56,010 nt of DNA from Elusimicrobiota bacterium. GTDB taxonomy: Bacteria; Elusimicrobiota; Elusimicrobia; Elusimicrobiales; UBA9959. This document shows positions 1 to 56,010 of this stretch, piece after piece. Under the pieces are notes generated by a model. It searched no databases. It was not told the DNA's origin and worked only from the letters and a program-made list of their open reading frames with translations. Made by a program: the position numbers and the translations under genes. The stretch covers positions 1 through 56,010 of the forward strand of contig JACRER010000068.1 in the NCBI GenBank assembly GCA_016234365.1, written 5' to 3'. Numbering within the stretch: position 1 is the first letter of the stretch; each line of letters opens with the position of its first letter.

Positions 1-1
1 G

Positions 2-2536
2 ACGGCCACGGGCGTGCTGTACCCGGCCATGAGCGGCGCGGACAACACCAAGGTGGCCAAGGCCGGCGACACCATGACCGGGCAGCTTACGCTGGCGGGC
101 TCCACGCTTACCGTTGCCGGCAACGCCTTCAGCGTGGGCGGGTCCACGCTGGCGGTGGAGGGCGGCAATGTGGGCGTAGGGATAGCCGCCCCGGATACGC
201 GGCTGGAATTGGCCGGCGCCCTGGCCGTAAATTCCGGCGGTGTGAAATATTACCGCTCCCTCGCGCATTACACCGGCGGCGGTACCTTTACCGGAACGCT
301 CAAGATCGCCATGCCGAAATTCTGGTCCGGCACCATGATGCGTATTCGCATAGACGGTTATGACTACGATCCCGCGACTGGCCACTGGGAAGTGCTGGTG
401 TCCGGTTATAACTACGCGCCTTCCGGACCGTGGTACAACTATAGCGCGGAGATACGCGGCAAGGCGCCTTTCAGCCAGGTGCGGCTTGCCAGCGATGGCG
501 CGAAGAACGTGCTGCTGCTTGGGAATCTCTCCACCGACTGGCGTTATCCCAAAGTGGCGGTTTCCGAACTGGTCGCGGGCAACGCCGAGCGCGACGGCTG
601 GGGAAGCGGCTGGGGCATCTCGGTAATTTCTTCCGAGGCCGGCATAGTGGACGTTGTCACGCCTGCGCCGCTATTGCGGACGGTGGGAAGTTTCCTGGTG
701 TCCGGCTCCACCAACGCGGCGCTGTCGGGCACGGTGGACCGCGGCATGGTGGTGACCGCCGGCGGGCGGGTGGGGATAGCGGCCGCCTCCCCGGCGGCGG
801 CGCTGGACGCTGCGGCGGACGGGGCGGCCGTAAGCGACTTCGTCCAGATTTGGCGCAAGTCTGACGGCGTAATAGTGGGTTCCATGAGCGCCACCGGCGT
901 GCTGATGGCGGCGAAATTAATAGGCGACGGCTCGGGCATAACCGGGCTGCCCGGCGGCGACAACCTGGGCAACCACACGGCCACGCAGGCGCTGGGGATG
1001 GCGGGTTTTGCCATATCCGGCGTTTCCACCATCACCATGCAGAACGGCAGCATAGCCATAGTGCAGCCGGGCGGCACGGGGAGCAACAGCCTCTACGGCA
1101 TCTCCATGGGTTATGGCGCCGCCGACAACTACCGTAATGGCATAGGCATAGGGCGGGATGCTAGCAATAATTACAGTACGGGCGTGGGCGTGGGGTACGC
1201 CGCCTACGGCAACCACGATTACGGGGTAGGCATAGGGTATAACGCTCACAATAATTATAACAGCGGCGTCGGCATCGGTTTCAACTCCTCCGATAACTAC
1301 GATTACGGCGTCGGCATTGGCTGGTGGACTTACGTCAATTACAACTACGGTATCGGCGTGGGGTGGGGTGCTGCCAGCAACCTTAACTCCGGAGTGGGGA
1401 TAGGGTACGGCGCCGCCAATAACAACGATTCCGGTGTCGGCATTGGCGCCAATGCTCGCCAGAATCATCATTCCGGCGTCGGCATCGGAGATGGCGCTTA
1501 TCAGAACGACACTTCAGGCGTTGGGGTCGGGAACAATGCCCGCAATAATTATAGTTCAGGCGTCGGCGTGGGCACTGGTGCGAACGGCAACTACAGTTCC
1601 GGTGTCGGAATCGGCTCCGGTGCCGTTGGTAATTCAGGTTATGGGGTGGGGATAGGGGCGAGCGCGCTGAGCAATAGCGCCTACGGCGTGGGAATAGGCG
1701 CTTATGCCCAAAGTAACGACACCTACGGCGTGGGAATAGGCGCCTATTCCCAGAATAATTACGCTTACGGCACCGGCGTGGGGGCGTACACGTCTTCTAA
1801 GTCGTCGTCGGTGGCGCTGGGGTATTACGCCAGGGCCAATAGCGTGGACTCCGTGGCGCTGGGCGCCGGCGCCGCCACCAATGCCCAGCGTTCCGTCTGC
1901 ATAGGCGCCTACTGCGTCAACAACGCCGTGGATACCGCCAAGATACGGGAAGGTTATACGCTCAAGGTGGACTCCATAAGCGTCAGCGCGGCGCTGCCGC
2001 AGCTTACCGTCAGCACCAACGTCTATATTGTGGGCTACTCGTCTGCCGCCAGGTACTACGGCGACGGGTCGGGGCTTACCGGGATAAGCGGGGGGAGCGC
2101 GGGGCCGTCCATAGACGTATCCACCATAAACGCGAGCGCCGCCACGCCCTACGGCGGCGTGAACATAACCACCAACGTCTTTATTACCGGCGGCGCGCGC
2201 CTGGCCCGGGCCGTGGTGCAGGCCGCGGATTCCGGCATTACGCTCACCGCGGCCGACTTCGGCAAGATCATAACCATCAACAGCGCTTCCGCGCAGACGG
2301 TGTCCCTGCCTTCCGTAAGCGCGGCGGACATAGGGGCTACCGTCAGAGTGGTCAAGCTCGGCGCCGGCCAAGTCACCATACAGGCCGCAGCGTCAACCTA
2401 TATAGCCGATTCCACCTCCGGGGGGACCGTATATAACAGCGAGGTAAGCCCGCAATACGGCGCCATTACTTTGTGCCTTGTGACGGCCACGCAATGGATG
2501 ATACTCGGGGGAGACGGCGTATGGACCACTACGTAG
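2..2536 (+). CDS. Repeat-rich fibre/adhesin-like surface protein, 5'-truncated
   Basis: The reading frame is open from base 2, and its first codons (TATGVLYP) continue a motif that is internal in the giant protein at 6004, so the true start lies left of the window. In order it holds: a linker with NTKVAKAGDTMTGQL; a domain at about 240-640 rich in Tyr/Trp; a linker (WRKSDGVIVGSMSATGV) shared almost word for word with the giant protein; 20 repeats of 14 residues; and a C-terminal beta-rich domain ending in WMILGGDGVWTTT. The repeats resemble the YadA-head/Hep-Hag family, which forms trimeric left-handed beta-rolls. No S74 chaperone or membrane anchor is seen at the C-terminus. It is followed 22 bases later by the FGE-fold gene. 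Role (adhesin, appendage or phage-tail-like fibre) is inference; export is likely but the signal peptide is outside the window. Confidence 0.75.
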   Translation, partial: TATGVLYPAMSGADNTKVAKAGDTMTGQLTLAGSTLTVAGNAFSVGGSTLAVEGGNVGVGIAAPDTRLELAGALAVNSGGVKYYRSLAHYTGGGTFTGTLKIAMPKFWSGTMMRIRIDGYDYDPATGHWEVLVSGYNYAPSGPWYNYSAEIRGKAPFSQVRLASDGAKNVLLLGNLSTDWRYPKVAVSELVAGNAERDGWGSGWGISVISSEAGIVDVVTPAPLLRTVGSFLVSGSTNAALSGTVDRGMVVTAGGRVGIAAASPAAALDAAADGAAVSDFVQIWRKSDGVIVGSMSATGVLMAAKLIGDGSGITGLPGGDNLGNHTATQALGMAGFAISGVSTITMQNGSIAIVQPGGTGSNSLYGISMGYGAADNYRNGIGIGRDASNNYSTGVGVGYAAYGNHDYGVGIGYNAHNNYNSGVGIGFNSSDNYDYGVGIGWWTYVNYNYGIGVGWGAASNLNSGVGIGYGAANNNDSGVGIGANARQNHHSGVGIGDGAYQNDTSGVGVGNNARNNYSSGVGVGTGANGNYSSGVGIGSGAVGNSGYGVGIGASALSNSAYGVGIGAYAQSNDTYGVGIGAYSQNNYAYGTGVGAYTSSKSSSVALGYYARANSVDSVALGAGAATNAQRSVCIGAYCVNNAVDTAKIREGYTLKVDSISVSAALPQLTVSTNVYIVGYSSAARYYGDGSGLTGISGGSAGPSIDVSTINASAATPYGGVNITTNVFITGGARLARAVVQAADSGITLTAADFGKIITINSASAQTVSLPSVSAADIGATVRVVKLGAGQVTIQAAASTYIADSTSGGTVYNSEVSPQYGAITLCLVTATQWMILGGDGVWTTT
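1097..1936 (+). repeat. 20 in-frame tandem repeats of 42 bp (14 residues)
   Basis: The 840-bp block divides exactly into 20 units of 42 bp. The consensus is G-V-G-I-G-x-x-A-x-x-N-x-x-S/Y, for example GVGIGYNAHNNYNS and GVGIGFNSSDNYDY. The last units drift to VALGxxA, the classic YadA-head form. Spacing and motif fit a trimeric beta-roll. The repeats are protein-coding and degenerate at the DNA level, so they are not a CRISPR. Confidence 0.85.
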
Positions 2537-2558
2537 GACCGCCGGGGAGGCGCCCGCG

Positions 2559-3569
2559 ATGAGGCCGCCGGGCAGGGTCTTCCTGCTTTCCGCGGTACTG
2601 CTGGCCGCAACCGCCGGGTTTTCCAGCGGGGCGGATGTGACGGCGTATCCGCTGAGCGCGAAAAAGCGGACGCTGGATCCCGGCGCCGATACGGTTGCGG
2701 CCGGCTATTACACGTCTACCACGCTGGCGGTCGTGGACGCGGACCTGGCCGCGGGGAATATCAAGAGCGGGGTGAATATTTTCGGCAAAGTTGGCACGGT
2801 GGAAACCGCCCCGCCCGCGCCTGTTGTAGGCGGTACCTGGCTGCTGGTGCCGGGCGATTCCGTGCTGGGCACCCGGGATTTTTATGTGCAGAAATACGAG
2901 GCCAAGAATGTAAGTTCCGTGCCCACCTCCGAACCTTCCGGCACGCCCTGGGCGTCGGTCACGCAGATAGAGGCGAAAATGCGGTGTGAAGCGCTGGGGC
3001 CGGGCTACCATCTGGTTACAATGAAAGAGGCCCTGACGATATCCCGCAATATCGAGAACAATGCCTGGAACTGGGATGGCGGCAGCGTGGGCAGCGGCGG
3101 CCTGTGGCGGGGCCACTCGGATGGTACGCCGGACAATTCTCTGGCGGCCGACGTAACCGGTGACCCGGACGACGACCCTTACGTGGGAACCGGGAACACA
3201 ACCCCATCCATTGAAAAAAGGGTGCATCAGTTGTCTTCAGGGCAATACCTCTGGGACTGGTCCGGCAATGTCTGGGAGTGGGTGGATATGACCTGCACGG
3301 CGGGGACAGGGGCCGGGTACTGGTACAACGCGGCCTGGATAGAGTGGACCGATGCGAACCTGTCCGATTATGAGAAACCAAGGGCCGGTCCGGCGGGGGC
3401 TTATACAAGCGCCCAGAATGCCGGACGCTATTATGGTTGTACCGCAACCGGAAATGCGGTGTTCCGGGGCGGCAATTGGCTCAACGGTGCGGACGCGGGA
3501 GTATTCGCCTTCGTCGCGGACAAGGCCCCGTCGTACTCGGGCCCGCGCGGGTTCCGCTGCGCCAGGTAA
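2559..3569 (+). CDS. Secreted FGE/sulfatase-modifying-factor-fold (C-type-lectin-like) protein
   Basis: 336 residues. GGGGAGG at 2544-2550 lies 8 bases before the ATG. Residues 1-24 form a signal peptide. Residues 30-85 carry the GYYTSTTLAVVDADL and NIKSGVNIFG motifs common at the N-termini of tail or surface proteins. From about 95 the FGE-sulfatase fold begins (YVQKYEAKN, GNVWEWVDM, FRGGNW, GFRCAR). The two adjacent cysteines that bind copper in true formylglycine-generating enzymes are not found after the RGGNW motif, so enzyme activity is unlikely and a ligand-binding role fits better. The last 35 residues match the layout of variable regions in diversity-generating-retroelement targets. 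It sits directly behind the repeat protein, possibly in one transcript. Fold assignment is confident; function is inferred. Confidence 0.8.
   Translation: MRPPGRVFLLSAVLLAATAGFSSGADVTAYPLSAKKRTLDPGADTVAAGYYTSTTLAVVDADLAAGNIKSGVNIFGKVGTVETAPPAPVVGGTWLLVPGDSVLGTRDFYVQKYEAKNVSSVPTSEPSGTPWASVTQIEAKMRCEALGPGYHLVTMKEALTISRNIENNAWNWDGGSVGSGGLWRGHSDGTPDNSLAADVTGDPDDDPYVGTGNTTPSIEKRVHQLSSGQYLWDWSGNVWEWVDMTCTAGTGAGYWYNAAWIEWTDANLSDYEKPRAGPAGAYTSAQNAGRYYGCTATGNAVFRGGNWLNGADAGVFAFVADKAPSYSGPRGFRCAR
3462..3569 (+). other. Candidate DGR-type variable region
   Basis: The C-terminal segment keeps the fixed residues typical of FGE-fold DGR targets (FRGGNW, NGA-AGVFA, APS, GFRC). The positions that are Asn in many relatives are here Val, Asp, Lys, Tyr, Gly and Arg, encoded by GTC, GAC, AAG, TAC, GGC and CGC. 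Five of those six codons keep C at the third base, as expected if AAC codons in a template were changed at their adenines. No reverse transcriptase, Avd gene or template repeat is visible in the window, so this is a hypothesis from sequence pattern. Confidence 0.35.
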
Positions 3570-3620
3570 AACACACTCAAGGCCTAAGTGGACGGCATGC
3601 CGGGCTGCACCCGGGCGGAG

Positions 3621-4748
3621 CTACGCGGCCAGGCCGGCAAGCCAGCGTCCGGCCTGGGCTACAATTGCGCCGCCGGCCCTGCGGTCGTTGCGCAGGTTGT
3701 GCACAAGCTGCACGGCCTGCCTCCCCGGGTGGCGTTCATTGAAGTAGGCCAGATTGCGGCTCAGGGACTCTTCGGAAAGTTTTACCTCTATAAAATGCGT
3801 CAATTCGCCGCCCGCGGCCAGCGCAAAATCCACTTCGCGGCCGTCCTTGGTGCGTATATAGTGCAGCGCCGTGTCCGCGCCGCCTGAGTCCTGCAGGTAT
3901 TGCGCGTGTTTCAGGAGCGATACCGCCACGGTGTTCTCCAGGCGCAGGCCTTCGTCCCCGTCCACGTAGCCGCTGTCGTAAAAATATGCCTTCGGCTCTT
4001 TCAGCAGGGAGCGCGCGATGTTCTTGTGGAACGGGCGCACCAGGAAGATTATGTGCAGGCTTTCGAGGATCTCCACGTACTTGCGTATGGTGTTGGGCGC
4101 GGTTTGCAGATCTCCGGCCAGCGCGGTAAGCGAAAGGGGGGAGCCTACGCGTCTGCGCAGCATTTCAAGCAGCAGGCGTATGGCGCGTATTTCGGTTATG
4201 CGGCTGAAGTCCAGGATGTCTTCCCGCACCAGGTCCGTGTAATACTGGCGCCTCCAGCGCGAGGCTTCCTGGTCGGAGCCGGAAAGGAACGGTTCCGGGA
4301 AGCCGCCCAGGCGGTTAAGGGCCGAGAGGGCCTCGTACGGCGGCAGGGCGCCCGCCAGTTCCTTTACCGAGAGGGGGTTAAGGCGGTGCAGGTGGTAGCG
4401 GCCGGCCAGGGAGTCCCCGGTCTGGCGGAAAGTGTCCAGCCTGGCGCTGCCGGTAACAAGGATGGCCTGCCCATGCGGGCGGGTGTCAAAAGTGCCCTTA
4501 AGGAAAGTTTTCCAACCCCGCATTTTGTGTATTTCATCGAGGATAATAAGGCCGGTGTTGAGCGGCCAGGCGCGGGCGCGGATCACTTCCATGTCGGAGA
4601 CGTCGTCGTTGTTGAGGTAAACAGGGGATTTGAAGGCGGTTTGCAGGCTCTTGGCGAAGTAAGTTTTTCCTACCTGCCGCGGGCCAGTTACAAAGACCAT
4701 TTTTTTCTTCAGGTCTTTAATTGTCTGAGAGTGTATGTAGCGATCCAT
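3621..4748 (-). CDS. AAA-family ATPase with DUF4143
   Basis: 375 residues. Walker A is GPRQVGKTYFAK near residue 20, and the Walker B-like strand is LIILDEIHK near residue 70. The second half is a DUF4143-type wHTH/nuclease-like region ending with a conserved REVDFAL segment (residues about 300-330), typical of this family. These proteins are widespread, often in accessory DNA, and their function is poorly known. The gene converges on the FGE-fold gene and has its own promoter (4753-4782) whose -10 lies 4 bases from the ATG, with no Shine-Dalgarno sequence. Family call is firm; no substrate or partner can be named. Confidence 0.85.
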   Translation of the reverse strand: MDRYIHSQTIKDLKKKMVFVTGPRQVGKTYFAKSLQTAFKSPVYLNNDDVSDMEVIRARAWPLNTGLIILDEIHKMRGWKTFLKGTFDTRPHGQAILVTGSARLDTFRQTGDSLAGRYHLHRLNPLSVKELAGALPPYEALSALNRLGGFPEPFLSGSDQEASRWRRQYYTDLVREDILDFSRITEIRAIRLLLEMLRRRVGSPLSLTALAGDLQTAPNTIRKYVEILESLHIIFLVRPFHKNIARSLLKEPKAYFYDSGYVDGDEGLRLENTVAVSLLKHAQYLQDSGGADTALHYIRTKDGREVDFALAAGGELTHFIEVKLSEESLSRNLAYFNERHPGRQAVQLVHNLRNDRRAGGAIVAQAGRWLAGLAA

Positions 4749-4752
4749 ATGT

Positions 4753-4782
4753 ATATTATGCTGATTTTTGCCAATTAGTCAA
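4753..4782 (-). promoter_or_regulatory. Sigma-70-like promoter of the DUF4143 ATPase gene
   Basis: On the minus strand TTGACT (4777-4782) and TAATAT (4753-4758) are separated by 18 bases. Only 4 bases separate the -10 from the ATG, so transcription would begin at or next to the start codon (leaderless). Confidence 0.6.
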
Positions 4783-4814
4783 GACTTTTATGCAATAATG
4801 GGTGTGAAAGTCTT
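4781..4814. repeat. Inverted repeat overlapping the -35 of the ATPase promoter
   Basis: AAGACTTT (4781-4788) and AAAGTCTT (4807-4814) are perfect inverted copies with an 18-base spacer. The proximal arm touches the -35 element, so it could be an operator. No bound regulator is known. Confidence 0.35.
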
Positions 4815-4910
4815 AAATGTGGTATATTGCGTGTGCCCCGTAGTGAACGGCGTTGGACTGCCGGCGCGTAAACTCCGGTTCTATCATCGCAATTCTCTAA
4901 CAATATCGGG

Positions 4911-5756
4911 CTAAAAATCACGGATCTTGACCGCCCGGATCTCCACTCCGAATATGGCGCTTTTCCCCGTTCCCTTCGTCACACCGTAGGCTTGCGCCGC
5001 AGAAAGATTGAGCGCCATTAGCGGAAGGAAATTCATGAACTCGTCCGTATCGGCCCTCAACGTTCCCCGTCTCGAGTACAGTTCTTTGCCTTCGGCGAAC
5101 AGCGCTTCCCTCATCTTGCGCAGCTTCCTGGCTGTTTCTGAAACGTTCGGGCGCGGTAATTCCAGCATGGCTCCGGCCAGGGGGCACCTATATGTTCCGG
5201 GTGACAGTTCCTTTATCAATTTGGCTTTTGACAGGTCCTTCATGGCACTGGCTGCTGCGGAGGCGCCTATGCCGATCTTTTTACCAAGCTGCGAGGCGGT
5301 CCATTTCCCGGTATCGTTGGACAGGGTGAGCCAGCACAGGTAATGTTCTTTGTTCTTGGCCAGGACTTCCAGTTGTTCCGGCGAGATGTAAAACTTCTCC
5401 CCGGAAAGTGATTTCTGTATCACCCTATGGAGCGGCGAGGAAATGGACAACTGGGGGAGATCTTTAAGCAGGGGTTCCAGGAGCTGCGTGAAGATTTCCT
5501 CGCCGAATCTCACCCTGATCCAGGCCAGGGTAAGCTTGATGGCCGAGTGCGTCCCGTAAAGCAGCCGCAGCGTGTGCAGGAACACCGGGATGGTTTTGTG
5601 GGACGGGAGCATTTTCCCCTGCTCGATGAGGAGATACATGCGGTAGGAGAACCTGAAGACGGCTTTGCCGCCGTTGTTGTAGTAGAAACGGTAGGCTGAG
5701 GGGAAGCCCGCTTCCCGTCGGAATAGTTTTAATGTTTCGGAAAATATCGTGGCCAT
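4911..5756 (-). CDS. Unknown protein with HTH-like N-terminus and winged-helix-like middle
   Basis: 281 residues from the ATG at 5756, chosen over the GTG at 5762 because AGGGGG lies 5 bases before it. I do not recognise a named family. The N-terminus (residues 1-60) reads like an XRE-type helix-turn-helix (SAYRFYYNNGG ... YLLIEQGKMLPSHKTIPVFL). Residues about 135-190 read like a winged helix (WTASQLGKKIGIGASAAASAM). The C-terminal third (MREALFAEGKELYSRRG ... FFGVEIRA-type) is a mixed alpha/beta region of unknown role. There is no signal peptide or membrane segment. It could be a TIGR02147/DUF4423-like regulator, but I cannot confirm this. It is divergent from the giant gene at 6004 with 247 bases between them. 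Confidence 0.6.
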   Translation of the reverse strand: MATIFSETLKLFRREAGFPSAYRFYYNNGGKAVFRFSYRMYLLIEQGKMLPSHKTIPVFLHTLRLLYGTHSAIKLTLAWIRVRFGEEIFTQLLEPLLKDLPQLSISSPLHRVIQKSLSGEKFYISPEQLEVLAKNKEHYLCWLTLSNDTGKWTASQLGKKIGIGASAAASAMKDLSKAKLIKELSPGTYRCPLAGAMLELPRPNVSETARKLRKMREALFAEGKELYSRRGTLRADTDEFMNFLPLMALNLSAAQAYGVTKGTGKSAIFGVEIRAVKIRDF

Positions 5757-6003
5757 AAACACCCCCTGCGCAGTATAACTCTCATTAAATCAAAATCAGC
5801 GCCGTCGGGATAGCGAGGAAACAACTTCGTTAAAACCCGGGTTTAGCCGCTGTAGCCTTCTCCTGAATCAAAAGGGCAACGCAAGTGGTCCTTTCGCCTC
5901 ATGTGCCGCATGGCGCCGCTTGCTACCATACCAGGAGTTGGCCGAATAGAGGGAAGGAACGACAGGGAGTTCCTGCCTGCTGAAACAGGGGAGCAACGGA
6001 CTT

Positions 6004-9000
6004 TTGCCCGGATCCATGCGGCTTATGAATGACAGGAGAGTTGTCCACACCGCCATTTTTGAGCGGGCCGCCGCCATTGTATTGTTTTTCGCGGCCTTCC
6101 AGGCGCTTCCCGGCCGCCTCTGCGCCCAGACCGAGCTGGGCGCGGCGGACGACCTGACGGTGGTGGGCGCCGATGGAACCCCGTCGGACCCGGACGTGGA
6201 AGTGAGGGGTTTTTCCGTATTCGGCGCCACCCAGGCCGCCTATGCCGGCGCCGCGGCCGGGCCGGGCAATGTGGTGATAAACGGCGTGCTGGCTGTTTCT
6301 TCCGGAGCCTATTTCGTCGGAAATTCCACCTTCACCGGCGCCAACAGAATATTTATAAACGACGGCTCAGCCGGCCAGGTATTGAGTAAAAATTCGGACG
6401 GCGCCCTGCAATGGACCAGCAGCAGCGCCCTGGGCGACAACCTGGGCAGCCATATTGCAACCACCACGCTGAATATGGCGACGTTCAATATCATAAACGT
6501 TTCATCTATTAATTTCCTCGCCAATGTTCTCATGACATCCGCTACAGCGGCTCAGTTGGGCGGGTTCTATGTAAGCAGCAATGTCTATATAGTGGGCGTG
6601 ACGTCGGCCGCCAAATACTACGGCGACGGCTCGGCGCTGACCGGCATCGGTGGGGCTGGGTCCGGCTTCAATGCCGATCTGCTCGATAGTCTCGATTCGC
6701 TGGATTTTGTCAGGAAGACCGGCTCAATTTCAGAGTCGATAACCGGCCCAAAAACTTTTGTGAGCAGCATAACGGTAACTAAGGTCCTTGCCCCCCAGGG
6801 GTTTACCGTTTCTGAGGGCTCTGCCGGGTACGGCATTTATCCTGGGTATGTCAACATACGGGGGGATGGCGCTGCCGGCCTGTATAGCTTTATCGACTTC
6901 GATGGCGTGACCGCCAGAATGTCCGTGAACAACGTCGGCAATGCTGGCGTGCAGATAAAGACCAGTGCCGGGATCGGATTGACCGTCAACTCTTTAGGGA
7001 ATGTTGGTGTCGGGGCAAATAACCCGATGGCCAATCTCCATGTTTCTTCTACCACGGCTTCCGCTACTCAGGACATGGTTAAGGTTACTACGGGGGGTGT
7101 CTCCGCGGATGTGTTTGTTATAAAAGGTAACGGCGATGTCGGCATCGGAACTATGAATCCAAAGGCAAGGTTGCATCTCGTTTCCAATTCCACTGCGGAC
7201 TCCGGAGTCTTTATCGCCAGTCATGCCATAGGCGGTTACGGCCTTTTTGTTTCAACAAACGGCAGCGTCGGCATCGGACTGGAGGCGCCTGGTGAGAGAT
7301 TGGAAGTGGATGGACATGTAAAATTGACCAATGTGAAGGGTAATGCCAGTGCTATTAGCATTCAGCCTGCTTATGATAATGGTTCGTGGCGCTTTGATTC
7401 TGTAGATCGTTCCCTGACGGAAAGTATCGCTGGTGCGCCATTCACAGCAAAGTTCGGCACCAATGAATCTGGTGCGGACCTCGCGTTAGTGACGGGAACG
7501 AAAATTGAAGCAATGCGTATTGGAGCGGCTGGCAACGTCGGGATCTCGTCAACCAGCCCGAGTCAGCGATTAACGGTAAGTGGCGGCCCCAACACTCAAA
7601 TCCTGCTGGATGCCAATGGTACTGGCGGTGGATACCACCTGTGGAGTTTTGGTGTGCCGGTTGGATCTATTAACGCTCCTGTCGGACAATTTAACATCAA
7701 TGTTTTTAACGGTAGAGATTTTACGCTTAATACTGCCGCGGCAGAGCGCTTGCGTATTACAGAGGCGGGTGGTGATGTCGGCATTTCCACAAATGCTCCC
7801 GCGGCTAGGCTTGATGTAAAAGCTGGTGGAACGCTTCCAGATAATATGGCGCAGATCTGGCGCAAGTCGGACGGCGTAATAGTGGGCTCCATGAGCGCCA
7901 CCGGCGTGTTGATGGCCGCGAGATTTGTGGGCGATGGTTCCGGCCTCACCAACCTGGCCGGTGGCGGCGACAATCTTGGCAGCCACGTGGCCACCACCAC
8001 ACTGAATATGGCGACGTTCAACATAATAAACATCGGTTCCATAACCGCCAACGCGGCTATTACCATCTACTCCAGTATGACGGTGGCGGGGAATCTTTCT
8101 GTAAGCACCGTTGCCGCCTCCGGCAATATTACCGCCGCGCGCTACCAGATAAACGGCAGCACGGTGCTGGCGGTATTGCCGGGAACCGGAAGTTTGGGGA
8201 TAGGTATAGATGCCGGGAAGTTGAGTGCCGGGAATTACAACTTTTTTGCGGGACAATACGCCGGCCAGGCCAACGGCGCCGGGTACGACAATTCTTTTCT
8301 GGGCTATCAGGCCGGCAAATCCAATGATACCGGATGGGATAACACCTTTGTGGGCTATCAGGCTGGTTATTCCAATTCTACGGCCAGATATAACACCTTT
8401 GTGGGCGCCTCGGCCGGCTACAACACCGGCACCGGGAGATTCAACTCCTTCTTTGGACAGAGTGCTGGAGGCAGCAACAGTTCAGGAGAAGATAATACCT
8501 TTATGGGCCACTGGGCTGGCCTGTCCAGCACTTCGGGGGGAAATAACACTTTTGTGGGCTCTTATGCGGGCCTCTATGACCAGACCGGTTCGGCTAATGC
8601 GGTACTGGGCTACCAGGCCGGCAATGGCGTATCGGGTAACAGCTACTTTTCCAGCTCAACGCTTATCGGTTATGCGGCGGGCGCCGGGCTGACCACCGGC
8701 AATAATAATATTTTCGTAGGATGGCAGTCCGGGTTAAGTGTTACAAGCGGCGCCGGTAACATCGTCATCGGTTACGCCAAAGACGCCCCGACACCAACCA
8801 GCAATAATTACCTGAATATAGGCGGACTTATTGTCGGGGACATGTCCCTTAGCTCCGTAACGATCGTCGGCAACGCGTTCAGCGTGGGCGGCGCCACCTT
8901 GACGGTGAAGGGCGGGTACGTTGGGATCGGGACCACTACGCCCAATTTCCCGCTGGACATAGCTTCAGTGAGCGCGGCCAACAGGAAGCTGGGCATGGGC

Positions 9001-12000
9001 GGAGTGCAGATGCTTTACTACCCGGACCAAGCCAATTTTCAGGAAACCCTCGTTATCGGCAATGGGGGGGGGAGTTTATCTCACTCCAGCGGTTCACAGG
9101 GTTACTATAACACTTTCGCCGGAATACGCGCCGGGAATTCAAATTCCAGTGGCCAGGGTAATTCTTTCTTCGGTGCCGCTGCCGGGCAGGCGACCAATAC
9201 TGGAGCCTTTAATGCTTTCCTTGGAACGGATGCTGGATACTCCAATATCAGCGGCGGCATGAACACAGCTATCGGAACAGATGCGGGCTTCAATAATCAA
9301 ACGGGGGCACAGAATGTTGTCATTGGGATGGACGCCGGTTTCGGCGTCAGTGGCAACTCGTATTCTAACAATATTTTTATAGGTTTCCAGGCCGCGAACA
9401 GCGTTACGACCGGCGGAAACAATATAGTCATCGGTTACGACCAGGATATCTCGGCGCCTACAGCCGCCAATGAACTCAATATCGGCGGGGTATTGTACGG
9501 GAACCTGTCCGCAAAAACCATCGGCATCTCCACCAATACGCCGCAGGCGGCATTGGACGTTGTTTCCACCGGCACGCTGCTAACCCAGTATGCCCAGATC
9601 TGGCGCGCTTCCAACGGCACTGTCGTAGCCTCCATGACCGCCACCGGCGTGCTGTATCCCGCTGTCCCCGCTACCGATAACACCAAAGTGGCCAAGGCCG
9701 GCGACACCATGACCGGTCAGTTGACGATCAGCGGCTCCTCGCTGACCGTAGGCGGGAATATCTCAGCCAGTACTATAGCCGCCTTCGGCAGTATCACCGC
9801 CGCGCGCTACCAGATAAACGGCAGCACCGTGCTGGCGATATTGGGGGGGATTGAAAGCCTGGGGGTTGGCCCAAACTCCGGGCGGATCAATCAAGGCGAC
9901 TATAATGTTTTCGCAGGGCAGAGCGCGGGGAACTCCAATGTCGGGGGAGGGTACAATTCATTTTTAGGCGCGTATGTTGGCAGCAATGCCAACGCGAGCT
10001 ATAATTCATTTTTCGGCGCTTATGCCGGCTTCTCCGCCACTGGGGGGTATAACACTTTTCTGGGTGCTGATGCGGGCCGCCTCAACACCACGGGGTGGAA
10101 CAACTCCTTTGTAGGTTATGGTGCCGGAAAAAACAACACTACTGGACGGCAGAACTCCTTTCTGGGCTATAATGCGGGGTGGAAGAACAGCACTGGCTGG
10201 AACAATTCTGGCTTCGGGGCGTATTCAACTCTCAACAACCAGGCGGGGTGGGCAAATGCCGTATTCGGCTATGAAGCAGGTTACGGAGTAGACACTTACT
10301 CGTTCTCCAGTTCCACGCTAATGGGCTACCGGGCCGGTTACGGGCTTAGCACCGGTTCGGACAATATCCTGCTCGGCTTTCAGGCCGGTGACGCGCTTAT
10401 CACAGGCGCCAGGAATATTATTATCGGTTACGACCAGGATGCATCTGCCGGAGCAGCTTCGAACGAGTTGAACATCGGCGGCGTGCTTTACGGCGACCTT
10501 TCCGCCAAAACCATCGGCATCAGCACCCGCGCGCCGCAGGCGGCGCTGGATATAGTTTCCACCGGCACTTTGGTAAGCCAATATGCCCAGGTGTGGCGCG
10601 ATTCCACCGGTCTTGTAGTGGCCTCTATGACGGCTAACGGCAAACTGACCACGCTGCAAATCTTGCCCGGAGACAATCTGGGCAACCACACGGCCACGCA
10701 GAACCTGGACATGGCCTCAAAAGGGATCATAGGTATTTCCAGCATCAGCGCAAGCGGCATCTGCGTAAGCAGTTATGGAGTTATACAAACCGCCGGCCCC
10801 GGTCTTAACAATATAACAGGGAACCCCAGAGGCGCCGGGGCGGTGGACCTTCAGACTTACAGGACAGCCGCGACACAAGTGGCTTCCGGGGATTATTCCA
10901 GGATCGTCGGCGGACAGGAGAATACCGCAAGCGGCGCAGGTTCCGCCGTTATCAGCGGGGAAGGAAATGTCGCGGCCGGGTACGGCGCCGTCGCCGGCGG
11001 CATGGGCTACGATTTTGCGGGAGGGGACAATTCGATAGTTCTTGCCGCCTATAGCACCGCAACCGCCTACGGCTCTTTTATCGGCGGCGGGGAAGAACAT
11101 TTTGCGACCGCTGATTATGCGGCGATTATCGGGGGATTTAGGAACAGAGCCAGCAAATACGCTGCGGTGGTTTCCGGAGGCGCAGAGAACATTGCGGATG
11201 GTCTGGAGTCGGGGGTTTTCGGAGGCCGGGAAAATTCCGCTACCGGAGATTATTCTACGGTTCCCGGCGGTTACGGCAATACCGCCGCGGGTCAATATTC
11301 TTTCGCGGCCGGCTATTTTTCCTCCTCTACCGCTAACGGCGCCTTTACCTGGAACGACGGGGACAATCTCGCGGTTAACTCTGCGCTGAACCGTACCTGG
11401 TTTAAAAGCCGCGGCGGGTTCCTTGTAACCGGGTCCACCAATCCGGTAATGACCGGGGCGCTGGACCGCGGAATGCTTGTAACCGGCTCCGGGCTTGTGG
11501 GTATTTCCACAGGTGTCCCATACGCGGCACTTGACGTGGTTTCTACCGGCACCCTGGTGAGCCAGTACGCCCAGGTGTGGCGTGATTCCACCGGCCTTGT
11601 TGTGGCCTCCATGACGGCCAACGGCAAGCTGACCACGCTGCAGACCCTGCCCGGAGACAACCTGGGTAACCACACGGCCACGGAGGTTTTAAAAATGGGC
11701 GCCTATGGCGTAAATACCTCCAGCCATATCACGGCGGCCGCCTACCAGATAAACGGCAGCACAGTGGCGGTGATTTTGCCCGGCTGGGACAGTATTGCTT
11801 ACGGCGTATACGCCGGAACCAGCAATATAACCGGCGGGGATAATAATACTTTCATCGGCAATTATGCGGCGACATCCAATACGACCGGCAATAAGAACAC
11901 GGTGAACGGCGCTTATGCCCTTTATGCCAATACGACCGGAAATCAAAATACCGCGAACGGCGCTTATGCCCTCCGCGGCAACACTACTGGCGGTTATAAT

Positions 12001-15000
12001 ACCGCGAACGGCGCCTATGCCCTCTACAGTAACACTACCGGAGGTGATAACACCGCGGACGGGCAAGCCGCCCTCTACAGCAACACTACCGGCGGTAACA
12101 ATACCGCGAATGGCGAAAGCGCCCTTTACACCAACACGACCGGCAGTAAGAATGTCGCTGTAGGCTACATGGCCCTCCGCTTCAATGTTAGAGGTTCGGC
12201 GAATGCCGTTATGGGTTATCAAGCGGGTCAGGGGCCAAGCTCCAATTCTTTTTCCAGCGCAACACTTATGGGTTACCAGGCAGGATACGGCCTCACCACC
12301 GGCAGCGATAATATTTTCCTGGGTTGGAAGGCTGGCTATAATGTCACCACAGGCACCGGAAATCTCGTTATCGGTTACAACCAGCTCGCGCCTGCGGCCA
12401 ACAGTAATAATTTCCTGAATATCGGCGGCGTGCTGTACGGAGACCTCTCTGCCAAAACCATCGGCATTTCCACCCGCGCGCCGCAGGCGGCTTTGGATAT
12501 AGTGTCCACCGGAACCACCGTCAATGACTACGCGCAGATCTGGCGAAACTCGGCGGGCACGATAGTTTCTTCCATGACGGCCACCGGCGTGCTGTATCCG
12601 CTGAGCAGCGGCGGCGACAACCTGGGCAACCACACGGCCACGGAGGTTTTGAAAATGGGCGCCTATGGCGTAAATACCTCCAGCCATATCACGGCGGCCG
12701 CCTACCAGATAAACGGCAGCACGGTTTTAGCAATACTGCCGGGGACCGGCAGTTTTGGTGTGGGCAGCAACACCGGTATGGTTAGCCTGGGGGATTATAA
12801 TGTTTTTGTGGGCGAGAGCGCTGGAATGGCAAACATCTGGGGGGAGCAGAACACCTATGTGGGTTCCTATGCGGGCTATGCAAGCGAGGACGGGTACGAA
12901 AACACTTTTATAGGCACTTTTGCCGGTACTGACAATACTACCGGCGGCGAAAATGCTTTTGTCGGAGGACGTGCAGGACTTCGCAATACAACCGGCTGGG
13001 ATAACTCTTTTCTGGGCGCCGAAGCCGGCAGTTTCAATACTACAGGGGGGGCGAATTCATTTTTTGGGGCCTACGCCGGGCAGAAGAACACGACCGGGCA
13101 TAAAAACTCTATAGTGGGGCTTTCAGCCGGTAACTTCAATCAAACCGGCTCCGCTAATGCGATATTCGGAGCCCAAGCCGGTTATGGAGTTTTAGAAAAC
13201 TCCTTCTCCAGCTCAACTATTATGGGTTACCAGGCGGGTTACGGCCTGACCACCGGCAGCGAGAATGTATTCGTCGGATTTCAGTCCGGCTTTTCCAACA
13301 CCACCGGCAACCAGAACTTGTTTTTGGGTAATTCCGCCGGTTATTCCAACACCACAGGGACGGATAACTCATTTGAGGGGTACAATGCCGGCTACGCTAA
13401 CACCACAGGGTATCGGAACTCCTTTATAGGATCTTATGCGGGCCACGACAACACCACGGGGGCTAGTAATGTGTTCGTGGGTTACGAGGCGGGCTACTCC
13501 AACACTGATGGGTCTGATAACTCCTTTTTCGGTCTTGACGCCGGCGTCTCCAATACCACGGGGTATGACAACACCTTTTTGGGATATTATGCCGGCGTTT
13601 CCAACGACACCGGTATAAATAACACCTTTGTAGGCGCTACTGCGGGCGGCTCCAACATCACAGGGCACGAAAATTCTTTTTTGGGGGCATATGCAGGCAA
13701 CGAAACCACCACAGGATCCAATAATTCATTTCTGGGATATCAAGCGGGCTACTACAACACTACTGGCAACAGCAACTCGATATTTGGCTATACCGCGTCG
13801 TATAGCAACAACAAAACAGGTTCGGCTAATGCCATATTCGGCAGCGAGGCCGGTTATGGCGTCTGGCCCAACGCATACTCAAGTTCAACACTTATGGGCT
13901 ATCGCGCCGGGTACGGCCTGACCACCGGCAGCGACAATATTTTCCTTGGTTTCAAGGCCGGCTACAGCGTAACCACCGGCACGGGCAATATAATAATCGG
14001 CTACAACAAGACCGCCCCGGCGGCCGGCACAAACAACTATCTCAATATCGGCGGCCTCGTAGTCGGAGATCTGGGCCAGAGTTCAGTAACTATAAACGGA
14101 AATCTGTCCGCCGCGCGCTACCAGATCAACGGCAGCACCGTGCTGGCGGTGCTGCCGGGAAGCGGGAGTTTGGGGATAGGCGTTGGCGCGGGCATTGTGA
14201 ATAGCGCCGGATACAATATCTTTGTAGGGCTTAATGCGGGCCGCGACAACAGCACGGGGGCGTCAAACGCCTTTGTGGGCTCTTCTGCTGGCAAATTTAA
14301 CACCACTGGGGGCAGTAATTCCTTTTTTGGCGAGTCTGCTGGTCTCTCCAACACCACAGGGAATAACAACACATTTTTAGGCTATGCTGCTGGTTCCAGT
14401 AATGTAACAGGGATAAATAACTCATTTGTGGGTACCTCCGCGGGCTTAGGCACCACTGGGAGTAATAACTCATTCATGGGCTATCATGCGGGTTATGACA
14501 ACATTACGGGGAGCAACAACTCCATTTTCGGTTCATATGCGTTAGGGGACGGTAATAAAACAGGCTCAGCTAATGCCATCTTCGGCAATGAAGCTGGTTA
14601 TGGCGTATGGCCCAATTCTTTCTCCAGTTCAACGCTGATGGGCTACCAGGCCGGTTACGGCCTTACCACCGGCAGCGACAATATTTTCCTGGGTTTTAAG
14701 GCTGGCTACAATGTCACCAGCGGCACGGGGAACATTATTATAGGGTACAACCAGAATCCGCCCGCGGCTGCAACCAGTAATTTCCTGAACATCGGTAATA
14801 TTATTCACGGGGCGCTTAACGCCTCCTCCGTTACTATAAACGGGACCTTCTTCGTGCCGAAGGCCGGCACCACCGCCAGCGCGGCTAATGCCTACATAGA
14901 CGCCGCTACCGGGCAGCTTATGCGCTCCACGTCCTCGCGCAGGTATAAGAAGGATATCTTGGGCCTGGACGATGACTTTTTTAAGATACTCAAGGTGCGG

Positions 15001-15291
15001 GCGAAGTCGTTCAACGAAATAAATACCGGCAGGCATGAAGTCGGTTTTATAGCCGAAGAATTCGATGCGGCCGGGCTGAAGGACCTTGTGGTCTACGACG
15101 CGGCCGGCCGGCCGGACGCTATAAAGTACGACAGGGTTCCGCTTTATCTGCTGGAAGTTATAAAAGCCCAGCAGGCGCGGATAGAGGCCGAGCGCGCTAA
15201 AAGCGCCGAACTGGCGGCGCGGGTGGATCGGTTGGAACGCAAAATCGGCCTTATCATCTGGGATAAACCTGGGGCCGGCAAAAAGAAATAG
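6004..15291 (+). CDS. Giant modular repeat protein with C-terminal S74 intramolecular chaperone
   Basis: 3,095 residues. A TTG at 6004 with GGGGAG 10 bases upstream is the favoured start; an ATG at 6016 is the alternative. A hydrophobic signal segment (AAAIVLFFAAFQAL) precedes a mature region starting near CAQTELGA. The body alternates four elements: 17-residue repeat arrays (NTFVGYQAGYSNSTG type), a cap cassette (GYGLTTGSDNIFLGFKAG ... LNIGG), an ALDVVSTGT-YAQ-WR-ASMTA linker, and a YQINGSTVLA-LPG lead-in. Residues about 2975-3055 are a Peptidase_S74/endosialidase-chaperone domain starting SSRRYKKDI (S2977), with a trimerising helix after it. In that family the chaperone folds the trimer and then cleaves itself off before the serine. 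A long trimeric fibre on the cell surface is inferred; a phage-tail origin is possible, but no other phage genes are near. Confidence 0.88.
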   Translation: MPGSMRLMNDRRVVHTAIFERAAAIVLFFAAFQALPGRLCAQTELGAADDLTVVGADGTPSDPDVEVRGFSVFGATQAAYAGAAAGPGNVVINGVLAVSSGAYFVGNSTFTGANRIFINDGSAGQVLSKNSDGALQWTSSSALGDNLGSHIATTTLNMATFNIINVSSINFLANVLMTSATAAQLGGFYVSSNVYIVGVTSAAKYYGDGSALTGIGGAGSGFNADLLDSLDSLDFVRKTGSISESITGPKTFVSSITVTKVLAPQGFTVSEGSAGYGIYPGYVNIRGDGAAGLYSFIDFDGVTARMSVNNVGNAGVQIKTSAGIGLTVNSLGNVGVGANNPMANLHVSSTTASATQDMVKVTTGGVSADVFVIKGNGDVGIGTMNPKARLHLVSNSTADSGVFIASHAIGGYGLFVSTNGSVGIGLEAPGERLEVDGHVKLTNVKGNASAISIQPAYDNGSWRFDSVDRSLTESIAGAPFTAKFGTNESGADLALVTGTKIEAMRIGAAGNVGISSTSPSQRLTVSGGPNTQILLDANGTGGGYHLWSFGVPVGSINAPVGQFNINVFNGRDFTLNTAAAERLRITEAGGDVGISTNAPAARLDVKAGGTLPDNMAQIWRKSDGVIVGSMSATGVLMAARFVGDGSGLTNLAGGGDNLGSHVATTTLNMATFNIINIGSITANAAITIYSSMTVAGNLSVSTVAASGNITAARYQINGSTVLAVLPGTGSLGIGIDAGKLSAGNYNFFAGQYAGQANGAGYDNSFLGYQAGKSNDTGWDNTFVGYQAGYSNSTARYNTFVGASAGYNTGTGRFNSFFGQSAGGSNSSGEDNTFMGHWAGLSSTSGGNNTFVGSYAGLYDQTGSANAVLGYQAGNGVSGNSYFSSSTLIGYAAGAGLTTGNNNIFVGWQSGLSVTSGAGNIVIGYAKDAPTPTSNNYLNIGGLIVGDMSLSSVTIVGNAFSVGGATLTVKGGYVGIGTTTPNFPLDIASVSAANRKLGMGGVQMLYYPDQANFQETLVIGNGGGSLSHSSGSQGYYNTFAGIRAGNSNSSGQGNSFFGAAAGQATNTGAFNAFLGTDAGYSNISGGMNTAIGTDAGFNNQTGAQNVVIGMDAGFGVSGNSYSNNIFIGFQAANSVTTGGNNIVIGYDQDISAPTAANELNIGGVLYGNLSAKTIGISTNTPQAALDVVSTGTLLTQYAQIWRASNGTVVASMTATGVLYPAVPATDNTKVAKAGDTMTGQLTISGSSLTVGGNISASTIAAFGSITAARYQINGSTVLAILGGIESLGVGPNSGRINQGDYNVFAGQSAGNSNVGGGYNSFLGAYVGSNANASYNSFFGAYAGFSATGGYNTFLGADAGRLNTTGWNNSFVGYGAGKNNTTGRQNSFLGYNAGWKNSTGWNNSGFGAYSTLNNQAGWANAVFGYEAGYGVDTYSFSSSTLMGYRAGYGLSTGSDNILLGFQAGDALITGARNIIIGYDQDASAGAASNELNIGGVLYGDLSAKTIGISTRAPQAALDIVSTGTLVSQYAQVWRDSTGLVVASMTANGKLTTLQILPGDNLGNHTATQNLDMASKGIIGISSISASGICVSSYGVIQTAGPGLNNITGNPRGAGAVDLQTYRTAATQVASGDYSRIVGGQENTASGAGSAVISGEGNVAAGYGAVAGGMGYDFAGGDNSIVLAAYSTATAYGSFIGGGEEHFATADYAAIIGGFRNRASKYAAVVSGGAENIADGLESGVFGGRENSATGDYSTVPGGYGNTAAGQYSFAAGYFSSSTANGAFTWNDGDNLAVNSALNRTWFKSRGGFLVTGSTNPVMTGALDRGMLVTGSGLVGISTGVPYAALDVVSTGTLVSQYAQVWRDSTGLVVASMTANGKLTTLQTLPGDNLGNHTATEVLKMGAYGVNTSSHITAAAYQINGSTVAVILPGWDSIAYGVYAGTSNITGGDNNTFIGNYAATSNTTGNKNTVNGAYALYANTTGNQNTANGAYALRGNTTGGYNTANGAYALYSNTTGGDNTADGQAALYSNTTGGNNTANGESALYTNTTGSKNVAVGYMALRFNVRGSANAVMGYQAGQGPSSNSFSSATLMGYQAGYGLTTGSDNIFLGWKAGYNVTTGTGNLVIGYNQLAPAANSNNFLNIGGVLYGDLSAKTIGISTRAPQAALDIVSTGTTVNDYAQIWRNSAGTIVSSMTATGVLYPLSSGGDNLGNHTATEVLKMGAYGVNTSSHITAAAYQINGSTVLAILPGTGSFGVGSNTGMVSLGDYNVFVGESAGMANIWGEQNTYVGSYAGYASEDGYENTFIGTFAGTDNTTGGENAFVGGRAGLRNTTGWDNSFLGAEAGSFNTTGGANSFFGAYAGQKNTTGHKNSIVGLSAGNFNQTGSANAIFGAQAGYGVLENSFSSSTIMGYQAGYGLTTGSENVFVGFQSGFSNTTGNQNLFLGNSAGYSNTTGTDNSFEGYNAGYANTTGYRNSFIGSYAGHDNTTGASNVFVGYEAGYSNTDGSDNSFFGLDAGVSNTTGYDNTFLGYYAGVSNDTGINNTFVGATAGGSNITGHENSFLGAYAGNETTTGSNNSFLGYQAGYYNTTGNSNSIFGYTASYSNNKTGSANAIFGSEAGYGVWPNAYSSSTLMGYRAGYGLTTGSDNIFLGFKAGYSVTTGTGNIIIGYNKTAPAAGTNNYLNIGGLVVGDLGQSSVTINGNLSAARYQINGSTVLAVLPGSGSLGIGVGAGIVNSAGYNIFVGLNAGRDNSTGASNAFVGSSAGKFNTTGGSNSFFGESAGLSNTTGNNNTFLGYAAGSSNVTGINNSFVGTSAGLGTTGSNNSFMGYHAGYDNITGSNNSIFGSYALGDGNKTGSANAIFGNEAGYGVWPNSFSSSTLMGYQAGYGLTTGSDNIFLGFKAGYNVTSGTGNIIIGYNQNPPAAATSNFLNIGNIIHGALNASSVTINGTFFVPKAGTTASAANAYIDAATGQLMRSTSSRRYKKDILGLDDDFFKILKVRAKSFNEINTGRHEVGFIAEEFDAAGLKDLVVYDAAGRPDAIKYDRVPLYLLEVIKAQQARIEAERAKSAELAARVDRLERKIGLIIWDKPGAGKKK
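10864..11340 (+). repeat. Divergent repeat array of GG-N-A-G-YS type inside the giant gene
   Basis: This stretch uses another repeat: IVGGQENTASGAGSAVISG, VVSGGAENIADG, FGGRENSATGDYSTVPGG and similar, ending in FTWNDGD. It resembles Hep/Hag-like beta-roll repeats rather than the 17-residue N-x-F-x-G units around it. Confidence 0.7.
11656..12722 (+). repeat. Near-identical 107-bp segments 960 bp apart in the giant gene
   Basis: Bases 11656-11762 and 12616-12722 differ at only two positions (offsets 12 and 36), although the flanking DNA has drifted. The segment encodes DNLGNHTATEVLKMGAYG and the lead-in to the next array. This points to recent duplication or gene conversion. Confidence 0.85.
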
Positions 15292-15342
15292 GGCGCGCAG
15301 CGTGAAGAGGCGCATCATGAACCTGCATATGCCGCATATCCG

Positions 15343-15441
15343 GCCGATAGTCCGCGGGAAGGCGGGGTGGGACATCGGATTTGGAGTCAGACCGCTGAAG
15401 TAAAACGTGGGCCCGTGGTGAGCGGCGTGTGGACTATCGGC
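15343..15441. repeat. 11-bp inverted repeat in the gap before the receiver cassette
   Basis: GCCGATAGTCC (15343-15353) and GGACTATCGGC (15431-15441) are perfect inverted copies 77 bases apart. The 291-base gap 15292-15582 holds no gene that I can support; the repeat is its only clear structure. Confidence 0.4.
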
Positions 15442-15582
15442 GCGCATAGAGTTGCCTGGCTGTTCCTGAGAACATCGGGCAACCGCGCTGGGCCCATTGC
15501 TTCAGGCGCCGCGGGCGCTAATTGCGCTATAGTAGTGGTTCCCCGGTGGGCCGGGGCGGTGGCGGAGTTATTATGAGGGCGC

Positions 15583-16695
15583 GTGGCCGATAAATTTTAT
15601 CTATACATCCAGGGCCGGGTGGCGGGGCCGTACCTGCCGGAAGAGATAAATTCTCTTTTCGGCTGCCTGTCCGCGGACGTGCTGGCCAGCAGCGAGGCGG
15701 AATACGCCGGAGGGCGTCCGCCCTGGCGCAGCATTGCGGCCATTGCGCCGCTGGCCGGCTGCCTCAGGCGCCCGGCACCCGCGGGGCGCGGACCCGCCGC
15801 CGCGCGAAAGGCGCCGCTCTGCGTCCTTTCCACCGACGACGATTCCGGCATACGGGCCCTCCTGTGGAGCCTTCTGAACGACGCCGGGCACAACGTGGAC
15901 TTCGCCAAGGACGGGGAAGAGGTCTTCCGGCGGCTGGCCGAGAAACGCTACGACCTGGTGATCCTGGACGTGAATATGCCCAAGCTCAACGGGTATAAAG
16001 TGTCCGAAATGCTGCATGACAAGCTTCCGAACCCGCCCAAGGTGATAATTTTCACGGGCCGGGAGATAGAAAAAGAGCGGCTGCAGTTCGTCTGTTCGGG
16101 GGCGGACGCCATCCTGAACAAGGGGACCGGCAACGGCAAACTGCTGGAAACCATAGAGGGGCTTTTTGCGGAGCGGGCTGCGACTCCCGCGGACACGGAG
16201 CCGGTCTATGCTCCGGAACCGCAGCCGCCGGGTATAGAAGAACTGCATCCGGAAGGATTGGCGCCGGGAGGGCCGGCGGACGTTCCCGTTCCCGCTCCGG
16301 CTCTTGCTCCCTTCGCCGACGCCGGACGCGCGGAAATACCCGCGCCCGCGGCAGGCGCGTTGGAGGCCGCCTTGGGCCGCGCCTCGGACGCCGTGAAGGC
16401 CGCCGTGGAGGCCCGGGGGGAGGAGGCGCGTGCCGCGCTGGCCCGGCTGTCGGTGGAAAGCGGCGCCGTCAAAACGGACCTTATGGATATACGCCGGCTG
16501 CTGGGGCACCTGGAGCTGGCCTACACGCAATTGGAGGGACAGTTCGAAAAACAGGCCGCCAGGGCCGCTGAAGCTAACAAATCGGCCGCGGAAAGACTGG
16601 CGGCCGAATGGCGGTCCCTGAAAACCTTCACGGCGCTGGCGACGCTCCTCCTGCTCGTGACCGTGCTGGCGGCCATTCTGCTGGCGGGCGGATAA
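15583..16695 (+). CDS. GYF_2/DUF4339-like + receiver + coiled coil + C-terminal TM protein
   Basis: 370 residues from a GTG start with a GAGGGC-type site just before it. Residues 3-55 (FYLYIQGRVAGPYLPEEI) resemble a GYF_2/DUF4339 domain. Residues 78-195 are a CheY-like receiver with acidic pocket D85-D87, phospho-acceptor D129 (LVILDVNMP), T158 and K180. A Pro/Ala-rich linker follows, then an Ala/Glu/Arg-rich helical region (about 270-345) and one C-terminal membrane helix (TALATLLLLVTVLAAILL), so the receiver would be tethered to the membrane by its tail. It heads a tight same-strand cluster with five more signalling genes. Output unknown; no kinase is nearby. Confidence 0.75.
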   Translation: MADKFYLYIQGRVAGPYLPEEINSLFGCLSADVLASSEAEYAGGRPPWRSIAAIAPLAGCLRRPAPAGRGPAAARKAPLCVLSTDDDSGIRALLWSLLNDAGHNVDFAKDGEEVFRRLAEKRYDLVILDVNMPKLNGYKVSEMLHDKLPNPPKVIIFTGREIEKERLQFVCSGADAILNKGTGNGKLLETIEGLFAERAATPADTEPVYAPEPQPPGIEELHPEGLAPGGPADVPVPAPALAPFADAGRAEIPAPAAGALEAALGRASDAVKAAVEARGEEARAALARLSVESGAVKTDLMDIRRLLGHLELAYTQLEGQFEKQAARAAEANKSAAERLAAEWRSLKTFTALATLLLLVTVLAAILLAGG

Positions 16696-16700
16696 CGCTT

Positions 16701-17078
16701 ATGACCATTTTGATAGTGGAGGACGACCCCGGCTTCAGGTGCATGATGCGGGAATTCCTGCTCTGCGGCGGCTTTAACGTGGAAAGCGCGGAGACCGGCG
16801 CCGAGGCCGTGAAAGCGGCCCTGGCGACAAGACCGGACCTGGTGCTTATGGACTATGAACTGGGCGACATGAGCGGCTACGACGCCGCGTGCTCGCTGCG
16901 CTACATGGCGGCTACAAGGGACATCCCGCTAGTGCTGCTTTCCTCGCTGGGGACGGACCCCCTTATAATTTCCGCGTTCGGAAGATTGCCGTCCTGCCGC
17001 GGAATAATATGCAAGACAACGCCGCTTGACGCGGTCCTGGCGCAAGTGCGCTCGGCGCTGGGGCTTGAAACGCAATAG
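16701..17078 (+). CDS. Stand-alone response-regulator receiver
   Basis: 125 residues, ATG 5 bases after the previous stop codon. CheY fold: acidic triad E7-D8-D9, phospho-acceptor D51 (LVLMDYELG), S81/S82 and K105. The lysine is followed by TTPLD instead of the usual Lys-Pro, a variant shared with the next gene. No output domain is present. It is likely phosphorylated by a kinase encoded elsewhere; partner unknown. Confidence 0.85.
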   Translation: MTILIVEDDPGFRCMMREFLLCGGFNVESAETGAEAVKAALATRPDLVLMDYELGDMSGYDAACSLRYMAATRDIPLVLLSSLGTDPLIISAFGRLPSCRGIICKTTPLDAVLAQVRSALGLETQ

Positions 17079-17094
17079 CGGGGGGCGGAACAAT

Positions 17095-17484
17095 ATGGAC
17101 CCGAAGAAGAAAAAACTGCTGGTGGCCGACGATAATCAGAATTTCAGCCAGCTCATGTGCTGCCTGTTCGAGGAGCATTTCGAAGTGTTCGCGGCCGCGG
17201 ACGGTGAGGAGGCGCTGCGGCTTATCGCCGAGCGGCGGCCCGACGTCATACTTACCGATGTGATGATGCCGGGGCTGTCCGGCATAGAACTGGTGCGCGC
17301 CCTGAACGCGGGGGACGGTCCGCGCATCCCGGTCCTTGTGCTTACCGGCAGCCATTTTAACCAGGAGATAGAGCAGTTGTTTTCCCAGGAGGGGCGCGTG
17401 GCCGGTTTTCAAAGCAAGACTACACCGCTGCAGGAGATCTTCGCGAAAGTGCTGGAGATCCTCGGGCAGCCGGAGGCCGGGTAG
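17095..17484 (+). CDS. Stand-alone response-regulator receiver
   Basis: 129 residues from the ATG at 17095, preceded by a GGGGGCGGAA run. D12-D13, D55 (VILTDVMMPG), T84 and K108 form a complete CheY active site. The K-T-T-P-L motif matches the upstream receiver, so the two are probably duplicates that act with a common partner. It starts with a lysine-rich MDPKKKK tail. There is no output domain. Confidence 0.87.
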   Translation: MDPKKKKLLVADDNQNFSQLMCCLFEEHFEVFAAADGEEALRLIAERRPDVILTDVMMPGLSGIELVRALNAGDGPRIPVLVLTGSHFNQEIEQLFSQEGRVAGFQSKTTPLQEIFAKVLEILGQPEAG

Positions 17485-17486
17485 TT

Positions 17487-18206
17487 ATGAGGACGGCCGT
17501 CAACGTTTTTATCATCGCCCCGAAAAAACTCTTCTGGGAGGTGCTGGCGCGGGCTTTTGAGGAGAACGGTCTGCCCGTAACCATGTTCTGTTCGCCGGAA
17601 GCGGTCCCCTGGCCCGCCCTGGGGGCCGGGGTAGCCTTCCTGGACGCGGACTGCCTTGGCGCGGCCAGGATCTGCGCAATAGCGGAACTGACGTCCTGCG
17701 CGCGTGGGGCCCCGGTGCTGGTGGCCTGCGACGGGGAAAGGACTGGCAACGCCGGCATAGCGGCCATGCTGCTGGCCGGGGCCGATGACGTGGTGTTTTA
17801 TAACACTGATAAAGCGGTGCTGCTGGCCAAGGCCAGGGCGCATCTGCGGCGGCTGCCGGCCGGAGCGCCGGCGGCCCAGCTTCGCTCCAGGGACGGAGAG
17901 ATCCGGCTATGCCGCGCCAGCAGAGGGGTAAAACTGCGCCGCCGCGGCCGCGTGGTGGAACTGGATACCCTGACACCCAGGGAGTTCGACCTCCTGGTGC
18001 TGCTGCTGGAGAAGCAGGAGCAGGCGCTGAGCCGTTTCGACCTGCTGGAAACCATCTGGGGGGACAAGGCCGGACGCATGAATTCCGAAACGGTGGACAG
18101 GCATATGGAGTCGCTGCGCAGAAAACTGGGCAGCTGGGGTAAAAAAATAAAGACCCTGTACGGCGTCGGCTATGTTCTCAAGAACGGGGCCGGAACTAGG
18201 GGCTAG
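17487..18206 (+). CDS. OmpR-type regulator with degenerate receiver
   Basis: 239 residues, starting 2 bases after the previous stop. Residues 1-125 keep the receiver outline and one aspartate (VAFLDAD, D53), but strand 1 reads FIIAPKK, lacking the acidic residues that bind Mg2+, and the usual T-K-P is replaced by FYNTDKA. Residues about 155-235 are a Trans_reg_C winged helix (LTPREFDLLVLLL ... TVDRHMESLRRKLG ... LYGVGYVL). It should bind DNA, and phosphorylation is doubtful. It may respond to partner binding instead. Its targets may include the neighbouring fibre or protease genes, but this is only positional inference. Confidence 0.82.
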   Translation: MRTAVNVFIIAPKKLFWEVLARAFEENGLPVTMFCSPEAVPWPALGAGVAFLDADCLGAARICAIAELTSCARGAPVLVACDGERTGNAGIAAMLLAGADDVVFYNTDKAVLLAKARAHLRRLPAGAPAAQLRSRDGEIRLCRASRGVKLRRRGRVVELDTLTPREFDLLVLLLEKQEQALSRFDLLETIWGDKAGRMNSETVDRHMESLRRKLGSWGKKIKTLYGVGYVLKNGAGTRG

Positions 18207-18217
18207 GTATCAGGCAT

Positions 18218-19111
18218 ATGGGTAAAGATTCGATATTTTCGGGACTCGGACAGGGGAAGCCTGGCAGGGACACCGCGTCCCCGGCGGGCGGCGCCGCGCC
18301 GGAAGGGGCGGCGCTGGGAAAGAAAGTTTCGGAACTCAGGGAAAAAGTGGTTCTGCTGGAGGCCTCGGTGGCGGCTTTGAAGACGGTTCCTCCCGGCATG
18401 GACCAGAATGAACTGGCGGACATGCTTTCCGGGTTCCAGAAGCGCATTTTGAAGCAGGGCGCGGAGCAGGCGGAACTAAAGCGGGAATTGGCGGAGCTGA
18501 AGCGTGAGCAGACGGGGTGGCGCGGCGCGGCGGAGCGGGTGGACGAGTTATGCCGGCGGGTGGATGCGTTCTTCTCGGACCTGCGCGCCGGCTCGGAGGC
18601 GGCCTGCGGCCTGGCGGCCGGCCAGGCGCAGGAGACGCGGGAGAGGCTGGAGTCTTTCGCTGGAGAGATCTGCGGTTTGCGCGGCGAGCTGGAGTTGTTG
18701 CTCAAGAAACACCGGACGGCGCTGTCGGACCTGGCCCTGGTCCGCGCCTCACAGGCGGAACTTTCCTCGCAATACCGTGAGCTGGCCGCGGGAGCGGCCT
18801 CGGGCGAGAGGAAAACGGAGCGGCTGCTGGCCGGCTGGGAAAGGAAGCTGGCCGGACTATTGGAAGCGCAGAAGATCTCCCGGAGCGAGGCGGAGAAGGG
18901 CGCGAGGACCGCCTCGGCGGCGGCGGCCGGGCAGCTCGCGGACGTTTCGCAGCGCGTGGATCTCCTGGACCGCGAGTGCCGGGTGGTCCTGAAAGGCAGA
19001 TTGTCAATTCTTGAATCCCGGTGCGGCAGGGTGGAAACTTTGGCGGACCGCCTGGCTGACGCCGCCCGGCCTCCCGGAGGCGGGCGGGAGAACTGGAAGG
19101 AGCGGGCATGA
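18218..19111 (+). CDS. Coiled-coil protein of unknown function
   Basis: 297 residues with a Gly/Pro/Ala-rich, probably disordered N-terminus (1-33) and then almost unbroken amphipathic helix rich in Leu, Glu, Arg and Ala (SELREKVVLLEASVAALK, ELKRELAELKREQ). No signal peptide, membrane segment or known motif is visible. It overlaps the next receiver gene by ATGA (19108-19111), so the two are translationally coupled. It may be a scaffold for the receivers; this rests on context only. Confidence 0.7.
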   Translation: MGKDSIFSGLGQGKPGRDTASPAGGAAPEGAALGKKVSELREKVVLLEASVAALKTVPPGMDQNELADMLSGFQKRILKQGAEQAELKRELAELKREQTGWRGAAERVDELCRRVDAFFSDLRAGSEAACGLAAGQAQETRERLESFAGEICGLRGELELLLKKHRTALSDLALVRASQAELSSQYRELAAGAASGERKTERLLAGWERKLAGLLEAQKISRSEAEKGARTASAAAAGQLADVSQRVDLLDRECRVVLKGRLSILESRCGRVETLADRLADAARPPGGGRENWKERA

Positions 19112-19494
19112 AGGTGCTGGTGGTGGATGACGATGAGATCTTCCGGGCGCTGCTCCGGGAGATAATCTCGGAGGCGGGGTATGAGGTATCCGCGCACGCC
19201 AACGGCCAGTTGGCCTGGGAGTATTTGTCCGTGGAGGGCGCGGATATGGCCGTGCTGGACGTCAATATGCCGGAACTGGACGGGCTCTCCCTGTTAAGGA
19301 AGATCCGGACCTCGGAGCGGCTGCGCGGTATGCCGGTGCTGTTGCTGACCATCAAGGCTTTCGTGGAGGACCAGGTGGCCGGCTACGAAACCGGCGCGGA
19401 CGACTACCTGACCAAGCCGTTCTCCGCGGAGGTGCTGGCGGCGCGCCTTAAAACTCTGGAACGCCGGATACTCGGGCGCGGTACGGCGCCGTGA
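19108..19494 (+). CDS. CheY-like receiver with canonical active site
   Basis: 128 residues. D7-D8-D9, D51 (MAVLDVNMPELDG), T81 and K103-P104 (YLTKPF) are all present, making this the most canonical receiver of the cassette. No output domain is present. It overlaps the coiled-coil gene by 4 bases and closes the cluster; an 91-base gap separates it from the protease gene. Confidence 0.9.
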   Translation: MKVLVVDDDEIFRALLREIISEAGYEVSAHANGQLAWEYLSVEGADMAVLDVNMPELDGLSLLRKIRTSERLRGMPVLLLTIKAFVEDQVAGYETGADDYLTKPFSAEVLAARLKTLERRILGRGTAP

Positions 19495-19585
19495 GCGGCC
19501 GGAGGCGGTTCGTAAAACCGGCTGGTCATGATGTAAAATAATATCCTGCTTCATGTGGGACGGGGTTTCCGGAGGAATGCTTATA

Positions 19586-20467
19586 ATGAATATTCTCCTT
19601 TTACTTTTACCGGCGCTTGCGGCGTGGGCGCCTTTGCGGGCGGGGGAGGCGGCCGAGCCCCCCAGGGTGGTTTACGGCGCTGATGACAGACGCGATCTTT
19701 ACCAGGTCGCCGACCCGCGGCTTTTAAAGCTCGCCGGCTCCACGGCGGCGCTTTTTGAGCGCTCCCGCGTGCAGTCGGGCGGGGCCGGGCAGCCGGCGCT
19801 GCTGGGCCTGCGGCCGTACGGCAAGGAATTCAACCTGTGCCGCCGCGAGCCGTTCTTCGAGCAGGGGACCGGGGCCTTCTGCACCGGCGCGCTGGTAGCG
19901 CCGGACGTGGTGCTGACGGCCGGGCATTGCGTGCGCGAACTTTACGATTGCCGGCAGACGGCTTTTGTCTTCGGGTTCGCGCTGGCCGCCGCGGGCCAGG
20001 CCGCGGACAGCGTGCCGGCGGCGGACGTTTATTACTGCGCCGACCTCATAGACCGCGAGGAACTGAAACCCGGCGCCGACTGGGCGCTGGTCAGGCTTGA
20101 CCGGCCCGTGGCCGGCCGGGCGCCTCTCGCGCTTTCGCGCTCCGAGCCGGTCGCGGGAGCGCCTCTTTTGGTGATAGGCCACCCTTCCGGCCTGCCGGCT
20201 AAGGTGGCGGGCGGGGCCAATGTGCGCGACGCTTCCCCCTCCGGCTATTTTACGGCCAACCTGGACACCTACGGCGGCAACTCCGGGAGCCCCGTGTTCA
20301 ACGCGGAAACCGGGCTTATAACCGGCGTGCTGGTGCGCGGCGAAAAAGACTACGCTTTCGACGAGGCGGAGGATTGCCGCGTTTCAAAGGTCTGCGCCGA
20401 CGACGGCTGCCGCGGGGAGGACGTCACCAGGAGTTCGGCCGTGCGGTTCCCGCCGGAAGGGTTTTAA
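19586..20467 (+). CDS. Secreted trypsin/V8-like serine protease
   Basis: 293 residues from the ATG at 19586, which has GGAGG 10 bases upstream; the ATG at 19577 is too close to that site. A signal peptide (MNILLLLLPALAAWAPLRA) leads. The chymotrypsin-fold triad is visible: H114 in LTAGHC, D165 in GADWALVRL and S233 in YGGNSGSPVF. Several cysteines could form disulfides in the periplasm or outside. A hairpin with a T-rich tail follows at 20546. It lies just before three C11 proteases, suggesting a shared role in protein processing or scavenging. Confidence 0.9.
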   Translation: MNILLLLLPALAAWAPLRAGEAAEPPRVVYGADDRRDLYQVADPRLLKLAGSTAALFERSRVQSGGAGQPALLGLRPYGKEFNLCRREPFFEQGTGAFCTGALVAPDVVLTAGHCVRELYDCRQTAFVFGFALAAAGQAADSVPAADVYYCADLIDREELKPGADWALVRLDRPVAGRAPLALSRSEPVAGAPLLVIGHPSGLPAKVAGGANVRDASPSGYFTANLDTYGGNSGSPVFNAETGLITGVLVRGEKDYAFDEAEDCRVSKVCADDGCRGEDVTRSSAVRFPPEGF

Positions 20468-20545
20468 TGGAGCGGAGCGTTAGAGAGCCGGCTGTTAACC
20501 ATTCGGATATAAATGATAGCCGCCCGGTTCCTGAGTATTCCGGGC

Positions 20546-20569
20546 AGCCCGGTTAGGGCTTCTGTCTTA
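20546..20569 (+). terminator. Weak Rho-independent terminator after the serine protease gene
   Basis: AGCCC (20546-20550) and GGGCT (20556-20560) form a 5-bp stem with a GGTTA loop, followed by TTCTGTCTT. A second hairpin, GCCCGG/CCGGGC (20522-20527, 20540-20545), lies just before it. Confidence 0.45.
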
Positions 20570-20599
20570 TTGTCGCATCCGCGGCAATAGCGGTATAAT
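20570..20599 (+). promoter_or_regulatory. Sigma-70-like promoter of the C11 protease operon
   Basis: TTGTCG (20570-20575) and a perfect TATAAT (20594-20599) are 18 bases apart. Transcription would start near 20606, leaving a leader of about 95 bases that contains a GGGG-GCGTT-CCCC hairpin and then GGAGG at 20684-20688. Confidence 0.65.
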
Positions 20600-20699
20600 T
20601 CTGCGTAGAGCACAGGGGGCGTTCCCCACAGTTGGTTGCAAAGTTCGGATCCCTAACTGCGTGGGTGCGGGCCTACTTGATGTGGAGGTTGTAAAGACT

Positions 20700-22607
20700 A
20701 TGGTAAAGAAACTGGTGCCGGGGGCCTTCGCCCTGCTTTTTTCAGTCCAGGCCGCCCTGGCCGGAGTTGGTTTTGACGGGGGCAAATTCTATTTAAAAGA
20801 GGAACTGTCCGCGCTTGGCGTCAGCGCGCCCGCCGCCGTGGCGCAAAGGGCCCGCCCGGAAAAAGAATGGACCATCATGGTCTATGTCAACGCCAAAAAC
20901 AATCTTGAGAAGTTCGGCCTCAAGGACATGAACGAGATGGAACTGGTCGGTTCCGGGGACAGGCACAACGTGGTGGTGGAACTGGGCCGCATGGCCGGCT
21001 ACGACGATTCCGACGGAGACTGGACCGGCGCCCGCCGCTACCTGGTGCGCAGGGACGGGGACCCGGCCGCCATAACTTCCCCGGTCGTGAGGGAACTCCC
21101 CGGGGCGGATATGGGGGACTATAAACACCTTGTCGAATTCGGCAGGTGGGCCAAGGCCGCCTATCCGGCGAAGAAGTATATGCTGATAGTCTGGAACCAC
21201 GGTTCCGGCTGGGACAAGGGCCGCGCGTTGAACGGCGCCCGGGGGATTTCTTACGACGACGAGACCGGCAATTATATCAACACCCCGCAGCTTGCCCAGG
21301 CGCTTAAAGAAATGGGCGGCGTGGACGTGTACGGCTCCGACGCGTGCCTTATGCAGATGGCCGAGGTGGTCTACGAAATAAAGGACCACGCAAAATACGT
21401 GGTCGGTTCCGAGGAGACCGAACCGGGCGACGGCTACACTTACGACGCTTTCCTGGCGCCGTTGGCCGCCAGGCCGGACATGACGGCGGAAGAACTCGCC
21501 AGGACGGCGGTGGACGCGTACGCCGACCACTACAAGGCCGCCGGCAAGCCCACGACCCAGAGCTATGTCAGGACTTCGGCCGCGCCGGGTTTCCGCGCCG
21601 CCTCCGACGCTTTCGCGCGCGCACTGATGCTGGCCGGGGACAAGGAGGCCGCGTACCAGGCCCTGCGCGGGGCGCAGAGTTACGCCACCCAGGCCAACAA
21701 GGACCTTTACCACTTCGCGCAGCTGGCCGCGGCCGGGACGCATAACTCCGACGTAAAAGCCAAAGCCGAAGCGCTGATGGCTTTTATCAAGGACGTATTC
21801 GTGGGGCATAACCGCACCACGGACGAGCTTGAGAGCTGGTGGAACCCGGTGAATTACGACGATTCCCACGGCATAGCCGTGTACCTGCCGGCCGGAGCCG
21901 CCCCGGAAAGTTACGCCGGATTGCGCTGGGCCGGGGATTCCGCCTGGGACGAGTTCCTGGCCTGGCTGGAGCCGGCGGCCCGCCGTTCCGACGCGGCCGT
22001 GGGCGAGTTCCAGACCATGGGCCGTTATGAGGGCGTCCGGGTGGACGACCGTACGGCCCTTGTGGGCATTGAGACGCAGCTCATGGTCAACGGGACGCCT
22101 GGTTTTGTGCAGCTGGCGGTGAACTACCAGGAGATCCCCAAGGATCAGGAAGCTCTTGCGGTGGACCCGGGGGCGCTGGTTACGGTGGTGGATATTCCGT
22201 TGGCGCATTATTCCGCGATCTTCGAAGGGGAGCCGCTGTTCATGAAGGAGTGGGCGGCCGGCGGGAAGAATATAGAGGTGTTCTCTTCGCACGACGGGAG
22301 GACGAAGTTCATACAGTTCACCCTGACCAGCGGGAACGCGCCGGGAGCCCCGCGCACCACGGAGGTGCTGAAGCTGACCGTGGCCGGCAAGGAAATAACC
22401 ATGGGCCAGCTGGAAAAGTTCAGGGCCGGAGGCGACGACCCTTATTTCAGCGAGTATGTAGTGATGCCGGAACGGACGGCCGGCGGCCTGGCGCTGAAGA
22501 CTCCTGGCCTGGCTGGCCGGCTCTCGGACCCTTCCCTGATAAAATACGCCGCCGAAGCGCCTACCCCGGAACGCTTTGCCGAGGTTCTGCGGCGCGGCGG
22601 CCGTTAA
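20700..22607 (+). CDS. Clostripain-family (C11) cysteine protease, long form
   Basis: 635 residues from the ATG at 20700 (GGAGG 11 bases upstream). Signal peptide to about residue 22. The C11 catalytic His is H167 (VWNHGSGW) and the Cys is C216 in SDACLMQMAEV; D214, two residues before it, matches the Asp that selects basic P1 residues in studied C11 enzymes. Conserved GSEETEPG follows. Residues beyond about 425 form an extra C-terminal beta-rich domain absent from the next two paralogs. First of three tandem copies; likely exported and specific for Arg/Lys. Confidence 0.9.
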   Translation: MVKKLVPGAFALLFSVQAALAGVGFDGGKFYLKEELSALGVSAPAAVAQRARPEKEWTIMVYVNAKNNLEKFGLKDMNEMELVGSGDRHNVVVELGRMAGYDDSDGDWTGARRYLVRRDGDPAAITSPVVRELPGADMGDYKHLVEFGRWAKAAYPAKKYMLIVWNHGSGWDKGRALNGARGISYDDETGNYINTPQLAQALKEMGGVDVYGSDACLMQMAEVVYEIKDHAKYVVGSEETEPGDGYTYDAFLAPLAARPDMTAEELARTAVDAYADHYKAAGKPTTQSYVRTSAAPGFRAASDAFARALMLAGDKEAAYQALRGAQSYATQANKDLYHFAQLAAAGTHNSDVKAKAEALMAFIKDVFVGHNRTTDELESWWNPVNYDDSHGIAVYLPAGAAPESYAGLRWAGDSAWDEFLAWLEPAARRSDAAVGEFQTMGRYEGVRVDDRTALVGIETQLMVNGTPGFVQLAVNYQEIPKDQEALAVDPGALVTVVDIPLAHYSAIFEGEPLFMKEWAAGGKNIEVFSSHDGRTKFIQFTLTSGNAPGAPRTTEVLKLTVAGKEITMGQLEKFRAGGDDPYFSEYVVMPERTAGGLALKTPGLAGRLSDPSLIKYAAEAPTPERFAEVLRRGGR

Positions 22608-22621
22608 GCGGCCGTTCAACC

Positions 22622-23908
22622 ATGGTCCGGATATTTTTTCTGCTTCTCGCTCTTCCAGCGGCGGCGGCCGCCGCGGGGCCGGGCGCCTGGGTGGAGGCCA
22701 TAGCGCCTGCCGTACCGGCGCCGGCAGTTTCCGCTCCGGTCCCGGCCCGCGAAGTCAAAGATATAACCGTAATGGTGTACCTGAACGCCCGCAACGACCT
22801 GGAGCGTTTCGGCCTGGCGGACGTGAACGAAATGGAGCAGGTGGGTTCCACTCCCGGCATGAACGTGGTGGCGGAACTGGGGCGCTCCGCGGGCTACGAC
22901 CAGTCCGAGGGGGATTGGTCCGGTTCGCGGCGCTATCTGGTGGGTGTGGACGCGGATACCGGAACAATAACCTCGCCGGTGCTGCAAAGTTTTCCTTCGG
23001 CGGACATGGGCGACTGGCGCCACCTGGCCGAATTCGGGAAGTGGGCCAAGGCCAATTTCCCGGCGAAGAGGTACATGCTGATAGTGTGGAATCACGGTTC
23101 CGGCTGGGAAAAACTGGTCCCCTCCTACGGACCGCGCGGCATCTCTTACGATACCGACACGGGCAGCCACATTTCCCCGTCCGAACTGGCCCTGGCCTTG
23201 AAAGAAATGGGCGGGGTGGACGTATACGCTTCGGACGCCTGCCGCATGCAGACCGCCGAAGTGGCCTATGAACTGCGCCGGCACGCCGCGGTCATAGTGG
23301 GCTCCGAAGAGGACGAATACAGTTCCGGCTACTATTATCCGTGGTTCCTGGGGAAGCTGTCGGACAAGACCGCCGCTTCCCCGGAAGAAGCCGCCGCTTT
23401 CGCCGTAGAGGCGTTCCGCGAATTTTACGCTTATTTCGACAGGGGGGCTACGCACTCGGCGCTGCGGGCTTCCGCTCTGGGGGAACTCGCGGGCAAACTG
23501 CGGGCCTGGAGTGCCGCGTTCATGGCTTCCGGGGAGCGCGATCTGGCCAGGGCCGCCAAGAAAAAAGCCCAGACTTTCCGTATCCGCGACAGCAAGGATC
23601 TTTACGACCTGGTGCGCGTGGTCACGGCCGGGACCGCGAGCCCGGAGTTCGCGGCGCTGGGGAGTGAACTGCTGGCGTTCATGGACGATTCCCTCATTGT
23701 AGCCAACGCCGCCGTGACGGCGGAATACGCGAACGCCCGCGGCCTGGCCGCGTATGCGCCGGTTTCCGTGTATAACCCGGCTTACGCAGGCGGGGCCTGG
23801 GCGGAGGACTCCGGCTGGGACGAATTCGCGCGGTGGTACGCCGGGGTGCGCCCGGAAGAGGATTCCTGGTTCCCCGAAGTGAAGTCCGGAGGCGACGACG
23901 GTATCTAG
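22622..23908 (+). CDS. Clostripain-family (C11) cysteine protease, second copy
   Basis: 428 residues, starting 14 bases after the previous stop. Signal peptide MVRIFFLLLALPAAAAAAG. Catalytic H158 (NHGSGW) and C207 with D205 (SDACRMQTAEV) are present. The following segment reads GSEEDEYSSGYYYPW instead of GSEETEPGxGYxYD, so the substrate pocket probably differs from copies one and three. It lacks the C-terminal extension of copy one. Same operon. Confidence 0.9.
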   Translation: MVRIFFLLLALPAAAAAAGPGAWVEAIAPAVPAPAVSAPVPAREVKDITVMVYLNARNDLERFGLADVNEMEQVGSTPGMNVVAELGRSAGYDQSEGDWSGSRRYLVGVDADTGTITSPVLQSFPSADMGDWRHLAEFGKWAKANFPAKRYMLIVWNHGSGWEKLVPSYGPRGISYDTDTGSHISPSELALALKEMGGVDVYASDACRMQTAEVAYELRRHAAVIVGSEEDEYSSGYYYPWFLGKLSDKTAASPEEAAAFAVEAFREFYAYFDRGATHSALRASALGELAGKLRAWSAAFMASGERDLARAAKKKAQTFRIRDSKDLYDLVRVVTAGTASPEFAALGSELLAFMDDSLIVANAAVTAEYANARGLAAYAPVSVYNPAYAGGAWAEDSGWDEFARWYAGVRPEEDSWFPEVKSGGDDGI

Positions 23909-23928
23909 GAGCGGTTGGAAATGAACCT

Positions 23929-25185
23929 ATGGTAAAACAACTTCTGTTTTTAGCGGTCATGGCCCTTTCCCGGGCCGCCTGGGGCGGGGATTGGAGTCCG
24001 GTCCCTCCCGGGGAGAGCGGCCTTGCCGGCCTGGTCCGCAGCCTGGGCGCCGAGGCCGCCGCTGCGCCGGCGCCGGACCCGCGTCCGGTAGCGGAATGGA
24101 CCGTGCTGGTCTATGTGAACGCCAAGAACGACCTGGAGTATTTCGGCCTCGCGGACCTCAACGAGATGGAGGCGGCCGGTTCCTCCGACAAGGTCAACGT
24201 GGTGGCTGAACTGGGACGCCTGGGGATTTACGACGACGGGGACGGCGGCTGGTCCGGAGTGCGGCGTTACCTGGTGAAGAGGGACGCCGCGCCGAAGGCT
24301 ATCACTTCCCCGGTCCTTGAAACGCTGGAAGCGGACATGGGGGACTGGCGGCATCTGGCCGAATTCGGGAAATGGGCGAAGAAAAATTATCCCGCCAAAA
24401 GATACATGTTGATAGTGTGGAACCACGGCTCCGGCTGGGATAAGGCCGCCAGGCCCGGCAACGTACTTAAAGGCATTTCGTACGATTACGGCACCGGTAA
24501 CCACATAAACACCCCGGAACTCGCCGCCGCGCTGAAGGAAATGGGGAAAGTGGACGTGCTGGCATTCGACGCGTGCCTCATGCAGATGGCCGAGGTGGTT
24601 TACGAGGTGAAAGATTTGGCGGCTTACGTGGTAGGCTCCGAGGAGACCGAGCCGGGGCCCGGCTATCCTTACGATACTTTCCTGGCCGGGGTGCTGGACG
24701 AGCCGGCCATGGGCCCGGAGCGCCTTTCCAGGGGCCTGGTGGACGCTTACTATGCTTACTATAAGGACAGGCCGGGCGCAGCAGCCATGCAAAGCGTTGT
24801 GAAGACCTCCGCCATGCCGCGTTTTCTTGCGCTGCTAAACGGCTGGGTGGACGCCGTCATGGCTTCCGGGGACAAGGACTCGATCAACGCGGCCGTGCGC
24901 GCCGCGCAGCGCTTCGACACCGTGGACAACAAGGACGTATACGACTTTGTTCAATTGGCGGCCAAAGAGGCCGCCAAGCCGGAGATAACGGCCAGAAGCG
25001 GCGAACTGCTGAAATTTATTTCCGGGGAACTGGTCTTGGAACACAAGTCCGCGGGCGATAATTATCCCGGTTCCCACGGCCTGGCGGCCTTCCTGCCGGT
25101 CTATCATTATAACTTCGACTATGATGCCTTGCAGTGGGCTAAAGATTCACGTTGGGACGAGTTTATAGACTGGTATCCCAGGTAA
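23929..25185 (+). CDS. Clostripain-family (C11) cysteine protease, third copy
   Basis: 418 residues from the ATG at 23929, 20 bases after the previous stop. Signal peptide MVKQLLFLAVMALSRAAWG. Catalytic H166 (NHGSGW), D214 and C216 (FDACLMQMAEV) and GSEETEPGPGYPYD are intact. Closer to copy one in its active site than to copy two. It ends the protease run. Confidence 0.9.
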   Translation: MVKQLLFLAVMALSRAAWGGDWSPVPPGESGLAGLVRSLGAEAAAAPAPDPRPVAEWTVLVYVNAKNDLEYFGLADLNEMEAAGSSDKVNVVAELGRLGIYDDGDGGWSGVRRYLVKRDAAPKAITSPVLETLEADMGDWRHLAEFGKWAKKNYPAKRYMLIVWNHGSGWDKAARPGNVLKGISYDYGTGNHINTPELAAALKEMGKVDVLAFDACLMQMAEVVYEVKDLAAYVVGSEETEPGPGYPYDTFLAGVLDEPAMGPERLSRGLVDAYYAYYKDRPGAAAMQSVVKTSAMPRFLALLNGWVDAVMASGDKDSINAAVRAAQRFDTVDNKDVYDFVQLAAKEAAKPEITARSGELLKFISGELVLEHKSAGDNYPGSHGLAAFLPVYHYNFDYDALQWAKDSRWDEFIDWYPR

Positions 25186-25235
25186 ACCGCAAAAGGGGGG
25201 ACCACCCTGGCAGTGCGGAAGGGAAATGGGGGAAT

Positions 25236-25835
25236 ATGGGAGTATCCGATAGCGGCGGTATCTTGACGCGGGCGCTGGACGCGGTCGCGTCCGCGGTCTT
25301 TGTTCTGTCCGGCGAACTCAAGGTGGTTTTTGTGAACCGAGTTGGTTCGGAGATGGTCGCGCGCGGCGCGGCTTCCGGTAAAAGGCTGGGGGACAGGCTT
25401 GGCTGCGATAACGCCTTGCGCGGCCCGCAAGGTTGCACCACCTCTCCGTTCTGCCGGAAGTGCGTGGTTCGGCGGATGGTGCTGGAGGCTTTGCGCCGGG
25501 TGAAGACCGTAAAAGCCAGGGTGATCTTCAAACGTTTCGAGGAGGGCGTCCTGCGTCCGGTCCCGGTGATAGTCAGCGCCTCCCCGTTCAGGTCTCGGGG
25601 AAAGACGCTGTGCCTTTTGACCCTCGACGACATGACCGGCCTGGCCGAACTGCAATCTCTGCTGCCTATCTGCGCCAACTGTAAGAAGATCCGCACGGAA
25701 GACAATTACTGGGAACAGATAGAGGTTTATATAAACAAGCACTTGGCGGATATTAAATTTACCCACGGTTTCTGCCCGGCCTGCGTAAAGAAACTCTATC
25801 CTGAACTTATAAAAGAGGCAGGCTTCAAAGCATAG
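25236..25835 (+). CDS. Cys-rich PAS-like protein with C-terminal CxxC/CxxC module
   Basis: 199 residues from the ATG at 25236, with GGAAGGGA 11 bases upstream. Residues about 10-130 resemble a PAS sensor fold and carry C57, C67, C73 and C76 (GCDNALRGPQGC ... FCRKC), a cysteine pattern seen in PAS modules of large sensor proteins. The C-terminus (CANCKKIR at C146/C149, FCPAC at C180/C183) is a short module usually found in sensor kinases and diguanylate cyclases, perhaps metal-binding. Here no kinase, GGDEF or output domain follows, so it is a free-standing sensor or adaptor. Its end overlaps the convergent MGMT-like gene by 11 bases. Confidence 0.75.
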   Translation: MGVSDSGGILTRALDAVASAVFVLSGELKVVFVNRVGSEMVARGAASGKRLGDRLGCDNALRGPQGCTTSPFCRKCVVRRMVLEALRRVKTVKARVIFKRFEEGVLRPVPVIVSASPFRSRGKTLCLLTLDDMTGLAELQSLLPICANCKKIRTEDNYWEQIEVYINKHLADIKFTHGFCPACVKKLYPELIKEAGFKA

Positions 25836-26136
25836 TTGTAGCGGCGTTTTTTTCTTTTTTGAGGAGCTTCGCCTTTGCTTTCGAGCCGCCGGGGGCGGAG
25901 AAGCCGCCCAGGCCGCCGTCGGACCTGATGACCCGGTGGCAGGGGACTACGGGGGCGAAAGGGTTCTTGCCGAGGGCGGAGCCCACGGCGCGCGTGGCGC
26001 CGGGCCTTCCTATTTGTTCCGCTATCCACTTGTAACTGCGCGTTTCGCCTTGCGGGATGCGCATGCAGGCCTTCCAGACGGCCTGCTGGAACGGCGTGTA
26101 TTTCTTCATCTCGCCCAGCACTTTTTCCTTGGTCAT
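25825..26136 (-). CDS. MGMT/Ogt-type alkyl-DNA transferase domain protein
   Basis: 103 residues: only the C-terminal DNA-binding/active-site domain of O6-methylguanine-DNA methyltransferase. The helix-turn-helix region (SYKWIAEQIGRPGATRAVG), the active motif PCHRV (C66) and GGFSAPGG are intact, so alkyl transfer is plausible, unlike ATL proteins where the Cys is lost. It follows uvrC by one base, with AAGGA before its ATG, so the two repair genes are coupled. Confidence 0.9.
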   Translation of the reverse strand: MTKEKVLGEMKKYTPFQQAVWKACMRIPQGETRSYKWIAEQIGRPGATRAVGSALGKNPFAPVVPCHRVIRSDGGLGGFSAPGGSKAKAKLLKKEKNAATTML

Positions 26137-26137
26137 A

Positions 26138-27439
26138 TTATCCTTCGAGCTCGGACTTGCCGCGCAGTTTGCGGTGGTAGGTCACGCCAAAGCGGTGCGC
26201 CTCGTCGCGCAGCGCCTGTAAAAGGCGCAGGCCGGGGTGCGCGCGGTCCAGCAGCAGCGGGCGCGCGTGGCGGGGGGAGTATATTTCCTCCAGCCGTTTG
26301 GCCAGGCTGATGACGGGGAGTTTTACGCCTTGCGCGGCCAGGGCCTTCATGGCGGCCGCCAGCTGGCCGGGCCCGCCGTCTATGAGCAGCAGGTCCGGCA
26401 GTTCCTCGCCGCGCCGCTTTACCTGCGCCAGGCGGCGCCCCACGATCTCTTCCATCATGGCGAAATCATTGGAGCCTTCCGGCAGGTTCTTGAAATTTAT
26501 CTTGTAGCGGCGGTAATGCGCCGTGTTCTTTTCGCCGTTCACAAAGCAGACGGAGGAGCCCACCGCCTGCCGGCCGAACAGGCTGGAGGTGTCGAAGGCC
26601 TCGATGTGGGCAGGCGGGCGCGGCAGGCCCAGGGCTTGCTTCAGAGCGGTCACGGCGCCCGTGCGGCCTACCGCGTGCTCCAGGAAATCCGGTTCCAGCT
26701 TCCCTATCATCACGCGCTCGGCCATGTGGTCGAACGCTGCCAGGAAGTCGCGGTAGACGGAGGCTTCTTCGTAGCGCAGCGCGGTCGAGGAGGCTTTCAT
26801 CTTCGCCTCGAAGGCTCCGCGCAGCTTCTCGAAGTCCCCGGCCAGGAAATGCGCCACGCGGTCCGCGAGGGCGCCATAATCCGCTTTGGAGATCCGGCCG
26901 GCGCACGGGGCCGTGCATTGGCCGGTGTGGAAATACAGGCAGGCCTTTATCTTCTTTTCATCCAGCGGCCTGGCCAGCGAAAAATCCCAGCGGCAGCGGC
27001 GCAGGTTCAGGAACTTGATGCGCCACAGGTGGGCCAGGAGTTTCTTGAGCGGTTCCGCCTTGGGGTACGGACCGAAATAGGTGCCCCCGCCGCGGACCTT
27101 GCGGCGGGTGTAGACCAGGCGGGGAAAATCCTCTTTCGTGATCTGCAGGTACGGGTAGGACTTGGAATCCTTCCACATCTCGTTGAAGAACGGCTGCAGT
27201 TTGTGGATGAGCTGGCGCTCGGTGAGCAGCGCCTCGCGCTCGCTGGCGCTGGCCACGTAATCTATGCGGCGGATGAGCGCCACCAGGTTGGGGATCTTGC
27301 GGCGGGTGTCGGAATTGCCGTGGAAATACTGCGAAACGCGCTTCTTGAGGCTCTTGGCCTTGCCCACGTAGAGCACGGCGCCGGCGGCGTCGCGCATCAG
27401 GTAGACGCCCGGAGAATCCGGCAGGTGGGAAAGGTCCAT
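26138..27439 (-). CDS. uvrC: UvrC-like excinuclease subunit lacking the HhH domain
   Basis: 433 residues from the ATG at 27439, which overlaps the murJ stop by one base. Domains: GIY-YIG nuclease (DSPGVYLMRD ... LYVGKAKSLKKRV, 8-85), Cys motif (CLYFHTGQCTAPC), UVR helix (residues about 205-245) and RNase H-like nuclease with Asp in EAFDTSS, Asp in LLLIDGGPGQL and His in RDEAHRF. It stops right after KLRGKSELEG, so the tandem helix-hairpin-helix tail of standard, roughly 600-residue UvrC is missing, and the linker between UVR and nuclease is short. It should make the damage incisions with UvrAB; DNA binding may differ. Confidence 0.9.
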   Translation of the reverse strand: MDLSHLPDSPGVYLMRDAAGAVLYVGKAKSLKKRVSQYFHGNSDTRRKIPNLVALIRRIDYVASASEREALLTERQLIHKLQPFFNEMWKDSKSYPYLQITKEDFPRLVYTRRKVRGGGTYFGPYPKAEPLKKLLAHLWRIKFLNLRRCRWDFSLARPLDEKKIKACLYFHTGQCTAPCAGRISKADYGALADRVAHFLAGDFEKLRGAFEAKMKASSTALRYEEASVYRDFLAAFDHMAERVMIGKLEPDFLEHAVGRTGAVTALKQALGLPRPPAHIEAFDTSSLFGRQAVGSSVCFVNGEKNTAHYRRYKINFKNLPEGSNDFAMMEEIVGRRLAQVKRRGEELPDLLLIDGGPGQLAAAMKALAAQGVKLPVISLAKRLEEIYSPRHARPLLLDRAHPGLRLLQALRDEAHRFGVTYHRKLRGKSELEG

Positions 27440-29019
27440 CAGAACTTGCCGCCGGTCAGCAGCCGGCGTTCCTCCACGCGCAGTACGCGCAGCAGGATGA
27501 AGTAGATAACTACCGCGCCCGGGACGGCAGCGGCGGTGACCGCCAGCGGGCCCGCGCCGGCCATGAGCAGGCGGATGCCGGCCGCGGCGCCGGCGGCGGT
27601 ACATGCCGCCACGAGCGGGCGGGCCAGCGGCAGGTCGGACAGCGGATTAAGACCGGAGCGGCGTTTGAGCGTGAGCAGGAAGGCGCTCGCGGCCGCCCAG
27701 GAGCTAAGCGAAGTGGCCAGCATCAGCCCCCCGGCGCCCAGTTCGCGCGAGAGGGGCAGGCACAACGCCGCGTTCAGCGTCAACTGGCACGAGATGATGA
27801 GCATCGGTTCTTTTTGCCGGCCCATGGCGTAAAGCGCGGAGGCGGAGACCTTGTTGAAGCCGTAAGCAGGCAGGCCCAGGGCCAGGCCCGTAAGCGCCTG
27901 GGCCGTGAGCACGCTGTATTCGGGCAGGAACCGGCCGTGTTCGAAGAGCGCGCGGCAGACCGGCAGGGCGGTGGCAGCTATGCCCAGCGCCGCCGGCAGC
28001 ATGATAAGCCAGGAAGCCGAAAGCGCCAGCTTGAGCTGGTGGCGGAAACCTTCCCCGTCGCCGGCGGCCGTGCGGGCCGAAAGTTCCGGCAGGGAGACAG
28101 CGGCGGCGGCCGCGGCAAAGAGCGAGACGGGGAACTGCACCAGGCGGGCGGAATTGTAGATGGCCGTAATGGCGCCCGCAGGCAGGAAGCTGGCGTAGGC
28201 GGTGCTGATGAGCATGGAGAGCTGGTCCTGCGCCAGCGTGAACGCGGCGGGCGCCGCGGCCAGCAGCACCGGCGCCGCGGATAAATTCTTGAGCGGGTTG
28301 GTGAAAGCCAGGCCGTAGCCTTCGCGTTTAAGGGCCGGGAGCAGGGCCAGGACCTGCAGCAGGCCGGAGGCCGAGGCGGCCGCCGCCACCAGGATTATCT
28401 TGCCGCGTTCGTCCAGGCAGGAGAAAAAACCCGAGCGGAAGGCCAGCAGTACCGCTATCACCGACAGCGAGAAGGCGGCCGGGGCCAGCGCCGGCAGGAA
28501 GAACCTGCGCGCGGCGTTGAGCGCGGCCGTGAACAGGGCGGAAGCGTTCACGAACAGCAGGTGCGGCATCAGGGCCGCCATCAGCAGGGCCGTAAGCTCC
28601 AGTTGGCCGGGAGTGCCTTTGAAGCCCCAGGCGGCCAGCGTCACCAGTTCGCGCCGGAAGATCACGCCGCCCAGCCCCACCAGGGCCGAAAGCCAGAAGA
28701 TCACGGTCCAGGCCGAGGAAAAGAACGCCGGCGCCTTGTCCCCGGTGCGGGCCTTCTCCTTTTCCAGCAGGGGGATGAAGACGGCGTTCAAGGCGCCTTC
28801 GCCCACGGTCCGTCTGAAGATGTTCACCAGCCGGAAGGCGGCGTAATAGGCGTCCGCCAGGGCGCCGCCGCCGAAAAAGGCCACCATCAGGGCGTCCCGG
28901 GCGTACCCGAGGACCTTGGTTATAAGGCCGGCCCCGGCCATGCCGGTCAGGCCGCGCGTAAAAGCGCGCGAGGCGCCTTCGGTGGCGTTGGCGGGGGCCG
29001 AATTTGCATTTTCTCCCAT
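27439..29019 (-). CDS. murJ: Lipid II flippase MurJ
   Basis: 526 residues with many hydrophobic helices (about 14). N-terminal MATE/MviN signature (GAGLITKVLGYARDALMVAFFG ... split: ADAYYAAFRLVN, RRTVGEGALNAVFIPL) is typical of MurJ. It flips lipid II across the inner membrane for peptidoglycan synthesis. The C-terminal end overlaps uvrC by one base. It diverges from rpsT with only 22 bases between start codons. Confidence 0.95.
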   Translation of the reverse strand: MGENANSAPANATEGASRAFTRGLTGMAGAGLITKVLGYARDALMVAFFGGGALADAYYAAFRLVNIFRRTVGEGALNAVFIPLLEKEKARTGDKAPAFFSSAWTVIFWLSALVGLGGVIFRRELVTLAAWGFKGTPGQLELTALLMAALMPHLLFVNASALFTAALNAARRFFLPALAPAAFSLSVIAVLLAFRSGFFSCLDERGKIILVAAAASASGLLQVLALLPALKREGYGLAFTNPLKNLSAAPVLLAAAPAAFTLAQDQLSMLISTAYASFLPAGAITAIYNSARLVQFPVSLFAAAAAAVSLPELSARTAAGDGEGFRHQLKLALSASWLIMLPAALGIAATALPVCRALFEHGRFLPEYSVLTAQALTGLALGLPAYGFNKVSASALYAMGRQKEPMLIISCQLTLNAALCLPLSRELGAGGLMLATSLSSWAAASAFLLTLKRRSGLNPLSDLPLARPLVAACTAAGAAAGIRLLMAGAGPLAVTAAAVPGAVVIYFILLRVLRVEERRLLTGGKF

Positions 29020-29032
29020 AGAATGTTAAACT
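29004..29032 (+). promoter_or_regulatory. Putative rpsT promoter, giving a leaderless start
   Basis: TTGCAT (29004-29009) and TAAACT (29027-29032) are 17 bases apart. The -10 ends 9 bases before the ATG at 29042, and no purine-rich ribosome site exists. The -10 hexamer is identical to that of arsR. The promoter overlaps the murJ start. Confidence 0.5.
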
Positions 29033-29041
29033 ATGTCCATT

Positions 29042-29338
29042 ATGGCAAAACTCAAGACCGGAAGACATACCAGCGCTATCAAAGCCTGGCGCAAATCTGA
29101 AAAACTGGCCTCCAAGAACAGGGGCGTAAAGACCAGGATCCACGACGCCGCCAAGGAATTCGGCGCGCTCGTCGGCAAGAAAGACGTGGAGAACGCGCAG
29201 AAGATGCTGCCCAAAGCTTACGCGCTGCTCGATAAAGCCGCTAAGTCCGGCACCATCCACTGGAAAGCGGCCGCCCGCAAAAAGTCGCGTCTGTCTGCCC
29301 GCATCAAGGCGATAGCGCAGAACCCTTCAGTAAAGTAA
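29042..29338 (+). CDS. rpsT: 30S ribosomal protein S20
   Basis: 98 residues, Lys/Ala-rich, with the S20 pattern KTGRHTSAIKAWRKSEK and a C-terminal KAAARKKSRLSARI. The ATG at 29042 (MAKLK) is preferred over the one at 29033 because the promoter's -10 ends at 29032, so a transcript could not include the earlier codon. It binds 16S rRNA in small-subunit assembly. A terminator hairpin follows. Confidence 0.93.
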   Translation: MAKLKTGRHTSAIKAWRKSEKLASKNRGVKTRIHDAAKEFGALVGKKDVENAQKMLPKAYALLDKAAKSGTIHWKAAARKKSRLSARIKAIAQNPSVK

Positions 29339-29361
29339 CTTTCCTTTAAACAGGGAAAGAA

Positions 29362-29398
29362 CGGACCCCGGAGCAATCAGCCGGGGTTCCGCTATTTT
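29362..29398 (+). terminator. Terminator hairpin after rpsT
   Basis: CGG-A-CCCCGG (29362-29371) pairs with CCGGGG-TT-CCG (29381-29390) over a 9-base loop, with one bulge. The tail, CTATTTTG, is only moderately T-rich. It lies against the 3' end of the convergent holA. Confidence 0.6.
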
Positions 29399-30393
29399 GT
29401 CCCGGTGACTTCGTATACCAGCTGGCGCAGCACCAGTTCCGGGTCGCGGCCGGAAGAGGACTTAAGCAGTTCCTCGGCTTCCAGGCAGCGGCGCAGCGAG
29501 CGCAGTAATTTGTCCTCGGTATAGGCGCCCGAGTCGCGCAGCGCGGCGTGGTACTGGCCCGGAGACATGCCGGCCTGGTAAGCCGAAGCCGGGCCGTCCC
29601 CCGCGGCGGAAAGCCGCTTCACCTTCAACATCCGTTCCAGCGCCCGCGAGACCTGCGCCAGCAGGCCCAGCGGTTCGGCGCCGCCTTCCAGCATCTTCTC
29701 CGCCGCGGAGGCGGCGTCGGCCGGGCGCCGGGCGCAGACGGCGTTGGAAAGCTCAAAAGGGTGCTGCGCGCGGGCGAAACCGGCCAGCGCCACGGCGTCC
29801 TCCGCGGTGAACACGCGGTTGAGGCCGGTCATGTAAAGGATTATCTTCTCGGCTTCCCCGTCCAGCGTGAGGGAGTCGGTGCCCAGTAATTCCACCAGCA
29901 GGTCCAGGGCCCCGCCGTCGCTTTTCACGCCTTTGGCCAGCAGCACCGAGTTAAGGTGTTCGGCGGCCTGCTCGGGCGACATGGCCGGGAAATTGACCAG
30001 GGCGCAGTCGCCGGTAAGCGCGCCGGGCAGCGGGTCCTGTTTTTCGCGGGGCCAGTCCGCCAGGAGCAGCAGGCAAGCGCTGGGGCAGGGGTCGGCCAGG
30101 TAGGCCAGCAGGGCCTTCATGGGTTCTTTCTTTATCTTTTCGCAGTGCTTCAGCGCCACAAAGCGCACGTCCGCGAGCATCGGGGAAGTGCGCGCCTCGT
30201 CCAGGACCTGGTCCATGTCCGCGGTCTGCGCGTCGCGCACGGAGAAGTTGAAGGATTCCGGCTTGAAAATGGCCGCAAGGCGGCGCAGGGCCGCCTCTTT
30301 CATGGCGGTTTCCTCGCCGGCCAGGTAATATACAGGCCGTGTCTTTTTTTTAGCCCATTCTTCGCCCAGGGCTTTGGGGTAAAGGTTGGGCAT
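29392..30393 (-). CDS. holA: DNA polymerase III subunit delta
   Basis: 333 residues, the usual length. The N-terminal domain has the YYLAGEE P-loop-like entry, then LLLLADWPREK and the conserved helical segment (FELSNAVCARR ... LGLLAQVSRALERMLKVKRL) of the clamp-loader delta subunit. Delta opens the beta clamp during loading. It starts three bases after the lptE stop, at the end of the hsp20-like/leuS/lptE/holA operon. Confidence 0.9.
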   Translation of the reverse strand: MPNLYPKALGEEWAKKKTRPVYYLAGEETAMKEAALRRLAAIFKPESFNFSVRDAQTADMDQVLDEARTSPMLADVRFVALKHCEKIKKEPMKALLAYLADPCPSACLLLLADWPREKQDPLPGALTGDCALVNFPAMSPEQAAEHLNSVLLAKGVKSDGGALDLLVELLGTDSLTLDGEAEKIILYMTGLNRVFTAEDAVALAGFARAQHPFELSNAVCARRPADAASAAEKMLEGGAEPLGLLAQVSRALERMLKVKRLSAAGDGPASAYQAGMSPGQYHAALRDSGAYTEDKLLRSLRRCLEAEELLKSSSGRDPELVLRQLVYEVTGTK

Positions 30394-30396
30394 CGC

Positions 30397-30990
30397 TCAG
30401 GGTGCCGTGGGGGCCGGGGCAGGCGCGGGAGGAGGTTCGTTGGACGGGACCTTCTTGGAAGAGGTGCTGGATACCGAGCCGAACCCCTGCACGGTGCGCA
30501 GAACTATGTCCTTGGACAGGATCTCCCACAAGGCTTCCCGGGCCTGCTCTTCGGTCATGCCGCCGGGCAGGTTGGCCGCGGAATACATCTTGGTCACCTG
30601 CAGGGCCGGTTCCTCCCAGAGGTAGCGGTTATATTCCTTGTCCAGCAGCCGCACGGCCGCTATGACGTTGAGTTTGTAGAGCGTGGGCACCATGTTCACG
30701 TCGTACTGCACCGGGGTGAGGATGTAGTGGCTGATCTCGCCCACCACCACGCCCTGCGCGGCGTTATCCGGCGACACGGTGTATTCGCCGTTCTTAAGGA
30801 ACTCGTCCACTACCTTGAGGGTGATCTTTTCCTCCAGGCCGAACTGCTGCGTCTTGTTGGCGAACGGGCGCACGGCGATGCGCTTGATGTATTGCGGCAG
30901 TTTCTGCGCCGCCGGCTTGTAGATGATATCCGAAGAGCCGCCGCAGGCCGCCAGCCCCAGCACCGCCGCTATCAGCAATAGTTTCTTCAT
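30397..30990 (-). CDS. lptE: LPS-assembly lipoprotein LptE
   Basis: 197 residues from the ATG at 30990 (AGGGGG 6 bases upstream); an ATG at 31005 overlapping leuS is less likely. Lipoprotein signal MKKLLLIAAVLGLAACGG with lipobox LAAC, so it is anchored in the outer membrane. The LptE core follows (IAVRPFANKTQQFGLEEKI ... GEISHYILTPVQYD). In known systems LptE plugs LptD during LPS export. The Pro/Ala-rich tail (PPPAPAPAPTAP) is unusual. The order leuS-lptE-holA is known in several phyla. Confidence 0.88.
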   Translation of the reverse strand: MKKLLLIAAVLGLAACGGSSDIIYKPAAQKLPQYIKRIAVRPFANKTQQFGLEEKITLKVVDEFLKNGEYTVSPDNAAQGVVVGEISHYILTPVQYDVNMVPTLYKLNVIAAVRLLDKEYNRYLWEEPALQVTKMYSAANLPGGMTEEQAREALWEILSKDIVLRTVQGFGSVSSTSSKKVPSNEPPPAPAPAPTAP

Positions 30991-31001
30991 GTTACCCCCT
31001 G

Positions 31002-33518
31002 TCATTTTACTACGATGCTAACCAGCCGCCCCGGCACCACGATCACCTTTACGATGGTCTTCCCCGCGGTGTGCGGGGCCGCTTTCTCCAGCGCCAGGCG
31101 CTTTATCTCGTCCTGCGGCGTGGTTTCTTTCACGCTCAGGCGTTCCTTGATCTTGCCGTTCACCTGCACCGGTATCTCTATGTCGCGCGACGCGATGACC
31201 GACTTGTCGGCCGCGGGCCAGGGGCGCTTCATCAGCGTGCCTTCCCCGCCGGCCATCTCCCACATTTCGTCCGCTATGTGCGGCGCGAACGGGTGCAGCA
31301 GCGTTATGAAAGTCTCAAAGTCCTCGCGCGAGGTCTCTTTCCGCTCGGTCAGGCTGTTGAGGTAGATCATCAGCGCGGAGATGGCGGTGTTGAACTTGAG
31401 GGTCTCGATGTCCGTGCCCACCTTCTCAATGGTCTGGTGGCGGAGTATCAGGTCCTGGCCGGCGGCTTTGGCGTCCGTCAGGGCGCCGTGGCGCTCCACG
31501 CCCCAGGCGTAGGCGCGCTTGAGGAAGCGGTACACGCCCTCTATGCCGCGCACGTTCCAGGGTTTTGAGTCCTCCAGCGGGCCCATGAACATCTCGTACA
31601 GGCGGAACGCGTCGGCCCCGTAGCGCTCGTAGATCTCGTCGGGGTTTATCACGTTCTTCTTGGACTTGGACATCTTTTCCACCATGGGCTTAAGCGTCTC
31701 GCCCTCGGAGGTCTTCGCGGAGCCGTCCTCGGCTATGTCCAGTTCCTTGTACGGGCGGTATACGCCCTTGCCGTCGCGGTAGGCGTAGGAAAGTATCATG
31801 CCCTGGTGTACGAGCTTTTTAAAAGGCTCCTTGGTGGAGACATAGCCCAGGTCGAACAGTACCTTGTGCCAGAAGCGCGCGTAGAGCAGGTGCAGCACGG
31901 CGTGCTCGTCGCCGCCTATGTAGAGGTCCACCGGCATCCAGGCCTTCTCGAGTTCTTTGTCCACGAAGGCGCCGGGGTTCTTGGGATCTATGAAACGCAG
32001 GTAGTACCAGCAGGAGCCGCCCCACTGCGGCATGGTGTTGGTTTCGCGCTTGGCCGCTCCGCCGCAGGCGGGGCACTTGGTGTTGACCCAGGAATCTATC
32101 GCGGCCAGGGGGGATTCCCCTGTGCCGGTAGGCTGGTACTTCTCCACTTCGGGCAGCACCACGGGCAGGTCGCTCTCCGCAACGGGCACGGCGCCGCACT
32201 TGGGGCAGTGCACTATCGGTATGGGTTCGCCCCAGTAGCGCTGGCGGGAGAACACCCAGTCGCGCAGCTTAAAATTCACCTTGGCGCGGCCTATGCCTTT
32301 CTCGCCCAGCCAGGCGGTGATCTTCTTTTTGGCTTCCGGCGTGGGCAGGCCGTCTATGATGCCGGAATTAATTGAAGTACCATCGCCGCAAAAAGCGCCT
32401 TCGCCTTTCCAGTCGGCCGGGGCTTTTAGGACTTCTATTATTTTGAGGCCGAATTTTACGGCGAATTCGTGGTCGCGGTCGTCGTGCGCGGGCACGGCCA
32501 TGATGGCGCCGGTGCCGTAGGTGGTCAGCACGTAGTCGGCCGTCCAGATGGGCAGCTTCTCGCCGTTGACGGGGTTGACCGCGTAGGCGCCGGTGAACAC
32601 CCCGGTCTTGTCCTTGGCGAGCTCGGTGCGCTCCAGGTCGCTCTTGTTGCCGGCGGCGGCCACGTAGGCCTCCACGGCGGCTTTCTGCCCGGGCGAGGCC
32701 AGCTTGAGCGTCAGCGGGTGCTCGGGGGCGAGCACCATGTACGTGGCGCCGTAAAGGGTGTCCGGGCGGGTGGTGAACACGGTCAGCTTGCTCCCGTCGG
32801 GCAGGGCGAAGTCCACTTCGGCGCCTTCGGAGCGGCCTATCCAGTTCTCCTGCATAAGGCGGGTGGACTGCGGCCATTGCGTGCCTACAAGATCTTCCAG
32901 CAGCCGGTCCCCGTAGGCTGTGATCTTGAGCATCCACTGTTTGAGATTCTTCTTTTCTATCGGGGTCTCGCAGCGGTCGCACTTGCCCTGGAAGACCTCT
33001 TCGTTGGCCAGGCCGGTCTTGCACTTGGGGCACCAGTTTATAGGCCGGGTGTCCTCGTAGGCCAGGCCCTTTTTGAAAAGCTGCAGAAAAACCCACTGCG
33101 TCCATTTGTAATAGGCGGGGTCCGTGGTGTTTATCTCGCGGTCCCAGTCGTAGCTGAAGCCGAGCGAGTCTATCTGGCGTTTGAAAGTGGCGCAGTTCTT
33201 TTCCGTGGTCACGCGCGGGTGCACGCCGGTGGAGATGGCGTAGTTCTCGGCGGGCAGGCCGAAGGCGTCCCAGCCCATGGGATGCAGCACCTCGAAGCCC
33301 TTCATGCGCTTGTAGCGGCACAGGATGTCGGTGGCGGTATAGCCTTCCGGGTGGCCCACATGCAGGCCGTCTCCCGACGGGTAGGGGAACATATCGAGGC
33401 AGTAAAATTTGGGTTTGCCGGGCAGCCGGGCGGTCTTAAAGGCGCCGGAGTCCTTCCAGCGTTTCTGCTGGCGGGCGTCTATCTCCTGGAAAGTGCGGGA
33501 GTTGGTCTCGGTGTTCAC
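31002..33518 (-). CDS. leuS: Leucyl-tRNA synthetase
   Basis: 838 residues from a GTG start overlapping the upstream stop (GTGA). The class I motifs are present: HVGHP in the HIGH position and KMSKSKKN near residue 610. The editing domain carries [13 protein letters not shown], and Zn-type Cys clusters are seen (CPKCKTG ... CDRC; CPKCGA). It charges tRNA-Leu in the cytoplasm. Length is normal. Confidence 0.97.
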
Positions 33519-34180
33519 TTTGAAGCCTCCGGGCGTTTGGCGCCCTTTTTAAGCCTGTCGAAAATTATGCTGACGCGGCCGTTGGCCGCGCTGACGCGGT
33601 ACGTGGCGGGGTTGGCGCCCCTGGGTACGGCCATGGCCCGGCGCTGCGTGCGCGCGAAAGAGGAGGAGGACACACTGCCGTCGGCGGCGGTCTCCTGCCG
33701 GGTCTCGCGGCGGGTGTAGCTCATCTTTATGAGTTTTCCGGCTATGTTGACCTTCATGGAGTCTTCGGCGTCCTTCGGCGCGTCCAGGTTCACGGTTACG
33801 TGTTCGTCGTCGGAGACCACTTCGGGGTTGAGGTCGGAGGGGGAGAGCTTTTTGCCCATCCACTTGCCGTAAGGCTCGTTGAACTTTTTGCCCTTGTCGC
33901 CCAGGCGCGCGTTCACGCGCTGCTGCACTTTCTCCAGGTCCCCTATGGGGTCCTGGGAGCCGGAAAAGAAAGACGGCCCGAAGATGGAGTCGAAATCCTC
34001 GGCCGTGACCGGCTTGTCGGAATCCAGTTTGGAGGCGATGTTGCCTATCCAGCCGTCCACGTTCTTAAGCAGGTCCTGGCCCAGCTGCTCGGAGTCCGGC
34101 TGGGAGGGGGCCTGTTCTTGCGCTAAAACGGGAACTGCCGCGAAGACGGCCAGCAAGGCCGCCAGGGTGCGGTGGGTCAT
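33515..34180 (-). CDS. Secreted Hsp20/alpha-crystallin-like protein
   Basis: 221 residues with an N-terminal signal peptide ([21 protein letters not shown]). The region 110-215 has the strand pattern of an alpha-crystallin domain: [13 protein letters not shown], a central TRRET/ARTQRR segment, and near the end [24 protein letters not shown], similar to the LPxGVDxxxxxAxxxNGVLxI signature of small heat-shock proteins. A periplasmic holdase is inferred. AAGGG lies 5 bases before the ATG. It is the first gene of the operon with leuS, lptE and holA. Confidence 0.6.
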
Positions 34181-34229
34181 AATTACCCTTATTTTATCAA
34201 ATTAGCCGCCCACCGGGGGCCTCTGGACC

Positions 34230-34313
34230 CTTGGCCGCCTGATACGCATAGCGCCTGATGCGGCACCGCCAGAGGCTTGGCCGCTTGATGAGCATAGCTC
34301 CTGATGCGGCACC
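34230..34313. repeat. Two 38-bp direct repeats, each able to form a hairpin
   Basis: Copies at 34230-34267 and 34276-34313 match at 34 of 38 positions. Each contains CGCAT/ATGCG or GCAT/ATGC arms around AGC-CCTG. Copy one is enclosed by GCCTCTGG (34219-34226) and CCAGAGGC (34269-34276). They lie between two divergent operons, like REP elements. Confidence 0.7.
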
Positions 34314-34322
34314 TTTGGGCCC

Positions 34323-34352
34323 TTGACAACTAGTTTAGTATATCCTAAACTA
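34323..34352 (+). promoter_or_regulatory. arsR promoter with perfect palindromic operator
   Basis: TTGACA (34323-34328), a 17-base spacer and TAAACT (34346-34351). The palindrome TAGTTTAG (34331-34338) / CTAAACTA (34345-34352), 6-base spacer, fills the gap between the hexamers and overlaps the -10. This is the classical position for an autoregulating ArsR repressor. The ATG at 34359 is only 7 bases after the -10. Confidence 0.8.
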
Positions 34353-34358
34353 CTATAC

Positions 34359-34661
34359 ATGAATAAAGCCATGCTTTCCAAGGCCGAGGGGATAGCCGGC
34401 ATGCTCTCGTGCATCGCCCATCCCTCCCGCCTCATGATAATTTGTATGCTGTTGAAGAGGGAAATGTTCGTGCACGAGCTTATAGAGAAGCTGGGCACGA
34501 GCAAGGGGAACATCTCGCAGCATCTGCGCGTCCTTGCCGACCGCGGGCTTATTCAAAAGCGCCGCGACGGCAACCGCATCTTCTATAGCATCAAAGACCC
34601 CCGCCTGGAGGACCTTATCTCCAGGATCAAGAAGCTTTATTGCCCCAATTTTGAACTTTAG
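34359..34661 (+). CDS. ArsR-family transcriptional regulator
   Basis: 100 residues from the ATG at 34359; an ATG at 34371 is the alternative. Winged helix with recognition segment KLGTSKGNISQHLRVLADRG and wing KRRDGNRIFYSI. Cysteines at 18, 29 and 95 could sense metals, arsenite or persulfide; the C-terminal YCPNFEL is notable. The next genes are all linked to sulfane sulfur, so a BigR/SqrR-like persulfide sensor is the favoured guess, but the exact cysteine pair of those proteins cannot be matched by eye. It probably represses its own promoter through the adjacent palindrome. Confidence 0.9.
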   Translation: MNKAMLSKAEGIAGMLSCIAHPSRLMIICMLLKREMFVHELIEKLGTSKGNISQHLRVLADRGLIQKRRDGNRIFYSIKDPRLEDLISRIKKLYCPNFEL

Positions 34662-34681
34662 ACCGCAGACTGGAGGATACT

Positions 34682-34927
34682 ATGGACCTTAGCCAGATAA
34701 AAGCAGCTAAAGTAGTGGACGCCCGCTCAATGGCCTGCCCGGGCCCGCTTCTTGAAGCCAAGAAGGGAATAGCCGGCGTGCCGGTGGGCGGCATACTCGA
34801 AATTCAGTCGGGCGACAAGGGCAGCCGCGAGGACATCCCGGCCTGGTGCGGCAAGTCCGGCCACGAGTACCTGGGCGTGCTGGAGCGCGACGGTTACGAC
34901 AGCCTCTTCGTCACCCGCAAGAAGTAA
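34682..34927 (+). CDS. tusA: TusA/SirA-family sulfurtransferase
   Basis: 81 residues, GGAGG site just before the ATG. The TusA motif ACPGPLLEAK has the persulfide-carrying cysteine at 19. The C-terminal half (DIPAWCGKSGHEYLGV) fits the family and has a second Cys. TusA-like proteins hand sulfane sulfur to DsrE-type partners, and a DsrE2 gene lies further on in this operon. 20 bases separate it from arsR. Confidence 0.93.
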   Translation: MDLSQIKAAKVVDARSMACPGPLLEAKKGIAGVPVGGILEIQSGDKGSREDIPAWCGKSGHEYLGVLERDGYDSLFVTRKK

Positions 34928-34938
34928 CCGGTAGTGGC

Positions 34939-35095
34939 GGGCCCGGCGAGGGGCATGGGCCCGTCGGGCACGCTGTCGGCCACACCGTGGCCGCGCTGCC
35001 GCTCGGGCAAGAAAGTGTCGCTTCGCTCCACGCGGCGCTTACGCAAGCCTCGCCCTGCGCGAGCACCCGCCGAACCCATACCCCTCACCGGGCCC
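34939..35095. repeat. Long-stem structured element between tusA and the MvhD-like gene
   Basis: Two 21-base arms (34939-34959 and 35075-35095) are complementary at 19 positions. The 115-base interior is GC-rich and includes a perfect 7-bp hairpin, CGGCCAC-ACC-GTGGCCG (34977-34993). No gene is seen. It could act on mRNA stability or translation, or be an immobile palindromic repeat. Confidence 0.65.
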
Positions 35096-35120
35096 TTACT
35101 TAGTCAGGACTTAATTGCGC

Positions 35121-35501
35121 ATGACTCAGAAAAAAATATTAATTATCACCACTAACCACAGTTCCTACCCCGGGGCCGACGCCGTGGGGCAGGCCAGGAT
35201 GGCCTACGGTGCCAATACCTATATAATACGCGTCCCCGACCCGGTCATGTTCCCTGAGGATTTTTACCTTAGGGCTTACGAGAAGGGCATAGCCGGCATC
35301 ATTATCATGTCTTCCGGCTCCGACTGCCCATACGAAGGCGCCTATGAGCGCCTCTCCAAGCGCGTCGCCAGGGTCTACGAACAGATGCGGGCCAAAGGCA
35401 TAGCCTCCAACCGCCTCAAGCTCACCACCATCTGCACCGTTTGCCGCGCCGCTTTTCTTAAAGAGATCTCCGAAATGGAAAAGGCGGTGACCGCCGTATG
35501 A
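35121..35501 (+). CDS. Free-standing MvhD/FlpD-like protein lacking most Fe-S ligands
   Basis: 126 residues from the ATG at 35121 (AGGA 11 bases upstream). The layout follows the delta subunit of F420-non-reducing hydrogenase: SYPGADAVGQARMAYG, YIIRVPD, a DCPYEG segment and YEQMRAKGIASNRLKL. Canonical MvhD uses five cysteines for a [2Fe-2S] cluster. Here the N-terminal CxxC is NHSS, the next Cys position is Pro/Asp, and only C69 remains of the CHPGDC site. A new C105-x-x-C108 (TICTVC) appears instead. MvhD passes electrons to HdrA, and in QmoB it is a C-terminal domain. It overlaps the QmoA-like gene by ATGA. Confidence 0.75.
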   Translation: MTQKKILIITTNHSSYPGADAVGQARMAYGANTYIIRVPDPVMFPEDFYLRAYEKGIAGIIIMSSGSDCPYEGAYERLSKRVARVYEQMRAKGIASNRLKLTTICTVCRAAFLKEISEMEKAVTAV

Positions 35502-36787
35502 AGACCCTTGAAAAGATAGAAGTGGACGCGCTCGTGGTGGGCTCCGGCATAGCCGGCCTGCAGAGCGCGCTTGACCTGGCAGATCAGGGTTACACGGTGG
35601 CGATAGTGGAAAAGAACCCCAGCATCGGCGGCAAGATGATAAGCCTGAGCAAAGTGTTCCCTACCCTGGATTGCGCCAGCTGCATCACCACCCCGCGCAT
35701 GGCCTCGGTCTCACACCATCCGCGCATACAGGCCCTCACCTACAGCACCGTCGACGGCATAAAGCGCGAGGGGAAAACCTTTACCGCTTCCGTTACCCGC
35801 AAGCCGCGCTACATAGATGAAAAAGAGTGCATTTCCTGCAAACGCTGCGAGGAAGTGTGCCCCGTGTACCTGCCCGACGAGTACGAACAGGGCATGGGCG
35901 CCAAGAAGACCATCTCCATCCCGTTCACCAACGCCATCCCGCAGTACCCGGTAATGCATCCGGAGCATTGCATACGCTGCGGCGCCTGCGCGCGCGCCTG
36001 CCCCAAGGACTGCCTAGAATTTCTGCAGGAGCCGGCCCCGGTGGAAATAAAGGCCAAGGCGGTAATACTCGCCACCGGCTACGAAACCACGCCCATGACC
36101 GCCAAAAAGCAGTACGGCATGGGCGCGCTGCCCAATGTGATCTCGCCCATGGCCGCGGAACGCCTGCTGGCGCCGCACGGCCCTTACGGCCGCGTGCTGC
36201 GCCCGTCCGACGGCATGGTGCCAGGCTCCATAGCTTACGTGCAGTGCGCCGGCTCTCGGGACAAGAGCATAGGCATACCTTACTGCTCGCGCGTCTGCTG
36301 CATGTACGCCATTAAACAGGCAATACTGCTTTCCGGCTCGCTGCCCATAGCGGACATTACCATTTACTATATGGACATCCGCGCCTTTGGCAAAGGTTAC
36401 GAGCAGTTCTACAACAACGCCCGGGCCATGGGCATAAACTTCGTAAAGGCCAAGGTGGCCCGCATAACCGAGGACGACAAGCACAACCCGATAGTGCGTA
36501 TAGAAAAGCAGGAAGGGACCTCCGCGCCGGAGGAAGTGAAGCACGAGCTGGTGGTGCTGTCCCAGGGGCTGGTGCCCGCTTGCGACGGGACCAAGTTCAA
36601 CCTCGGGGTAGGCAACAACGACTTCGGTTTCGTGCAGCTGTCGGACGAAACCAGCTCTTCCGCGGTTACGGCCGGCACCGGAGTTTTTGCGGCCGGCACC
36701 GTTAAGGGCCCGCGCGACATCCCCGACTCGGTGGTGGACGCCGGCGCGGCAGCCATGGAAGCTGCCGCTTATATAAGGAGGCTGTAA
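35498..36787 (+). CDS. HdrA-like/QmoA-like FAD and Fe-S flavoprotein
   Basis: 429 residues. FAD-binding GSGIAG at 15-20; the HdrA signature PTLDCASC (C59, C62); two [4Fe-4S] motifs C111-C114-C117-C121 and C158-C161-C164-C168; then QCAGSRD and YCSRVCCMYA, both typical of HdrA. It is shorter than full HdrA and lacks its N-terminal Cys domain, as in QmoA. It belongs to an electron-transfer complex with the next HdrA-like protein and the cytochrome b subunit. ATGA overlap with the MvhD-like gene and TAATG overlap with the next gene show strong coupling. Qmo-like assignment rests on the gene order. Confidence 0.85.
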   Translation: MKTLEKIEVDALVVGSGIAGLQSALDLADQGYTVAIVEKNPSIGGKMISLSKVFPTLDCASCITTPRMASVSHHPRIQALTYSTVDGIKREGKTFTASVTRKPRYIDEKECISCKRCEEVCPVYLPDEYEQGMGAKKTISIPFTNAIPQYPVMHPEHCIRCGACARACPKDCLEFLQEPAPVEIKAKAVILATGYETTPMTAKKQYGMGALPNVISPMAAERLLAPHGPYGRVLRPSDGMVPGSIAYVQCAGSRDKSIGIPYCSRVCCMYAIKQAILLSGSLPIADITIYYMDIRAFGKGYEQFYNNARAMGINFVKAKVARITEDDKHNPIVRIEKQEGTSAPEEVKHELVVLSQGLVPACDGTKFNLGVGNNDFGFVQLSDETSSSAVTAGTGVFAAGTVKGPRDIPDSVVDAGAAAMEAAAYIRRL

Positions 36788-38577
36788 TGGACGAGAAAGT
36801 TAAAGAAGAAGCCTCTAAGGACAATTACCGGCAGGAGCCCAAGGTGGGTGTTTACGTCTGTCACTGCGGCGGCAACATCTCCGATATTATCGATGTTAAA
36901 GCCGTGGCCGCCGCGCTCGCTAAATACCCCGGCGTCACCGTGGCCCGCGAGTACGCCTTTATGTGCTCGTCCAACGGCCAGGACCTGATAACCGAAGATA
37001 TAAAGACGCTGGGCGTGAACCGCACCGTGGTGGCGGCCTGCTCTCCCAGCCTGCACGAACTCACCTTCCGCGGCGTGCTGCAGCGCGCCGGCGTGAACCC
37101 CTACCTGCACGAACACGTGAATATCCGCGAACAAGCCAGCTGGGTGCATAAACTGGACAAGGCCGGAGCCACCGCCAAGGCCATAAAGCTGGCGCAGGCC
37201 GGCGTGGAAAAGGTGCTGCGCAAGGACGCGCTTAACGCTATCCGCGTGGCGGCCGAACAACGCGTGGCCGTTATAGGCGGCGGCGCGGCCGGTATGAAAG
37301 CGGCCCTCGCGGCCGCCGGTAAGGGCCTTGAGGCCGTCATCCTGGAGAAAACCCCGCGCCTGGGCGGCAAACTGCCTGAACTGGGCAAAATGTATCCTTC
37401 CGGCGAGGAGGGGGCCGCCGTAGCGAAGAAACTGGAAGACCTGGTGCTGGCCGAAAAGAAAATAACGGTGCATACGGGGGCTGAAATAGACTTTGTCAGC
37501 GGCTTCGTAGGCAACTTCAAGATAAACTTTAAAAAACCCGACGGCAGTTCGGCGCAGGTGAAGGCCGGCGCCATAGTTATGGCCACCGGTTACGAACATT
37601 ACAAGCCTTACAAGGGCGAGTTCGGTTACGGCGAGGACGGCACCGTGCTGACCCTGCCGGCGTTCACCGCTTTAATGAAGAAACTGCCCGCCGGCCGCCT
37701 GGAGTACGGAGGCCGCGAGATAAAGAGCCTGACGCTGATCCACTGCGTCGGTTCGCGCCAGGTGGAAGGCGTGCATAAGCCGCAGGCTGACGGTAAGATA
37801 AACGATTATTGTTCCCGCGTCTGCTGCACCGCCGCCCTGCACGCGGCCAACCAGCTCAAGGAAAAATATCCCGGCGTGCGGGTTTACGACGTCTACCGCG
37901 ACATCCGCGCTTACGGCATGAAGCACGAGGAATACTACGACAAGGCCTCCAAGGATGGCGTGCTCTTTATGCGCCACAACGAGCTGGACCAGCCCGTGGT
38001 GGTTTCGGACCGCACCGGCCACACCGTAAAGGTGAAGGACGTGCTCACCTGGGGAGAGGAACTGGAGTTCAAGACTGACCTGCTGGTGCTGGTTACCGGC
38101 ATGACCCCGGCCGATATCTCGCTCATCAAGTCCCAGTTGAAGCTGCCGTCGGGCGCGGACCGCTTCCTGCAGGAAGTTCACCCCAAACTGCGCCCCGTGG
38201 AACTGGCCAATTCCGGCATCTTTGTGGCGGGCGCGGCTCAGTATCCCATGGATTCCACCGAAGTCATGGCTTCGGCCGGCACCGCCGCCGCCAAGGCGGC
38301 CATTCTGCTGGCTGAACCGGATATCCCGCTGGAACCTTTTGTGGCCGTGGTGGACGAGCATAAGTGCACCGGCTGCGGACTCTGCCCGCCGGAGTGTTCT
38401 TACGACGGCGCGCTGATGATGGGCGAGCATAACGGCAAAAAAGTGGCCGTGGTAAACCCCGCCCTGTGCAAGGGCTGCGGCGCCTGCGTGGCGGTCTGCC
38501 CTACGCGCGCCATAAACGTGGCCGGCTGGACGCTGGAGCAGTTCGACGCGATGGTGGACGCCATCGCCAAGGAATAA
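36787..38577 (+). CDS. HdrA-like/QmoB-like FAD and Fe-S flavoprotein
   Basis: 596 residues. The HdrA N-terminal domain has VGVYVCHCGGNI (C25, C27), C60 in MCSSNGQ and C85 in ACSPSLHE; FAD-binding GGGAAG at 164-169; HCVGSRQ and YCSRVCCTAA; and two C-terminal ferredoxin motifs, C527/530/533/537 and C561/564/567/571. It ends without the MvhD domain that closes QmoB of sulfate reducers; an MvhD-like protein is encoded separately upstream. It probably carries electrons between FAD and the membrane subunit. One base follows before the next gene. Confidence 0.87.
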   Translation: MDEKVKEEASKDNYRQEPKVGVYVCHCGGNISDIIDVKAVAAALAKYPGVTVAREYAFMCSSNGQDLITEDIKTLGVNRTVVAACSPSLHELTFRGVLQRAGVNPYLHEHVNIREQASWVHKLDKAGATAKAIKLAQAGVEKVLRKDALNAIRVAAEQRVAVIGGGAAGMKAALAAAGKGLEAVILEKTPRLGGKLPELGKMYPSGEEGAAVAKKLEDLVLAEKKITVHTGAEIDFVSGFVGNFKINFKKPDGSSAQVKAGAIVMATGYEHYKPYKGEFGYGEDGTVLTLPAFTALMKKLPAGRLEYGGREIKSLTLIHCVGSRQVEGVHKPQADGKINDYCSRVCCTAALHAANQLKEKYPGVRVYDVYRDIRAYGMKHEEYYDKASKDGVLFMRHNELDQPVVVSDRTGHTVKVKDVLTWGEELEFKTDLLVLVTGMTPADISLIKSQLKLPSGADRFLQEVHPKLRPVELANSGIFVAGAAQYPMDSTEVMASAGTAAAKAAILLAEPDIPLEPFVAVVDEHKCTGCGLCPPECSYDGALMMGEHNGKKVAVVNPALCKGCGACVAVCPTRAINVAGWTLEQFDAMVDAIAKE

Positions 38578-38578
38578 T

Positions 38579-38872
38579 ATGGCCGACGCTAAGAAACTAG
38601 CCGAACAGCTCAAGAAGCTTAACGAACTCCGCGGCCCGGTGCCGCAGGCCCTGCGCGACCGCGTAGCCGCGCAGAACAAGGCGCAGAAAGCCATTTTGGA
38701 CGCGCTTAAAGCCGGCCCCAAAACAGCGCCGGAGCTGGCCGCGGCGGCCGGCCTGCCGCAGGATAAAACCCTCTGGCATGTAGCCGCGCTGCGCAAGTAC
38801 GGCAAACTCGCCGACGTGCCGGGTAAGGGCGACTACCCTAAATACGAACTGAAGGGAGGGGATGCGAAATGA
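38579..38872 (+). CDS. Small winged-helix-like protein inside the Qmo-like operon
   Basis: 97 residues: a charged N-terminal helix (LAEQLKKLNELR), then a winged-helix-like segment (AQKAILDALKAGPKTAPEL, TLWHVAALRKYGKLADV) and a short basic wing. There is no cysteine, so it is not an electron carrier. It sits between QmoB-like and QmoC-like genes, one base after the first and overlapping the second by ATGA, so it is made with the complex. It may be a regulator or an assembly/structural partner. I do not recognise a named family. Confidence 0.75.
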   Translation: MADAKKLAEQLKKLNELRGPVPQALRDRVAAQNKAQKAILDALKAGPKTAPELAAAAGLPQDKTLWHVAALRKYGKLADVPGKGDYPKYELKGGDAK

Positions 38873-39963
38873 AGGTGAACCCCGAACTCATCGAAGAGAT
38901 CAAGAAATACGGCGCCTTCGATATTTCCGCTTGCTTTAACTGCGGCAACTGCACCGCGGTCTGCCCGCTGTCCAAAGAGGACGCCTCTTTCCCGCGCAAG
39001 CTTATCCGGGCCGGCCACGTGGGCATGGAGGAAAAGATAGGTTCCGCGCTGGAGCCCTGGCACTGCTACTACTGCGGCGAATGCTCGGCCACCTGCCCGC
39101 GCGAGGCCCAGCCCGGCGAGTACATGATGGCCCTGCGCCGCTACCTCATCGCTAAATACGATATCACCGGCCTGTCCAAGATCTTCTACAAGACCGGCTG
39201 GCTGCAGACCTGGCTGGCGCTCGGCCTGCTGGTCGGCATCTACTGGCTCTACGCCTCCTACACCGGGGATTTCGGCGCCCTCGCCGGGAAAATAGAGCTG
39301 GCCTTCCCCGTCTATGTCACCATAGCGCTGGGCGGCTACGTCCTCAATATGTACCGCCACGCCATAGTTAAACCGCTCGGCGGCATAAAGGCGTCGCTCA
39401 AGCCCGCGCATATTTACGAAACGCTGGTGCACGGCTTCACGCAGAAGAACTTTAACGGCTGCGAAGAACCCGACCTGGTGCGCTGGGGAGCGCACCTGCT
39501 GGTGATGAGCGGCTATGTGCTTACGCTGCTCATCTCCAATCTGCACCTGCTGGCCCCGCTGGACAGGCACTACGGCGCTTTCCACCCGGTGAGCCTGCTG
39601 GTCTGGTACGCGGGCTTCGGCATCCTCGTCGGCGGCGGCCTGATGTCCATGCGCCGCGTCTTCAAGCGCGCCGAGTCCAGCAAGTTCTCGCACCCGAGCG
39701 ACTGGCTGTTCGTGGTGACGATGTTCCTGATAGGAGCGAGCCTGCTCTTCACGCATTACCTCAACGTGGCTTACGGCCCGCAGGACCCGCTGCTTGCCCG
39801 GGTGTACCGCCTGAACATCGCCATAGAGACGGTGTGGATAATCCTCATCGTGCCGTTCACCAAGTGGATCCACATCTTCTTCCGCCCGCTCGCGGTCTAT
39901 TTTCAGCACGTAAGAAAAGAAGCCGAGGCCGGCACGGCTTTCACTCTTTCATTGGGTAAATAA
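38869..39963 (+). CDS. QmoC-like membrane subunit: HdrC-type Fe-S domain fused to cytochrome b
   Basis: 364 residues. N-terminal HdrC-like domain with two [4Fe-4S] sites: C22/25/28/32 (CFNCGNCTAVCP) and C66/69/72/76 (CYYCGECSATCP). Six membrane helices follow from about residue 115, with histidines in WGAHLLVM, LFTHYLN and KWIHIFF that could bind heme b, as in HdrE/NarI-type subunits. This is the QmoC arrangement; it would exchange electrons with the quinone pool in the inner membrane. The only membrane-anchored redox subunit of the operon. Confidence 0.87.
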   Translation: MKVNPELIEEIKKYGAFDISACFNCGNCTAVCPLSKEDASFPRKLIRAGHVGMEEKIGSALEPWHCYYCGECSATCPREAQPGEYMMALRRYLIAKYDITGLSKIFYKTGWLQTWLALGLLVGIYWLYASYTGDFGALAGKIELAFPVYVTIALGGYVLNMYRHAIVKPLGGIKASLKPAHIYETLVHGFTQKNFNGCEEPDLVRWGAHLLVMSGYVLTLLISNLHLLAPLDRHYGAFHPVSLLVWYAGFGILVGGGLMSMRRVFKRAESSKFSHPSDWLFVVTMFLIGASLLFTHYLNVAYGPQDPLLARVYRLNIAIETVWIILIVPFTKWIHIFFRPLAVYFQHVRKEAEAGTAFTLSLGK

Positions 39964-39972
39964 GGAGAAACT

Positions 39973-40524
39973 ATGGCAGACATCAAGGAACTGGAAGCGC
40001 AGGTAGCGGCCCTCAAGGCCGACGTGGAAACGCTCAAGGCCAACGCCCCGGAGGACAAACTCTCCATGGTGGTGATGAGCGGCGACATGGACAAACTGCT
40101 GGCCTCGTTCATTATAGCCACGGGCGCCGCGGCCATGTTCGAGAAGGTGGTGATGTTCTTCACTTTCTGGTCCATCCCGGCCCTGAAGGACCCCAACAAG
40201 ACCGTGTCCAAGGACGTGGTCTCCAAGATGTTCGAAGTGATGCTCCCCAACGGCGCCGACGGCACCAAGCTTTCCCAAATGAACATGGGCGGCATGGGCA
40301 AGGCCATGATAAAAAGCATCATGAAGAAGCACAACGTGATGACGCTCGGCCAGCTGATGAAGACGGCCGCCGACTCCGGCGTGCAGATCTACGTCTGCCA
40401 GATGAGCATGGACCTGATGGGTTACAAGATGGAAGAGATGATAGATTATCCCAACCTCAAGAGCGCCGGCGTGGGCAAGTTCCTGGCCGAGGCCGGCAGC
40501 AGCAAGTCGTCGCTGTTCATATGA
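39973..40524 (+). CDS. DsrE2-family (DrsE_2) sulfur-carrier protein
   Basis: 183 residues; AAGGAG lies before the ATG. The N-terminal 25 residues look like a coiled coil (LEAQVAALKADVETL). The DsrE fold follows (KLSMVVMSGDMDKLLASF), and the conserved cysteine C142 in VCQMSMDLMG matches the sulfur-binding Cys of DsrE2. Known DsrE2 proteins may be membrane-associated and take sulfur from TusA. Ten bases separate it from the QmoC-like gene. It links the TusA at the operon start to the redox complex. Confidence 0.88.
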   Translation: MADIKELEAQVAALKADVETLKANAPEDKLSMVVMSGDMDKLLASFIIATGAAAMFEKVVMFFTFWSIPALKDPNKTVSKDVVSKMFEVMLPNGADGTKLSQMNMGGMGKAMIKSIMKKHNVMTLGQLMKTAADSGVQIYVCQMSMDLMGYKMEEMIDYPNLKSAGVGKFLAEAGSSKSSLFI

Positions 40525-40548
40525 TTTCGGAAAATTAACGGAGGTTAA

Positions 40549-41763
40549 ATGAAAAAAGTAAAACTGTTAGCTGTTCTAGCCGTGGCCGGCCTGGCCGCGA
40601 ACGCTTACGCCACCAACGGCGACAACCTCATCGGCGTGGGCCCCACCTCGCGCGCGATGGGCGGAACTGGCATAGCGGCCCCGCAGGACGCCATCAGCGC
40701 CATCTTCTCCAACCCGGCTGCTTTGTCGCAGCTCGAGGGTTCGCAGTTCAACTTCGCCGGCACGTACTTCGCGCCGGCGGTCAAAGCGACCGTCGTGCAG
40801 CCCGGCGCCTTCGGCGGCAACTGGAGCGCCAAGAGCCAGGACGCGGCTTACGCCGTGCCGGCCATAGGCCTCTCCACCCCCATGAACGACAAGATGACCT
40901 TCGGCATAGCCGCCTACGGCGTGTCCGGCATGGGCGTGGACTACCGCGGCAAGGACCCCAGCAAGACCAACACCAAGGTGTCGGTCATGAAGTTCGTCCC
41001 GGCCCTGTCCTACAAGTACGGCGCTTTCACCTACGGCGCCGGCCTGGACATCGACTACCAGGCCGCCGACTTCGGCGCGGGCCTTTCCCACAACTACGCG
41101 CTCGGCGCCCGCCTGGGCGCGGGTTACGAGTACAGCAAGTGGAACTTCGGCCTTACTTATGTGACCCCGCAGAACGTCAAGCACGAACGCATCTACGACT
41201 TCGACGGCACGGGCGGACCCTCGCAGACCTTCAACGGCTTCGACACGCTCGAACTGGAGAACCCCGCGCAGTACGGCGCCGGCGCCTCCTATAAGGGCCT
41301 CGACAAATGGGTGCTTTCCGCCGACGTGAAGTACGTGGACTGGGCCAACGCCAAGGGCTACAAGGACTTCGACTGGGAGTCCCAGACCGTGTTCGGCCTG
41401 GGCGCTCAGAACCAGACCACCGACAAGCTGACGCTGCGCGCCGGCTGGAATTACGGCAAGAACCCGGTGAAGAAACACGACGCCTTCAATATCAACGGCG
41501 GCGCGGCCACCACCATGGTGCAGGGCAAAGCCATGAGCAAGTTCGGTTACGAGTATTTCCGCATCATCGGCTTCCCCGGCATAGTGGAGAACCACCTGAC
41601 GCTCGGCGCGGGCTACCAGTTCTCTCCCAGGTTCGCCCTGAACCTGGGCTACAAAAAGGCCTTCGCCAAGACCATCAAGGAAACCGACAGCACCGGCACC
41701 GTGGTGCTTAAGTCCAAGCTCTCCGAAGACGCTTACGACATAGGCCTCACCTTCAAGTTCTAA
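40549..41763 (+). CDS. FadL/TodX (OMPP1)-family outer-membrane channel
   Basis: 404 residues, ACGGAGG 7 bases before the ATG. Signal peptide MKKVKLLAVLAVAGLAANAYA, then the FadL-type N-terminal hatch motif (GVGPTSRAMGGTGIA, ISAIFSNPAAL). The remainder is beta-barrel-like and ends LTFKF with a C-terminal Phe. FadL channels carry hydrophobic molecules across the outer membrane. Here it closes the sulfur operon and stops at a strong terminator, so import of a hydrophobic sulfur or carbon compound is possible. It may also have its own transcript. Confidence 0.9.
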   Translation: MKKVKLLAVLAVAGLAANAYATNGDNLIGVGPTSRAMGGTGIAAPQDAISAIFSNPAALSQLEGSQFNFAGTYFAPAVKATVVQPGAFGGNWSAKSQDAAYAVPAIGLSTPMNDKMTFGIAAYGVSGMGVDYRGKDPSKTNTKVSVMKFVPALSYKYGAFTYGAGLDIDYQAADFGAGLSHNYALGARLGAGYEYSKWNFGLTYVTPQNVKHERIYDFDGTGGPSQTFNGFDTLELENPAQYGAGASYKGLDKWVLSADVKYVDWANAKGYKDFDWESQTVFGLGAQNQTTDKLTLRAGWNYGKNPVKKHDAFNINGGAATTMVQGKAMSKFGYEYFRIIGFPGIVENHLTLGAGYQFSPRFALNLGYKKAFAKTIKETDSTGTVVLKSKLSEDAYDIGLTFKF

Positions 41764-41781
41764 AGGACTTGCAGGCAAAAG

Positions 41782-41809
41782 AAAGGCCCCGCTGCGGCGG
41801 GGCCTTTTT
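41782..41809. terminator. Strong bidirectional Rho-independent terminator
   Basis: An 11-bp perfect stem, AAAGGCCCCGC (41782-41792) with GCGGGGCCTTT (41797-41807), a TGCG loop and a T run to 41809. On the minus strand it ends in TTTCTTTT, so it can also stop the convergent DUF2892 pair. Confidence 0.92.
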
Positions 41810-41828
41810 ATTTGGCGGGGGATACAGG

Positions 41829-42035
41829 TTAGTCGCGGTCCGCCGGGCAGGCCAGGCCTTTGGCGCCCAGTTTGCTTAGGACCCATACTATGGGGCAGGA
41901 GCTGCCTACCGTAAGCCGGAAGAACAGCCAGCCGGTGAGTAGCGCCGCCATGTAGTAGTCCGGGTTATTTTCTTTGCCGAGGAACAGGAACGCCGTGGTG
42001 GCCATAGCGGAGATGATTATGCCGGCTGTTTTCAT
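41829..42035 (-). CDS. Small two-helix membrane protein, DUF2892-like
   Basis: 68 residues from the ATG at 42035; its start overlaps the stop of the upstream gene (TAATG). Two hydrophobic helices (AGIIISAMATTAFLFLG and YMAALLTGWLFFRLTVG) and a SCPIVWVLSKLG tail resemble the CPxxxxLxKLG end of DUF2892. That domain forms the membrane part of the rhodanese YgaP. C-terminal Cys in LACPADRD. Function unknown; coupled to the next gene. Confidence 0.65.
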   Translation of the reverse strand: MKTAGIIISAMATTAFLFLGKENNPDYYMAALLTGWLFFRLTVGSSCPIVWVLSKLGAKGLACPADRD

Positions 42036-42223
42036 TACTCCTCCATCCCTAACTTTCTGAAGAGCCAGATGGCCGGGCACCACTTGGTGAAGGCCGACTG
42101 CAGCAGGTTCAGGCCCACGAACACCGTAAGCCATACCCACCGCGTGTCCACATATAGCGTGAGCGTCACGCTCAACAGCACCATCACGCCGGCCAGCAGT
42201 CTCAACGCGTCATTAAGTTTCAT
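42035..42223 (-). CDS. DUF2892 inner-membrane protein
   Basis: 62 residues with the family pattern RLLAGVMVLLSVTLTL ... FVGLNLLQSAFTKWCP ... LFRKLG. GGAG lies 6 bases before the ATG. DUF2892 proteins often accompany or are fused to rhodanese-type sulfurtransferases, and this pair converges on the sulfur operon. The REPIN-like element begins 10 bases upstream of its start. Confidence 0.85.
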   Translation of the reverse strand: MKLNDALRLLAGVMVLLSVTLTLYVDTRWVWLTVFVGLNLLQSAFTKWCPAIWLFRKLGMEE

Positions 42224-42232
42224 GTATTCTCC

Positions 42233-42345
42233 ATAAATAGGGACAGCGCCCTATTTTAATTTCTGCCTGTTTTGAATTTATGTGTGTTTTATATGTATTT
42301 TTCTGGGATTTGCTGATTTTTAAATAGGGCGCTGTCCCTATTTAT
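42233..42345. repeat. REPIN-like inverted doublet of palindromic repeats
   Basis: Two 24-base arms (42233-42256 and 42322-42345) are perfect inverted copies. Each arm is itself a hairpin: AAATAGGG and CCCTATTT around ACAGCG, or CGCTGT in the second. The 65-base spacer is very AT-rich compared with the rest of the window. The right arm overlaps the stop codon of the RND gene. Confidence 0.85.
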
Positions 42346-45300
42346 TCGCCGGTGGCGCCGAGGAGGTCTTCGTCGGAGTCGGCTTCCGGGGCGGGCCGCG
42401 AGGGGCGGAGTTTGTGTTCCTGGTCCTTGAAGGCCAGGTAGTACAGCACCGGCACCGCCACGCGGCTTAAGAGCGTGGCCGCTATCTGCCCCGAGATGAG
42501 CGAAATAGCCAGCCCCTGGAAGATGGGGTCGAAGAGGATAACGCCCGCGCCCACTATTACGGCCAGCGCCGTAAGCAGCATGGGCCGAAAGCGCACCACT
42601 CCGGCCTCTATGACGGCCTCGCGCAGCGGCATGCCCTCGCGCACCTTCAGGTTTATGAAGTCCACGAGGATTATGGAGTTGCGCACCACAATACCCGCCG
42701 ACGCTATGAAGCCTATCATGGACGTGGCGGTAAAGAACGCGCGCATGGCCCAATGGGCGGGGATTATGCCTATTAGCGCCATGGGGATGGCGGCCATTAT
42801 TACTATGGGCGTAAAGAAGTCCTCGAACCAGGCAACCACCAGTATGTAGATGAGCACCAGCACCATGGCGAAGGCCAGGCCCAGGTCGCGGAACACCTCG
42901 TAGGTGATGTGCCACTCGCCGTCCCACTTTATGGCCGTCTCGGAGGAGCCGGCCGGCTGGCGGGTGAAATACTGGTTAATCTTGCCGCCGCGCGCCCGGG
43001 AGAGCTCGTCTATTTTTTTCTTGAGGTCCAGCACCGCGTACACCGGGCTTTCCGTGCCGCCGGCTATGTCGGCCGTAACGTAAGCCACGCGCTGCAGGTT
43101 CTTGTGGTAGATGGGCTGGTTCTCCAGGCCGTTCTCGGCCTTAACGAAGCTCGCCATGGGGATGGCGGTGCCGTTGGGCGAGAAGAACTTTATTTCCTTC
43201 AGCGTTTCCAGCCGCTGGCGCTTCTCCGGGGCCAGGCGCACCCTTATATCCACGGCCTCGGGCTCGTCCTCCACGTGGGCCGCGTCTATGTCCGCGCCGT
43301 TCAAGGACAGCGCCGCGGTCTGCACAATGTCCGCCGCCGCCACGCCGTTGAGCGTAGCTTTCTGGCGGTCCACCAGCAGGCGGGTAATGGGTTGGTCTTC
43401 GGGAATATAGGAATCCACGTCCACAATGCCCTCGGTCTTTTTGAGCAGGTCCTTTATATCCTCGGCCAGCGCCCGCTGGTTCTTGGGGTTAGGGTCGAAC
43501 ACTTCCACGAGCATGGTGGACATTACCGGCGGGCCGGGGGGAACTTCGGCCACCTGCACCCGGGCGCCGTAGCTGTCGGCTATTTTCTTGAGCGGGGCGC
43601 GCACGGCCACGGCTATGTCGTGGCTCTGGCGCTTGCGTTCACCCTTGTCGGATAAATTCACCTGGATGTCCGCCTGGTAGGGGTTCTGGCGCAGGAAGTA
43701 ATGCCGCACCATGCCGTTGAAGTTGTACGGCGCGCTGGACCCGGCGTAGATCTGCAGGTCGCGCACTTCGGGCACGGCGGCCAGGTAGGAGGCCATCTCG
43801 GCCGCGGCGCGCTCGGTGCGGGTTATGGACGAGCTCTCCGGCATGTTTATGACCACCTGGAACTCGTTCTTATTGTCGAAGGGCAGCGTTTTAAAGATGA
43901 CCAGCCGGAAAGCCACCATGGCCAGCGCCGCCGCCAGCAGGCCCGCTGTGAACAGCAGGAATTTTCTGCCGTTGGCGGGCTCGTAGATCAGTTTCTTCAT
44001 GAGGGCGCGGTAGCTGCGGTCCAGCAGGCCTTCCTTGTTATGGTCGCAATGCTTGAGCGGCCATTTCTCCACCACGCGGGCGTACAGCCAAGGCGTAAAG
44101 GCGAAGGCCACGAACAGCGAGAACAGCATGGCCACCGACGCGCCTATGGGGATGGGGCGCATGTAGGGGCCCATAAGGCCGCTCACAAAGGCCATGGGCA
44201 GAATGGAGGCTATCACGGTCCACGTGGCGAGGATGGTGGGGTTGCCCACTTCGTCCACGGCGTTGAGGATATTGCGCCACAGCGAGTTCTTGCGGTTCAT
44301 GGCGCAATGGCGGTTTATGTTCTCCACCACCACAATGGCGTCGTCCACCAGGATGCCTATGGAGAAGATCAGCGCGAACAGCGTGATGCGGTTGAGGGTA
44401 TAACCGTAGAGGTAATACACCAGCATGGTGAGCGCGAGCGTTACGGGGATGGCCACCAGTACCACGGCCGCCTCGCGCAGGCCCAGCGTCAGCGCTATCA
44501 GCAGCGTCACGCTGAGCGTGGCCAGCAGCATGTGGTAAATGAGCTCGTCGGATTTGGCCTTGGCGGTCTCGCCGTAATTGCGCGTGACGGTGAGGTTGAT
44601 GCCGTCGGGGATCTCGCGGCCTTTCATGGCCTCCACCTTGGCGAGTATCTCGCGCGAGACCTCGGTGGCGTTGGCGCCGCGGCGCTTGGCCACGGAAATG
44701 GTGACCGCCGCTTTGCCGCCGGAGATCTTCACCGGGGAGGCGGGGCCGGCCAGCATGGTGACCGAGCGTTCGTCCTCGTCGGGGCCGTCCTTCACGTCGG
44801 CCACTTCGGAAAGCTTCACGGGGTGGCCGTCGTACACGCCCACTATGATGCTCCTCAGGTCCTCGGCGCTGCGTATGAAGGCGTCGGTCTCGGCAAGCAG
44901 TTTGGTGTCGCCGTTGTTGTAATGTCCCGCGGGCAGGCGGGCGTTGGACATCTTGATGACCCCGGCCAGCATGGAGGGGGTAAGGCGGTGGCGGGCCAGG
45001 GCCGCCGGGTCGAAGTGCACTATGAACTGCCGCTTGTGGCCGCCTATGATGCGGGTCTCGGACACGTTGGCCACGGAATTTATCTCGGTCTGGATGCGGG
45101 CGGCGGCGCGGCGCAGGGCGTAGCCGTCGCGGCCTTCTCCCCACAGCGTCAGGGCCAGCACCGGCACGTCGTCGATGGCGCGGAACTTTATAAGCGGCTC
45201 GCCGGCGGCCTTGGGGAACAGGTCGCGGTTATCCAGGGTTTTTGTGTAGATGAGGTTGGCGGCATCCTCGGGGGCGGTGCCCACCTTGAAGCGCACCGTG

Positions 45301-45602
45301 AACATGGCGAAGTTGGGATAGGCTATGGAGTAGATGTATTCCACGCCGGGTATCTCCCAGAGCTTGCGCTCGCCCACTTCCACCAGGTGCTTCTCTATTT
45401 CTTTGGGCGCGGCGCCGTAGAACGGCACCATGATGTCGAACATGGGCACGTTTATCTGGGGCTCTTCCTCGCGGGGCAGCTTGAACGTGGAGAATACGCC
45501 CAGCAATATGAAGGTTATGATGAGGATGGGGGTAAGGCGCGAGCCTATGAACCCCTGGGCCATGCGGCCGGCCATTCCGTATTTGTGTTCGGTGTTCTGC
45601 AT
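42342..45602 (-). CDS. RND-family efflux transporter, inner-membrane subunit
   Basis: 1,086 residues, normal for AcrB/HAE-type pumps, with 12 expected membrane helices and two large periplasmic loops. The N-terminus (LTPILIITFILLGVFSTFKLP) and the proton-relay Asp pair in GILVDDAIVVVENI are clear. GGAG lies before the ATG. It follows the TolC gene by 11 bases. Substrate unknown: no Met/Cys-rich heavy-metal signature is obvious. The stop codon lies inside the right arm of the REPIN. Confidence 0.95.
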   Translation of the reverse strand: MQNTEHKYGMAGRMAQGFIGSRLTPILIITFILLGVFSTFKLPREEEPQINVPMFDIMVPFYGAAPKEIEKHLVEVGERKLWEIPGVEYIYSIAYPNFAMFTVRFKVGTAPEDAANLIYTKTLDNRDLFPKAAGEPLIKFRAIDDVPVLALTLWGEGRDGYALRRAAARIQTEINSVANVSETRIIGGHKRQFIVHFDPAALARHRLTPSMLAGVIKMSNARLPAGHYNNGDTKLLAETDAFIRSAEDLRSIIVGVYDGHPVKLSEVADVKDGPDEDERSVTMLAGPASPVKISGGKAAVTISVAKRRGANATEVSREILAKVEAMKGREIPDGINLTVTRNYGETAKAKSDELIYHMLLATLSVTLLIALTLGLREAAVVLVAIPVTLALTMLVYYLYGYTLNRITLFALIFSIGILVDDAIVVVENINRHCAMNRKNSLWRNILNAVDEVGNPTILATWTVIASILPMAFVSGLMGPYMRPIPIGASVAMLFSLFVAFAFTPWLYARVVEKWPLKHCDHNKEGLLDRSYRALMKKLIYEPANGRKFLLFTAGLLAAALAMVAFRLVIFKTLPFDNKNEFQVVINMPESSSITRTERAAAEMASYLAAVPEVRDLQIYAGSSAPYNFNGMVRHYFLRQNPYQADIQVNLSDKGERKRQSHDIAVAVRAPLKKIADSYGARVQVAEVPPGPPVMSTMLVEVFDPNPKNQRALAEDIKDLLKKTEGIVDVDSYIPEDQPITRLLVDRQKATLNGVAAADIVQTAALSLNGADIDAAHVEDEPEAVDIRVRLAPEKRQRLETLKEIKFFSPNGTAIPMASFVKAENGLENQPIYHKNLQRVAYVTADIAGGTESPVYAVLDLKKKIDELSRARGGKINQYFTRQPAGSSETAIKWDGEWHITYEVFRDLGLAFAMVLVLIYILVVAWFEDFFTPIVIMAAIPMALIGIIPAHWAMRAFFTATSMIGFIASAGIVVRNSIILVDFINLKVREGMPLREAVIEAGVVRFRPMLLTALAVIVGAGVILFDPIFQGLAISLISGQIAATLLSRVAVPVLYYLAFKDQEHKLRPSRPAPEADSDEDLLGATGE

Positions 45603-45613
45603 GTGGTTCTCCG

Positions 45614-46954
45614 TTACTTGGACAGGCCGGCGGACATTTCGTTCACGGCCGCGGTGTCGAGGGTTTCAGACGCCAGCAGCAGCTGGGCGTGGTAGAGGTT
45701 TAGCTTGTAAAGGGTCTCGTAATAGGCCGCTTCCGCCTGAAGGACCGAAGCCTGCGCGCGCAACACTTCCAGCACGCTCTGGCGGCCCTGGCGGTACAGC
45801 GGGCGGAACAGCTCCAGCGACTGGCGGGCTTTTTCCACCGTCGCTTTGGCCACCGGCAGGGTTTCGCGGGCCGCGTTATAGTTGTTAAGCGCGTCGGCCA
45901 CTTCCAGGCCGGCCTGGCGGCGGGCTTCGGCCAGGCGGCTCATGGCCATGTCGGACTGGGCGCGGGCGGTTTCCTTGCGGGCGAAATAGCCGGGGTCGCC
46001 CAGCGGGATGGTGAGCCGCAGGCCCAGCATGCGGTTGTCCTTGAAATCGCTCAGGCTTTGGGAATTGGTCTCCCAGGAACCGAAGGCTTCCACCACCGGC
46101 AGCACCGAATTGGCCTGCATGGCCTCGCCGGTCTTGTAGATCTGCGCCGCTTTCTCCAGCGCCATTATGTCGCGCCTGCCGCCGGAAGCGGCCGCGGCCA
46201 GGGCCTGGCGGTCGCGGGCCGGGTAGGCGGCCTCTTTGAGTTCGCCCTCGGCGCCCACTTCGGCGGCCGGGTCCAGCCCCAGGGTAATGGCCAGTTTCTG
46301 CCGCTCCAGTTCCAGCGCCTTGTCCCAGCCTACCTTGTAGCCGCGCAGGGTGGAAAGAATGGCCTCGGCGCCGTAATAGTCGGAACCCAGTACCATGCCT
46401 TTATCCTTAAGCATCTGTGCGGTCTTAAGTTCGGTCTCGGCGGCGCGCACGGTCTCTCCGGCCAGGCCGGCCAGGCGTTCGCGCAGCAGCACGGTGAGCC
46501 ACTGGTAGGTTATCTTAAAGGTAACGCCTGCGCGGGCGCGCTCGTAGCCGTTCTGGGCCGCCTCGGTGCCCAGCTTGCCCATCTTTACCGCGTTGCTCAC
46601 CGCGAAACCGGTGAATACCGGCACGCCGGCTTCGATCCCCGCCATGTAGTTGCGGGCCGGGTCGGGGTCGTTTATAGTGGCCATGGAAGCCATGGAGAAA
46701 GTGCCCTGCTTCATGGCCGTGGCGAAGGCGTACACCGGATCCGTGCCGTCAGTGTACATGCCCTTGAGCTTGAACCCGCCCAGGCGGGCCAGGCGGGCCT
46801 GAGAGAGCCCGGCTTTGGCGCCGGTAACGGCGGCCGCCTGTTCCTTTAGTATATTGTCGGCCTTCAGGCCTTTGTCCACGGCCTCGCCAAGAGTGACCCC
46901 GGCCATGGCCGGGGCCGCGGCGAGGATAAAAGCGAGAGTTAAAGCGTTCTTCAT
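45614..46954 (-). CDS. TolC-family outer-membrane efflux protein
   Basis: 446 residues with a signal peptide (MKNALTLAFILAAAPAMAG) and the two-fold Ala/Gln/Leu-rich helical pattern of TolC, including DYYGAEAILSTLRGYKVG and FRPLYRQGRQSVLEVLRAQ. GGAGG lies 7 bases before the ATG. It forms the outer channel for the RND pump encoded next. No membrane-fusion gene lies between or directly beside the pair, though an adaptor-like gene is 3.4 kb upstream on the same strand. Confidence 0.92.
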   Translation of the reverse strand: MKNALTLAFILAAAPAMAGVTLGEAVDKGLKADNILKEQAAAVTGAKAGLSQARLARLGGFKLKGMYTDGTDPVYAFATAMKQGTFSMASMATINDPDPARNYMAGIEAGVPVFTGFAVSNAVKMGKLGTEAAQNGYERARAGVTFKITYQWLTVLLRERLAGLAGETVRAAETELKTAQMLKDKGMVLGSDYYGAEAILSTLRGYKVGWDKALELERQKLAITLGLDPAAEVGAEGELKEAAYPARDRQALAAAASGGRRDIMALEKAAQIYKTGEAMQANSVLPVVEAFGSWETNSQSLSDFKDNRMLGLRLTIPLGDPGYFARKETARAQSDMAMSRLAEARRQAGLEVADALNNYNAARETLPVAKATVEKARQSLELFRPLYRQGRQSVLEVLRAQASVLQAEAAYYETLYKLNLYHAQLLLASETLDTAAVNEMSAGLSK

Positions 46955-47044
46955 TACTGCCTCCAGTTGTTTGCCTGCATATATGAGATGCGGGCCGGGG
47001 CAAAAAGTTTCACCCTGGAGCGGTAATCTTGTCGAGGCGGGCGC

Positions 47045-47467
47045 TTAGAGGCGCTTGAGGAGGGCGGCGGTCTTGAGGTTCATGCGGCGGCGCAGGGCCG
47101 GGGTGGCGTCGTCCATGCCGGCCAGGTGCAGGGCGCCGTGGGCGGTAAGGACCAGCAGTTCGGTGAGGAGCGAATGCCCCATGTTCCTGGCCTGGCGGGC
47201 CGCCACTGGCACGCAGACGTAGATCTCGCCCCATGGGGCGCCGGGGAAGTGAGGCGCGGGGAGGTTGAAGGCTATAACGTCCGTCAGGCGGTCTTTGGCG
47301 AGAAAGCGTTTATTGAGTTTCTTTATCCCGGGGCCGTCCGTAAGTATGAGGTTCACCGCTTTTCCGGCGTGGCGGCCCAAGCCCAGGGTTGCGGTGCGCG
47401 CGAGCGCCCGTGCCGCCGCCTTAAGTTCAGCCGGGGGCTTCAGGTCGAAGAAAACGTTGGCCGGCAT
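47045..47467 (-). CDS. ybeY: rRNA maturation endoribonuclease YbeY
   Basis: 140 residues, with the family core (FLAKDRLTDVIAFNLP, GEIYVC) and the metal-site segment HGALHLAGMDD. The usual H-x3-H-x5-H triad is H110, H114 and D120; the third His is an Asp. Start overlaps the phoH stop by one base, the usual phoH-ybeY order. Needed for 16S rRNA 3' processing in known systems. Confidence 0.9.
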   Translation of the reverse strand: MPANVFFDLKPPAELKAAARALARTATLGLGRHAGKAVNLILTDGPGIKKLNKRFLAKDRLTDVIAFNLPAPHFPGAPWGEIYVCVPVAARQARNMGHSLLTELLVLTAHGALHLAGMDDATPALRRRMNLKTAALLKRL

Positions 47468-48414
47468 CAGGGGTGTTCCTCTTCCCAGCTATCGTAGGCG
47501 TTCAGGATGTCCTTGACGAGGGGGTGGCGGGCCACGTCCCTGGCCGAAAAATTAACGAACTTCACTCCGGAGACTTTTTTGAGGATGCCGCGCGCCAGCA
47601 CCAGGCCGGAGCGGTCCTTTTCCTGCAGGTCTATCTGCGTTACGTCCCCGGTAACCACCATCCGCGAGCCCATGCCCATGCGGGTGAGGAACATCTTCAT
47701 CTGTTCCGGCAGGGTGTTCTGCGCTTCGTCGAGGATAATAAAGGCGTTCTCCAGCGTGCGGCCGCGCATGTAGGCCAGCGGCACCGTCTCTATGATCTCG
47801 TCCGCGCGCAGCGCCCGGAACTTCTCCGGGCCCAGCAGGGCGTGGAAAGCGTCGTAAAGGGGGCGCAGGTAGGGGTTCACCTTCTCGGCTATATCGCCGG
47901 GCAGGTAGCCAAGTTTCTCGCCGGCCTCTACTATGGGGCGGGTGAGGATTATGCGCTTCACTTCCCCGGCGCGCAGGGCGCGCAGGGCGCAGACGGCGGC
48001 CAGGTAGGTTTTGCCGGTGCCGGCGGGGCCCACTCCCACTACCAGGTCGTTGGCCAGGATGGCTTCCACGTATTTTTTCTGATTGTCGGTGCGGGGCTTC
48101 ACCAGTTCGCCGTAATGGGTTTTGTAGAGGGCGCCGTCCGGCGGCGGGGGGGGCGCGTCCTGGGGTTTGGCGTCCGCGGGGGCCAGGCGCACCGCGTAGA
48201 ACTCCTCCAGGGTCTGGCGCAGGCGGCGCACGGTCTTCTCCGCGGCGGCCGGCGCGCCCTTTATGGTAAGCTCCGCGCTTTCCGTCTCCGGGTGGTGCCG
48301 CACGAAGATCTGCACTTTCATGGCGCGTTCGAGTTCGCGCAGGTCCTCGTCCTGGGTGCCCAGGATGGTCAGGATCTCCTCGCGGTTCTTAAGCGTGAAC
48401 TTCCTGCCGTTCAT
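47467..48414 (-). CDS. PhoH-family ATPase (PhoH/PhoL)
   Basis: 315 residues from the ATG at 48414, which overlaps the glgC stop (ATGA). An N-terminal KH-like region precedes the P-loop ATPase with Walker A GPAGTGKTYLA and Walker B FIILDEAQN. Conserved RPIVEAGEKLGYLPG and GDVTQIDL are present. A Pro-rich linker (DAPPPPPDG) joins the two parts. It is coupled to ybeY, suggesting a role in RNA metabolism. Confidence 0.93.
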   Translation of the reverse strand: MNGRKFTLKNREEILTILGTQDEDLRELERAMKVQIFVRHHPETESAELTIKGAPAAAEKTVRRLRQTLEEFYAVRLAPADAKPQDAPPPPPDGALYKTHYGELVKPRTDNQKKYVEAILANDLVVGVGPAGTGKTYLAAVCALRALRAGEVKRIILTRPIVEAGEKLGYLPGDIAEKVNPYLRPLYDAFHALLGPEKFRALRADEIIETVPLAYMRGRTLENAFIILDEAQNTLPEQMKMFLTRMGMGSRMVVTGDVTQIDLQEKDRSGLVLARGILKKVSGVKFVNFSARDVARHPLVKDILNAYDSWEEEHP

Positions 48415-49619
48415 TGCCACTTGGAAATGCCGCGCGGGATCACCACTATGCCGTCGGGGTCGATGTAATAATGCTGGGCGTCCTGGTCCGCGTTGTAGCC
48501 TATGGTGGTCTTGGCCTCTATGGTGTTGTAGCGGTCCATGATGACCTTCTTCAGGCGCGAGCCCGCCTTGATCTCGCAGGCGTCCATGATGATGCAGTCT
48601 TCCAGCTGGCACTTCTCGTGGATGACCACGTCGTTGGCCAGGATGCAGCGCTTGAGCGAGGACTGCTGGATCACGCAGCCGTCGCATATCATGCAGTCCT
48701 GCAGGTTGGATTCTATGATCTTGGCCGGGGCGGTGGTGGCCCGGGCGTCCTGGATGGGCCACTGCTTGTTATTGAGGTCCAGCTTGGGCTTGGCGCCCAG
48801 CAGGTCCATCTGCGTCTGCCAGAAGGACTCCAGGGTGCCCACGTCGCGCCAGTAGTTCTGCTCCTCGTACGGCTTTATGCCGGGCAGTTTCTGCTCGTTG
48901 AAGTTGTAGCCGAAGACGCGGTAGCGCTTGTGGATGTTGGGCAGTATCGTCTTGCCGAAGTCCAGCGCCGCAGTCTCGCCGGATTCCTCGTGCAGGATCT
49001 TTACCAGCGCGTCGTAGTTGAAGATGTAGTTGCCCATGGAGGCCAGCGCCGCGTTGGGGTTGCCGGGCATGGGCTTGGGGTTCTTAGGCTTCTCTTCGAA
49101 GCCGGTGATGCGGTTCTTGGCGTCCACTACCACGGTGCCAAAGCGGGACGCCTGTTTGAGCGGCACGGTGATGGCCGCCACGCTCACGTCGGCCTTGTTG
49201 GCTACGTGGAAATCTATCATCTGCTGGATGTCCATGCGGTAGATGTGGTCCGCGCCGAAAATGGCCACCAGGTCGGGTTTATAATCGTTGATGAGGTTGA
49301 GGTTCTGCTTCACGGCGTCGGCGGTGCCGCGGTACCACATCTCGCCCAGGCGCATCTGCGGGGGGACCACCGTGATGAAGTGGCTCTTGGTGATGCCGCC
49401 CAGGTTCCAGGTGGAGCGCAGGTACTCTATGAGCGACTGCGACATGTACTGCACCAGCACGTAGTTGGAGTAGATGCCCGAGTTGATGAAGTTGGAAAGC
49501 ACGAAGTCGATGATGCGGTACTTGCCGCCGAACGGTACGGCCGGCTTGGAGCGTTCCTTGGTGAGCGGGTACAGGCGCTCGCCCTTGCCGCCGGCCATGA
49601 TGATGCCTATCGTTTTCAT
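48411..49619 (-). CDS. glgC: Glucose-1-phosphate adenylyltransferase
   Basis: 402 residues. The nucleotide-binding start (GIIMAGGKGERLYPLT, RSKPAVPFGGKYRIIDF) and the catalytic GTADAVKQNL are typical, and the C-terminal half is a left-handed beta-helix with hexapeptide-like turns. It makes ADP-glucose for glycogen. AAGGGG lies 6 bases before the ATG. It sits unusually between a Cld-fold gene and phoH. Confidence 0.95.
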   Translation of the reverse strand: MKTIGIIMAGGKGERLYPLTKERSKPAVPFGGKYRIIDFVLSNFINSGIYSNYVLVQYMSQSLIEYLRSTWNLGGITKSHFITVVPPQMRLGEMWYRGTADAVKQNLNLINDYKPDLVAIFGADHIYRMDIQQMIDFHVANKADVSVAAITVPLKQASRFGTVVVDAKNRITGFEEKPKNPKPMPGNPNAALASMGNYIFNYDALVKILHEESGETAALDFGKTILPNIHKRYRVFGYNFNEQKLPGIKPYEEQNYWRDVGTLESFWQTQMDLLGAKPKLDLNNKQWPIQDARATTAPAKIIESNLQDCMICDGCVIQQSSLKRCILANDVVIHEKCQLEDCIIMDACEIKAGSRLKKVIMDRYNTIEAKTTIGYNADQDAQHYYIDPDGIVVIPRGISKWQ

Positions 49620-49655
49620 TTTAAACCCCTTTTGAGTCCGCTAAGTCCGCCCGGT

Positions 49656-50354
49656 TCAGCTTATGGCGTCCATGATCTCGCGCAGGTCGCGGCCCTGGCA
49701 CAGGAACACGGGTTTGTCGTCGAAAGTGTAATGCTTGATGCGCTGCAGGCGCAGTTCGTGCGTGGCCGCGGTCAGGTCTTCCAGGGCCTTGGCCTCGCGG
49801 CAAACTATCATGTCCGGCTCGTCGAGGCCGCAGGAGGTGAAGATGTTCTCCTGGATGTCCTTGTAGCGGTTCACTACCGCGGCGCGCTCCCCCATCAGCT
49901 TGGCGCGCTCGGCTTCCGCGAGTTCGTACCAGTTGTGCGTCTTCACCACCGGGTGCAGCAGCATGTAGCGGTAGCGGCCGAAAGTGTCTTTGGGCAGGAA
50001 GCCGAAATCCAGGTCTTTTTTTGCCGTGGCCGGGTCCGCGCCCTGATGCACGCCCAGGTAACAGTAGGACGGGGTGAAGTAGCGCCCGGCGCCGGCGGAG
50101 AAGGTGCGCGCGCCTACCTCCTGCAGGTAGGGCAGGTCGTCGGACATGCGCCAGAAGAGGATGTCCGCGTCGGAGCGCAGGCCCGATACCATGTAGGTGC
50201 GCAGGAACAGCTTCTCCTGGGCGGAGCCCACCATGTTCTCGAACTCCTGCTTGGCGGCGATCTTTTCGTTGGAGATGAGCCGGCGGAACTCCGGCTGCAG
50301 CTTCACTAACATGAAGCTGGAATAGATGTTGGCGGGCTTTTTAGTTTTTTCCAT
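49656..50354 (-). CDS. Chlorite-dismutase/HemQ-fold protein without canonical heme ligand
   Basis: 232 residues. The Cld-family pattern is seen in LRTYMVSGLRSDADILFWRM, the KTHNWYELAEAERAKLMGE region and RLQRIKHYTF. Against HemQ-type sequences the proximal histidine (E-H-G in HemQ) falls on R157 in MGERAAVVNRY, and the reactive Tyr of YPMxK falls on H134 in LLHPVVK. If this hand alignment is right, normal heme binding and coproheme decarboxylation are unlikely. It overlaps the adaptor gene by 14 bases. Fold call is fairly firm; activity unknown. Confidence 0.7.
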   Translation of the reverse strand: MEKTKKPANIYSSFMLVKLQPEFRRLISNEKIAAKQEFENMVGSAQEKLFLRTYMVSGLRSDADILFWRMSDDLPYLQEVGARTFSAGAGRYFTPSYCYLGVHQGADPATAKKDLDFGFLPKDTFGRYRYMLLHPVVKTHNWYELAEAERAKLMGERAAVVNRYKDIQENIFTSCGLDEPDMIVCREAKALEDLTAATHELRLQRIKHYTFDDKPVFLCQGRDLREIMDAIS

Positions 50355-51339
50355 CTTTCTCTCCCTGCGCCTGCGGTTCCGGGGCCAGGTATACGGAGGT
50401 GTGCTCCAGGATCTCCACCTCTTCCGCGGTCTCCAGGCCGGTCCTGATCTCCGTTACCAGGAAGCGGCGGCCGCCGCGCTCCAGCAGTTCGCCGCGCGGC
50501 AGCAGCAGCGCGTTGTTATTGCGGCCCACGAATAGCGTGCCGTTGAACTGTTCGCCCACTTTGATGCCGTCCTTCATGTCCGTAACTTCCAGCCAGAGGC
50601 GGCTGTAATACGGAGAGCCCTTCAGGGGGACAAAATCGGTCAGCACGGTGGAATACTTTTTCCCTGGGTCGCGGACGTGCTCTATCTCGGCGGTCATGTT
50701 CTTGCCCAGCTTGGAATAAAGGGGGTCCGTGTTCTTGGCGATAAGGACTACCTTGCGGGCTATGGTGAAAAGGCGGTCGCCGCGCAGTACCCGCGTCTTG
50801 GGCTGGATGTAGATGTTGGTCAGTACGCCCGGAGTTTCGGGGACGATGTTGAAATACTTGTAGACGTCTTTCCAGCGGCGCTCGGTCTGCTCTTTGTCTT
50901 CCTCGGTGGAAGAGTCCAGGAGTGCTGCCATCTCGGTGGAGACCATGCGGCCTATTATGGTTTTGGGCGTGACGAAATCGAACAGGTCGGCCTGCATGTC
51001 CTCTACGCGCCCGTCGAACGGCGCGAAGACGTCGTAAGTGTCCTGGGCCGTGGTTATGCCGGTGATCGGGGACATCACCTCTATCGTGCCCACCTTGATG
51101 TTCTTCTGCACGGTGCGGTCCAGCGGCAGCCACTTGCGCGGCAGGATAGGGGCTTTTGCGCCGGCGGGTACCTGCGCGGCGTTCTGGGCCGGGGCGGCCG
51201 CCGCGGCCGGGGCTGGCGCGGCTTTGGCCGGAGCGCCGGAACTGACGACCTTCCTGACCGGGGCGGCTTTCTGCCGGGGCGCCGCGAAAGCGGGCGCGGC
51301 CAGCAGCAGCGCGGCGAGGCTAAGCGGTAGTTTTTTCAT
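50341..51339 (-). CDS. Periplasmic adaptor (membrane-fusion)-like protein
   Basis: 332 residues with signal peptide MKKLPLSLAALLLAAPAFA and a long Ala/Pro/Val-rich linker (to residue 65). The rest matches RND adaptor logic: a lipoyl-like half (VFAPFDGRVEDMQADLFDF), a return half (PGVLTNIYIQPKTRVLRGDRLF), and a C-terminal barrel with LLLPRGELLERGGRRFLV, as in CusB/MFP proteins. The hairpin between the lipoyl halves is very short. It overlaps thyX by 20 bases. It may serve the RND/TolC pair downstream. Confidence 0.65.
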   Translation of the reverse strand: MKKLPLSLAALLLAAPAFAAPRQKAAPVRKVVSSGAPAKAAPAPAAAAAPAQNAAQVPAGAKAPILPRKWLPLDRTVQKNIKVGTIEVMSPITGITTAQDTYDVFAPFDGRVEDMQADLFDFVTPKTIIGRMVSTEMAALLDSSTEEDKEQTERRWKDVYKYFNIVPETPGVLTNIYIQPKTRVLRGDRLFTIARKVVLIAKNTDPLYSKLGKNMTAEIEHVRDPGKKYSTVLTDFVPLKGSPYYSRLWLEVTDMKDGIKVGEQFNGTLFVGRNNNALLLPRGELLERGGRRFLVTEIRTGLETAEEVEILEHTSVYLAPEPQAQGEKDGKN

Positions 51340-52018
51340 CTAATTTTTTGAAGGCTTCCCAGGTCCAGGGCATCTTCTCGGCGAAGATCTCCCGTATGGC
51401 CACGGCGAACTGCTGTATCTCGTACTGCGCGTGGCTGTCCAGCCGCAGCTTCAGGAAGTTCAGCAGGCTGCGCGCGTTGATGGTCCAGTGGAACTGCGTA
51501 TACTGCGCCACCGGCAGCACCATGCGGGCCATTTCGCGGGCGGCGCCGGCGTCCAGCAGTTCTTTGTAAGCTTCGTAAGAGGCTTTGATGGCCTTGTCGT
51601 AGGCGGCCAGCATCCGGGCCTGGTCCAGGGCGCCCGCGCGCACGGATCCCTGCCGGTTTATCTTGTCCTGCCCGCGGAAGGCCTCCGGGGCGTAGAACTC
51701 GTCGTGCACCTCGGTGTAGCGGGCGGAGATCTCGTTGTAGGAGGCTATGCGGTGGCGCATCCATTGCCGCGCCACGAAGATGGGGCACTTTATGTGGAAC
51801 TGGAAGACCGAGTGTTCGAACGGGGAGAAGTGGCCGTGTTCCAGCAGGTACTCGATCAGCTTCTTGTCCAGGGCCTCGCCCTTGGAGACCGAGCCGAAAG
51901 AGACGCGCGCGGATTCCACCGCGCGCTGGTCCCCGCCCATGAACTCTATCAGCCTGACAAAACCCTTGTCCAGGACCTTATGCAGGTCCTTATCCTGTTT
52001 TAGAACGGCGTCCGACAT
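51320..52018 (-). CDS. thyX: Flavin-dependent thymidylate synthase
   Basis: 232 residues, GGAGGG just before the ATG. The ThyX motif is complete: RHRIASYNEISARY (R-H-R-x7-S form), with HFSPFEHSVF before it and NARSLLNFLKLR after. It makes dTMP from dUMP using FAD and methylene-folate. First gene of the minus-strand operon thyX-adaptor-Cld-glgC-phoH-ybeY. Confidence 0.96.
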   Translation of the reverse strand: MSDAVLKQDKDLHKVLDKGFVRLIEFMGGDQRAVESARVSFGSVSKGEALDKKLIEYLLEHGHFSPFEHSVFQFHIKCPIFVARQWMRHRIASYNEISARYTEVHDEFYAPEAFRGQDKINRQGSVRAGALDQARMLAAYDKAIKASYEAYKELLDAGAAREMARMVLPVAQYTQFHWTINARSLLNFLKLRLDSHAQYEIQQFAVAIREIFAEKMPWTWEAFKKLDEKTTA

Positions 52019-52051
52019 GTTCCCTCCGCGGCCGGGACGGCCGCAACCTTT

Positions 52052-52079
52052 TTGGAAAAGTGAGATAAAATTATATACT
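52052..52079 (+). promoter_or_regulatory. Promoter of the mazG-nagZ-symporter operon
   Basis: TTGGAA (52052-52057) and TATACT (52074-52079) are 16 bases apart. The expected start near 52086 leaves a short leader with AAAGGGAG at 52096-52103. Confidence 0.55.
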
Positions 52080-52109
52080 TTTCAAAGTCTTATTAAAAGG
52101 GAGCCGATC

Positions 52110-52541
52110 GTGAAAAAAATTTCCAAAAATGGCGCGGCCCTGGCGCGCAGCGGCGACCTGGCGGCGCTTGCCCGGATAATGCGCATCCTGCTGGCGCCTG
52201 GCGGCTGCCCGTGGGACCGCAAACAGACGCATTCCACGCTGCTCAAATACCTGCGCGAGGAAGCCGGCGAGGTGGCCACTGCCGTGCGCCGCAAGGACTG
52301 GGCCAACCTGAAAGAGGAACTGGGCGACGTGCTGCTGCAGGTGGTGTTTCACAGCGCGCTGGCCGAGGCCGCGGGCCGGTTCCGGCTCTCCGACGTGATA
52401 CGGACGGTAAATTCCAAGATGGTGCGGCGCCACCCTCACGTTTTTGGCGGCGGCAAGCTTGAGACTTCCGCCCAGGTGCTGCGCCAGTGGAAGAAGATAA
52501 AAATTGCGGAGAAGGCCCGCGTGCGGGGGGGCAAGCGTTGA
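52110..52541 (+). CDS. mazG: MazG-family nucleoside triphosphate pyrophosphohydrolase
   Basis: 143 residues from a GTG with AAAGGGAG 6 bases upstream. Single MazG domain: GCPWDRKQTHSTLLKYL, EEAGEV and EELGDVLLQVVFH carry the Mg2+-binding acidic residues; KMVRRHPHVFGG is typical. E. coli MazG has two such domains; this is the one-domain form. It cleaves (d)NTPs to monophosphates for pool cleaning. Its stop overlaps the nagZ TTG start. Confidence 0.93.
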   Translation: MKKISKNGAALARSGDLAALARIMRILLAPGGCPWDRKQTHSTLLKYLREEAGEVATAVRRKDWANLKEELGDVLLQVVFHSALAEAAGRFRLSDVIRTVNSKMVRRHPHVFGGGKLETSAQVLRQWKKIKIAEKARVRGGKR

Positions 52542-54010
52542 CCCCGGCCTCCCTTGCCAGGCTCATCTGCCCGGAATTCCGGTTCGGCAAGGCCGACTTG
52601 TCGGAGGCCGCCCGGCTGGTGGAGCTGGGGGTTGGCGGTTTCTGCTTTTACGGCGGCACGGCCGACGAGGTGAGGGAGGCTTCCCGCTCGCTCAAGGCGC
52701 TTTCGCGCACGCCGCTGCTGATAGCCGCGGACTACGAGAACGGGCCGGGGCAGTGGGTGCGCGGCGCCACCGAACTGCCCACCAACATGGCCATAGGCGC
52801 TTCCGGTTCGGAGGCGCTGGCCCGGCGCAAGGGCGGCATCACCGCGCTGGAGTCGCGGGCGCTGGGCGTGGACTGGGTGTTCGCGCCCGTAGTGGACCTG
52901 GCTTCCCGCCCGGACAACCCCATAGTGAACGTGCGCGCTTACGGCGAGGACCCCGGGCTGACGGCCCGGCTGGCCGTCGCCTACCTTTCCGGCCTGAACT
53001 CCCAGGGCGCGCTGGGCTGCGTTAAACATTTCCCCGGTCACGGCGCGACGGCTACGGATTCCCACCTGGCCCTGCCCGTGCTGGAAAAAAGCCTGCACGG
53101 GCTTGAACGGGAAGACCTGCGGCCGTTCGCGGCGCTGGCCCGGCAGGCGGATTCTGTGATGGCCGGGCACCTGACGGCTCTGGCTCTGGACGAAAGCGCG
53201 CCGGCGTCCCTTTCGCGCGCGGCCCTTACCGGCCTGCTGCGGGAAAAACTTAAGTACAACGGGCTCATAGTCACGGACGCGCTTAACATGAAAGCCGTGG
53301 CCAGGGACCCGGCGGCCGGCGTGAAGGCTTTTTGCGCCGGGGCGGACATGCTGCTCTGCCCGGAGGACCCTTTTGCGCTGCACGCGGAACTGGCGCGCGC
53401 TTTTAACGACGGGCAGATAACCGGCTCCGCCGTGGCCCTCGCGGTTTCCCGCCAGGAGGCGCTGGTGCGAAAACTGTCCCCGTTCCGGTCTTCGCCGCCC
53501 CCTTTGGACGCCCTGCGCTGCCCCGAACACCTGGCTTTCAACGCCGAAGCCGCGCCAGCCTGCCTGGCCTGGCTGCCCGGCAAGCCGGATTTTGAATTCA
53601 GACCGGGGGACATAGTGGGCTATTTCGAACCGCTCACGCCGCCGTCCGCCTGGAAGGGGGCGGCCTTCGTGGGAGAGTTGATAAAGCTCGGCGTCCGCGT
53701 CGAGCCCTACCAGCCAGGCTGCGGCATGCGCCTGGCGGCGGGGATATTCTCCAGGCCGCGCGCTTTCAGCGGCAGCATCAACCTCTCCGAAGAGGAAAAA
53801 CTGGTGCTGGAGGCGGCTATAAAAGGCGCCGGAGCGTCGGTGATAGCGGCCTTCGGCAGCCCCTTCGTGCTTGGCGGCCTTGAGCATAAACCTTCGGCCG
53901 GGCTTTGCGCGTTCTGCGCGCTGCAAGATTTTCAGCTGGCGGCGGCGCGCGTGCTTGTGCGGCGCGCCAAAGCCGGCGGCACCATACCTGCGGTTATTGG
54001 AGACCTATGA
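52538..54010 (+). CDS. nagZ: Glycoside hydrolase family 3 beta-N-acetylhexosaminidase (NagZ-like)
   Basis: 490 residues from a TTG overlapping the mazG stop (TTGA), with a run of seven Gs 7 bases upstream; a GTG at 52487 is less likely. The NagZ signature KHFPGHGATATDSH and the nucleophile Asp in VTDALNM are present. A C-terminal domain of about 150 residues (GH3_C-like) is fused, unlike the short single-domain NagZ of E. coli. No signal peptide, so it is likely cytosolic and acts in peptidoglycan recycling. ATGA overlap with the symporter. Confidence 0.88.
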   Translation: MTPASLARLICPEFRFGKADLSEAARLVELGVGGFCFYGGTADEVREASRSLKALSRTPLLIAADYENGPGQWVRGATELPTNMAIGASGSEALARRKGGITALESRALGVDWVFAPVVDLASRPDNPIVNVRAYGEDPGLTARLAVAYLSGLNSQGALGCVKHFPGHGATATDSHLALPVLEKSLHGLEREDLRPFAALARQADSVMAGHLTALALDESAPASLSRAALTGLLREKLKYNGLIVTDALNMKAVARDPAAGVKAFCAGADMLLCPEDPFALHAELARAFNDGQITGSAVALAVSRQEALVRKLSPFRSSPPPLDALRCPEHLAFNAEAAPACLAWLPGKPDFEFRPGDIVGYFEPLTPPSAWKGAAFVGELIKLGVRVEPYQPGCGMRLAAGIFSRPRAFSGSINLSEEEKLVLEAAIKGAGASVIAAFGSPFVLGGLEHKPSAGLCAFCALQDFQLAAARVLVRRAKAGGTIPAVIGDL

Positions 54011-55521
54011 ACGAAACGGCTGTTTTCGAGCGGATGACGGGCCTTGCGGCGGTGGACTACGCGCTGCTGGGCGCTGCGGTGCTGGCGCTTTTTTTGATCT
54101 CTTATTTCAAGGGGCGCGACGAGAGTGATACCAAGGATTACTTCCTGGGCAACCGCAAGACCCCGGTCTGGGTGGGTACGCTGTCTTTTGTGGCCACCGA
54201 GATCAGCGCCATGACCATAGTGGGCATCCCGCCCATAGGGTTCACCGAGAACTGGCAATACCTGCAGTTCTTCATAGGCTCGGCCACGGCGCGCATCCTG
54301 ATAGCGTTCTTCTTCATCCCGGCCTTCTACCGGTTCAACTGTACCACCATCTACGAGTTCCTCAAGCACCGCTTCGGCGCCCAGACGCAGTACGCGGGCT
54401 CGGCGTTCTTCTTTGTGACGCGGCTGTTCGCTTCCGGCGTGCGGCTGTACGCGGCATCCCTGGCTGTTTCCGTCATTATGGGCTGGCCGCTGGCCAACAC
54501 CATAGGGTTCTTCACTGTGATCAGCATCATCTTCATCGGTTTCGGCGGCATAAAGGCGGTGCTGTGGACAGGCACTTTTGAGACCATAACTTTCTACCTG
54601 GCAGGGGGCGCAGTGGCCGGCTGGCTGCTCTTGCATATCGACGGCGGTTTCTCCGGGGCCTGGCAACTGGCGTCCGAAGCCGGCAAACTGTCCGTGTTCA
54701 ACGTGGGCTGGGGCACCAAGGACCCCAACCTGCTGTGGGCGGCGGTGCTTAACGGCGTATTCGGTTCCATGGCGGCTTTCGGCACGGACCAGGAACTGAT
54801 GCAGCGGCTGCTGACGCTGGAGACGCGCCGGGAGAGCCAGAAGACCATTGTGGCCACTATTTTCGCGAGCCTGCCGCTGACGGCGCTTTACCTGGGTATC
54901 GGGACGCTGCTGTTCGTGTTCTATAAGCAGCACCCGGCGCTTGTGCAGCCGGAGAACGCCGACAAGATACTCTCCCACTTCACGGTGCACGTGCTGCCGG
55001 CCGGGCTGAAGGGGCTGGTGCTGACGGCGATAGTGCTGGCGAGCATAGACTCGCCGCTCTCTTCGCTGTCCTCGTCGTTCATTACGGATATCTACCGGCC
55101 GCTGATCCGGAAGGCGGAGGACGAGCGGCATTATCTTTTCATGTCGAGGGTGAGCGTGGTCTGTTTCGGGCTGCTGCTGGCGGGCATCGCCTGGCTGTGC
55201 GCGGCGGGGGCCGGGCGCATGCTGTGGCTGGCTTTCAAGGTGAACGGGGTTACGGCGGGCAGTTTGCTCGGCGTGTTCCTACTGGGCCTGTTGACCAAGC
55301 GCGTGGGCAACCGCGGCAACGTGGCGGCGATGCTGCTGAGCGCCGCGCTGGCGGGTTTTGCGCTGTACCTGTCCGAACAGGGCTACCCTATCGGCTGGAG
55401 CTGGATCGTGGTGATCGGCACCGTCTCCACCTTCACGCTGGGCTGGCTCTTCGGCCGCAAGCCGGAACAATCCACTCCGCAACGGCGCCCATTGCGTTGC
55501 CCGAATTGTGACAACTGGTGA
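54007..55521 (+). CDS. Sodium:solute symporter family protein
   Basis: 504 residues with about 13 hydrophobic helices. SSS family features: DYFLGNRKTPVWVGTLSFVATEISA near the start (shown in part: DYFLGNRKTP), SGVRLYAASLAVSV, FGTDQELMQRLL, and ASIDSPLSSLSSSFITDIY in a Na+-site helix. Coupled to nagZ by ATGA, so uptake of an amino sugar or muropeptide-derived sugar is a reasonable inference. The tail ends in RCPNCDNW, an odd CxxC. A strong terminator follows. Confidence 0.9.
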   Translation: MNETAVFERMTGLAAVDYALLGAAVLALFLISYFKGRDESDTKDYFLGNRKTPVWVGTLSFVATEISAMTIVGIPPIGFTENWQYLQFFIGSATARILIAFFFIPAFYRFNCTTIYEFLKHRFGAQTQYAGSAFFFVTRLFASGVRLYAASLAVSVIMGWPLANTIGFFTVISIIFIGFGGIKAVLWTGTFETITFYLAGGAVAGWLLLHIDGGFSGAWQLASEAGKLSVFNVGWGTKDPNLLWAAVLNGVFGSMAAFGTDQELMQRLLTLETRRESQKTIVATIFASLPLTALYLGIGTLLFVFYKQHPALVQPENADKILSHFTVHVLPAGLKGLVLTAIVLASIDSPLSSLSSSFITDIYRPLIRKAEDERHYLFMSRVSVVCFGLLLAGIAWLCAAGAGRMLWLAFKVNGVTAGSLLGVFLLGLLTKRVGNRGNVAAMLLSAALAGFALYLSEQGYPIGWSWIVVIGTVSTFTLGWLFGRKPEQSTPQRRPLRCPNCDNW

Positions 55522-55523
55522 GT

Positions 55524-55556
55524 AAAGAACCCGCGCTTGGGGAGCGGGTTCTTTAT
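55524..55556. terminator. Bidirectional Rho-independent terminator
   Basis: AAAGAACCCGC (55524-55534) and GCGGGTTCTTT (55544-55554) form an 11-bp perfect stem with a 9-base loop and T-rich ends on both strands. It separates the symporter from the convergent YtxH-like gene. Confidence 0.88.
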
Positions 55557-55574
55557 TTTGACGGGGAGCGCGTT

Positions 55575-55796
55575 TTAGTTGACGTGCTTCATCAGGTGCT
55601 CTTTGCGCTTCTTGATCTCCGCTTCGAGCTTCTCGATGGTCTCCTGGGTCTTTTCCTTGGTCTCTTCCATCCAGTCGTTGAGCTTCTCGCGGGTCTCTTT
55701 GCCCGGCGCCGGCGCGTACAGCACGCCCAGGATGGCGCCTATCAGGCCGCCCACTACGAAAGCTCCTATTATCTCGCTGCCTCTGTTTTCTGACAT
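55575..55796 (-). CDS. YtxH-like small membrane protein
   Basis: 73 residues from the ATG at 55796 (GGAGG 6 bases upstream). One N-terminal membrane helix with glycine pattern (GAFVVGGLIGAILGVLYAP), then GKETREKLNDWMEETK and a long charged helix ending MKHVN. This is the YtxH layout, often linked to stress. Monocistronic. Confidence 0.88.
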   Translation of the reverse strand: MSENRGSEIIGAFVVGGLIGAILGVLYAPAPGKETREKLNDWMEETKEKTQETIEKLEAEIKKRKEHLMKHVN

Positions 55797-55874
55797 GGTG
55801 TCCTCCAATAAATCCTGTAGTCCGTTCCTTCCTATATTATACTTCTCCGCGGCCCCCGCGCAACAGGCCCCGCT

Positions 55875-56010
55875 TCAACTCACGTAAAATGTTCCCCAAC
55901 GGGGGTCCGTCAACTCATCTAAAATGTTCCCGTACGGTTTTAGCTAAAAAACCGCAGTTCGGGAGACATTATGATGACCCTGTCCGCAAGGAGGGAATAC
56001 GTGAGACAAC
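55875..56010 (+). mobile_element. Left end of an insertion sequence, cut by the window edge
   Basis: Two 22-bp direct repeats, 55875-55896 and 55910-55931, match at 20 positions (core TAAAATGTTCCC). A hairpin CGGTTTT/AAAACCG (55935-55954) follows, then a ribosome site and a transposase start. Repeated end motifs before a transposase gene are typical of IS ends. The other end and any target duplication are outside. Confidence 0.7.
55971..56010 (+). CDS. Transposase N-terminus, 3'-truncated by the window
   Basis: Only 13 residues are visible: MMTLSARREYVRQ, with GGGAG 5 bases before the first ATG (8 before the second). The start resembles integrase-core transposases that begin with xTxxxRREYxxx and carry an N-terminal HTH. 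Family cannot be fixed from so little; the catalytic domain is outside. Confidence 0.55.
   Translation, partial: MMTLSARREYVRQ

Follow-up and report, generated by a model that had tools for sequence, protein, structure and literature searches.

Targets of diversity-generating retroelements (DGRs) that have outlived the system which diversified them are known from T. denticola. Isolates of this species that lack both the reverse transcriptase (RT) and the template repeat (TR) retain target genes whose variable regions (VRs) differ from the templates of relatives mostly at adenines, and these orphan targets were read as leftovers of lost DGRs (PMC4891356). The best-matching structural precedent for the protein described here is TaqVP, the variable protein of a Thermus aquaticus DGR, in which the VR lies at the extreme C-terminus of an FGE-subtype C-type-lectin fold and the variable residues are solvent-exposed (PMC6328139). 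The 2021 global DGR survey leaves, by its own statement, VRs away from an RT undetected, so that orphans like the present one are missed; Elusimicrobia are unmentioned in its main text (PMC8144416). In our literature search, outside of which most subscription papers lie, no dedicated report on DGRs in Elusimicrobia was found.

The stretch of DNA analysed here (56,010 nucleotides, in the following "the window") comprises bases 1-56010 of contig C50 and starts at the first base of that contig. Its source genome G000 is a MAG of 2.72 Mb in 100 contigs, which is 96.5% complete and 0.46% contaminated. The gene under study, hereafter the target gene, encodes a protein of 336 amino acids according to the window ORF and its translation, and its named relatives are Elusimicrobia MAGs. 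The original prediction of a secreted protein next to a fibre gene is borne out by the signal peptide, recognised by inspection, and by the adjacent fibre-like gene (see the table). The stalk-like repeat is present as a single copy, while several copies occur in the relatives from G011, G016 and G035. The same fibre-target order is found in G013 (L092), there with two tandem target copies, and the ORFs flanking the target are about 91% identical between the window and G013, so that the target gene is old at its locus. Directly downstream of the target lies an ATPase-like gene (3621-4748, minus strand), a 47% identical relative of which is located downstream of the tandem targets of G013. Further along, positions 6004-15291 encode a fibre protein of 3095 residues that is rich in NTxxG-type repeats and has, by inspection, an apparently intramolecular-chaperone-like C-terminus.

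Coordinates of the features discussed; positions are those of the window unless another locus or contig is named.
Feature	Position	Strand	Basis or remark
Target gene, secreted protein	2559..3569	+	N-terminal signal peptide by inspection
Stalk-like repeat unit, aa 33-105	2655..2873	+	N-terminal repeat matches in relatives
FGE-subtype C-type-lectin domain outside VR, aa 86-299	2814..3455	+	Model and Pfam match of ortholog
Variable region (VR), 37 codons	3456..3566	+	Matches TRs of L042, L083, L084 and L086
Thirteen adenine-derived codons	3462..3548	+	0-15% amino acid identity to closest orthologs
Adenine-derived codons by first base	3462 TTC, 3474 AAT, 3480 CTC, 3483 AAC, 3486 GGT, 3492 GAC, 3513 GTC, 3519 GAC, 3522 AAG, 3534 TAC, 3540 GGC, 3543 CCG, 3546 CGC	+	
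VR 3' end, IMH position, GGGTTCCGCTGCGCCAGG	3549..3566	+	Ends of VRs and TRs aligned; IMH role by analogy with known DGRs
Fibre-like gene	2..2536	+	Ends 22 bp upstream of target gene
Antisense coiled-coil ORF	L042 1821-2195	-	
Antisense coiled-coil ORF	L144 2231-2587		
Antisense coiled-coil ORF	G016 C31:126937-127287		
FGE-VR/fibre fusions	L145 3869-7999; L144 2827-5865; L084 5332-7944		
Collapsed DGR of congener G023	L144 2035-2946		

The translation ends in the frame AVxRGGxW..xAxAGVFAFxAxxAPSxSxxxGFRC, as had been recognised for FGE-fold DGR targets from the sequence. At sites that are Asn in homologous templates the window protein carries L, N, D, V, D, K, Y, G and R. The six codons originally singled out (GTC, GAC, AAG, TAC, GGC and CGC, five of them NNC) were read correctly, and among the codons aligned with a template AAC, 8 of 10 end in C compared to 99 of 299 in the remainder of the gene (binomial p=0.003). 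The region itself was located correctly as well, whereas its proposed limits, 3462-3569, have to be shifted, since template homology runs from the GCGGTG at 3456 to about 3566. Hereby, the VR comprises 37 codons compared to 38 in the template repeats of related DGRs, one codon (ATC or GTC before GGGTTC) being absent in the window. The 3' end of the window VR reads GCCAGG, which is common to G013b, G016a and G022 and does not occur in VRs beside working RTs; the latter end in GGTAGG or GGTAGA and the templates in GGCAGA or GGTAGT. To judge from these ends, GCCAGG may point to a template lineage of its own or to the loss of the homing signal.

The copper-binding cysteine pair of FGE, which lies upstream of the terminal GFRC, is missing as predicted, with no Cys between G305 and C334. 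With 9 bits the protein also stays below the gathering score of Pfam FGE-sulfatase (23.3), whereas its L042 ortholog exceeds the cut-off with 27.1 bits; the window protein thus shows neither of the two hallmarks of a formylglycine-generating enzyme. A profile search of PDB sequences with the target yielded chance matches only. We therefore rely on an AlphaFold2 model of the domain alone (aa 86-336, 24 alignment rows; pTM 0.68, mean pLDDT 60, residues 84-145 of the model being unreliable), as the full protein with 15 rows reached a pLDDT of only 34. Its best PDB match is TaqVP (5vf4; Foldseek 4e-5; VIA Z 13.9 over 201 residues with an rmsd of 3.3), followed by FGE (VIA Z 10.5), TvpA (2y3c, 10.4) and Mtd (1yu3, 9.8). 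The domain is accordingly modelled as the FGE-subtype C-type-lectin scaffold of DGR variable proteins.

Complete DGRs occur in related genera. The most informative one, L042, lies on a 4.7 kb contig of G035, a member of a sister genus in the same family, and consists of target, Avd, TR and RT. Its target is the ortholog of the window gene (69% identical over the C-terminal 295 residues), its Avd matches NF033474 with 102.6 bits (cut-off 80) as well as Pfam bAvd, and its RT carries the IPIGNLTSQ and YMDD motifs. The L042 TR is a non-coding copy of the VR, from which the VR differs at 18 of 27 template adenines and at 4 of 87 other bases. The corresponding pairs of L084 (15/23 adenines, 2/91 other bases) and L086 (16/24 and 2/90) show the same pattern, and all three cassettes are textbook DGRs. 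Complete and broken loci of this family alike contain, shortly after the VR gene, an antisense coiled-coil ORF about 120 amino acids long; it has no family match above cut-off and is possibly an unrecognised accessory gene. One copy of the target family in G050 is a pseudogene with frameshift and stop (L085 3180-3331), and an intact DGR resides elsewhere in this genome.

The window VR was compared with these foreign templates in an alignment that is ungapped save for the one missing codon, whose gap was placed by hand. From the closest one, the TR of L083, it differs at 15 of 25 adenines and 11 of 86 other bases (p=5.7e-6), 9 of the 11 non-adenine differences falling on third positions; non-synonymous changes affect 11 of 14 adenine codons and 1 of 23 others (p=4.6e-6). 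The Fisher tests take sites as independent and the templates stem from other genera, so that these p-values measure a pattern and are not exact probabilities. The adenine bias has the same direction with all four templates compared (L042, L083, L084, L086). Outside the VR, a comparison with G013 reveals no adenine excess (23/134 adenines, 91/508 others), while a small one is seen with G035 (51/150 and 123/477) and likewise with G016.

The same partition appears among orthologs. Over aa 86-299 the domain is 76-86% identical to its closest full-length orthologs (G013, G016, G035), whereas the thirteen adenine codons reach the very low identities given in the table and the 24 scaffold codons 71-92%, with 46% in the decayed G013a copy. 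Where scaffold residues agree, their third bases match in 141 of 195 cases, whereas the same residues outside the VR would predict 99. Judged by these counts, copying from a template explains the coexistence of extreme variation with extreme synonymous conservation, and selection on loops does not. The region 3456-3566 was thus very probably made by a DGR.

The original prediction had placed RT, Avd and template outside the window; they are indeed absent from it, and this absence extends to the assembled genome. The search for an RT gene and a VR-like copy by which that prediction was to be checked returned neither a DGR-type RT nor a template in G000. In the profile search, the only RT of G000 turned out to be a group II intron RT/maturase on contig C57, which was rejected as a DGR RT because of its GIIM domain and its TIGR04416 score of 392 bits. 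NF033474 had no match in G000, and no template was detected in this genome, either by blastn or with a same-or-A pattern (75 bases, at most 3 mismatches). Beside the window gene no remnant of RT or Avd is found. As the RT profile search was sensitive enough to detect a stump of 35 residues in the congener G023, larger RT remnants in G000 would be visible. Across 32 genus genomes, 17 of which contain VR-like ends, no N-rich cognate template was found; high-scoring DGR-type RTs are restricted to G028, G003 and G020, and the templates adjacent to the RTs of G028 and G003 belong to a different type. A possible remote target in G041 (L141), considered as an example of action in trans, was dismissed for its poor match to the G041 TR.

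Within the genus, decay can be followed in steps. In the collapsed cassette of G023 the antisense coiled-coil ORF comes after the VR gene, and behind it stands a 35-residue RT stump (residues 193-227) that is apparently fused to the RT C-terminus; no Avd, no template and no other part of the RT is left. An orphan VR gene of G016 has this coiled-coil ORF downstream as well, at a distance of about 200 bp. The VR scaffold itself decays gradually, non-adenine differences rising from 5/87 in G012 (against the L042 TR) over 11-12/86 in the window to 36/87 in G013a. The window gene has homologs in complete DGRs, an A-biased VR and neither RT nor TR in its genome, which are the marks of an orphan or remnant DGR target. 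Given the absence from G000 and the state of the relatives, the machinery has probably been lost from this genome.

The main uncertainty concerns the age of the VR. The TRs of different genera differ from each other at 7-16 of about 86 bases, a distance similar to that between the window VR and the TRs, so that the VR may be frozen or may have been templated recently. RT and TR may have escaped assembly, since G000 is a MAG in 100 contigs and DGR loci are often found on tiny contigs in relatives (G035 C221, 4.7 kb; C23, 4.9 kb); the scaffold is still quite fresh, as would also be expected after recent templating by an unseen TR. In that case an RT, Avd and TR located on a contig, plasmid or prophage that was not assembled or binned would still rewrite the VR in trans. 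DGR-type RTs with about 40% identity to those of such cassettes are indeed common on viral contigs and in phages, and only a single non-adenine codon of the VR scaffold is changed. However, the genus genomes lack a cognate TR although many have this VR type, and none of the best 80 viral loci holds a matching template (top 75/93, compared to 83/93 for L083), stalk-repeat relatives being all that viral contigs contain of the target protein. Moreover, the cassette of G023 has really collapsed, and the three VRs of G016 differ from one another at synonymous scaffold sites, which argues against recent copying from one template. Taken together, ongoing rewriting in trans is unlikely, and improbable is its extension to the whole genus, in which unbinned plasmid or phage DGRs would act as itinerant mutators of the resident chromosomal VRs on the secreted and fibre-borne lectin tips of many hosts.

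It is also unlikely that the target gene, or only its VR, was acquired ready-diversified by horizontal transfer into a lineage that never had a DGR. The closeness of VR scaffolds does depart from that of the domains, as G012 with its near match to the L042 TR illustrates, and the T. denticola orphan targets are open to the same reading (PMC4891356). Against this stand the locus context common with G013, by which the gene is old at its place, and the collapsed cassette of G023, which shows that DGRs were once resident in the genus. Finally, an ordinary FGE/C-type-lectin-fold protein whose exposed loops vary under selection might resemble a VR through its shared fold: natural variation occurs at exposed sites of this fold, the Pfam score of the window protein is low and G000 is without a DGR RT. 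However, the scaffold matches a template at the nucleotide level, with an excess of third-base conservation, and the changes sit on template adenines of the TR of the direct ortholog. The nucleotide-level match rejects plain loop variation, the L042 cassette largely refutes it, and an origin without any DGR is thus very improbable.

In conclusion, the best explanation overall, and in our view a fairly likely one, is that of an orphan VR which was left behind after DGR loss and now forms a fixed binding tip. Of the DGR originally proposed, the origin of the VR stands, supported by the L042 cassette, the adenine bias, the variability among orthologs and the TaqVP fold, whereas an active DGR in this genome is not supported. 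In the ancestor, an Avd/RT complex would have reverse-transcribed a template RNA with misincorporation at adenines, and the mutated cDNA would have replaced the end of the target gene, thereby randomising about 13 surface residues of the FGE-subtype C-type-lectin domain. RT, Avd and template would later have been lost from the lineage, with the fixed tip remaining.

As to function, the FGE-VR domain occurs in relatives as part of large fibre proteins, internally in G027 and C-terminally in G023 and G050, and these proteins belong to the repeat family of the window fibres. By analogy with these fusions the target protein probably serves as a binding tip and works together with the fibre encoded directly upstream; that it binds a ligand at the fibre tip has, on the same analogy, about even chances. 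Uncultured Elusimicrobiota thus seem to carry diversified lectin tips on their surface fibres. The scar of hypermutation is recognisable here from one sequence although the mutator is gone. As the clade offers complete (L042, L083, L084, L086), collapsed (G023) and orphan states (window, G012, G013, G016) for comparison, the fate of diversified proteins after DGR loss becomes directly testable.

Orphan DGR targets are already known from T. denticola, and the window is a further case. In both, the VR is adenine-biased relative to the TR of relatives and the genome is without RT and TR (PMC4891356); the window, however, belongs to another phylum, its template comparison crosses genera instead of strains, and orphan VRs are spread over its genus, one congener having kept an RT stump. 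With TaqVP (PDB 5vf4, PMC6328139) the window protein has in common the fold subtype and the C-terminal VR (40 amino acids in TaqVP, 37 in the window), but TaqVP is part of a complete DGR, whereas the window protein combines a signal peptide with a stalk repeat and is without a cassette. TvpA of T. denticola and Mtd of the Bordetella phage BPP-1 are alike in fold subtype, display on a surface or fibre tip and C-terminal VR, while the window differs by having no resident RT, Avd or TR. The closest counterpart is the DGR of Elusimicrobia bin N2.88 (L042, JAKLQJ010000265.1), with a direct ortholog of the target (about 70% identity) and the same VR scaffold; there, in contrast to the window, Avd, TR, RT and several stalk repeats are present, and the VR ends in GGTAGG instead of GCCAGG.
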